DNA from: an uncultured Enterovibrio sp.
Lineage (GTDB): Bacteria; Pseudomonadota; Gammaproteobacteria; Enterobacterales; Vibrionaceae
Reading direction: 5' to 3'
Assembly (NCBI GenBank): GCA_947041315.1
Contig: CAMRDW010000012.1
Location: 1-34,529 of the forward strand
Length of the DNA stretch: 34,529 nucleotides
Part shown: positions 1 to 34,529 of the stretch, in pieces
Layout: the number at the start of each line of letters is the position of its first letter
Position numbering within the stretch: position 1 is the stretch's first letter
Translations under genes and position numbers: made by a program
The notes under the pieces: generated by a model
Told to the model about the DNA's origin: nothing
What the model saw: the letters and a program-made list of their open reading frames with translations, nothing else
Database searches by the model: none

Positions 1-46
1 TTATAGTTCTAACTGATGGATAAACCAATAAAGTTTTTGCCTTCAT
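1..46 (-). CDS. Possible start of a gene cut by the window edge
   Basis: On the minus strand an AGAGG ribosome binding site (complement of 53-57) is followed by three consecutive ATG codons; the third, at 46, has the best spacing of six bases. The frame reads MKAKTLLVYPSVRTI and stays open to position 1. If the window were a circular molecule joined end to end, this frame would stop after another ten codons in the opposite end. The product cannot be named and the call rests only on the start signal. Confidence 0.25.
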   Translation of the reverse strand, partial: MKAKTLLVYPSVRTI

Positions 47-166
47 CATCATCCTCTTTGATTTACTCAGAAAAAAGCGCAACGTGATGATATTAAAAAG
101 AAATATAGGGAATTGAAATTAGAGCGAAACAGGTGTGAGACAGCTTGAACAGATCAATTTTAGTGT

Positions 167-691
167 TTATTTACTGATCAAATGGCTGATACCTCTTTCT
201 ATTTCAAAACGATTTCCTTTGTCCCAAATCATCCACATGTATTCACAGCTATCAGAACCGCCGTTTACAAATCGAGGCCTGGGAATAATGACAGGCGTTT
301 TATTTGGAAATCCAATTTCAGCCCAAAAATCAACTCTGCATTTTGATCCAAGGAAATTCACTCTCTGTAAATAAGCAAGCGTTCCATTGGGGGCCAATTC
401 AGAAAGTGATTTTCTCAAAAACTCAATCGTTAAGCTAAAAGGTGGATTAGTGATAATGACGTCTTTTTGAGAAAAAGAGGTGTTCAAATAATCAACACCT
501 TCATTAATTTCAGCCCAAAACTTTTGTTCTTCAGGTAAATCAATTCTGTCAAAAATATTTCGAGAACCTCTGCATGGCTCTAAAAACGTATCGTTGTGTT
601 TTAAAGTTAACTTGCTTAACAGAGCCTCTACTGTGGGGATCGGTGTGGGGTATTCGTCTCTTTCAATTTTATTGCCGTTTGTGCTACTCAA
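167..691 (-). CDS. Phage DNA N6-adenine methyltransferase
   Basis: The predicted protein would transfer a methyl group from S-adenosylmethionine to adenine in DNA, usually to protect phage DNA from restriction or to mark it. The adenine-MTase motif IV is clear (TNPPFS, about residues 81-86), preceded by a DEYPTP segment like the DEWYTP start of phage Dam-type enzymes and a motif I-like FLEPCRG (about 36-42), in which the usual FxGxG is degenerate. I place the start at a TTG at 691, because AAAAAGGA lies seven bases before it; a longer frame from a TTG at 724 lacks such a site. About 174 residues is normal for small phage Dam proteins. It sits downstream of the tail fibres, a common place for accessory cargo genes. 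Confidence 0.8.
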   Translation of the reverse strand: MSSTNGNKIERDEYPTPIPTVEALLSKLTLKHNDTFLEPCRGSRNIFDRIDLPEEQKFWAEINEGVDYLNTSFSQKDVIITNPPFSLTIEFLRKSLSELAPNGTLAYLQRVNFLGSKCRVDFWAEIGFPNKTPVIIPRPRFVNGGSDSCEYMWMIWDKGNRFEIERGISHLISK

Positions 692-768
692 AGCTACATC
701 CTTTTTAAAAATTAAAATTGTCAATTTCTGAGAACTGTTATTCTCAGAAATTGATTAAAAAAGAATGA

Positions 769-3700
769 TTAAGAAAGAATCATATTTCGAATATAATCAT
801 CATGAAATGACCATTTTTTGATCGTCTCTTTAGATGAATGTCCTTTGTTTTCATAATATGCCGCTTTTTTAAAAAGCTTTGGTTCATAAATCGGTGTTTT
901 TATTTCGTACTGATAAATATGATCATCTTCTTGTCTTTCTTCATAAGAAATATCGTAAGAAACGATCACATTTTCTTCGTGGTAAAATTCTTTTATTTCA
1001 ATAGGAACATCATCAAAAGAAACAAATGGAACTAAAGTCTTCTTTATAAACTCTTTTGAATAATGATTCGAAATACCGACAGGAAATTTACTATGATGAC
1101 AAAATGTTTTAACAATATTTGCATTTAAATCTTCTTTTGTGCCTTCCCCTGACAGCATTGTAATTCTACTATCATCGCCCCAGTCATTCGTGCATTTCAT
1201 TTCTTGACCATTGAATTGCAAATAAATCAATCCATTTTTCTCAATAAATGATGTCATTACTTTTATTGCATTTTTTCCTGCAAAAATTTCTTGCTGAACA
1301 TCAACATGATGAAGATCTGATGTTGTTAAATCGAAATTCACTTGATAATCAAGACAAAGAAGGTTTTTATTATTTGAAATTGGTTTCGCTGTTAAAATAT
1401 CATTAACTAACGATTTACTAACATTAGAGCTCATATAATGAGAAGAGACAAAGACACGGCCAAGTTCATTTATTATTAAATTATTAGAAATAATGCTGAA
1501 CTCAGCATCTGCATCATAATAAATCAGAGCCACTTTTGAATCGTTCATTATTTTTGTTATTGTATTTGTTTCTTTATCAACCGCAACGCTTGTTTTTTTC
1601 CATTCCATTCCATCTTTTGATTCAAGAATAATAACTGAATCGGATTTAGAAGGATAATTCAACGTATACTTACTGTTATCTGATGCTTTAATATAGCGTG
1701 CTGAAATGCCATTTCTTAAAATGATGTTTATGTTTTCTAGATCTCCAATTATATCAATGCAAGGTATAACATTGAACGCGGTTGTATCATTTGTTGTTCT
1801 CACTGCGCGTATTTTTATTTTTTCCCCTTTTTTGAACTTCTCCTTTATTTCATTTATCTTTAAATCTCGTTCTCTTACATTAAAAAATATAAACTCTTCA
1901 TTATCTCTTTCAAAAAGAATATCTAAACCAAATTGATCGCACTCAGTATTATAAGTTTCAAGTAAAACTTTTTCATTTAAACTAGACAATTCATAAAACT
2001 CACATTTTCCAAATTTGTTTATTCCATTTTCTGGTAATATTTTTATTGCAATACTAGAATCAAGGTGAGTTTTAATTTTATCATCATAAAAAACTTCTTT
2101 TTCAATATCGAATGTTGTTGAAACAGAATGCCCAATACCTCGAATTTCATTTCGACTTAGTGCGTCCAATTGATATGTTTTATTTCCTTTTGCATCAAGA
2201 TAAAGTTCATGGATTAATCTGTCATAAATGACATCACAAAGAATATTATCTTCACGTCCTGAACTCTCACTATCAGAAGCAAATTTAAAGCAATCTTGCG
2301 TAGCAATATTTGAAGATGCTAATTCATACCATTTCTTTTCTATGTTATTTAATAAAAACAGTTTACACCCATTTTTATTTAAAACAGGGTGAGTTGCTCC
2401 TTCATTTAATCTCTGAATGAGAGCAAGAGGCATTGCGACACTTAAACGTTTGAGATTACCCGTTGCTTTATATATTGTGTGATCTTCTTTTTCATCTCCA
2501 GCGCTATAGAAAAAAGAATGCTCATTAAAATCTTTTGATATCGTTTTATTCTCTTGTCGTGCTATTCGTAATTCTTTACTTGACCATGTCATCGCATCAA
2601 CTTGATTGTTTTGTGCTGGCGTAACAATTGCGGGTGAATTATTCGGTCCAGGAATTATTCGACATCTAAATCTAAATTGTACTAATTCAGAACTTTCATC
2701 ATCAAAATAAATGTTGTTTTTAGGGTCATTTATAAAGCTTTGTATTTGTGTCTTTGTTAATTCAGATGCTCTTGCAAAATGTCCTTCTGTCTTTTTATCC
2801 CACGCCCCAAGCGCCGAATATCCTTGTGCGACTCCAAGTTCAGTTGATAAAGTCAGTTCAACATCATTCCATTTTGTTTTTTTAAAATTAACATCCCCAC
2901 GCGGAACAATAATATCTTTTTCAGACAATAACTCATACCAGGATTCTATAAAAACAAAATCACTACGTGATAAAACAACTGATTCAGTTGTTTTTTGCAA
3001 TGATATATTATTAACTATGAACTTATGATTCGATCCCAGACGCTCGAACATAATATTTCTCGCATTTACTATTGCGTTTGTTGTAAATGTATATCGTCCA
3101 TTTCCTTTTGCATCTGAATATATATATTGTGTATTGTCTCCTTGTATCACAACTCGAACAGAGCCACTCTCCCAATTTTTAATTGTAAATTCAACATTAA
3201 ATATTCCGCTTTCGTTAATGACTTGATTAAAAACAGTATATGAATTTACATCTTTATCAAAAATCAATCCCTCGCTTGTGATTTCACCACCATTTCTATT
3301 CCAGGATCCGTCATCACCAAGCCTTAGATCTCCATTTTTTAAAATGCCCTCAAAAGCTCTAGAAATAGCTTCATTTTTAGTTAGTGCCACAGGTTCATTT
3401 GGGTATTTTTTATTTCTAGAGACTGTATGATCAATTATTTTACGCGTATCTACGTTGTATGTCTTTGTTCCACACTCAGCATTTGGAAATTCTGTTTTAT
3501 ACAAATTCAAATATATTACGTTACCATCAATCAACATTGGCATTTCAATATCTTCTTGCAACAGCGTTGAAATATCCGTTTTTTTATCTTTATATAAATA
3601 TCCAGATCCTGCGTGATTCAATTTATGAATAGTTCTTTTTAAATCGAATTCTGCTTTCGTCATTGCGTATTGATACGAACGCATCAAAGCGTCAGAGACT

Positions 3701-3963
3701 GCTGCATCGACAGTATTTAACCCTGTGATCTCTTTTGCTCTGTCTGCATCAGCTTTTGCGCTTGCTGCGCTCTTCGTTGATTCTAGCGCGTTACTTGTCG
3801 CTGCTTTTTGTGAATCTAAAGCACTATTTGCATAAGATGCAGCTTGTGTGACTTTATTATCAATCACAATTTTTGATTCTTTATATTCATTAAGTAACTT
3901 GGTTGTTTCCGTTGTTAAAGCGCTTACAGCATCAACCAAAGGATCTTTTTTAATTTCTGTCAT
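769..3963 (-). CDS. Long tail fibre / receptor-binding protein
   Basis: This 1064-residue protein follows the fibre-anchor gene after only ten bases. Residues 1-80 are Ala/Ser/Lys-rich helical coiled-coil repeats (TQAASYANSALDSQKAATSN-like), typical of a trimeric fibre shaft near the virion. The rest is a long, mostly beta-rich region rich in Asn, Ile and Lys without a motif I recognise. No chaperone gene follows. The position at the end of the tail module and the size argue for the distal host-recognition fibre. The start ATG at 3963 has a GAGAAT sequence upstream. The gene is noticeably more AT-rich than the capsid genes, as is common for exchanged fibre tips. Confidence 0.7.
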   Translation of the reverse strand: MTEIKKDPLVDAVSALTTETTKLLNEYKESKIVIDNKVTQAASYANSALDSQKAATSNALESTKSAASAKADADRAKEITGLNTVDAAVSDALMRSYQYAMTKAEFDLKRTIHKLNHAGSGYLYKDKKTDISTLLQEDIEMPMLIDGNVIYLNLYKTEFPNAECGTKTYNVDTRKIIDHTVSRNKKYPNEPVALTKNEAISRAFEGILKNGDLRLGDDGSWNRNGGEITSEGLIFDKDVNSYTVFNQVINESGIFNVEFTIKNWESGSVRVVIQGDNTQYIYSDAKGNGRYTFTTNAIVNARNIMFERLGSNHKFIVNNISLQKTTESVVLSRSDFVFIESWYELLSEKDIIVPRGDVNFKKTKWNDVELTLSTELGVAQGYSALGAWDKKTEGHFARASELTKTQIQSFINDPKNNIYFDDESSELVQFRFRCRIIPGPNNSPAIVTPAQNNQVDAMTWSSKELRIARQENKTISKDFNEHSFFYSAGDEKEDHTIYKATGNLKRLSVAMPLALIQRLNEGATHPVLNKNGCKLFLLNNIEKKWYELASSNIATQDCFKFASDSESSGREDNILCDVIYDRLIHELYLDAKGNKTYQLDALSRNEIRGIGHSVSTTFDIEKEVFYDDKIKTHLDSSIAIKILPENGINKFGKCEFYELSSLNEKVLLETYNTECDQFGLDILFERDNEEFIFFNVRERDLKINEIKEKFKKGEKIKIRAVRTTNDTTAFNVIPCIDIIGDLENINIILRNGISARYIKASDNSKYTLNYPSKSDSVIILESKDGMEWKKTSVAVDKETNTITKIMNDSKVALIYYDADAEFSIISNNLIINELGRVFVSSHYMSSNVSKSLVNDILTAKPISNNKNLLCLDYQVNFDLTTSDLHHVDVQQEIFAGKNAIKVMTSFIEKNGLIYLQFNGQEMKCTNDWGDDSRITMLSGEGTKEDLNANIVKTFCHHSKFPVGISNHYSKEFIKKTLVPFVSFDDVPIEIKEFYHEENVIVSYDISYEERQEDDHIYQYEIKTPIYEPKLFKKAAYYENKGHSSKETIKKWSFHDDYIRNMILS

Positions 3964-3973
3964 TTTATTCTCA

Positions 3974-4996
3974 TTAAATAATTTGTGTGATAATGCTTTG
4001 TGTTGTAATTAAATCTCTCGCAATGCTAATGATTGCAATCTGACTGCTCTTATATGAATTATCTGCACTTATTGCAGAATCATTTGCACTTTTTGCAGAC
4101 TCAAGAGATTCACTGTTTAATTCAGTTATATTTTCATATCTATTCAAAATATCGTCTATTTTTGGATTTGCTGAATCTAGTTTACTTTCAATTTCAAGTA
4201 TTTTTTCATGCTTTAGTGATACGTCTTTTCCTATTTCATCAATCTCACTTGCTGTTGATAAAACAATGTCTTTATTCTTTGATACAGTTTCGCTTTCAAC
4301 TAAAACAGCAGCTTTATTTTCTTTTACTTCTTCACTGTCAAAGTTAACTTGTTTAGACAATTCAATTGAATTTTTAAGGTCGTTTTTGGCTTGCTCTGTT
4401 GTTTCAGTCAAAAATTTATTATTTTCTGTGATAATAACTTCAACTCTTTCACATACAGATGCTGATGCTTGCGCTTTTGTCATGCTTAAAATTGATGTTT
4501 CTTTTGCATTAATCGCATCAAGAGATGAACTGTAAGCGGACTTTGATGAATTAGCCGCGCGATCTGCATGTTGACGTGATGCATCAGCATTGTCAGCAAC
4601 ACCTATTGCATTTTCTTCTGCTCTTTTTGCTGAATTTTCAGATAATTCAGCGTATTTTCTTGACTCTATAAGAGCTTCTTCAATTTGCTGATACCACACC
4701 GGACTCGGTTCTATTGCTGGTGCGTCAAGTAATGCTTGTAACGTTGATTCAGTCGAATCAGAAAAAACGCGAATGTCTCCGAGCTCTACTTTAGAAGCGG
4801 CATGATGCTCTAAAGTGACAGAGTAAATACCGGTTGGCACATTGAAGTCATAACGTCCTTTATAATCTGTTAATACGCTTGCTGTACTAGAAAAAAGAAC
4901 ATCAACTGATGTTTCTAATGCTGTTAGCATTATTTTCACACCGGCCATGGGGCAAAATGTCGGTGTTTTTAATTCACCGAATAATCGAATTGACAT
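3974..4996 (-). CDS. Tail fibre anchor with phage_tail_N-like domain
   Basis: Residues 1-100 resemble the N-terminal fibre domain of lambda Stf-type side tail fibres: a short GELK opening, an Ig-like beta domain with a GRYDFNVPTGIYSVTLEH core, then a helix with a WYQQIEEALI segment. The remaining 240 residues are heptad-like, Ala/Ser/Glu-rich coiled coil. It therefore most likely attaches the following 1064-residue fibre to the baseplate. The ATG at 4996 is preceded by GGAATTTTAAT. Both fibre genes would then assemble into one long fibre. Confidence 0.72.
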   Translation of the reverse strand: MSIRLFGELKTPTFCPMAGVKIMLTALETSVDVLFSSTASVLTDYKGRYDFNVPTGIYSVTLEHHAASKVELGDIRVFSDSTESTLQALLDAPAIEPSPVWYQQIEEALIESRKYAELSENSAKRAEENAIGVADNADASRQHADRAANSSKSAYSSSLDAINAKETSILSMTKAQASASVCERVEVIITENNKFLTETTEQAKNDLKNSIELSKQVNFDSEEVKENKAAVLVESETVSKNKDIVLSTASEIDEIGKDVSLKHEKILEIESKLDSANPKIDDILNRYENITELNSESLESAKSANDSAISADNSYKSSQIAIISIARDLITTQSIITQII

Positions 4997-5075
4997 ATTA
5001 AAATTCCGCGAAAAGGGAGGGAGTAAAAAAGAAGAAGGATGTTAGATAAACGCTATAAATTGTGTAATGAAGTAT

Positions 5076-6083
5076 TTATTCATGCTCTTGTTTTTTTAAA
5101 CTGACATTTGCTGAAATACGGACTGATAAACCATGATCTGATAATGAAAAGATAATGCTTTTTACTTTCCACTTTTTATCTTCAAGATCGCCAAACCCTT
5201 TCATCGTCATCGTGCCTTCAGCAACTAATTGCATTAATTCATGAGTCGCTGCAAGTGAAATGTCTGCAGTGTCAGCACCTTCTTCAGCATCATCAATTCG
5301 TGCTTTTATTGCTGCGATTGCTTGTTCTTTGGTGTCAAATAAGTAAGCCATTTTAAATGCAGGCTCACCGGTTCCTATTGAGACTTCTTTGCTGTCACCA
5401 GCTTCTAGATCTTTATATATTGCAGTCACTTGCTTGGCATTCGAACGCGATGAAAAACGACATTGCCACGTTGTGCACATTTCAGGCTTGATCAAAACAT
5501 CAAGCAAAGGTTTACCGCTTACGGATTTTCCTTCTCCTTTTTTTAGAAGTAAGAGTGATTCATTGGCCGGTTTTACAATCACACCATTTTGCTTTGCGAG
5601 ACGCGATAACAAACTGATATCACTCTCATTCGTTTGATCAATATGCTCTATTTTTAGAACACCGACACTTTCTGATACTTTGGACTCAAGTCCATGCTCT
5701 GCACTGATCTTTTTAACAAGATCATGCAATGTAATGTTTTCAAAAGAGCGCGTTTTTTGAGTTTGAATTGAACTCGTTTTTGAAATAAACGGTGCAGCAT
5801 GAGCCACAATTTGAATTAAGCGCGGGGGACCGTTTATCGCAATTTCATCAACAATGAACTTGCCTTTATCTATAATGGCCCCCGCAAACCCTAAACCAAT
5901 TTGTAGAATGGCCCCCTTTCCCGGCGTTTTGAACCCCTCTGGCAATGACATCACAATCGATAATTGATCAATTTCTTCACCAGAAAAGTCGCTTAGATTT
6001 AATGAGACTAGAGACTTTTTAATCACATCTGTAATGTCTTTATCATTAGCACGCAAATAAAAATCGGGTTGATAGCTTAATTC
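5076..6083 (-). CDS. D: Baseplate hub, P2 gpD-like late control protein D
   Basis: The protein matches the P2 gpD/phage late-control D family, which forms the baseplate hub ring between tube and spike. Visible hallmarks are the opening PDFYLRANDKDITDVI, the GxGFAGAIIDKGKFIVDEI strand segment and a LLSRLAKQNG helix near residue 160. Two starts are possible: ATG at 6104, or GTG at 6083, which has GAAGG nine bases upstream and overlaps the gpX stop by a few bases; I prefer the GTG. It is the last of the P2-type run T-U-X-D here, the same order as in P2. Confidence 0.85.
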   Translation of the reverse strand, partial: ELSYQPDFYLRANDKDITDVIKKSLVSLNLSDFSGEEIDQLSIVMSLPEGFKTPGKGAILQIGLGFAGAIIDKGKFIVDEIAINGPPRLIQIVAHAAPFISKTSSIQTQKTRSFENITLHDLVKKISAEHGLESKVSESVGVLKIEHIDQTNESDISLLSRLAKQNGVIVKPANESLLLLKKGEGKSVSGKPLLDVLIKPEMCTTWQCRFSSRSNAKQVTAIYKDLEAGDSKEVSIGTGEPAFKMAYLFDTKEQAIAAIKARIDDAEEGADTADISLAATHELMQLVAEGTMTMKGFGDLEDKKWKVKSIIFSLSDHGLSVRISANVSLKKQEHE

Positions 6084-6280
6084 CACAGTGATCGACCTTC
6101 GCATGCTTTTATTTCAATCTCAGGCAAAATAATGTCAATACCGCTTTTTAATACAGAGCCGAATTCGCTCAAATTTGGATTCGCATCGAGAACAGAAACG
6201 ATTGCATCTTCTCGTCCATAATGCTTAAAACAAATGAGATCGAGAACATCACCCGCACTTGTTTTATATTTGATGTTCAT
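6077..6280 (-). CDS. X: Tail protein X (P2 gpX-like)
   Basis: A 67-residue protein, the same length as P2 gpX. It has the LysM-like fold signature of the family: NIKYKTSAGDVLDLICFKHYGR and a C-terminal SGIDIILPEI. In P2 relatives gpX is needed for tail assembly and lies between U and D, as here. The start at ATG 6280 overlaps the end of gpU, so the genes are translationally coupled; an upstream in-frame ATG at 6319 lies inside gpU and has no ribosome binding site. Confidence 0.85.
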   Translation of the reverse strand: MNIKYKTSAGDVLDLICFKHYGREDAIVSVLDANPNLSEFGSVLKSGIDIILPEIEIKACEGRSLWN

Positions 6281-6656
6281 AAAATAAAATCTCAATGCTA
6301 AAGGCTTGAATACGAGCAAAACCGCCTTTCATAAATTTTGAAGATCTTTCTGAAACAGACAAAATAACCCAATGGCCAAGCACGTCACCCACACCCGAAA
6401 TCAACATCTGAGGTTTCATTTCATCACCTAGTTTTGCTAAATTTTCAATTTGATTTAAACCCGCATTATTAAATAAAGGCATTACTTCACCGGTCAATGT
6501 GATGCTAACCGGCGCTTTTCCTATAACTTGCAGTCGATCACTACGACCGATCAATGTTTGAGAACTCCAATTCCACTTCCACGTTTTCACAAGTTCACTG
6601 TAAGACGCTGTAGATATAGAAAATTTAAAATTACCAAGGGAGAGCATGACAGACAT
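6264..6656 (-). CDS. U: Tail protein U (P2 gpU-like)
   Basis: 130 residues with the P2 gpU pattern: MLSLGNFKFSISTASYSEL at the start, a conserved WKWNWSSQTLIGR segment, then GEVMPLFNNAGLNQI, and a final RIQAFSIEIL strand. The family is a tail assembly protein acting with gpX and gpD. Start and the preceding tape-measure stop share a base (both at 6656), so translation is coupled. Confidence 0.88.
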   Translation of the reverse strand: MSVMLSLGNFKFSISTASYSELVKTWKWNWSSQTLIGRSDRLQVIGKAPVSITLTGEVMPLFNNAGLNQIENLAKLGDEMKPQMLISGVGDVLGHWVILSVSERSSKFMKGGFARIQAFSIEILFYEHQI

Positions 6657-8287
6657 TAAAAAGTCTCCGCTGGATCATGTAGCTTTTGATATTTCTGAGC
6701 TTCTGAAAAAAAACGACTCGCAAAAGCTTGAGAGTCTTCTCCTGGTTGTTGAATTATTTTTATCTCGCCAATACTTAAACTGTTATTTCTTGAACTTACC
6801 GTTGCTACATTATTTATTTTTTCTGAAACGACGTTATCAAATGAAGCCATTGAATCTGCATTTTTCCCCCCTTGTATTTGAACATTCGTGACCCTTGAAA
6901 AAATCTGTTTAAATGAAGTCCATTTTTCGGCGATTGCATCAAGACCATCACTTACATACTTAACAAGAGAATCCCAATTTCTGTAAACAACATAAGCAAG
7001 ACCTGATAAGGCTGACACAATCGAAAGTACAGCTCCCAGAGGGCTTGCCAGAAAAGCAAGATTTATCAATCTAAAACCTGCTGCGACTCCTGCTAATGCT
7101 GTTGTCATGCTTAAGAGTGTCGCGAGCGCTGAAACTGCATTGATTGCAAAAACGCCCGCCATGATCCCGGCAACAAGTTTAATGCTTGTTCCCCAGCCGC
7201 CGAATTGTTCTGCAACAGCATTGACATTTTTTGTAACATTCACAATGCCATTACTGATATCTAAGAGCGTGAGTCCGAACGATTTAACATCAGAAACAAG
7301 CTGCGCTTTGTTCTTTTTATCACTGAACCAGTTCGAAAAATCGATTGCTGTTTTTTCAAGCACGGGCGAGATATCTTTACCCATGATCCCTGCAATTTCT
7401 TGCAATGCTGAACCGAAAACACTTTTTACTGACAAAATGGCTTTACCGAAGATCAGGGCTCCTTGGGAACCTTTGTCTGTCAATAAATTAAGCTTTTCTT
7501 GCTTTTTCACGATTTCATCAATACTCATCCCGCTATTTTTCAAAAATGTGTAGATACGATTACCGTCGCCACCAAAAATCTCATCTGCGGCAAATTGACC
7601 TTTTGCTTTATCTTTAACATTATCAAGCTGTTTCATGATCGTCATAAAACGATCGTAACTTGTCATTTTATCGAGATCAAAAGGGTCTAAATTTAACGAA
7701 CTCAAGGCATCTTTATACTTAGTCATACCTTGCGTTCCAAATTCACCAACTTTATTACTCAGTTCTTCAATGAGATCACCGGCTTTCGTTCCATCAAATC
7801 CATCTCCCATTTGTTTCATGATGCCGTCCCACAGCTTATATTGCTGTAGACTCATATCATAAGATTTTGCAATACCCTCTTCTTCTGTTGTTTTTTGATT
7901 TGTGTAAGTCATCAAGCCTGTAATAGCTGCGCCGCTTGCAACTATACCTGTCGCTGCATACGCCCCTGCTCGCCCGCTTAATTCGAGTCTTCTTGATGCA
8001 TTTTCACTTCTTTGTGTCAAACGTTCTAAGCGTGCAGTTTCATCAGCGGCTTCACTGATTCTTCTGCTTAAACGCTGATATTCTTGCGTCAAAGAAGAGA
8101 CATTTCTACCCGCTAAAACGGCTTGCTGAATACGGCTTCTTAATCGTTCTTGCTGTATCGTTAAATTTCTAGTTTCACGACTCATTAAACTCACTGATTG
8201 CTCAAATGAGCGAGTCAAATTTCCAAGTGAAGAATCAACTGTTCCCCCCAGAGAAACCACGGTTCTTAATCGCTGTGTTGAAGACAT
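6656..8287 (-). CDS. T: Tail tape measure protein (P2 gpT-like)
   Basis: 543 residues counted from the ATG at 8287, which has AAGGTGAT just upstream. An in-frame extension to 8356 overlaps the frameshifted gpE product and lacks a start signal, so I exclude it. Features are an N-terminal coiled coil (RLRTVVSLGG to about residue 110), then hydrophobic segments near residues 105-125 and 360-430, as in tape measures that cross the host membrane at DNA delivery. It is short for P2 relatives, so the tail should be shorter than that of P2 (815 residues), since length sets tail length. Confidence 0.88.
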   Translation of the reverse strand: MSSTQRLRTVVSLGGTVDSSLGNLTRSFEQSVSLMSRETRNLTIQQERLRSRIQQAVLAGRNVSSLTQEYQRLSRRISEAADETARLERLTQRSENASRRLELSGRAGAYAATGIVASGAAITGLMTYTNQKTTEEEGIAKSYDMSLQQYKLWDGIMKQMGDGFDGTKAGDLIEELSNKVGEFGTQGMTKYKDALSSLNLDPFDLDKMTSYDRFMTIMKQLDNVKDKAKGQFAADEIFGGDGNRIYTFLKNSGMSIDEIVKKQEKLNLLTDKGSQGALIFGKAILSVKSVFGSALQEIAGIMGKDISPVLEKTAIDFSNWFSDKKNKAQLVSDVKSFGLTLLDISNGIVNVTKNVNAVAEQFGGWGTSIKLVAGIMAGVFAINAVSALATLLSMTTALAGVAAGFRLINLAFLASPLGAVLSIVSALSGLAYVVYRNWDSLVKYVSDGLDAIAEKWTSFKQIFSRVTNVQIQGGKNADSMASFDNVVSEKINNVATVSSRNNSLSIGEIKIIQQPGEDSQAFASRFFSEAQKYQKLHDPAETF

Positions 8288-8297
8288 TAGATCACCT

Positions 8298-8447
8298 TCA
8301 TGTTTTTTTCGGTAACAAATCGATAAAATCCAAAAACGTATCAATGGGCAAATCAATCAATTCAGACAAAGACCATGAAGTATGAGAAGCCATAGCAATT
8401 AAGCCTTGCTGAATTTGTTTTTCAGTGATTTGCCTTATTTGAAATTT
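8298..8447 (-). CDS. gpE' extension made by -1 ribosomal frameshifting
   Basis: A 49-codon frame overlaps the end of gpE in the -1 frame and ends at a TGA at 8298-8300, just before the tape measure. It encodes an ASHTSWSLSELIDLPIDTFL segment, which looks like the small GpE' proteins of P2 relatives. It has no clear start of its own. The slippery heptamer AAATTTC lies at 8447-8441 with the codon phase A-AAT-TTC, exactly two codons before the gpE stop, so a -1 slip would join gpE to this frame. P2 E+E' and lambda G-GT are established examples of this mechanism. Confidence 0.75.
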   Translation of the reverse strand, partial: KFQIRQITEKQIQQGLIAMASHTSWSLSELIDLPIDTFLDFIDLLPKKT

Positions 8448-8689
8448 GTAATTTGTTCTTGAATTTTGAAAAAATCGATCATATCGAGATCATGTATCAC
8501 CTCTTCATCTACAGAACAAAGTAAAGATAAAAGTTTCACTTCTTTATCTTCTGCAGATTCACCCGATTTGTTTGCAATTAATTGATCGCGAAGTTTGGGC
8601 CGACGTATTTCAAGCTCTTTAATTTCTTTAGAGTCAGTATTTACTGGATAAGAAAGCACATATTTAACGCTTAAAGAGGGGTATGACAT
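8435..8689 (-). CDS. E: Tail assembly chaperone gpE
   Basis: 84 residues between tail tube and tape measure, with the gpE pattern VKYVLSYPVNTDSKEIKELEIRRPKLRDQL. The protein and its frameshifted fusion are tape-measure chaperones during tail assembly. The start ATG at 8689 has AAGGT upstream. Its last codons carry the slippery sequence described for gpE'. Confidence 0.85.
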   Translation of the reverse strand: MSYPSLSVKYVLSYPVNTDSKEIKELEIRRPKLRDQLIANKSGESAEDKEVKLLSLLCSVDEEVIHDLDMIDFFKIQEQITNFK

Positions 8690-8712
8690 AAATTTACCTT
8701 ATTAAATAAAAA

Positions 8713-8743
8713 CAAAAAAAGGGAAACGCACGTTTCCCTTTTC
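8713..8743 (-). terminator. Intrinsic terminator after the tail tube gene
   Basis: Perfect stem GGGAAACG / CGTTTCCC (8721-8728, 8731-8738) with a two-base loop. Read on the minus strand it is followed by seven T. It lies between tail tube FII and gpE and would lower expression of the assembly chaperone and tape measure relative to tube and sheath. Confidence 0.8.
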
Positions 8744-8764
8744 AATCACATTAAAATGTACTCA

Positions 8765-9280
8765 TTAACTTAACTGTAAAGCTGCACGAATACTTTCAAG
8801 TGCATCGATACCGCCCAGTTTTCTAATATGATTCACCGGATCAATTTCAACAAGTACAACACCGGCTTGTGCAACTTTGTAATAATGAAGTCGCATTGTC
8901 ATTTTCATCGCATTCTCAGATTGATCACCGGTGTTCATTTCATCGCGCTCAATTTTCGTTATTAAACCCGTTAAAACTTCGACCAACTCAGTTTCTCGAG
9001 CTGACATGTCTTGATAAGTCGAACGAACTGAAATAGTTGTTCTAGAACCGGCTTTAAGTCCGAACAAAGGCAGCACCAAAGGATCAAGACCGAACAGCGA
9101 AAGGCTCGTTTCCATTGCTTCCATGCCCACATCGATGGGAACAGGCATGTCCATGTCGCCGCTTTGAAAATCTTTCGTTACGATGCTTAAAGTTGGCGGT
9201 ATATAAGATTTAACGTTACCGGCTTTTCCGATGCCATCAACCCACGCGCTCCATCTTTTTAAAATATTATTAGCAGCCAT
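8765..9280 (-). CDS. FII: Major tail tube protein (P2 FII-like)
   Basis: 171 residues, against 172 in P2 FII. The family pattern is plain: an ANNILKRWSAWVDG opening, PTLSIVTKDFQSGDMDMP, and a C-terminal MRLHYYKVAQ followed by the IDPVNHIRKLGG strand. It forms the inner tube of the contractile tail. Its start overlaps the last base of the sheath stop, so the two are translationally coupled. Confidence 0.9.
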   Translation of the reverse strand: MAANNILKRWSAWVDGIGKAGNVKSYIPPTLSIVTKDFQSGDMDMPVPIDVGMEAMETSLSLFGLDPLVLPLFGLKAGSRTTISVRSTYQDMSARETELVEVLTGLITKIERDEMNTGDQSENAMKMTMRLHYYKVAQAGVVLVEIDPVNHIRKLGGIDALESIRAALQLS

Positions 9281-10716
9281 TATGTGAATACTTCTTCAAG
9301 ATAATCGTTATTTAATCGCGAACGAAAAATGATATGTTCAGCGGGATAAGGGGGGCAAAAGTCAAAGTCGAAATAAACAATACCTTTTTGAATTGAGCTT
9401 GTTGTATTGAGCTCTTTATCTGCCCAACATTCACCACCAATGATGGCACCTTGCGTTTTTAATTCTCGTAGATAGCTGTTAACACCTTCGATCACATCAT
9501 CGATATATGTTTTTGTGATATTTCTATCAACCGCCCATAAATGATTTCGTTCAACGCTGTCATTTATGATGTCTGCAGTACGTCGAGTTTGTTCGAAAGT
9601 CCATCTTGGATCTGTTGAGCAGGTTCTGTTACCCCAATGCTTAAAACCGCCCTCGCGAATGATTGTACTGACTCGGTTTTCATTGAGAATATTTGCAGTC
9701 GTGTTCGGATCGCTGAGTGACCAATCAATCGGCTCCGATGTCCCAACAATCCCAAAGATTTGCTGATTTGATTTTGACCACCAAAATCCTTTTTCCGCAT
9801 CGATTCGTGCACGTAATCCAGCGGCCCGCCCTGAATACGGGCGACTCACTTCTTTTTTTAAATCAGTATCAAAAACATTGACCCAAGGCCAGAGAACTTC
9901 GACACGTTCCCCGAAGGCTTTGGCGATTTTCATTGAATCTGTATATGTTGCATCTCGTTCACAATCGATATAAGTGATTGCTCTCAAGCGTTTTGCTTTC
10001 GCTTCAAGCTCAGAAGCAACAGCAGAAAATTGACTGAATTCTGGTGCGATGAGAATCCGAGGTTGATAACCTAGTTCTGTTTGAGCTGTAAGAAAAGCAT
10101 TACAGCCCTCGATCACATTAGATTGTGTCTCTGCTTCATCAAGCCCATTTTCAACTCGCACAACAACAACAAGCGCACCGCATTGATCAAAAATATCATC
10201 AATTGCAGCGGGTAAAGACCCAGCCTTCCCCAGCGATTCTGCACGCTTACGAGAGCCAAAAATAACGCAAGGTTTTTTTAAAGGAAATGATTCATCTTCA
10301 CCACCTGATAAAAATATTTTACTAAAAACCCCAAATTCACCGGCCCCATTTCCGATTAAGTCCACATCCACAAGGGCGCTAACACTTTCATCAGATCGCA
10401 AAGGAGCAGCAATTTCAACTGCAGAAGAGGACACATTAACTGTCACTTTAATATGCTGATCTGTCACTATCACGCTAAAATCTGGGCCATAAACGAATTC
10501 GAGACTGATTGCGTTACCCTCTTTCCCCGCTTTTTTTGCTGTAAATTTGATGCAATCATCAAGAATCGGCGTACCGATTGTTAAGGATGCTGCAATGGAT
10601 TTTGCGGAATCGGGTGCAGTTCCGATTAAGCCGATGACTGCACTTTTGACAGTCGTGATCGGACGCGAGCCGTCATCAATTTCGATGACTTCTACGCCGT
10701 GAAGAAATTTCGTCAT
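9280..10716 (-). CDS. FI: Contractile tail sheath protein (P2 FI-like)
   Basis: 478 residues. It opens with FLHGVEVIEIDDGSRPITTVKSAVIGLIGTAP-type sequence, the classic sheath start, and ends with the conserved C-terminal domain (NRTCSTDPRWTFEQTRR, then YFDFDFCPPYPAEHIIF). Compared with P2 FI (396 residues) it has an extra 80-residue beta domain after residue 45, common in marine phages. The sheath contracts to drive the tube through the envelope. Its presence makes the phage a myovirus. Confidence 0.92.
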   Translation of the reverse strand: MTKFLHGVEVIEIDDGSRPITTVKSAVIGLIGTAPDSAKSIAASLTIGTPILDDCIKFTAKKAGKEGNAISLEFVYGPDFSVIVTDQHIKVTVNVSSSAVEIAAPLRSDESVSALVDVDLIGNGAGEFGVFSKIFLSGGEDESFPLKKPCVIFGSRKRAESLGKAGSLPAAIDDIFDQCGALVVVVRVENGLDEAETQSNVIEGCNAFLTAQTELGYQPRILIAPEFSQFSAVASELEAKAKRLRAITYIDCERDATYTDSMKIAKAFGERVEVLWPWVNVFDTDLKKEVSRPYSGRAAGLRARIDAEKGFWWSKSNQQIFGIVGTSEPIDWSLSDPNTTANILNENRVSTIIREGGFKHWGNRTCSTDPRWTFEQTRRTADIINDSVERNHLWAVDRNITKTYIDDVIEGVNSYLRELKTQGAIIGGECWADKELNTTSSIQKGIVYFDFDFCPPYPAEHIIFRSRLNNDYLEEVFT

Positions 10717-10758
10717 TATTTTACCGATAAAGGAGATAAGGAGATTACGAAGAGAAGA

Positions 10759-11487
10759 TCAAGAAATGCGCGTCCAAATGGCGACTTTCATACAGAGACC
10801 TCTGACATCAATAGAAGCCGCTTTTATTCCTGTGCCTAATATTTTTATTTTGTGATTATGCGAACCCATAACAAGTTCGTGTACATGCGCCCCACTTTTT
10901 TTCAATGAAATAGAATGTGCATGCCCTCCTGCTTCCAATGTTTCGTGATCTTTTTGAATGTGTTTTTGATCGCCTCCCTGGTGCCCGTGTTGACCTCCAT
11001 AATTTTGCCCCCGACCCATGTCAGAATAAGTATGCACGTGCGCTCCTGCTGATTCAGATGAAGCGCTATGAGTATGATCACCTGATGAAGCGCTTTTCTT
11101 TGTTCCAAGATCCGTCGATTCTATCTGTGCAGAATGATGATGTTCAACGACAGGCAAGGTCGGATTATTTTCACCCCGCATCTCTCCAAGTTTCGAATTA
11201 TTCGTTGTTGAAATCAAACTAAAGTCATCTTGCTCTCTGCGCCATTTACCGGGATATCCGTATGTGTTTGGATTTCTTGGATTTCGTGTAATTAACATAT
11301 AACCTAGCGGATAGCGTTTTTCTTCGCGTTCAATTAATTCATTTAATTTTTCTAATAAAAAAGCATCTCGATTTGCTAAATTTTTTAACGGTTTATTCGT
11401 AACTCCGCTTTGACCGCCGAGCACCGGATCTGTTTTCTCTACTTGATAAACAGCCTCCCATACAGCTTCTTCTTCTAAATTTGCCAT
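10759..11487 (-). CDS. Short tail fibre with repeated HxH motifs
   Basis: 242 residues placed where P2 has the fibre gene H. Residues 1-90 contain NKPLKNLANRDAFLLEKLNEL, a baseplate-anchoring fibre motif. From about residue 110 there are at least seven HxH motifs (HHH, HTH, HVH, HGH, HAH, HVH, HNH), which in T4 gp37 and P2 gpV coordinate iron along the trimer axis. The C-terminus IDVRGLCMKVAIWTRIS is typical of collar-domain fibres. The start ATG at 11487 overlaps the gpI stop and has AGGAAA upstream. Confidence 0.75.
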   Translation of the reverse strand: MANLEEEAVWEAVYQVEKTDPVLGGQSGVTNKPLKNLANRDAFLLEKLNELIEREEKRYPLGYMLITRNPRNPNTYGYPGKWRREQDDFSLISTTNNSKLGEMRGENNPTLPVVEHHHSAQIESTDLGTKKSASSGDHTHSASSESAGAHVHTYSDMGRGQNYGGQHGHQGGDQKHIQKDHETLEAGGHAHSISLKKSGAHVHELVMGSHNHKIKILGTGIKAASIDVRGLCMKVAIWTRIS

Positions 11488-12002
11488 TCTTCTTTTTTTC
11501 CTGTTACTGCTCCATATGCATATTCACCATCATGATCGATGCTTGAATCGTAAAGAAACGTCACTTCTTCAAAGTTCAGTCCAACAAGCTCACAATGCAA
11601 AGGTGCTGCATCATTCAGCATTGCTGCAACTTGTTTTGCTTGTCGTATAGTGATCGGCTGCGTCATGTAAACTTGATATTGAAACCAATTTTCTGAAGAC
11701 GAAGGGGCTTCTTCAAGCCGCGCATCACCATACCCCGCATTTTTTAAAACACGTCGTATCGATGCAGGGGTTCCGCGCATACGATGAACATTAAACGCGT
11801 CTTCTAATGTGTGAACCTTGGCTTCATGACTCCAGCTTTCATCCCAAGAATCCACTTGAAGCGTTAAAGCCATGATATGAAGTAAATCTAAAGGACATAA
11901 TCGGGGCGTAAGCAAATGGCGAATGGGCGAGCTTAAATCCGGCTTACACACACGTTCTATCGATTTCTCAAACGATGATGCGTTACACGGTAACAAGCTC
12001 AT
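11475..12002 (-). CDS. I: Baseplate wedge protein I (P2 gpI-like)
   Basis: About 175 residues with the gpI signature: SLLPCNASSFEKSIERV, then RHLLTPRLCPLDLLHIMA, a WDESW element and the RMRGTPASIRRVLKNAGYG helix pair. It builds the baseplate wedge with gpJ. The ATG at 12002 overlaps the gpJ stop in an ATGA arrangement; an in-frame start six bases earlier is less likely. Confidence 0.88.
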   Translation of the reverse strand: MSLLPCNASSFEKSIERVCKPDLSSPIRHLLTPRLCPLDLLHIMALTLQVDSWDESWSHEAKVHTLEDAFNVHRMRGTPASIRRVLKNAGYGDARLEEAPSSSENWFQYQVYMTQPITIRQAKQVAAMLNDAAPLHCELVGLNFEEVTFLYDSSIDHDGEYAYGAVTGKKEEWQI

Positions 12003-12889
12003 TTGCACACACTCGACATATTCAATGCATCAACATTTATAGCGTAACAAAAAGGGGCTGTATCTTTGTCTGTGCGAATAGTTGTAAATCCATGTAAGTC
12101 AACGTCTCTCACTCCTGCGGTATGTAATGCCGCTTTTAAAGCAGACTCCGAAATCAAACCGCCAATTTTGTGCTGAAGATTGACATATTCCCACGCCTTT
12201 TTTTTAGCCTCTTCAAGAACCTTCATATACGCGACGTTAAGCTCGATGTCTAAAGTAACTGTTAACTTGAATTCATGAATCAATGCAGATTTAACAAGAG
12301 CACTAGAGCAAAGCGGACGCACATCTTCATCACTGATTGCATTTTCAACTTGTGCTAAAAGTGCCTCATCTGCGGCTCCGTCAATCGAATGCGCGAGAAT
12401 GATTAAAGCAATTTGCCCCCCTTTTATTCGATAAGCATTCGCATCTTTGACTTGAGATGAAGCACTTCGAGCATGAAAAATATACGATTTTCTTGGTCCG
12501 GCGGTCGAAAGACCATGCCAGGCCAATAAACATCTTTCAGAAAGAGACTGATCACTTTCTAAAACCTCAGAAGTTGTCTGCGTTATATCTGAATTTTCAG
12601 AAATAATGATTTCTCTTTTCAGTTTGAACAAAGCCGCAAGATTTTCTAAATCTGTGCCCTTGCTCCACGGCAGCATCACAGCTTTTGCGCTGTCATTAAC
12701 ACGTTGACGTTCAATTATTTCTGAATATGCAGATGCTTGAAGTATTTTTAAAGCAGGATCTGATTCAATATCAGCATCCCAAGCTGGCTCAAGCTTTTTT
12801 AGTTTGTCAATTTTACGCTGAAGTATAATTTCATAATCAAGCGTTTCAATAACGCCAGGAAAAGGTAAATCAGAAAGATTGAATCTCAT
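11999..12889 (-). CDS. J: Baseplate wedge protein J (P2 gpJ-like)
   Basis: 296 residues (P2 gpJ has 302). Family marks are the FPGVIETLDYEIIL opening, the helix with KILQASAYSEIIERQRVNDSAKAVMLPW, and the C-terminal beta domain LTVTLDIELNVAYMKVLEEA. It forms the baseplate wedge together with gpW and gpI. Its start overlaps the gpW stop as ATGA. Confidence 0.88.
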   Translation of the reverse strand: MRFNLSDLPFPGVIETLDYEIILQRKIDKLKKLEPAWDADIESDPALKILQASAYSEIIERQRVNDSAKAVMLPWSKGTDLENLAALFKLKREIIISENSDITQTTSEVLESDQSLSERCLLAWHGLSTAGPRKSYIFHARSASSQVKDANAYRIKGGQIALIILAHSIDGAADEALLAQVENAISDEDVRPLCSSALVKSALIHEFKLTVTLDIELNVAYMKVLEEAKKKAWEYVNLQHKIGGLISESALKAALHTAGVRDVDLHGFTTIRTDKDTAPFCYAINVDALNMSSVCK

Positions 12890-13224
12890 TTTATTTCGAT
12901 TCCATCCAATGTAATCGCTTGACCATTTGGTTTATAAACAGCAATTAAATCAATACTTACATTAGAACTTGTCTTCATGTTAATAATTACTTTTTTCACA
13001 CTGATTCGGTGCTCCCATTTTCCAAGCGCCTCAGCGGTTGCCGCAATCATGTCAGTCATTAATGACGCGCTGGATGGATTATCGAGTAATTCAAACAGAC
13101 GCGAACCGTAATTACGACGCATGACTCTTGATCCGAGTGGCGTTGTTAAAATATCTCTAATTGATTGTTTCAGATGATCAATACCAGACAAGACACGGCC
13201 ATTATTTGCGTTCATTCCGCGCAT
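12886..13224 (-). CDS. W: Baseplate protein W (P2 gpW / T4 gp25-like)
   Basis: 112 residues from the ATG at 13224, chosen because GAAGGTG lies five bases upstream; a start at 13263 would run into the gpV end. The T4 gp25-like core is evident: HLKQSIRDILTTPLGSRVMRRNYGSRLFELLDNP. This protein links the hub to the wedges and is thought to trigger sheath assembly. The gene order V-W-J-I is that of P2. Confidence 0.88.
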   Translation of the reverse strand: MRGMNANNGRVLSGIDHLKQSIRDILTTPLGSRVMRRNYGSRLFELLDNPSSASLMTDMIAATAEALGKWEHRISVKKVIINMKTSSNVSIDLIAVYKPNGQAITLDGIEIK

Positions 13225-13237
13225 AAACACCTTCTTT

Positions 13238-13843
13238 TTATTGTTCTTTATTCGGTTTGTCACTTATTCCATGAACTGTTTTATGTTGATGCTCATTAAA
13301 AATATCGCGGTCATCAGACATTGAACGAATTTTATCTGACACATCACCTGATGCTTTAATATTACCGTCTGTTTTTTGGTTTCCATGATGCTCAATATTC
13401 GCATTAATGATCATCGTTTTTGCATTAATTTCAATATCACCGCCCGAGCCAATAGAGACATTCAGCTTATGGCTTTTACGATTGTAATCAATTTGAGTTC
13501 CGTCGCTGTATCGAGTGACATGAACATAAGGATCACTTGACGGCGCTGGATTGTCTGAGCAATTCAGCGCTGAAATAACCATGCCGCAATTCAAGTCACC
13601 GCTTTCTGAGAAGATAACGACGCGCTCACCGACAGATAAAGGATCCCATGTCGAACATTCACTTGATGCTCGATTTGAGACAAACGGCAACCAAGCAGTG
13701 ACTGCTCCTTTTGAATATTCAACTCGAACTCGCGGCGGCGTTTTTTTAAAATCGACGCTGTGAATACACCCCCGTCGAATCATATTCGATAATCTACGCT
13801 GTAGATCACGCAAAATATACTCAATACCCATCGCGCGTTTCAT
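13238..13843 (-). CDS. V: Baseplate spike protein V (P2 gpV-like)
   Basis: About 201 residues. The OB-fold is recognisable in GCIHSVDFKKTPPRVRVEY through VGERVVIFSESGDLNCGMVISAL. The C-terminal part is a beta-helix needle (DIEINAKTMIINANIEHHG) ending in EHQHKTVHG, an HxH iron-binding tip like that of P2 gpV and phi92 gp138. It pierces the outer membrane. The start overlaps the upstream stop (TGATG). Confidence 0.88.
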   Translation of the reverse strand: MKRAMGIEYILRDLQRRLSNMIRRGCIHSVDFKKTPPRVRVEYSKGAVTAWLPFVSNRASSECSTWDPLSVGERVVIFSESGDLNCGMVISALNCSDNPAPSSDPYVHVTRYSDGTQIDYNRKSHKLNVSIGSGGDIEINAKTMIINANIEHHGNQKTDGNIKASGDVSDKIRSMSDDRDIFNEHQHKTVHGISDKPNKEQ

Positions 13844-14388
13844 CACCTCGGTTCGATTTTATTTATTGGAACAATTTGTTCATAATCATCTTGATGAACA
13901 CGACCGATTTCTGGACAAAAACCGACATACACCGTATGTGGCGTTATATTCTCAAAATTCGGTTCATATTTATCATCACCAGCCTCTATTTGATGACTGT
14001 ATTTAATCGACCAGGCCGCATATCCATCCAGCTCTTCATTTAAAGAATCAGGTGAAGCTGATATAAATTTTGCGCCAACACAAGGCAGGCCGAAACGACA
14101 CCCTTGCACTTTTATAGCCAATGCCAAAGCTGCGTTTCTTACTTCAACTTGATTAAATGGATTATTAATACCGAGTACAACAATGATTTCACATGATAAA
14201 TCAACAGATAAAGTACCGTTCATTTTCTGAACGTCTGAAATCTCGAAATCTTCTATTTGAAAAAAAGCACAAGGTGTTTTTAGTTCAGTTGCGACTTCTG
14301 GATATGCAGTAAATGATTGAAGCCAAGCCATTTCGTTCATGATGAATGATTGAACTTCATCATGATATTTTGTTAAATGAATGCTCAT
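13843..14388 (-). CDS. Probable tail terminator/completion protein
   Basis: 181 residues; I do not recognise a family by sequence. It lies between the minor tail Z-like gene and gpV, the place of the tail terminator in related phages (lambda U, P2 R/S position). The sequence shows an N-terminal helix (YHDEVQSFIMNEMAWLQSF) and a beta-alpha-beta core (LSVDLSCEIIVVLG, then VRNAALALAIKVQG), consistent with the small alpha/beta fold of such proteins. Start and upstream stop overlap. The assignment is by position. Confidence 0.5.
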   Translation of the reverse strand: MSIHLTKYHDEVQSFIMNEMAWLQSFTAYPEVATELKTPCAFFQIEDFEISDVQKMNGTLSVDLSCEIIVVLGINNPFNQVEVRNAALALAIKVQGCRFGLPCVGAKFISASPDSLNEELDGYAAWSIKYSHQIEAGDDKYEPNFENITPHTVYVGFCPEIGRVHQDDYEQIVPINKIEPR

Positions 14389-15002
14389 CCTCGTCTTTGA
14401 CCTCTTCTTTCATAATCACGTATCCCCATTTGCACGCGAGCCGTGAGATCAGAAATGAAATGCCTCATGAAAATATCAGGCAGATCACTGAAAACGTCAT
14501 CTTCAATTGCTATTTGTACGTTATTTTCTATGTCAGCTTTCATTTCAAAAAGAGGAAAACGTTTATCTGTTCTTCGTGAAAATATTGAGCGTCTGCCTTT
14601 ATATTTTGCAATAAAACTATTTTCATCTGATATCACATCACCATTTGCACGTTGAAACATCGCCCCTTTTGGCTTTCGCTTTGTGCCAATGCGTTTAGAC
14701 TTTCCTTTTAAAGCAGAAACGCGCATATCATTTAAACCAAACCAAAGCTTTAATTCATCTAAACGTTGGCCTTTATTGATCTTGAATGTTTTCATTCGAC
14801 GTCGAATATGTGCGATTTTTCTCACTTGAGCTTCATCTTTAATCACACGCATCGCTCTCGATTTGATCGTAATAGCAGTACGATTTATTGCTCGATTCCA
14901 AGATAATTTTATTTGTTTTTCTGTTGCTGAAAGCTGTTCGATAATCTGTTCAAGCTGATTTTCATCAATATTGAATTGATGAAGTTGATTTCTGCTCTGC
15001 AT
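14385..15002 (-). CDS. Minor tail protein Z-like / tail completion protein
   Basis: 205 residues, very basic in the middle. It carries the pattern of the prophage minor tail protein Z family: a helix IKLSWNRAINRTAITIKSRAMRVIKDE followed by a VRKIAHIRRRMKTF segment and a RRTDKRFPLFEMK stretch. It overlaps the preceding attachment gene by 38 bases. In lambda Z acts at the joining of tail to head; this position between head-completion and tail genes agrees. Confidence 0.65.
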   Translation of the reverse strand: MQSRNQLHQFNIDENQLEQIIEQLSATEKQIKLSWNRAINRTAITIKSRAMRVIKDEAQVRKIAHIRRRMKTFKINKGQRLDELKLWFGLNDMRVSALKGKSKRIGTKRKPKGAMFQRANGDVISDENSFIAKYKGRRSIFSRRTDKRFPLFEMKADIENNVQIAIEDDVFSDLPDIFMRHFISDLTARVQMGIRDYERRGQRRG

Positions 15003-15303
15003 CGTGTTTGCTCAACGTAAGAAGACAAAATCCTGAACCGTCATGCGAAGGCGGTTCAACGACAATAAAACACTGCCGCTTTATTGTGACAGTGTCACGC
15101 ACTGCGATATTGCAAACCAATTTACTGCTCACCATGAATGTTATTTTTGGCGCCTGGATAAAACCTGATGCAACATCGATACCTGATGATTTATCATCAA
15201 AAATACCTGAAACAATACGAGATACACGCCCTATTTTGATGATTGCAGATATACCGAAATCAGCTGTATTCATGAAAACTGCATCATCATCAAAACCAAT
15301 CAC
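14965..15303 (-). CDS. Head-tail attachment protein (lambda FII-like)
   Basis: 112 residues with the pattern of the phage_attach family (lambda gpFII): MNTADFGISAIIK near the N-terminus, a beta core KITFMVSSKLVCNIAVRDTVTI, and the closing CFIVVEPPSHDGSGFCLLTLSK. Such proteins close the head connector and form the docking surface for the tail. The start overlaps the previous stop. Confidence 0.62.
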   Translation of the reverse strand: MIGFDDDAVFMNTADFGISAIIKIGRVSRIVSGIFDDKSSGIDVASGFIQAPKITFMVSSKLVCNIAVRDTVTIKRQCFIVVEPPSHDGSGFCLLTLSKHDAEQKSTSSIQY

Positions 15304-15539
15304 TCAGCATCCTCTTCACCAAAAAAATCATCTAAAGCGGGATCTTCACTTTCTGTTTTAATTTTTACAGTAATTTTCGCATCCGTTTTAGCCGCTTTTG
15401 CTTGCCCATTTCCGATTAAAATTTTCGCGTCTAATAAAGGAACATCAATGATTGTATCGACATCATTTTTACCTGATTTAGTACGTGGAAAAAATGACAT
15501 ACCGCTGATCATGCAACCTGAAATAATTTGAATTTTCAT
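15300..15539 (-). CDS. Small conserved head-region protein, function unknown
   Basis: 79 residues between the capsid gene and the head-tail attachment gene. It has a beta-rich N-terminus (KIQIISGCMISGMSFFP), a middle with DTIIDVPLLDAKILIGNGQA, and an acidic tail ending DDFFGEEDAE. The location suits a capsid-associated or connector-associated protein, but the sequence itself does not tell me its role. Confidence 0.55.
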   Translation of the reverse strand: MKIQIISGCMISGMSFFPRTKSGKNDVDTIIDVPLLDAKILIGNGQAKAAKTDAKITVKIKTESEDPALDDFFGEEDAE

Positions 15540-15550
15540 AAATTAGAACC

Positions 15551-15580
15551 TAAAAAAGGGCCAACGGCCCTTGAAAAAAA
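15551..15580 (-). terminator. Intrinsic terminator after the capsid gene
   Basis: Stem AAGGGCC / GGCCCTT (15556-15562, 15566-15572) followed on the minus strand by six T. It sits directly behind the major capsid gene and would set the capsid transcript apart from the lower-copy joining and tail proteins. Confidence 0.82.
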
Positions 15581-15592
15581 ATTGAATGTGAA

Positions 15593-17425
15593 TTATTCGG
15601 CTTTACAATACGCGAAAGCGGGAGCGTGACGAACTGCAATATCAGCGTCTTGAAAGACACGCAAAACAGCACCGCCTGAAGCTGCTTTGGCAGACTTATC
15701 AAGCATGAGATCAATTGCCCCCCATAAACCAACTAAGACCTGTGAAAAATCACCGGCCAAAATTGAATTGGCTTCTAACTGTGTCGATACAGCACCCGTA
15801 TAGCCATTAACAGAATTATTTTCCCAAAGAAATTTTGCTTGTCCGTTAACCACTTGAGTTGTTTTAAGTTTTCCACGCATAGAAGGGCGCATAATGTATG
15901 CCATGGCTTCTGCATTTGCATTTGCTTCAGAAATAACAGTTTCAAGATCGACGATGCTTTTCCAGTCGATTCCGGCGCTTGGAAATGGAACAGCATGAAT
16001 ACCGGTCGTTTTCGTGATCCCCCGCGGCTCAGAGCCAACACCCGATCCTAAAAAAATGGCTTTATCAATAACAAGGCCAATACCACTTAGAAAATGGTCT
16101 CGTAACAATAAATCAACGTCGGGTGTTGATTGAGCCATGAGTCTGCGCGTAATAGGAACCGCACCGCCGACGGTTTTCGGCGACATTTTAACGACGCCGA
16201 ATGAAGCACTTGAATCTGTTACATTTTCGTCTTCATCTATCCAGTAAAATGACGCACCAGAACTCATTTTTGGCACATCAACATTACCGACAAGTCCCGT
16301 TGCAAAACGAACCCCTAGCTTTGCACCGATGGATTGCGGCTTTAATAAGTCGATAAATTGATTAGACCATAATTCAGTTGCAATTAACTCCCCCCCCTCT
16401 CCGGCTTTTGAAGATTGCAGATTGCGACCAAGATTTGCAAGCACCTCATAGTTAACAAAAAACCCCCGCGCGTCTTTGCCTTGCTTTTCCGCTAATGCAA
16501 TCGAAACTTCACGTTCGAATCCTGCCTTTTTCCAATTCCCTGTCACTGAAGCACGAACCGCATTGAGTAACGAGTATTGTCGAACTTCTTTCGTCGTTAG
16601 ACCTAAATTAAGATCGGTTCCCATGGGTTTTAACGTTTTATTTCGTACAGACTCGAGCACCGTTTTACGAAATGTGTCAACCGTCATATTTTCTTGAATT
16701 GCTGAACGTGCTTGATCATTGAGTCCAAATTGACTGCCAATTTCGAGAATTTCATTACAACGCACTTGTTCTTGTTGACGTATTTTTATTTCCGAAGAAG
16801 GGCGAGGTTCAGTACTGCGTTCATTGTTCTCTGTTTCATCTGCTAAACGTTTTTGTTCTTTTGCTTTTTCTAGAACTTTTTCAACCATCTTTGATTCTCT
16901 TACTTCTATATTAAATGTACGAATATCTTGCTCGTCGTTTCTACCGAGTCCAACCGTTTCATCTGCTCCGATAGACACAGAGGATATTTCAAACGGCATC
17001 CATTTTATTGCGCGATACCAATCAACGCCTTCGACTGTCTTGATATGTACAAGATCGATGATCCGATAACCCACGCTGATATGCGGACGAATTTCGTCAC
17101 GCATATCTTGAAGCAATTCATCACCTCTCTTACTTTTAGAGATTTTGACAATTGCACGACCTTTAGATTTGTCGAACCATGCATTTTCAACAACACCGCG
17201 TTGATCATGACGATTATGATCCATTAGAAATGCGCCGCGATTGTTCAAACGCGATAAGTCACATTCACCTTCCGCGTGCCCTAGGATCTCCATTCCCCAA
17301 TAACGTTCGACCGGCGTTTCAGAGCTGAAACTCAACTCAACAGTACGAGATTCTTCGTCAAGCGATTCTTTGCGCAATATGAGATTTCGATACTGATTAC
17401 CTATTTTTAATTGCTTTGTTGCCAT
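15593..17425 (-). CDS. Prohead protease-major capsid protein fusion
   Basis: A 610-residue polyprotein. Residues 1-150 are an HK97-type (U35) prohead protease with the catalytic His at about 70 (LMDHN) and Ser at about 117 (HISVGY). A charged linker of about 80 residues (VEKVLEKAKEQKRLADETEN) resembles a scaffolding delta domain. From about 240 it is an HK97-fold capsid protein: VPITRRLMAQSTPDVDLLL, then GSGVGSEPRGI, and a C-terminal FQDADIAVRHAPAFAYC. The protease would cut itself from the capsid domain during maturation. The ATG at 17425 has AAAGG upstream. It follows the portal gene after three bases. Confidence 0.9.
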   Translation of the reverse strand: MATKQLKIGNQYRNLILRKESLDEESRTVELSFSSETPVERYWGMEILGHAEGECDLSRLNNRGAFLMDHNRHDQRGVVENAWFDKSKGRAIVKISKSKRGDELLQDMRDEIRPHISVGYRIIDLVHIKTVEGVDWYRAIKWMPFEISSVSIGADETVGLGRNDEQDIRTFNIEVRESKMVEKVLEKAKEQKRLADETENNERSTEPRPSSEIKIRQQEQVRCNEILEIGSQFGLNDQARSAIQENMTVDTFRKTVLESVRNKTLKPMGTDLNLGLTTKEVRQYSLLNAVRASVTGNWKKAGFEREVSIALAEKQGKDARGFFVNYEVLANLGRNLQSSKAGEGGELIATELWSNQFIDLLKPQSIGAKLGVRFATGLVGNVDVPKMSSGASFYWIDEDENVTDSSASFGVVKMSPKTVGGAVPITRRLMAQSTPDVDLLLRDHFLSGIGLVIDKAIFLGSGVGSEPRGITKTTGIHAVPFPSAGIDWKSIVDLETVISEANANAEAMAYIMRPSMRGKLKTTQVVNGQAKFLWENNSVNGYTGAVSTQLEANSILAGDFSQVLVGLWGAIDLMLDKSAKAASGGAVLRVFQDADIAVRHAPAFAYCKAE

Positions 17426-17428
17426 CCT

Positions 17429-18832
17429 TTACTCTTTATTTTTTACATGCGTTTCTGTCTTTGCTTGAGCTCTTCTTAATCGAAGATCTCCTATCATTTC
17501 TTCAAACTGAAGTATTTCAGAAATAACCGTTTCAGGATCATCACCTCTTTCTCTTATTATCTGAAGTTCAGACTTAGTGCAGTTTTTAATCGCTTCGCTG
17601 TTCGCTTTTTCATCTTTTAATGGATCAACCCATTGCCATCGACGCCCTTGGAATTTACAAGCACTCAAGCGTTTAATATCAAGCAATCCAAGATTTCCAA
17701 GCCGCCCCATTAACAAAGACATTTTTAACCAGCTTGAAAAAACAACTTCATGCAAATGCTGTTTCATCCAGCGCTGTCTTTTCATCCATCCGTCTCGATC
17801 TTCTAAAACAGATGTACGAAGAGATGAAAAATTCACGCCTTCAAGATCGTTAGCAAGAATGTTGTAACCGACATCCAGTCCTGAAGCCGCGCCTCTCAGC
17901 CCTGATTTATTAAAATCTCCAAAATTAGTTCCTGATGTTTTCCAGTCAAGAACGTCAATGTCATAGCCATAAGGAACAACAACGCTCATCCCGGGCTCAA
18001 CCTCTTCAATAAATTCAGTATCGTCGTCACCATCCGGTTCGACGTCACTGTCCGGTTTGTATGCCAACATTTTTGATGCTGCAATACGTGCAGAAGTTAA
18101 CTCTGCTTCTCTGTATCCATGCAAATGATGCATTTCAAGAAGCGCCGCGTGAGCCCAGGGCAAACCGCGCAATTGTCCAATTCTGCGAGGTAAAAATTTG
18201 AGTACGATTTCATCTTTAGTTATGCGTTCATATCGACGATTGCAATGAAAATAAGACTGCTCGCTCGGATGTGTCGTCAGTACGTGATAAGCGAGCGGTC
18301 TATTCCAAGAATCAATTTCAACAGACATACGGATTCTATTTCCGTTGTAATTTTCCTGGTTGTAGTTGATATCTAAGTGAGCACAATCAATAATCTGAAC
18401 AGCAAAACCATGCTCATTTTCAAAACCATTGACTAAACGAAGAAGAATTTCACCGTCTTCTGCAACCGTTCGAATAAACAAATTTTCAATGTCTTGCCAC
18501 GAATATTGCTCTGTCACATCGCAATGACCGAGTTTTGTCCATCTTTTCCATTCGTTTTCGATAACAATTTGTGCTTTTTTGTCAAATTTACCCGCTTTTG
18601 TCGTAGCCAATGATTGAAAAGAAAAACCGTCAGGTCCGACAATGTGTGTTTCACACATCCCCAGAAATTTGACAATATAACCATCATCATTGCCTGCCTG
18701 CCGGCTTTGGTATTTGATTGACTCTAAATCACGTTTTAACTCTTCATTGACTGACAATGAGCCACCGAATTTGCGCCCTAATTTTTGCGCCGCTGCATAA
18801 CGAACATGTTCTTTTTTAAGCCTTTCTTTCAT
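17429..18832 (-). CDS. Portal protein (lambda gpB-like)
   Basis: About 467 residues of the lambda-type portal family: RYAAAQKLGRKFG at the start, YIVKFLGMCETHIVGPDGFSFQS, then VDSWNRPLAYHVLTTHP and EIVLKFLPRRIGQLRGLPW, all typical. The C-terminus is a charged helix (EEMIGDLRLRRAQAKTET). The portal is the ring through which DNA enters the head and to which the tail attaches. I prefer the ATG at 18832, with AAGG upstream, which overlaps the preceding stop. Confidence 0.9.
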   Translation of the reverse strand: MKERLKKEHVRYAAAQKLGRKFGGSLSVNEELKRDLESIKYQSRQAGNDDGYIVKFLGMCETHIVGPDGFSFQSLATTKAGKFDKKAQIVIENEWKRWTKLGHCDVTEQYSWQDIENLFIRTVAEDGEILLRLVNGFENEHGFAVQIIDCAHLDINYNQENYNGNRIRMSVEIDSWNRPLAYHVLTTHPSEQSYFHCNRRYERITKDEIVLKFLPRRIGQLRGLPWAHAALLEMHHLHGYREAELTSARIAASKMLAYKPDSDVEPDGDDDTEFIEEVEPGMSVVVPYGYDIDVLDWKTSGTNFGDFNKSGLRGAASGLDVGYNILANDLEGVNFSSLRTSVLEDRDGWMKRQRWMKQHLHEVVFSSWLKMSLLMGRLGNLGLLDIKRLSACKFQGRRWQWVDPLKDEKANSEAIKNCTKSELQIIRERGDDPETVISEILQFEEMIGDLRLRRAQAKTETHVKNKE

Positions 18833-19350
18833 CACTTAAACCTTGTCAGCACGCGTTTTATCTTAAATTTTCCACCCTTTTCTTCACTGTGGATTTTACG
18901 AGCATATGCAGTTCGTAATTTATAAAGCTCAAGAATGGGAATACGATCGAGTGATCGCCCTTGTATTGAGTATTTTTCATGATCTGAAAGAATTCGCCCT
19001 TCCAGAATTTTATTGATTGAATCCAACATTTTTCGAGCATGAGAACGAACATCCATTGAACCTGTGATCGAACTAAAATCAGGCTCAATTGTGATGAAAC
19101 CTTGATCTAGTTTGATTTTTTCATTCTCTTTTTCTGCAAACAGTTGCCATTCGTATTCACCCGCAATCCATGATCTTGTTTCTGAAGCCGGTACTTTCAC
19201 TTCACAGTCAGTTGCAGTGCATTCGACATCAATATCAATCACACTGCAGCCGCGAAGTGCATAAAAAAACCGCCATCCCGTGGCGGTTTTTTTATGTTTG
19301 AACGAAAAAGAAAGAGACGTTCCTGCATTAAATTTTAAGGGTAATTTCAT
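18832..19350 (-). CDS. Head-joining protein with gpW-like C-terminus
   Basis: 172 residues between large terminase and portal, where lambda has W. The N-terminal 100 residues are a small beta domain (LKFNAGTSLSFSFKHKKT...GEYEWQLFAEKENEKIKLDQGFITI). The C-terminal 65 residues match the helical pattern seen in gpW-like joining proteins: KYSIQGRSLDRIPILELYKLRTAYARKI. Start and terminase stop overlap. Its early coding sequence contains a perfect terminator-like hairpin at 19261-19295, annotated separately. Confidence 0.6.
   Translation of the reverse strand: MKLPLKFNAGTSLSFSFKHKKTATGWRFFYALRGCSVIDIDVECTATDCEVKVPASETRSWIAGEYEWQLFAEKENEKIKLDQGFITIEPDFSSITGSMDVRSHARKMLDSINKILEGRILSDHEKYSIQGRSLDRIPILELYKLRTAYARKIHSEEKGGKFKIKRVLTRFK
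19261..19295. terminator. Perfect terminator-like hairpin inside a coding region
   Basis: A 15-bp perfect inverted repeat (19261-19275 with 19281-19295) with a TCCCG loop, a CCGCCA/TGGCGG core and A/T runs on both sides. It would act as an intrinsic terminator in either direction. It lies about 20 codons into the head-joining gene, between terminase and portal. Confidence 0.7.
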
Positions 19351-21350
19351 CTATAGCGTCCCACAAATCCAGTTGACGATCGTCTTATCGCCGCTCTTTT
19401 TTTACGAACCGGTTTCCGAGTCTGTTTTTCGTTTGTTTCCTCTTTTAAATCATCTTCAATAACAAGAGTGTTGTTATTTTCATTACTTTCCACATGAACT
19501 GTATTGTTATTTTTTCTATCAAAACGCAGCATTCGAGCACACATATAATTCATGCCTTCGCAATCCAAAAAATGATTATCTTTTGATATTCTTAACCAAG
19601 CGCCTTTTTCTTCATTGAATTCTTCTGCAACAATTTGTTTGCAGTAATCTTCTGAAATATCAGACGGTAATAACCAATCTCCTTCTGTTCCGCGCTTCCA
19701 ATTAACGCGATTATGTACCCAAGATTTTGCTAAAGATGCGTCAAAATCCCAACGTCGATCTCCTTGCTTTCTAATTTTTCCGCGATGACTGACGTCAATA
19801 CGCGACATTTGAAATGGCTTTTTTAACTTTTGGAACCCCATCAGCACTCGAGCCCGCATTTTATGACGACGAACCCAAGCAAAAACTTCATCAGTTCTAT
19901 ATCCGCCATCGACACCGCACAATGTTATTGTTAACTCCCCCCAGGTTTGATTCATGAGTTCATCAAGTTCAAGCCAAACAGCAGGTTTATCCGTGTCACC
20001 CCAGATCTCATCGGCTTCGATGAGACGTGACGTCATACCATTCTTCCAGCCTCGCACAACATAAATGAGTCGGTTTTTTTGAACGTCAACCGTTGCAATT
20101 AATGAATGTATCCCAGAAGGAACTTCACCGGATTTATAATCGCTACGCAAAGAAAAGACGTCTTCCCAAGCCGGCGCATCACCGCTTTGACCATAAACTT
20201 CTCCGAATCCTGTGTTATATACTGTCAGAATTTTATTGGGATCCCCTGACAGCATCGCTTGAATCATTTTTTTCGCCAAAAAGCCATAAGATTTTTTTGA
20301 TGAAAATGAGCATAAGCCACTGACCCAGATTGAAAAATGCGTGTTTTTTTCAGAAGTATGTACAAACGAATGAAAAGGAACGACATGTTCTATTCCACTT
20401 TCATCGATGATGATCGCCCCTTGATCATCTTTCTGTTTTGCTGTTTGACCTGGTGCGAGCGCAAGACCTTTGGAGTTCATCAACTTTCTGAATCTGTCTT
20501 CAATTTGAGTTCCACATTGTGCACAAGTTAATCGTGCCTCTGTCACCGCTTTATTCGCGGAACATGCATCCTTTGTTCCTTTGTTCGGCCACCAAAGAAG
20601 TTCAGATCTGGGTATGAAATATTCAGAACAAAAAGGACACGGCACTGACCATTCGTGTCTTGTCCCTTGTTGCCACTGGATCCAAATTGGCGATGAAACT
20701 TTATTTTTGTCTGCGACAGACCAGTGCGTCATTCCAGAATCCGGATGCGTAAATGAAGAAACAATGCCGTGCGTGGGCGTTGATGTTAATCCAAGTTTTG
20801 AGTCTGTGTAAGCATCCCCCCGCGCTTCTGCTATTTCAGCTAAATCACCTTCTCCTGTGCTATTTTCTCCGGGTCTATCTAGCTCATCAACAAGCGTTAT
20901 GACTGCAGAATCAGAAGCGAGCTCAGTAGCAGATCCTGCCCATGCAAATCTTAATGACACCCCTGAAACTCTTTTTTTATGCTTTGTACTTTTCTTGTCA
21001 AACTTGCGCCATAAGCTTTTTGCTTCTGTGAACATTTCAACAATTTTGGGTTCAACAACATTGTTTATATTACTTTCGGTTGGACCGACATAAATGATCG
21101 GTGATGGCTCATCATCTAATCGCCAACCAATAATATTTTGCATTGTTGCAGATTTACCCATTTGCGTTCCCATGACAAAAGTGACCCGATTAAAAAGAGG
21201 ATCAGCGAAAGCCTGACAAACTGGGATCATATAAGGCGTTGATTTTGTATTAAAAGGCCCGGGAATTGGTGAACCAGCCGGCATGATCCTGTTACTGTTC
21301 GCCCAATCCGCCGCATGCCGAAGCTGTTGTGCATTCGTCATTCCGGCCAT
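19347..21350 (-). CDS. Terminase large subunit (lambda gpA-like)
   Basis: The packaging motor and endonuclease. The ATPase part shows FVMGTQMGKSATMQNIIGW (Walker A-like) at about residues 48-67 and ITLVDELDRPGE (Walker B-like). A zinc-finger-like set CPFC...CAQC follows. The nuclease half contains LIATVDVQKNRLIYVVRGW and CGVDGGYRTDEV, with Asp residues placed as in the GpA family, and LDCEGMNY near the end. Length is close to 670 residues. In-frame starts at 21368, 21350 and 21341 are all possible; none has a strong ribosome binding site, and the gene starts inside the small subunit gene. The tail after about residue 610 (ENNNTLVIEDD) is low-complexity. Confidence 0.9.
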   Translation of the reverse strand: MAGMTNAQQLRHAADWANSNRIMPAGSPIPGPFNTKSTPYMIPVCQAFADPLFNRVTFVMGTQMGKSATMQNIIGWRLDDEPSPIIYVGPTESNINNVVEPKIVEMFTEAKSLWRKFDKKSTKHKKRVSGVSLRFAWAGSATELASDSAVITLVDELDRPGENSTGEGDLAEIAEARGDAYTDSKLGLTSTPTHGIVSSFTHPDSGMTHWSVADKNKVSSPIWIQWQQGTRHEWSVPCPFCSEYFIPRSELLWWPNKGTKDACSANKAVTEARLTCAQCGTQIEDRFRKLMNSKGLALAPGQTAKQKDDQGAIIIDESGIEHVVPFHSFVHTSEKNTHFSIWVSGLCSFSSKKSYGFLAKKMIQAMLSGDPNKILTVYNTGFGEVYGQSGDAPAWEDVFSLRSDYKSGEVPSGIHSLIATVDVQKNRLIYVVRGWKNGMTSRLIEADEIWGDTDKPAVWLELDELMNQTWGELTITLCGVDGGYRTDEVFAWVRRHKMRARVLMGFQKLKKPFQMSRIDVSHRGKIRKQGDRRWDFDASLAKSWVHNRVNWKRGTEGDWLLPSDISEDYCKQIVAEEFNEEKGAWLRISKDNHFLDCEGMNYMCARMLRFDRKNNNTVHVESNENNNTLVIEDDLKEETNEKQTRKPVRKKRAAIRRSSTGFVGRYR

Positions 21351-21858
21351 GATGCGAAATGTATTCATCAACGAAAGAACCGATTCTGTCAGCCGTGGCA
21401 GCTCTGACACGTCGACTTTCAATGTCGATAATATTTTTGCATTGCGCTGGATCATCTTCAGATACAACCTCGGCTGCAAGTCGTGCGCCTAATCCGTTTA
21501 ATTCATTTCCATAAATCGTTGCTATTGAATAAAGAAACTGTGAAACATCTTCGAGCTCAATAACCGAACTTTCCGCTTTTTTGACCTCGATTTCTGCTTT
21601 TTTTCTCTTTGCTGAAAGCAATAAAAGCTCCTCGCCTTCCGTCGTTCCAGGCTCAGGCGCCCCCCCTTGACCTGTGCCCACTTTTTTTCGATGCTCTCTG
21701 TCTGACCACCACCGAACAGCTTCGCCAGAATCAATGACAAAAGCGCGACCTCGGCCACGACTCGCATCATCAACGGGCATTCCTTCTTCGATCATCCTGC
21801 CGACAGTCCTAATATTTAGTTTCATAAATTCAGAAAACTGTTTCATGTTTACTTTCAT
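21292..21858 (-). CDS. Terminase small subunit (Nu1-like)
   Basis: 188 residues with a winged-helix start: MKQFSEFMKLNIRTVGRMIEEGMPV, typical of Nu1-like DNA-packaging proteins, then VIDSGEAVRWWSDREHR and a long charged helix (LLLLSAKRKKAEIEVKKAES). It would bind cos and bring in the large subunit. The start is ATG 21858 or 21846. The last 60 bases overlap the large subunit gene. The 220 bp in front hold the probable cos elements. Confidence 0.8.
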   Translation of the reverse strand: MKVNMKQFSEFMKLNIRTVGRMIEEGMPVDDASRGRGRAFVIDSGEAVRWWSDREHRKKVGTGQGGAPEPGTTEGEELLLLSAKRKKAEIEVKKAESSVIELEDVSQFLYSIATIYGNELNGLGARLAAEVVSEDDPAQCKNIIDIESRRVRAATADRIGSFVDEYISHHGRNDECTTASACGGLGEQ

Positions 21859-21872
21859 ATTAAAGACCCCAG

Positions 21873-21919
21873 AGAATGGACATTTTAAATTTCACTCTAA
21901 ACACACCAATGTCCATTCT
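21873..21919. promoter_or_regulatory. 11-bp inverted repeat before the terminase genes
   Basis: AGAATGGACAT (21873-21883) and its exact reverse complement ATGTCCATTCT (21909-21919) are separated by 25 AT-rich bases. They stand 15-60 bases upstream of the small terminase start. The likeliest roles are terminase binding sites (cosB-like) or an operator of the late promoter. Confidence 0.5.
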
Positions 21920-22025
21920 TTATGTATATATACGATCATTCTAAAAGCCTGAAATCACTGACTTTGTGAGCGATTTACATAGCAGATGACAAATTGCAGA
22001 ATTGCACTCCTTTTTCGCACATAAA

Positions 22026-22056
22026 ACGGGGCGAAAGCGGCGAGTATACGACCCGT
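22026..22056. other. Candidate cos cleavage region
   Basis: A GC-rich island in AT-rich surroundings, with partial dyad symmetry: ACGGG at 22026-22030 opposite CCCGT at 22052-22056 and further matched bases inside. It lies upstream of the small terminase, where lambda-type phages have cos. Symmetry and place are the only evidence. Confidence 0.35.
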
Positions 22057-22080
22057 CTACATTTAGAGCCTGGGGAGTAC

Positions 22081-22293
22081 CTAAATATGTTTCAAGAACT
22101 CAATATGCGACATCAATGAAACAAAATACCCATGCATTGATGTTTGTTTGTTTCTTAAGACATCAACATATTCATCACTTTTATCTTTTATCGCATCACT
22201 ATAAAGATACTCATTCAGTGATTCGATATCTTCAGCAAGAGTGTATGCTTTTGTCTTCAACTCTTCGATTAAAACAGACGTCATTTCAATCAC
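22081..22293 (-). CDS. Small helical phage protein, function unknown
   Basis: 70 residues, acidic and almost entirely helical (VLIEELKTKAYTLAEDIESLNEYL), without a membrane segment or signal peptide. The start is GTG at 22293 or ATG at 22284; both overlap or abut the stop of the lipoprotein gene, so the three small genes form one unit. It stands where a lysis gene or late regulator would be expected, but I see no enzyme motif. Confidence 0.5.
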   Translation of the reverse strand: MIEMTSVLIEELKTKAYTLAEDIESLNEYLYSDAIKDKSDEYVDVLRNKQTSMHGYFVSLMSHIEFLKHI

Positions 22294-22525
22294 TTAACTT
22301 TGAACTGAAAGACATTTCTGAAAGCGTTTCATTGACGTGTTTCACTTTGTTTGCACACACTTCAAAACCCGCAGCCCAAGCGGGCTCACGCTCAGCAGCC
22401 TGAGCCCATGAGCTCGGCGGATTAGAGAACGGCGCTTTGCATTGCTCGATATAAAACAATTTGTTGCTTGACTGACAGCCCACCGTTGCCACTGACATGG
22501 CAACAATTAAAAAGATTGTTTTCAC
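22286..22525 (-). CDS. Small lipoprotein, candidate outer-membrane spanin (Rz1/LysC-like)
   Basis: From the GTG at 22525, preceded by AGAGGA with seven bases spacing, the protein begins KTIFLIVAMSVATVGC, a textbook lipoprotein signal with lipobox VATVGC. The mature part is short, contains NPPSSW and EPAWAAGF and ends near CANKVKHVNE, reminiscent of LysC/Rz1-type o-spanins, which fuse the outer to the inner membrane at the end of lysis. The partner i-spanin is not evident. It overlaps the end of the holin gene. Confidence 0.5.
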   Translation of the reverse strand: MKTIFLIVAMSVATVGCQSSNKLFYIEQCKAPFSNPPSSWAQAAEREPAWAAGFEVCANKVKHVNETLSEMSFSSKLSD

Positions 22526-22527
22526 TT

Positions 22528-22737
22528 TTAATCCTCTTTTGAGTTCTTTTCTAAAAACGCTTCGAATTTGCGTTTTCGATACCAAAAATTCACACCCGCC
22601 GTAAAAATTGCGGCGGTCATCGAAACAAGCAGCGCAGTTCTATTGATATCGCTTAACGGTTGCTCATAAAACGAGCTCACAAGGCCCGTTATTGCGGCCC
22701 AACAATATGCAAACCAACCTACGATTTTCTCTTTCAT
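22528..22737 (-). CDS. Holin, class II (HP1-type)
   Basis: 69 residues with two membrane segments (IVGWFAYCWAAITGLVSSFY and TALLVSMTAAIFTAGVNFWY) and a charged tail YRKRKFEAFLEKN. The VNFWYRKRK ending is typical of HP1-family holins. Holins make membrane lesions that time lysis. It is the first gene after the recombinase terminator and is followed by the spanin-like lipoprotein. An endolysin gene, normally adjacent, is missing. Confidence 0.72.
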   Translation of the reverse strand: MKEKIVGWFAYCWAAITGLVSSFYEQPLSDINRTALLVSMTAAIFTAGVNFWYRKRKFEAFLEKNSKED

Positions 22738-22749
22738 AAAAAATTCCCA

Positions 22750-22781
22750 TAAAAAAACCCACCTTTTTTAAGGGTGGGTTT
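22750..22781 (-). terminator. Terminator behind the recombinase gene
   Basis: Stem AACCCACC / GGTGGGTT (22756-22763, 22773-22780), followed on the minus strand by a run of T. It separates the recombinase from the holin, so the lysis genes need their own promoter or an antiterminated transcript. Confidence 0.82.
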
Positions 22782-22804
22782 GAAACAGGTCTGTATTAGC
22801 GCGA

Positions 22805-22832
22805 GCTATATTGATAACTATATCAACATAGC
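22805..22832. repeat. 28-bp dif-like palindrome beside the recombinase
   Basis: Arms GCTATATTGAT (22805-22815) and ATCAACATAGC (22822-22832) are inverted copies with one mismatch and surround the six bases AACTAT. The 11-6-11 spacing is that of tyrosine-recombinase core sites such as dif. There is no T run, so it is not a terminator. It lies 127 bp past the recombinase stop and is a candidate crossover site for attachment or dimer resolution. Confidence 0.45.
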
Positions 22833-22958
22833 GAAAAGAATAGAGCAAAACGTCACGCTTTTCAACTGTGAGTTAAAAAATAAACCCAAAAGACGTATTT
22901 TATACTAAAAACATTCTCCTTTATGATTAACTCACTTTTTCTCCTGAGCCTTTTGACA

Positions 22959-24212
22959 TCAAGCTTTCTCGCAATTTGATGTTTTTAAGCGTCTCGCTAT
23001 TGTCTCGCCCTCAAAATCAGTGAAAAAAAGCAGGCCTTGGGTATCAAGCCACGCGTGATATTGCTCAAGGGCATCACGCTCAGGTTTTTTTATGAGATTT
23101 TGCATGTAGGTTTTATCAAGCTTTGTCATTTCGTGATTGAGCAATAATTCACTGACCATGTAATCAACGTCTAGGTTTTTCAGAACCGTTCTTGTCAGTT
23201 TTCTAAAATCACGCGATGTCCATTGTCCCTGGCTTATTTTTGAAACAAGGGTATTGGCTTGTTTTTCGTTTAAATGCTTTCTTTTGTTTTTTGCGGGAAA
23301 GAGATAAACACCGTCATAGCCTTTTTCTAGAAGACGCCGCTTATGGATCTGAAGAAGCGAGATGGCCTGTTTTGTTAAAGGTAAATTGTGTTCCGCTTTT
23401 GTTTTTGTGTTCTTCAAAGGTACAAACCAATTTCGCTCTGTAAAGCTAATGTGTGACCATTGCGCTTTTCTTGTTTCGCCAATTCTTGACCCGTGAAGCA
23501 ACATCATGAAGATCAAGGTTAAATCCGTTATTTTGTGTTTTCTAAAATTCGACAAAAGGGCCGCCACTTCATCAGATCTGATATTTGCTTCTTTAGGTTC
23601 GATTTTTGCTGAAATCGAATCAGTGAATAGATGCTCAGAAAGCGGATTTACATCAATTAAATCCAAGGTTTTTGCGCGTTTAAAACTGCTTTTTAAAATC
23701 ATCCAAAGCGATCTAACATGTGAGAGTGAATACTTCGATTGAAGCGACCAAAAAAACTCACTGTCTAATGTTCGTTTATTTAATGCATTGATTTTATATT
23801 TACCTAAGATTTTAATTAAATGTACATTAATTGCTGATTTAATTACTCGCTTACGATAAACACTCAAACTCTTATCAGATAAGGTGCGTTCTTTATACCA
23901 AATTAATAAATCTTCTATCGTGTTGAATTGAGAATAAAGGGCTTTATCTTCTAAGTTACATGATAATTTACGGTTAACCGAAGGCAATATTTTTAATACT
24001 TCTTTCGTTTTTAAATCCGGCCAATTTCCTAATTTTCGCCAAATTGTTTTATTATTTGCGTATTTAATAACAAACCAACTTGCTTTTTCTCTTTTTACAT
24101 TAAACCTTAAACGAAGCGGGAAGCGTGGATCTTTTAATTGCCTTACGTTATCATTTGATAAGTGCCTTTCTATTTCTGTATCAGAAAACGAAACTGTCAA
24201 TGTTTTACTCAT
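22959..24212 (-). CDS. Tyrosine recombinase / integrase
   Basis: 417 residues. The catalytic domain covers about 210-390 with Arg243 (HGSRIGE), Lys near 270 (NTKTKAEH), Arg337 (SRDFRKL, with Arg334 where many have His), His360 (LLNHE) and Tyr369 (DKTYM). The N-terminal part has the arm-binding-like fold of P4-type integrases, and a core-binding domain covers about 95-190. It may integrate the element or resolve multimers. The second use fits the plasmid-type replication genes and the 28-bp palindrome nearby. ATG at 24212 has AAAGG upstream. Confidence 0.88.
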   Translation of the reverse strand: MSKTLTVSFSDTEIERHLSNDNVRQLKDPRFPLRLRFNVKREKASWFVIKYANNKTIWRKLGNWPDLKTKEVLKILPSVNRKLSCNLEDKALYSQFNTIEDLLIWYKERTLSDKSLSVYRKRVIKSAINVHLIKILGKYKINALNKRTLDSEFFWSLQSKYSLSHVRSLWMILKSSFKRAKTLDLIDVNPLSEHLFTDSISAKIEPKEANIRSDEVAALLSNFRKHKITDLTLIFMMLLHGSRIGETRKAQWSHISFTERNWFVPLKNTKTKAEHNLPLTKQAISLLQIHKRRLLEKGYDGVYLFPAKNKRKHLNEKQANTLVSKISQGQWTSRDFRKLTRTVLKNLDVDYMVSELLLNHEMTKLDKTYMQNLIKKPERDALEQYHAWLDTQGLLFFTDFEGETIARRLKTSNCEKA

Positions 24213-24283
24213 TATTTGCCTTTTATTCCGCGCTCTTTGAGATAAAGAGTTCTTAATTATAGATTCTATTTTTACTTAGATAT

Positions 24284-24306
24284 AAAAAAACCAGCGTATG
24301 CTGGCT
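24284..24306 (-). terminator. Terminator behind the Acb2/Tad1-like gene
   Basis: Stem CCAGC / GCTGG (24291-24304) followed by seven T on the minus strand. A run of TTCTGGCTT direct repeats lies just upstream (24314-24347), partly in the end of the gene. Confidence 0.78.
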
Positions 24307-24335
24307 CTTTTGTTTTCTGGCTTTCTGGCTTTCTG

Positions 24336-24701
24336 TTATTCTGGCTTTATTCCTTTTTGAATTGTTTCTGTTTTCTTTTTAAGCGCATCAAGAGCGCCTT
24401 CGATGCTCTCTAATGCTTGTGCATTCAGCGTACAAGCAAAATTGGAACGTTGAAAACCTGATAGACGATGGTGACAAATAGCAAGCAATGCTTCTATTGT
24501 TAGACCGTTGATTCCGTTAACCTTGGGATCTCCGTTTTGAAAGCTTATTTTAGCTAACTCATTAAAGCTAGGGCTTTTCTCTGAAACAAAACCAACACAG
24601 TAAAAATTATTCACTGTTGAATCTTTCTCACTCAATGAAAATATTTTGATGGGTTCTTCATTATCAAATTTATGTTCTGTTATTTCATTTTTCTCTATCA
24701 T
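24336..24701 (-). CDS. Acb2/Tad1-like cyclic nucleotide sponge (anti-CBASS / anti-Thoeris)
   Basis: 121 residues from the ATG at 24701, chosen because AGGAAAGATAAG precedes it. The C-terminal half has the helical-hairpin pattern shared by Acb2 and Tad1: ISFQNGDPKVNGINGLTIE, HHRLSGFQ (77-84), FAC (88-90) and NAQALESIEGALDAL (93-107). Proteins of this family bind and sequester the signalling nucleotides of CBASS or Thoeris immunity. The 50 N-terminal residues are beta-like, which fits Tad1 more than the shorter Acb2. The usual C-terminal RTRDRxxRGVEG is reduced to KKTETIQKG, so ligand preference is open. It is the third gene of a tight unit after the Q-like gene. Confidence 0.72.
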   Translation of the reverse strand: MIEKNEITEHKFDNEEPIKIFSLSEKDSTVNNFYCVGFVSEKSPSFNELAKISFQNGDPKVNGINGLTIEALLAICHHRLSGFQRSNFACTLNAQALESIEGALDALKKKTETIQKGIKPE

Positions 24702-24702
24702 C

Positions 24703-24891
24703 TTATCTTTCCTCATATCTGTATTTATATTTATTTCTAATTCTTATTTCAATATTTTCAATCTGCTCTGACATCGCATACATTTTTTCATTGTCGCGAC
24801 GACTTACAAAACTAGAACGTTGAATAGCCCTGTTTTTTAAAATTAAAACAGCCACTTTCAACAATAAACATTCATAAAATTGTTTAACCAA
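24703..24891 (-). CDS. Small basic protein, unknown
   Basis: 62 residues, starting at a TTG (24891) with AAAGG seven bases upstream and four bases behind the Q-like stop. The N-terminus is hydrophobic (ECLLLKVAVLILKNR), the rest is charged (EQIENIEIRIRNKYKYRY). The end nearly touches the start of the Acb2/Tad1-like gene. The spacing supports translation; the function is unknown. Confidence 0.5.
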   Translation of the reverse strand: MVKQFYECLLLKVAVLILKNRAIQRSSFVSRRDNEKMYAMSEQIENIEIRIRNKYKYRYEER

Positions 24892-24895
24892 AACT

Positions 24896-25288
24896 TTACC
24901 TTTTTTTATATTTGTTTAATTCATCGAGAACGTATTGATGGCATTTTGTAATTTTTCTTTGATATGTTGATTTGCTTATACCCATTTTGTCAGCTTTTCT
25001 TGCTTGATTTAAAGTGGCTCCATTTTCAATAAAAGATGCACTGTATATATATTCAAAGCGAATAACTTCAACAGCCAGAGGATCAAGAATAAACAAAGAC
25101 ATCAAGGCTGATTCAACATTTGCTTCAATACAATATGCATTTACTGAAAAGTGACTTTCACAAAAGACAAGATGACCTTTATTTTCAATCAGACGCGCAA
25201 TCATTGACGCCTTATTTTGAGTGCCATTTTTCCCCGCTTCACACCACCTTGCCCACAACTCAAAAATATACTCAACCTGATAGCTCAT
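24896..25288 (-). CDS. Late regulator, antitermination protein Q-like
   Basis: 130 residues. It has WARWCEAGKNGTQNKASMIARLIE near the N-terminus and a C-terminal helix-turn-helix with KADKMGISKSTYQRKITKCHQYVLDEL, the arrangement of phage Q/antitermination-type proteins that switch on late genes. It is the first minus-strand gene after the divergent repressor, so it is likely repressed by it. Without a search I cannot distinguish a true Q from a sigma-like activator. Confidence 0.55.
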   Translation of the reverse strand: MSYQVEYIFELWARWCEAGKNGTQNKASMIARLIENKGHLVFCESHFSVNAYCIEANVESALMSLFILDPLAVEVIRFEYIYSASFIENGATLNQARKADKMGISKSTYQRKITKCHQYVLDELNKYKKR

Positions 25289-25353
25289 TTTTTATCTGCT
25301 CGCAATGTGATGCTGAAATGACACGCTATGATTTTTCAACCTGATCTAAAATT

Positions 25354-25384
25354 AACTCAAAAAACAGTTTTTGAACTGTGAGTT
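25354..25384. promoter_or_regulatory. Nested operator palindrome between Q-like gene and repressor
   Basis: Two nested inverted repeats share one axis region: outer AACTCA (25354-25359) with TGAGTT (25379-25384), inner ACAGTT (25364-25369) with AACTGT (25374-25379). A second, shorter palindrome TCACA-GAG-TGTGA is at 25456-25468. They lie in the 250-bp gap between the divergent repressor and Q-like genes and are likely repressor operators. Confidence 0.55.
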
Positions 25385-25538
25385 TAACTTTTACAGAAAA
25401 AGCAAGCTTAATTCAAGTTACTTTATCAATTTTGCTGTTTTGTGTGTAAATTCAATCACAGAGTGTGAAAACAAGATTGTTCTTCATGAAATAGTCCTTA
25501 TCCTTTGTTTCAACTAAAAACAGGTACAGATTGCGCAC

Positions 25539-26048
25539 ATGTCAAAATTAAATGAAATTATCGCGTTTCGACTGCTTAGATGCAGAAAAGAGAAGGGCTG
25601 GAAACTCGCTGAAATCGCTGACAAAGTCGGGGCGACTCTTCACCAATACTCAAATTGGGAAAGAGGCTTACGCCCTGTTTCGCTTGAGTATTTACATAAA
25701 TTAGCACTGGTTTTTGAAAAAGACGGGGCGTGGCTGGCGGGTTTTAGTGATGAAGAAGATAAGAAATGCACAACGATTAAAATCAACGATAACTTAATGA
25801 AAGATGACATTTTAAAAGATGATCTTGTTTATATCGATACATCGATAACGCAACCAATAACCACTGATATGTTTGCGATAAAAGCGAACGAACAAGTCCT
25901 TGTGAGATGGGTACGACCTGAATTTGATGGAAGTTACACGATTAAGGCGCTTAATGAAAATTTATGGCCATCAATAAAAGTCGAGAAAGAAGATATTAAA
26001 AATTTGAAAATTTTAGGACGGGTAAATGGCATTAAGCGCAAAATATAA
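25539..26048 (+). CDS. CI-like repressor with degenerate S24 domain
   Basis: 169 residues. Residues 5-70 form a lambda-type helix-turn-helix (WKLAEIADKVGATLHQYSNWERG). Residues 75-169 have the LexA/CI C-terminal fold (KDDILKDDLVYIDTS, then MFAIKANEQVLVRWV, ending in LKILGRVNGI). The position of the catalytic Ser (normally GDSM) reads DNLM, and the expected Lys appears to be Arg (LVRWV). The repressor may thus not cleave itself, and induction could depend on an antirepressor. It is divergent from the Q-like gene and shares the operator region. Confidence 0.82.
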   Translation: MSKLNEIIAFRLLRCRKEKGWKLAEIADKVGATLHQYSNWERGLRPVSLEYLHKLALVFEKDGAWLAGFSDEEDKKCTTIKINDNLMKDDILKDDLVYIDTSITQPITTDMFAIKANEQVLVRWVRPEFDGSYTIKALNENLWPSIKVEKEDIKNLKILGRVNGIKRKI

Positions 26049-26109
26049 GCATTAATTAACAAACATTAAATTATAATGCTCGCACATTTTGAGTCAAAAA
26101 AACGAACAT

Positions 26110-26568
26110 ATGACGATCACATGCAATAAATGCAAAAAAGAAATTGCAGATTTAAACAGCAAATGTCCTCATTGCAGCGAGAAAAAACATTCAATAATAA
26201 AATACATCTCTGCCGCGATGTTTGTCATTATTATTATTAAATCTTGCGGGGTTCAGAGCGATGACAAAAAGAACACTCAGGAGAAGTGCAAAAAAAGCGC
26301 TGAATGTTGGTCGAATGAGCACAGAATTGATGCTGAAATACGTTGTGAATCAGCGATTGAACGACTCGCGAAATATGAAGTAAACTGGAGTAGCGGCCCC
26401 GTTTTTAAAGGCTACACCTTAAAAAATGAAGGCGTTATTCGATACGTGGGCGACGCTGTGCAATTTCAAAACGGATTTGGTGCAATGACAAACATGACAT
26501 ACGTTTGTGATTACAATACTGAACAAAACAAGGTTATATCAATCGATGTCCAAGAAGGACGAATTTAG
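26110..26568 (+). CDS. Zinc-ribbon membrane-anchored protein
   Basis: About 152 residues from the ATG at 26110 (an in-frame TTG at 26089 is possible). It begins with a zinc ribbon, CNKCKKEI...CPHC (about 4-21), then a membrane segment (YISAAMFVIIIIKSCGV) and an exported domain of about 100 residues with several Cys. Such zinc-ribbon membrane proteins are common among phage accessory genes. A TATAAT box is at 26072-26077. Function is unknown; superinfection exclusion is one possibility. Confidence 0.6.
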   Translation: MTITCNKCKKEIADLNSKCPHCSEKKHSIIKYISAAMFVIIIIKSCGVQSDDKKNTQEKCKKSAECWSNEHRIDAEIRCESAIERLAKYEVNWSSGPVFKGYTLKNEGVIRYVGDAVQFQNGFGAMTNMTYVCDYNTEQNKVISIDVQEGRI

Positions 26569-26580
26569 CTGATTAGACAT

Positions 26581-26607
26581 AAAAAGCGCCTAATATCGGC
26601 GCTTTTT
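26581..26607. terminator. Bidirectional terminator
   Basis: A 10-bp perfect inverted repeat, AAAAAGCGCC (26581-26590) with GGCGCTTTTT (26598-26607), between two convergent genes. Confidence 0.85.
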
Positions 26608-26624
26608 ATGCATTCTATTGGCAC

Positions 26625-26984
26625 TTAATCATCTTTAGAGCTCTTAATCACATCTTTGCAGTAATTAATAAATAGAGCTCTGCTTGATTTTGAATTCATT
26701 AGCTCTTGCGCTAATTTAATGATCGCTAACTCAGCACCATTGATTTTCATTGTGCAAGAGCCATTTCTAACACCTGATTGATCCGCTTTTTCTATATACG
26801 ACAAGAGATCAAGTCCTTTCAATTTTGAAACTTCAGACGTTATTTCTTTCCAGTTCTCTAGGTATTTTTCCCTATATTTCTTGTGGTATTCGCGATTCGT
26901 CTTTTTCTGAGCTTCTAAAATTTCACTTTGAGAAACCAATTCTTCTCTTTCATTAGAGTCTCTTTTTTTTCTTAGTAAACTCAC
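26625..26984 (-). CDS. Partition partner gene, candidate ParB-type DNA-binding protein
   Basis: 119 residues. The start is a GTG overlapping the ParA stop (GTGA), so the two are coupled. The N-terminal 45 residues are charged and lysine-rich (LRKKRDSNEREELVSQSEI), the rest helical. I see no classical ParB motif; the role is inferred from position and size, as small ParA proteins usually have such a partner that binds the centromere repeats upstream. Confidence 0.5.
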   Translation of the reverse strand: MSLLRKKRDSNEREELVSQSEILEAQKKTNREYHKKYREKYLENWKEITSEVSKLKGLDLLSYIEKADQSGVRNGSCTMKINGAELAIIKLAQELMNSKSSRALFINYCKDVIKSSKDD

Positions 26985-27499
26985 AATACAATCTCACTAA
27001 GAAAATGACTGATCTCATTTCTTGTTCTGCTTGTGTCTCTCTGTTCTCTGAAATCTTCAAGCGTTGGCATAGTCCATTTCGCAACTTCTAAATTTAGTGC
27101 CTTCATTTGTTCTCTTCTTTCAATGAGCGATTTACTATTTGCTCGAACATTTGTGAAAACAAATTTAGTGCGATCAATTAAATTCAGCTCTGTCAATTTC
27201 GAGGTTAAAAAAGGGACTTCTTTAAAATCATTTTTACTTGTGAGAAGAGGAACAATGATCAAGGTGTTCTCTGAGCTAGCTTCTTTCAGCAATTCCATAT
27301 TTGCTCCCGTGAAAGCACCGGCTGTGTCATATAGACAAAAATCTGCATTGTCTATTTCTGACAAAGTCACATGCACTTGTTGATCAGTATTATCAACACT
27401 CACAGCGTGACCAGTGCGCGCGAGTTCGCGCGCTGAAAACTCACACAGCGTTGATTTACCGCAGCCGCCTTTTGTGTTTAAAAAAATAATATGCTTCAT
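26981..27499 (-). CDS. parA: Small ParA-type partition ATPase
   Basis: 172 residues with the deviant Walker A of ParA/MinD proteins, KGGCGKST (10-17), and a Walker B-like FCLYDTAG with Asp58. It lacks an N-terminal DNA-binding domain, as in type Ib partition systems of plasmids. It would distribute plasmid copies to daughter cells with its partner and the iterons upstream. ATG at 27499 has AAGGA eight bases ahead. A single-copy integrated prophage would not need it, which supports plasmid-like maintenance. Confidence 0.82.
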   Translation of the reverse strand: MKHIIFLNTKGGCGKSTLCEFSARELARTGHAVSVDNTDQQVHVTLSEIDNADFCLYDTAGAFTGANMELLKEASSENTLIIVPLLTSKNDFKEVPFLTSKLTELNLIDRTKFVFTNVRANSKSLIERREQMKALNLEVAKWTMPTLEDFREQRDTSRTRNEISHFLSEIVL

Positions 27500-27535
27500 G
27501 GAAACGTCCTTTAAATTAAATTAGATAAGACATTA

Positions 27536-27564
27536 ACTATAAAGCAATAAGGCGGGTTTGTACA
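27536..27564 (-). promoter_or_regulatory. parA promoter
   Basis: Minus-strand -35 TGTACA (27564-27559), 17 bases, then -10 TATAGT (27541-27536). The -35 lies in the first iteron, so a protein bound there would block the promoter. Confidence 0.6.
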
Positions 27565-27595
27565 TACAATTAATACATACAAATTGTGCGTACAA
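27558..27595. repeat. Iteron set 1 (three 13-bp-spaced palindromes)
   Basis: TTGTACATACAA (27558), TAATACATACAA (27571) and TTGTGCGTACAA (27584), starting every 13 bp. They share the TTGTAnnTACAA pattern. Candidate centromere and operator of the partition genes. Confidence 0.65.
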
Positions 27596-27624
27596 CTTCT
27601 AACTCTTCATTCTGTTTAAAAAAC

Positions 27625-27656
27625 AAAAAAGGCGCGTTATAGACGCACCTTTTTTA
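27625..27656 (-). terminator. Terminator, copy 1 of a duplicated segment
   Basis: Minus-strand hairpin GGTGCGT / ACGCGCC with one G-T pair, followed by six T. It closes the small gene upstream; a near copy stands at 28274. Confidence 0.75.
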
Positions 27657-27674
27657 TCTTTCTTTTATGTTAAT

Positions 27675-27983
27675 TTAAGAAATTAACTCTCGTATTTGAG
27701 CACGGCTTAGGCAGATTACTTCTAATCCGAATGAACTAATTGAGTCAGCGAAATAAGTTCTTTGTCTGCTGTCTACGCCAAAAAATTCGAAGTCCTCTGG
27801 AGCACACAACTCAGTATACTTTTTACTATTGTCAATTATATCAACGCCAATATATTTCTTGGCTCCTTTTTCTATTGCCTTCTTAATCGCTTTTTCAACT
27901 TCCTGATCAGTCAGACCCTCAGAGGCGCAGGCCCAACATGCAGGAAATTTGTTTTTCTTATTGGTTTGAATTATTTCTAACAT
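27675..27983 (-). CDS. Unknown protein in iteron cassette
   Basis: 102 residues from the ATG at 27983 (AAAAGG upstream); a longer frame to 28010 has no ribosome binding site. It contains FPACWACASEG near residue 15 and a helix EVEKAIKKAIEKGAKKYIGVDII. I recognise no family. Its promoter and iterons resemble those of parA, so both are probably controlled by the same regulator. Confidence 0.5.
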   Translation of the reverse strand: MLEIIQTNKKNKFPACWACASEGLTDQEVEKAIKKAIEKGAKKYIGVDIIDNSKKYTELCAPEDFEFFGVDSRQRTYFADSISSFGLEVICLSRAQIRELIS

Positions 27984-28052
27984 ATTTTGCCTTTTCGTTA
28001 ATTTAATCAATGTTGATTGATCAAAGCTCTGTGCTTTGTCAATGAGACATTA

Positions 28053-28081
28053 ACTATAAAGCAACAAAGAGAGGTTGTAAA
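28053..28081 (-). promoter_or_regulatory. Promoter of the iteron-cassette gene
   Basis: Minus-strand -35 TTTACA (28081-28076), 17 bases, -10 TATAGT (28058-28053). A 19-bp block around the -10 (28046-28064) is identical to 27529-27547 upstream of parA. Confidence 0.62.
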
Positions 28082-28125
28082 TACAATTTGTACATACAAC
28101 TTGTATTTACAAATCATACGTACAA
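28075..28125. repeat. Iteron set 2 (four 13-bp-spaced palindromes)
   Basis: TTGTAAATACAA (28075), TTGTACATACAA (28088), TTGTATTTACAA (28101) and a weaker TCATACGTACAA (28114), again at 13-bp steps. The second is identical to the first iteron of set 1. Confidence 0.68.
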
Positions 28126-28163
28126 ATAACGCTTAGTGTCCTGTTTTCAAGCGTTTTGCTGGT

Positions 28164-28193
28164 TAGTTTCATCTTTACATAAAGATGAAACTA
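28164..28193. repeat. Perfect 30-bp palindrome
   Basis: TAGTTTCATCTTTA (28164-28177) and its exact reverse complement (28180-28193) flank CA. No T run follows, so it is not a standard terminator. Within the 350-bp stretch 27984-28334 this lies between the iterons and the second terminator; nothing else is evident there. Confidence 0.6.
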
Positions 28194-28273
28194 GATAGAG
28201 GCATTGCTGCTAAAGGGGGCATAATGCTAATGATGGCCATGGTTGCCAAAGTTTTTTTACTCTGTTTAAAGAT

Positions 28274-28303
28274 AAAAAAGGCGCGTTATGGAGGCACCTT
28301 TTT
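28274..28303 (-). terminator. Terminator, copy 2 of the duplicated segment
   Basis: Minus-strand hairpin with GGTGCC / GGCGCC-like arms around CATAAC, followed by six T. It shares flanks TCTGTTTAAA and ATCTTTCTTTT with the copy at 27625. Confidence 0.65.
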
Positions 28304-28334
28304 ATCTTTCTTTTTGTAAGTTTAAGAAGTGAAT

Positions 28335-28529
28335 TTAATCAACGTACAATTCGTCATACGCTCGAATGATTGACTCATCAAATGTCAATGCCTGGTCAAC
28401 AAGATAGCGCCCAGTATCTGTTTGTCTTGCCTCTTCTTTTTCGCTCTCTTCTCTAAGAACGCAAGCTCTTTTCATTATTTCCTGATTTTTTGTTAATTCG
28501 TTAATGTGCGTTATTGAACCGTATTTCAT
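28335..28529 (-). CDS. Small acidic protein, unknown
   Basis: 64 residues, helical and charged (IMKRACVLREESEKEEARQ). ATG at 28529 has AAGGAAT upstream and follows the stop of the next gene after two bases, so they are one unit, as in many small regulator pairs of plasmids. No motif recognised. Confidence 0.5.
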   Translation of the reverse strand: MKYGSITHINELTKNQEIMKRACVLREESEKEEARQTDTGRYLVDQALTFDESIIRAYDELYVD

Positions 28530-28531
28530 AA

Positions 28532-28735
28532 TTATTCCTTATCTGAATTTGAATTATTAATGGTTTGAAGGTAATGCTTTGAAATTTCGATTAATGCAAT
28601 TCTCTGCTTTCGATTATTTGTAATGCCAGATCTTTCAGATGCTTTTTCTACAGCATCAAAAACTGTTTTTGCATCAGCTTCACTCAAGTAGCATCCGAAA
28701 ACTAAAACCTTATCTTTTCTGTAATTTGTTGCCAT
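28532..28735 (-). CDS. Small protein, possible ribbon-helix-helix regulator
   Basis: 67 residues. KVLVFGCYLSEADAKTVFDAVEKAS could form the strand and first helix of a ribbon-helix-helix domain, followed by RKQRIALIEISKHYL as second helix. The gene has a good promoter with two AGCTC-TGAGCT palindromes, which suggests self-regulation. ATG at 28735 is preceded by AGAGG. It may alternatively be the antitoxin-like half of the pair with the 64-residue gene. Confidence 0.45.
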   Translation of the reverse strand: MATNYRKDKVLVFGCYLSEADAKTVFDAVEKASERSGITNNRKQRIALIEISKHYLQTINNSNSDKE

Positions 28736-28761
28736 TCTGGACCTCTTTTTTCAACAGGGAC

Positions 28762-28803
28762 AATATAACAAAGCTCGTGAGCTTAATCAATAGCTCATGA
28801 GCT
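28762..28803 (-). promoter_or_regulatory. Promoter with paired operators
   Basis: Minus-strand -35 TTGATT (28790-28785), 17 bases, -10 TATATT (28767-28762). AGCTCGTGAGCT (28772-28783) fills the spacer and AGCTCATGAGCT (28792-28803) lies just upstream of the -35, 20 bp apart, on one face of the helix. Confidence 0.65.
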
Positions 28804-28838
28804 TTTTTTGATAAAAAGGGCCAAAGACGCGTTTTTAA

Positions 28839-28913
28839 TTGAAATGTGTATACACTTTTCATTTTTACAAGTTATGTTAGAATGGAAAAATTGAAATTTG
28901 TATACGGCTTTCA
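28839..28913 (+). promoter_or_regulatory. Operator pair with GTATAC core
   Basis: Two related 23-bp blocks start with TTGAAAT, contain TGTATAC and end in TTTCA (28839-28861 and 28891-28913), 52 bp apart. The first has a perfect GTGTATACAC palindrome (28846-28855). A TAGAAT -10-like box lies between, and the second block abuts the start codon, suggesting autorepression. Confidence 0.5.
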
Positions 28914-28915
28914 AC

Positions 28916-29290
28916 ATGTATTTTAAAGAATTTGAAAAAGCAAAAATAGATCTCAAAAAGCTTTCAATCAAAGAATTAGAAGCTTTAGAGAAACAAATAC
29001 TCGATGACCCTGATAATTACACTCCTGGTAAAAAGCTCTGCGCTGGCGCTACAAGAGCTACTAATTGCATTAAAACAGCTATTGGTTTAACTGCTTATCT
29101 TGAAACGACTAAATGGCTGCGCAACTCTGAAAATTGCAATGAAAAACATATACAAAAACCAAAAGGAGGTAAGCGAGAGAACTCTGGTAGAAAGAAAAAA
29201 GAGCCAACGAGAATGGTTCGCTGTCCGATCAGCATTAAGAATGAAATACTTGCGCTCATCAAAAAATACAAAGAAACAGGTAAATTATGA
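28916..29290 (+). CDS. Probable DNA-binding protein with basic C-terminal segment
   Basis: 124 residues from the ATG at 28916 (the frame extends to a TTG at 28898 that lies in the operator). The N-terminus is helical (LKKLSIKELEALEKQILDD). The C-terminus has GGKRENSGRKKKEPT followed by MVRCPISIKNEILALIKKY, a motif found in phage and plasmid DNA-binding proteins with a GRP/GRK hook and a ribbon-helix-helix-like end. Family unknown. Confidence 0.5.
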   Translation: MYFKEFEKAKIDLKKLSIKELEALEKQILDDPDNYTPGKKLCAGATRATNCIKTAIGLTAYLETTKWLRNSENCNEKHIQKPKGGKRENSGRKKKEPTRMVRCPISIKNEILALIKKYKETGKL

Positions 29291-29350
29291 TGCCAGCCAC
29301 GCTGATGAAATGCCCAAGACTATGGCGTACTGATATTGGGTAATAAATTA

Positions 29351-29380
29351 AAAAAGCCCGCAAAATAGCGGGCATTTTTT
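29351..29380 (+). terminator. Terminator
   Basis: Stem GCCCGC / GCGGGC (29356-29361, 29368-29373) followed by six T on the plus strand and preceded by A on the other side, so it may also serve the opposite direction. Confidence 0.82.
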
Positions 29381-29426
29381 AGTGAGAAGGGACAAAGCGC
29401 GATTTCAGACGAAGCTCAATATGATT

Positions 29427-30164
29427 TTAAGACTGATCAAGAATTTGTAATATTTCGCCATTAAGACTGATTTTAGCTTTTACAAAATTTTTAACTACCC
29501 CGCCAAAAGCGTTCTTACCTCTATATACTGTTCTAACTAGAAGATAACTATCTTTATCCCAATAAAGCGTTTCATCATGCTGATAACTATCAGGATCATT
29601 CATTGCCTTTTTTATAAGAATTTCTAGATTAGAATGCGATCCGTCCCATGGACTAAATTGCTCTTTAATCCGTTTTTTCCTTTTCTCTTCTAGAAGTATC
29701 TTATCTTTTGACTCTTCAATGATCTTTAGTAGTTGCATATCACCTGAAACCAAATACTTACTATTATCATCAATTATGTGTTTGTAGTTTTTCATATTGA
29801 ATTCAGATTCAGCTTTTTTAATTATTCCTGTTCTATGCTCATTAAAATAATCAGTATTAATTTTTTCTACTTGAGCAATTCTGTCAATCTCAGCCTTAAT
29901 TTTAAGTTCCGACTCTTCGAATTTAGCTTCCTGGCCTACGAGAATAATGAATAAAAAACAGAAGACAAAAATAGATATTCCTCTTTTTGTTTTTGATAGT
30001 TCAACATTTGTCACTTTATGCGTCCAGTCCCTTACTGGCGGGCACAAAAGACAAAATATGATAATTAGCAGTAAACCTAAAACTGAATTAAACATAGATA
30101 TCAAGCCAATTAAGAGAAAAAAAACAGAACAAATCCAGGTAACAACGAGAGAGAAAAATTTCAT
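29427..30164 (-). CDS. Membrane protein with soluble C-terminal domain
   Basis: 245 residues from the Met at 30164 (MKFFSLVV). Hydrophobic segments at about 4-45 (two helices) and 65-80 are followed by a coiled coil (EESELKIKAEIDRIAQ) and a C-terminal domain with AMNDPDSYQHDETLYWD and TVYRGKNAFGGVVKNFVKAK. The latter pattern occurs in accessory membrane proteins of phages and plasmids; I know no proven role. Superinfection exclusion is possible. It is a single gene closed by the terminator at 29351. Confidence 0.6.
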   Translation of the reverse strand: MKFFSLVVTWICSVFFLLIGLISMFNSVLGLLLIIIFCLLCPPVRDWTHKVTNVELSKTKRGISIFVFCFLFIILVGQEAKFEESELKIKAEIDRIAQVEKINTDYFNEHRTGIIKKAESEFNMKNYKHIIDDNSKYLVSGDMQLLKIIEESKDKILLEEKRKKRIKEQFSPWDGSHSNLEILIKKAMNDPDSYQHDETLYWDKDSYLLVRTVYRGKNAFGGVVKNFVKAKISLNGEILQILDQS

Positions 30165-30479
30165 TTTACAACTTAAGCAACAGAGAAATTGAAAGCACAT
30201 AATATCATTAACGAAAGAATATCATTCTGATACAAGTGAAACAAAAATCAGTGCGTCAAATCACCATTATGTTCAATAGCAAATTTAATGTCCGCTTTTG
30301 GGTTCTTCGGAACAATTCATAAATGAACACGTCAAAAGCAACAAAAAGAAAGGAGGAAATCCTTTATTTTTCGTGTTACTTATTTGTGATCATTCGATGC
30401 TTTTTTGAGCGTCGGTTTTGTGATATTCATTTGAGCGCGTTTTTGCGCTGAAACCTGTAAAAGAGGAAAAGAGGAAAAA
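30165..30479. other. Intergenic region before a small gene
   Basis: It holds the divergent starts of the membrane protein and the 75-residue gene. Seen are a short hairpin AAAGGA / TCCTTT with a following T-rich stretch at about 30351-30373 and a small palindrome AGCGC / GCGCT at 30434-30449. No further gene is convincing. Confidence 0.4.
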
Positions 30480-30707
30480 ATGAAGAAATATACGATAAAT
30501 AATCGAACATATAATTTTAACGATCAAGTTTCGTGGAATGATATTGATCAAAGTGATTTCTATTTTCAAAGAGCGAGATTTTTTGGCTTATCAATGCCGC
30601 CAGCTTGTTTTGTCATGAACGAAGAGACAGTCAATGAACAAGAAGAATTATTGATCACTGCATATCACGAAAAATTCAAAATCGCTGAACAACAAACTCA
30701 CTGCTAA
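30480..30707 (+). CDS. Small protein, unknown
   Basis: 75 residues, acidic (QVSWNDIDQSDFYFQRARFFG), preceded by two GAGGA ribosome binding sites and followed by a terminator, so expression is likely. It has no motif I know. As a single short acidic accessory gene it is a candidate for an inhibitor of host defence, but this is only a guess from size and context. Confidence 0.5.
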   Translation: MKKYTINNRTYNFNDQVSWNDIDQSDFYFQRARFFGLSMPPACFVMNEETVNEQEELLITAYHEKFKIAEQQTHC

Positions 30708-30717
30708 TTTAAATTCG

Positions 30718-30748
30718 AGATCTGATTTAAAAGTCAGATCTTGATTTT
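30718..30748 (+). terminator. Terminator
   Basis: Perfect stem AGATCTGA / TCAGATCT (30718-30725, 30734-30741) followed by TTGATTTT on the plus strand. Confidence 0.75.
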
Positions 30749-30967
30749 CTCACTCCATGCCTGATTTTTTTAAATTTAACGTTTGAATTAAATTTAACTT
30801 AAATCGTCTCTGTGCTTGTTTCTAACGAAGTAAATGTCAATTTAGACAAAGAGATATCTCACAGCGTCAAAAAAGGCTTTAGATTTACGCTGAACGCTCA
30901 AAATGCACTGACACTTGCTAAGAATGCTCTTTGTTATTAGACGAAGAACTTTAAGGAGCTGTTTTGG

Positions 30968-31325
30968 GCAGGCTGCGCGCAGCCTTCTTGATCCTTTCTT
31001 TTTAGGCGCTGTGAGCTGGCGAACAAGAAGCCGCTTCATTATTAATAGATTTAAGATCTTTATTTTTACTTATTTATATTAATTGATATTAGATGCGCAA
31101 TAGAGAATAGAATTAATAAAACGGAGTTATTCATAAGAGTAGTTTCAAGAAAAAAAACACTAACATACATAAGTTATGCACATATAATACACAAATTGCG
31201 TATTTTAAGTGAAAAGTAAATAAAAAAAGGAGGATGCAAAAAAGAAGATGGTTATTTTTTGAGCGTTACTTTTATATAGTTACGAAAAAAACTCCAACAA
31301 AGGAGCATATTTAATTTTTATTTTG
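30968..31325. other. Candidate replication origin downstream of repA
   Basis: The 600 bp behind repA hold no convincing gene. They contain a perfect DnaA box TTATGCACA (31174-31182), a strongly AT-rich stretch (31040-31320), and a 16-bp palindrome AGGCTGCGCGCAGCCT (30968-30983). In IncFII-type plasmids the origin likewise lies just downstream of repA with a DnaA box. The exact extent is uncertain. Confidence 0.5.
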
Positions 31326-31982
31326 TCAGTACATTACTTTACTGCGCAATAACTCAAACCAAGCAGATCTTAATATCGACCGAACGCCTGGCGCGCCTCG
31401 AATTCCCGAAACCTCGAATGCAATCTTTCTAAGCATAGAAATGGGCATCAGCAAAAAACGAACGGGAAGACCCCAGGCTTTCGCTTTTTCAGCTATGTAT
31501 TCAATAGCAGACGCTCTTGCTTCAGACATCGCTTTTTCTAGATTCAGATCTGAAAAATATTGCTCAGTTACTTTTTTAACAGATGCAAGAGATTGCACAT
31601 TGCCTTTTTCGTCAGTATCCCTTGGTTGCACTGACGTGATCCAATTTCGATCAAAAGCAAATTTAGCGCATTGCTTAACACGCCATTCTGAAACTTTCAT
31701 TTTTTCTGCAATGTCTTTCCACGTCCTTAATAAGAAACCGATTTCTGTTTCTTTGCCGATATTACACGTAACAAAATTCATGTCAGAAACAAGAACATTC
31801 ATGAATGTTGAAATATCAAGCAGAAACGAGGCTCGAGTTGCAACGCCGCGATTATTGAGAGCGAAGTTAAATGAAGCAGGGGATTTTAATACAGCATTCC
31901 AATGCAGTCTATTCAACTTGCAAAGTGGGCGATTTTTTCGCTTTTGGGAACGATTAGATAGTGATTTATTATCGTTTTTCAC
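31326..31982 (-). CDS. repA: Plasmid-type replication initiator RepA
   Basis: 218 residues, basic. It has SLSNRSQKRKNRPLCKLNRLHWNAVL at the N-terminus, a winged-helix segment TWKDIAEKMKVSEWRVKQCAKFAFDRNWI (about 90-120), and helical C-terminal parts; I judge it a plasmid Rep protein of the IncFII-like group from this pattern and its surroundings. The start is a GTG at 31982 with GGAG six bases ahead. The DnaA box and AT-rich stretch directly downstream fit cis-acting initiation. No other replication gene is present in the window. Confidence 0.55.
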   Translation of the reverse strand: MKNDNKSLSNRSQKRKNRPLCKLNRLHWNAVLKSPASFNFALNNRGVATRASFLLDISTFMNVLVSDMNFVTCNIGKETEIGFLLRTWKDIAEKMKVSEWRVKQCAKFAFDRNWITSVQPRDTDEKGNVQSLASVKKVTEQYFSDLNLEKAMSEARASAIEYIAEKAKAWGLPVRFLLMPISMLRKIAFEVSGIRGAPGVRSILRSAWFELLRSKVMY

Positions 31983-31988
31983 TGTTCA

Positions 31989-32015
31989 CTCCATTAAATC
32001 GATGGGATTTAATGG
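31989..32015 (-). promoter_or_regulatory. Hairpin covering the repA ribosome binding site
   Basis: CCATTAAAT and ATTTAATGG form a perfect 9-bp stem (31991-31999, 32007-32015) with a seven-base loop. In the minus-strand mRNA the last GG of the stem is the start of the GGAG site of repA (31992-31989). A tiny ATG-GAG-TGA frame overlaps it. Translation of repA should depend on opening this stem. Confidence 0.55.
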
Positions 32016-32132
32016 AAAAAAAAATGATGATTTTTAAAGTATTCATTTTTGATTCTCATGCGATTTCAGAATTCCACTTCTGAATAAGACATCAACTTAA
32101 CATGAAAAAATAAAAAGATCAAAAAAGGATCA

Positions 32133-32166
32133 CAAAAAAGCCGCACCCTGAGAATGAAAGTGCGGC
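32133..32166 (-). terminator. Attenuator-like terminator in the repA leader
   Basis: GCCGCAC (32140-32146) and GTGCGGC (32160-32166) form a perfect stem, followed on the minus strand by six T. It stands 150 bp before repA and in the same direction, so it could end a control RNA or attenuate repA. Confidence 0.65.
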
Positions 32167-32744
32167 CCCGTTGCGAGCGCTATATAGTCAAGTTGGAAGC
32201 TTAACACGCTCTAATTCTAATGTAACAGGAGTTACACTAAAAAATGTAACATATTTCACTGCAAATATTAGAACAAATGTCAAATAAAAACAATGCAAAT
32301 CAATGAAATAATTTACTTGCTGATGTGTGAAATAAATGATCTAATTAGCTCGAGTTTTAAATCCCCTGGACAGGTTTTTAATAAACTCACAAAAATTCAC
32401 GATGTTCAAAAATGAACGTCGGGTTTTTTTGTATCTAAAATTCGCTAAATTTAAGATTTTGAGACTATACATTAATTTCAAAAAAAACGAAATATAAAAA
32501 GTGATCACTTTTATGTTAGTGCAAGACAATAGAAAGCAAAGAAATACAAAGATAAGCATATGATTAATGGAGGTTATTTGTTTTTTTGCTTTCATATGCA
32601 TCATGTTTACACCGCGCTTGCACTCTGTAAATTTCACATGATTTCACACTTCTGCATAAAATAGATGCACAGTCTTTGATTTTAGATATGAATTTTCTTT
32701 TTATAAAAAAAAACAAACAAGGTTACGTTTGTTAACAAAGTAAG
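32167..32744. other. AT-rich intergenic region upstream of repA
   Basis: Contains three TGTAAC/GTTACA half sites (32221-32250), two of which form a TGTAAC-AGGA-GTTACA palindrome, and before the next gene an inverted repeat AACAAAC (32712-32718) with GTTTGTT (32727-32733). Copy-control RNA or Rep operators may lie here. A minus-strand frame at 32341-32637 is not convincing as a gene. Confidence 0.4.
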
Positions 32745-32957
32745 ATGCATATGAAAACCAGACAAGGCACAAATCCTCTAATTTCATTTGATAACTCAGA
32801 AACTCTTGATTCAATTATATGCTATTCAGAACATATTCTTGAATCACTGGAAAGTGACAAAGAAAAACGCGGGTTGCTAATTTCAACACAACTGATTCTT
32901 GAAGCGTTACTTCATATGAAAACAAACTCACAAAACGCAGAAAGTAACGCTACGTGA
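32745..32957 (+). CDS. Small helical protein, unknown
   Basis: 70 residues (or 68 from a second ATG at 32751). Mostly helical and acidic: DNSETLDSIICYSEHILESLESD, then GLLISTQLILEALLHMK. No family recognised. The inverted repeat AACAAAC/GTTTGTT just upstream may be its operator. It is the first of two small plus-strand genes on the way to the CRISPR region. Confidence 0.45.
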   Translation: MHMKTRQGTNPLISFDNSETLDSIICYSEHILESLESDKEKRGLLISTQLILEALLHMKTNSQNAESNAT

Positions 32958-33035
32958 AAAATTGTCTTTCAATTTTAATTTCAGCATCAGATTTTAAAAT
33001 ATCGAGGCTAGGTACGGAATGACGGATAAAAAGAA

Positions 33036-33245
33036 ATGATCGAACTAAACGAAGAAACAAAATGGATCTTAGGTAGACCGCTTTTCGAATGTGGACCTTA
33101 CGCGCAAAGGTTGCGAGAACTCGGGCATGACATTAATTTCAAAGCAGAAGATGAACAAGCACATGTTATTCATTTCTTTCTGTCTAAATATGAAGAGCAT
33201 GGTGAAAACTGGCGCTCGTATGCAAGTAGCTATCTGAGAAGCTAA
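33036..33245 (+). CDS. Small conserved-looking accessory protein
   Basis: 69 residues: LNEETKWILGRPLFECGPYAQRLRELG, then FKAEDEQAHVIHFFLSKYEEHGENW. The ELxxETKxILGRP...EQAxxIHxxLxxYxxHGxxW pattern resembles small proteins I associate with accessory regions of Vibrionaceae and Aeromonas, without known function. It is closed by the strong terminator at 33264-33295. Position beside a lone CRISPR repeat makes it a candidate anti-defence gene. Confidence 0.5.
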   Translation: MIELNEETKWILGRPLFECGPYAQRLRELGHDINFKAEDEQAHVIHFFLSKYEEHGENWRSYASSYLRS

Positions 33246-33263
33246 GATCCCATTATTTTTTTA

Positions 33264-33295
33264 TAAAAAAAACCGCCGATAAGGCGGTTCTTTTT
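33264..33295. terminator. Bidirectional terminator joined to the lone CRISPR repeat
   Basis: Stem AACCGCC / GGCGGTT (33271-33277, 33283-33289). On the minus strand seven T follow at once; on the plus strand CTTTTT follows and overlaps the repeat. It serves the small gene from the left and ends any minus-strand RNA carrying the lone repeat. Confidence 0.85.
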
Positions 33296-33318
33296 AAGCT
33301 GCCTATGTGGCAGTGAAG
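33291..33318 (-). repeat. Solitary type I-F-like CRISPR repeat (candidate RNA anti-CRISPR)
   Basis: 28 bases match the array repeat at 22 positions and keep the I-F hairpin. Two of the differences are paired (CCGCC-GGCGG in the array becomes CTGCC-GGCAG here), so the stem is preserved by compensation. No second repeat is within 300 bp. One base after its 3' end (minus strand) the terminator starts, so a short RNA of repeat plus terminator hairpin would result. A weak promoter ATGACA-17-TCTTAA is upstream. This is the layout of solitary repeat units that act as Racr RNAs by capturing Cas6f and Cas7f; that function is inferred. Confidence 0.65.
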
Positions 33319-33547
33319 TTAAGACCCTAGCTCAAAATTATTGTCATTACAACCCCTTTTTTGCTCGCGTGACAAGCTGCTGCTGATGACCAAGATGATC
33401 GAAAAATTTTTATTTCACGCGAGTGTGACTCGTTTGTTTGTGACAAGGTCCAGGAAGGACCCAGTCATAAATCTCACATATGCGCATATAAAAGAATAAG
33501 CATTAACGCATATATAAGCCACCAAATAGGATTAAGGGACAACATCA
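33319..33547. other. Region between lone repeat and array
   Basis: No gene on either strand. Seen are a 9-bp inverted repeat, CTCGCGTGA near 33363 and TCACGCGAG near 33416, a small hairpin GGTCC-AGGAA-GGACC near 33449, and two CGCATATA boxes (about 33484 and 33508) in an AT-rich promoter-like stretch before the next start codon. Confidence 0.4.
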
Positions 33548-33663
33548 ATGGTGACAAAGGATGAAGACGATTTTAGTGGCTCAAAACTTTATATGTAGAA
33601 ACGGATAATTTGAAACGTGTTTTCGAAGATTTTGAAGGAAAAACAAAAAAAGAGACCGCATAA
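33548..33663 (+). pseudogene. Possible frame-broken small gene
   Basis: ATG at 33548 has AAGGGA eight bases ahead. The frame reads MVTKDEDDFSGSKLYM and stops at 33598. In another frame, without interruption from the same place, YVETDNLKRVFEDFEGKTKKETA follows to a stop at 33663. A small indel near 33590 would join both into a 38-residue protein. Whether this is a sequencing error, decay or just a short leader is open. Confidence 0.3.
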
Positions 33664-33695
33664 ATTGAAACATATTTTTTTGTTTAAATAGCATT

Positions 33696-34201
33696 TAAAC
33701 CCAATAACTACGTGGCGGTGAACGAAAGCCCCTAAAAGGGGCGAACGGTTAAATTTCTAAGCCGCCTGCGTGGCGGTGAACCATGAACGTGGGCTGTGAG
33801 CGTAAACGTAATTTTTCTAAGCCGCCTGCGTGGCGGTGAACTACCTCACCGACTACACAGCTAACTTTTGAAATTTCTAAGCCGCCTGCGTGGCGGTGAA
33901 CGAAGGTGATCATCATATCAGGGTGGCCATGGTTTTCTAAGCCGCCTGCGTGGCGGTGAACATCAATCTATGAGGCAAATAACACAGTTTTTTTTTCTAA
34001 GCCGCCTGCGTGGCGGTGAACCAAGCTGCAATAAGCGGGATCCCCCAGGGAGATTTCTAAGCCGCCTGCGTGGCGGTGAACTGCCGCGCGCGATTGCCAT
34101 CTCTGGCTGTAAATTTCTAAGCCGCCTGCGTGGCGGTGAACATTGGTCGGCGTTTTTGATAGTGTTCATTATTTTTCTAAGCCGCCTGCGTGGCGGTGAA
34201 C
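33696..34201 (-). CRISPR. Orphan type I-F CRISPR array, 8 spacers
   Basis: Eight identical 28-bp repeats start at 33754 and every 60 bp to 34174; spacers are 32 bp. A ninth, decayed repeat (33696-33723) keeps only the half next to the spacer (CGTGGCGGTGAAC) and is followed by a 30-bp spacer. On the minus strand the repeat begins GTTCACCGCC and ends GGCGGCTTAGAAA, the I-F form, so transcription runs right to left with the leader at 34202-34383 and the decayed repeat at the trailer. The trailer spacer holds a perfect GCCCC-TAAAA-GGGGC hairpin. No cas gene lies in the window; Cas6f and Cascade would come from the host. Confidence 0.93.
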
Positions 34202-34383
34202 TATAAATTCTGAAGCAAAAAGCCGCTAATAGCAAGGGATGCCCCCTTAAAACCTTCTTTTCACCTTGTAAAAAACAGGACCTCATAAGCGATTGTTTAT
34301 TAAGGGAATTATTTTCAATCAAAATAAGAAGGTCTAAACAAGGGTAAAAATAAACATTGTGGATTTTCAGATAGGGAGAAATC
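34202..34383 (-). promoter_or_regulatory. Presumed CRISPR leader
   Basis: The 180 bp flanking the intact end of the array are AT-rich and contain no credible gene. By repeat orientation the array promoter should lie here, read on the minus strand. I cannot point to a secure promoter or IHF site. Confidence 0.5.
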
Positions 34384-34457
34384 GTCTTAAGACACTATGT
34401 GACGGTGAATCCTCATTTGAGGTTTAAATAAAGGAAATTTTTTCTAATCTACCTACG
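34384..34457 (-). repeat. Decayed repeat-spacer-repeat remnant
   Basis: 34384-34410 matches the repeat with one deletion, keeping TGACGGTGAA at the spacer end. After 30 bases, 34441-34457 repeats the other half: TTTCTAATCTACCTACG, 13 of 17 bases matching. The 57-bp step fits the array period. It is a remnant of an older array, or the edge of another one beyond the window. Confidence 0.5.
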
Positions 34458-34529
34458 AAAATAAACCGCATAAAATGAGAATTGATCTTTTCCCAAATTA
34501 TACGGCGGCATTTCCCATTCCAACCACCC

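Follow-up and report, generated by a model that had tools for sequence, protein, structure and literature searches.

The window analysed here, 34,529 nucleotides long, is the whole of contig C12 of an Enterovibrio draft genome (G000; 3.69 Mb, 325 contigs). It carries genes for a terminase, portal, major head, sheath, tail, integrase and CI-like repressor, and from this gene content we identify the contig as a myovirus prophage; no phage DNA resembling positions 30000–34529 was found. The minus strand holds the window's main type I-F array, eight identical repeats with a 60-nt period (33754–34201), which ends in a degenerate last repeat that a sequence check found to have lost its 3′ stem (33696–33723). 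The array's last spacer (33725–33753) contains a weak terminator-like hairpin, GCCCCTTTTAGGGGC, and the last spacer of another array of this genome, on contig C29, contains a terminator-like hairpin as well (ACCGCCTTCACGGGCGGT-T7; L018, 5600–5659). Upstream of the leader of the main array, also on the minus strand, lie two I-F-like repeats, both degenerate and spaced by about 60 nt (34384–34411 and approximately 34438–34465). The same pair is present in the prophage on contig C9 (L016, approximately 4370–4450) and is possibly an old or regulatory mini-array.

On the same strand as the main array, and about 435 nt downstream of its last intact repeat, positions 33291–33318 hold a further type I-F repeat, the 28-mer CTTCACTGCCACATAGGCAGCTTAAAAA. 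As an earlier note on this DNA had claimed, it is identical to the nearby array repeat at 22 of 28 positions (differences at positions 1, 7, 13, 14, 19 and 25). This similarity is above chance, as the highest count in 100 mononucleotide shuffles was 19 and the second-best site outside the array gave 17, and the Rfam model CRISPR-DR4 matched the lone repeat with 38.1 bits (cut-off 35, E = 2.2e-5); the eight array repeats of the window also scored above the curated cut-off. The Cas6f-type hairpin with C6-G20 is present, and all five pairs of the stem (C6–C10/G16–G20) are kept. The note had further described paired changes that preserve the hairpin; the stem is indeed intact, but just one pair is altered, on both sides (C7-G19 to U7-A19), and the remaining changes fall in the loop, the first base and the 8-nt handle, where G25 is replaced by A (G25A). 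We compared the lone repeat with known repeats by blastn-short, which gave one match of 46.1 bits over 23 of 28 nt and two others of 40.1 bits over 24 nt. This coverage falls under that demanded by SRUFinder, whose minimum values are 90% identity, 90% coverage of a known repeat and a bit score of 41.1. The ungapped match to array repeats is 26/28. An exact copy of the repeat was not found in the viral sequences searched.

A single base (G, 33290) separates the repeat from the hairpin AACCGCC-TTATC-GGCGGTT-TTTTTT (33289–33265). Together with its flanking bases this hairpin makes a near-symmetrical intrinsic terminator on both strands (33264–33289), with a U-run on the minus strand and a shorter T-run on the plus strand. 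A simple terminator scan reported it solely as a plus-strand terminator; the minus-strand terminator one base past the repeat, which the note had proposed, was confirmed by the sequence and by folding of the minus-strand RNA, which formed the repeat hairpin and the terminator hairpin (−26.6 kcal/mol, z = −4.65). Judged from its sequence, the structure can act in both directions and may also serve a convergent 69-aa open reading frame on the plus strand (33036–33245). The product of this frame shares 44% identity with hypothetical proteins of phages PMG1 and BgManors32; searches of Pfam, NCBIfam, PHROG and PADLOC gave no match for it at the thresholds applied. The repeat-terminator unit (33264–33318) is covered by no open reading frame of at least 20 aa and is thus intergenic. 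Searching ten small or uncharacterized reading frames for known Acr, Aca and defence proteins gave nothing above the curated Pfam and NCBIfam cut-offs and one weak PADLOC match. Just upstream of the convergent frame, positions 32940–33033 contain an 80–95-nt MITE-like element that recurs at roughly 77–91% identity in dozens of sites of G000 and of the sister genome G014.

A matrix scan of the minus strand marked a −35-like hexamer, TTGTCA (33370–33375), and a −10-like hexamer, TGTAAT (33346–33351), each matching at five of six positions, with an 18-nt spacer between them and the −10-like hexamer ending 27 nt upstream of the repeat. The site is judged promoter-like from sequence only. Its score was equalled at 1.75% of 400 random window positions and, in a repeated test, at 1.7% of 300; a separate promoter scan that demanded A at the second −10 position, here G, missed it. 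When the same matrix was applied to 17 other repeat units, two of them (L230 and L397) scored within about 2.5% and the other 15, including the L191 family described below, did not. Taking a start 7 nt after the −10 hexamer, the promoter scan and the folding together predict a small RNA of about 76 nt (33264–33339, minus strand). Because the promoter-like site lies close upstream of the repeat, just beyond the block shared with the sister array on C9, the promoter-like site, repeat and terminator apparently form a compact unit.

This shared block is the 3′ flank of the main array (33377–33723, minus strand), which is 96% identical to C9:2583–2918 of the same genome. The identity ends at 33377, two bases before the promoter-like site and beside the lone unit, and past the shared flank C9 has a different intrinsic terminator, without a repeat. 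Since the identity stops at this point and C9 has no repeat beyond it, promoter-like site, repeat and terminator constitute a window-specific segment; positions 33376–33291 had no match in G014 and, in G000, matched only themselves. At the edge of the unit, positions 33378–33409 correspond to C9:2584–2615, a site to which a G014 spacer is an exact match, with a CC PAM. In the window the corresponding site differs from the spacer at three positions and lacks the CC, as an escape variant might.

We then asked how solitary the repeat is. Within 150 nt on either side, the best second repeat reached 13/28 against three reference repeats, no more than shuffles did, and the nearest further repeat-like sequence is the degenerate array end about 380 nt away. 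The lone repeat is therefore solitary in the sense used for RNA anti-CRISPRs (Racr), with no other repeat within 100 bp, and is not preceded by repeats at a spacing of about 60 nt, as the terminal repeat of an array would be. A candidate for a hidden second repeat upstream, with the hairpin GCTTG-TCACG-CGAGC, was rejected, its similarity being at chance level. Across the genome, only two of the matches over the Rfam cut-off lacked neighbours, namely the lone repeat and one located where contig C220 terminates (best 150 of 1034 candidates scored).

The earlier note had taken independent drift of the stem as a sign of selection on RNA structure. That argument fails: the lone repeat is closest, at 26/28 ungapped, to array repeats of other species and not to the adjacent array, and that it descends from the adjacent array is no more than an assumption. 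Among the seven repeat types of the genus, just one stem pair varies; pair 7-19 is C-G, U-A, G-C or G-U, and the other four pairs, including C6-G20, are constant. All 35 of the 35 cells pair, as they also do in 6 of 500 shuffles, and two of five covariation measures were not above shuffles (352 of 500 for double-change pairs and 115 of 500 for further pair types). G000 has both arrays with C-G and arrays with G-C at pair 7-19, so the host Cas6f may also accept the U-A of the lone repeat.

Outside the window, G000 carries I-F arrays on contigs C9, C29 and C151, besides the isolated repeat at the C220 end. Contigs C172 and C174 each contain an operon of cas3f, csy1, csy2 and csy3, so the host has the matching CRISPR subtype. 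Both operons run into a frame starting MNYYQEITLLPD at the place expected for cas6f, and both contigs end 12 codons into it; at their other ends, C172 and C174 start in a frame that resembles, by eye, the C-terminal end of the Cas1-position protein of genome G013. Two models gave no match for cas6f (csy4) in G000, so that only its 12-codon start was found and not a full gene, and one model gave no match for Cas1; both genes were presumably lost at assembly breaks. Between the end of cas1 and cas3f on C172 (L160, 143–209, minus strand) we noted two degenerate repeats around a short pseudo-spacer, with a similar pair in G014 (L162, contig C168). These pairs resemble CreR-like RNAs, which regulate cas genes.

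To look for self-targeting, we took 109 spacers from G000 and G014, which together have at least 12 repeat-bearing loci (one a single repeat with no spacer), and compared them with the window, leaving out matches of the window array to itself. The type I-F consensus PAM is GG on the target strand (PMC3630108), and we therefore expected 5′-CC at protospacers in the window. The spacers gave 10 alignments of at least 18 nt, compared with 0 to 3 per round in 20 rounds of shuffled spacers. The third spacer from the leader of the G000 array on C29 matches positions 29154–29185 (minus strand) at 32/32 with 5′-CC, and a spacer of the G014 array on C55 matches positions 19700–19731, again at 32/32 with 5′-CC. 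The other matches were 30/32 with CC, 29/32 without CC, 23/32 with CC (first 20 nt exact) and five weak ones. Self-targeting spacers serve as indicators of anti-CRISPRs (PMC6990116), and an exact self-match in a genome that has I-F genes often hints at one, without indicating which gene is responsible; the tolerance could also be due to an Acr protein, to cas genes that are silent, or to a draft assembly that mixes contigs of different cells. As a separate observation, G000 arrays of different repeat types (C9 and C151; C12 and C29) have near-identical or overlapping spacers (30/32; 17-nt overlap), which suggests parallel acquisition from the same targets.

The earlier note had proposed a search for the same unit in related phages. 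No homologous promoter-repeat-terminator unit was found in 17 other genomes of the genus in an initial scan that covered 29 of 96 candidates in G014, nor in a re-search of G014 in which all 7 candidates were scored. Comparable repeat-terminator forms do exist, both at array ends and in viral contigs. In the G014 array on C189, G25A is found in the last clear repeat (CGTAAAAA), which is immediately followed by GGGGCCTTCCGGCCCC-T7, and the array on contig C79 of G011 likewise ends in a repeat and terminator, without the same handle. Among 48 printed array ends, some duplicated and some fragments, a repeat-terminator junction was seen by eye in a minority of three, two of which are the same locus. 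The G25A pattern had 19 matches in 329 genomes of the family, of which 12 were I-F-like; 11 of these have neighbouring repeats and are, by eye, mostly last repeats, leaving the window unit as the sole solitary case.

Viral repeat-terminator units occurred as solitary (L230), paired (L191, L200, L269, L460) and array-end forms (L119, L217). The solitary L230 has a promoter-like TTGATT-17-TATGAT and the handle CTTAAACA, which places it in neither the A25 nor the G25 class. L191, L200, L269 and L460 belong to one phage family, in which a divergent second repeat precedes the unit by about 37 nt and promoter scores do not stand out. On contig L119, an array ends in a repeat and terminator, and 4.3 kb from it lies a single repeat whose hairpin is nearly identical and whose upstream sequence is similar, without the T-run. 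A first look at 40 viral stretches gave 13 solitary repeats, none with a terminator within 60 nt by a rule that misses some real cases. In samples with duplicates dropped, and among the matches listed, an abutting terminator followed 3 of 6 solitary viral I-F-like repeats with A25 and 1 of 33 with G25, 0 of 3 (A25) and 0 of 261 (G25) within viral arrays, and 0 of 27 and 0 of 11 in unlike controls. The four positive solitary cases (L200, L269 and L460; L191) come from the single phage family with the second repeat, and four other solitary cases (L201, L477, L512 and L528) lie inside reading frames of at least 150 codons. We therefore do not take fusion to a terminator as a mark of solitary phage repeats, as the positives represent one family whose unit has two repeats.

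The best single explanation for the lone unit, to which we give a probability of about 0.5, is that it encodes a decoy RNA of the Racr type, as the promoter-like site, intact stem, solitude and self-targeted prophage all point one way. From these features we infer transcription of the unit, binding and cutting of its RNA by Cas6f, and an anti-CRISPR effect. Host Cas6f would bind this RNA of about 76 nt and probably cut it 3′ of G20, giving a 5′ piece of about 40 nt that ends in the Cas6f hairpin. With Cas6f, and perhaps a few Cas7f subunits, tied up on this piece, less functional Cascade would form, and the prophage could thereby persist in a cell whose own array matches it. The earlier note had also read the element as a Racr against the host type I-F system; that reading gains from the promoter-like site, the prophage, the cas genes and the 32/32 self-target with its PAM, and loses the stem-drift argument. 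Against it stand the moderate promoter match, with G at the second −10 position, and the finding that array 3′ ends, too, show G25A and a repeat with a terminator.

Those same features make the main rival possible, if doubtful: that the unit is the relic of an array 3′ end, a terminal repeat and terminator that lost leader and spacers and now serves only as a terminator. The arrays of G014:C189, with its G25A repeat, and G011:C79 end in just this way, 11 of the 12 I-F-like G25A repeats of the family have neighbouring repeats, and L119 pairs such an array end with a lone repeat 4.3 kb off. However, the adjacent array is of another repeat type and has its own degenerate end, and a relic accounts less readily for an intact stem, a promoter-like site just upstream and a second repeat that is undetectable within 150 nt. 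G25A does not separate these explanations, because family genomes carry it mostly at array ends. An array with zero spacers and a purpose-made decoy fit these repeat-terminator facts equally well, and a relic could since have turned decoy. The note's own alternative, that the element is the far end of the array transcript, is stronger than was stated in that array 3′ ends do carry terminators and G25A. For this array it would require read-through over the shared 340-nt flank, with Cas6f cutting at the lone repeat before the terminator, and the shared strand, the distance of about 435 nt and the intrinsic terminator that follows the same flank in C9 all fit. We nevertheless consider it improbable: the C9 terminator is without a repeat, the array has its own degenerate end and already has a weak terminator-like hairpin in its last spacer, and the lone repeat is of a different flavour.

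The hairpin could also be an ordinary bidirectional terminator for the convergent frame at 33036–33245 that happens to lie beside a functionless repeat, and similar terminators without a repeat are present at G000:C23 and G014:C30. We think this very improbable, given that the repeat is 26/28 identical to real repeats and keeps every stem pair. A regulatory mini-array of the CreR/CreA type consists of two degenerate repeats around a pseudo-spacer, here followed by a terminator, and two-repeat units with an abutting or nearby terminator do occur on mobile elements (the L191/L200/L269/L460 family and the Acinetobacter plasmid L397). Since the 150 nt on each side of the window unit contain no further repeat above chance level, it lacks the two-repeat form, and we find this explanation barely credible. 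The matches listed in our literature search included no dedicated CreR paper.

The decoy reading agrees in several respects with RacrIF1 and the other solitary-repeat RNA anti-CRISPRs, which likewise consist of one intergenic I-F repeat in a prophage, with a promoter-like site upstream, a C6-G20 stem and I-F cas genes in the host (PMC10651486). That report counts 2,103 viral solitary repeat units, and describes RacrIF1 products of 70–76 nt that associate with Cas6f and with Cas7f, the latter estimated at eight or nine copies. The 5′ piece predicted here is about 40 nt, compared with 70–76 nt in RacrIF1 (PMC10651486), so a smaller complex or capture of Cas6f alone would be expected. The lone unit differs further in that a full array lies about 435 nt away, that its terminator abuts the repeat, the word "terminator" being absent from the main text of that report (PMC10651486), and that its decoy activity is a prediction from sequence. 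Among the titles and opening abstracts listed in the open literature searched, none concerned solitary I-F repeats fused to a terminator; in type II systems, scaRNAs are flanked by a start site and a terminator (PMC6199352). The array 3′ ends of G014:C189, G011:C79, L119 and L217 resemble the lone unit in that the terminator follows the repeat at once, and C189 also shares its G25A handle, but repeats and spacers precede them, which the lone unit lacks. The viral units L230 and L191/L200/L269/L460 share the fusion of repeat and terminator, L230 together with a promoter-like site; unlike the lone unit, the L191 family has the second repeat upstream and L230 a different handle.

The kind of element is already known; the novelty lies in this candidate, in the fusion to its terminator and in its natural setting of self-targeting. 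If the decoy reading is true, a candidate RNA anti-CRISPR against type I-F lies in a prophage that the CRISPR memory of the same genome matches perfectly, and there is a natural need for it. As the prophage carries its own array too, the same Cas proteins may be both used and blocked from within one small region. The fusion of repeat and terminator, which recurs in several phage contigs and where arrays end, suggests a route by which decoys could arise and offers a search handle for units that filters on whole-repeat coverage may miss. We can also imagine, although we think it unlikely as a whole, that phage arrays and RNA anti-CRISPRs interconvert. A terminal repeat-terminator would then be an array remnant or a pre-spacer state, the addition of a promoter would make it a minimal decoy, G25A, which merges the A-tract with the terminator, would be its signature, and the prophage would use such a unit to survive a self-targeting spacer.

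Other small repeat loci came to light in these searches. In G012 (Ca. Enterovibrio escacola), three loci (L067, L075 and L081), one of them on a plasmid record, have an array-type leader followed by a single repeat, and L081 lies near a csy3 with internal stops. On the Acinetobacter plasmid NZ_CP113937.1 (L397, approximately 2940–3064), two I-F-like repeats flank a 25-nt spacer and are followed by a terminator; by eye, the spacer resembles the element's own upstream region, and the locus looks self-regulatory.
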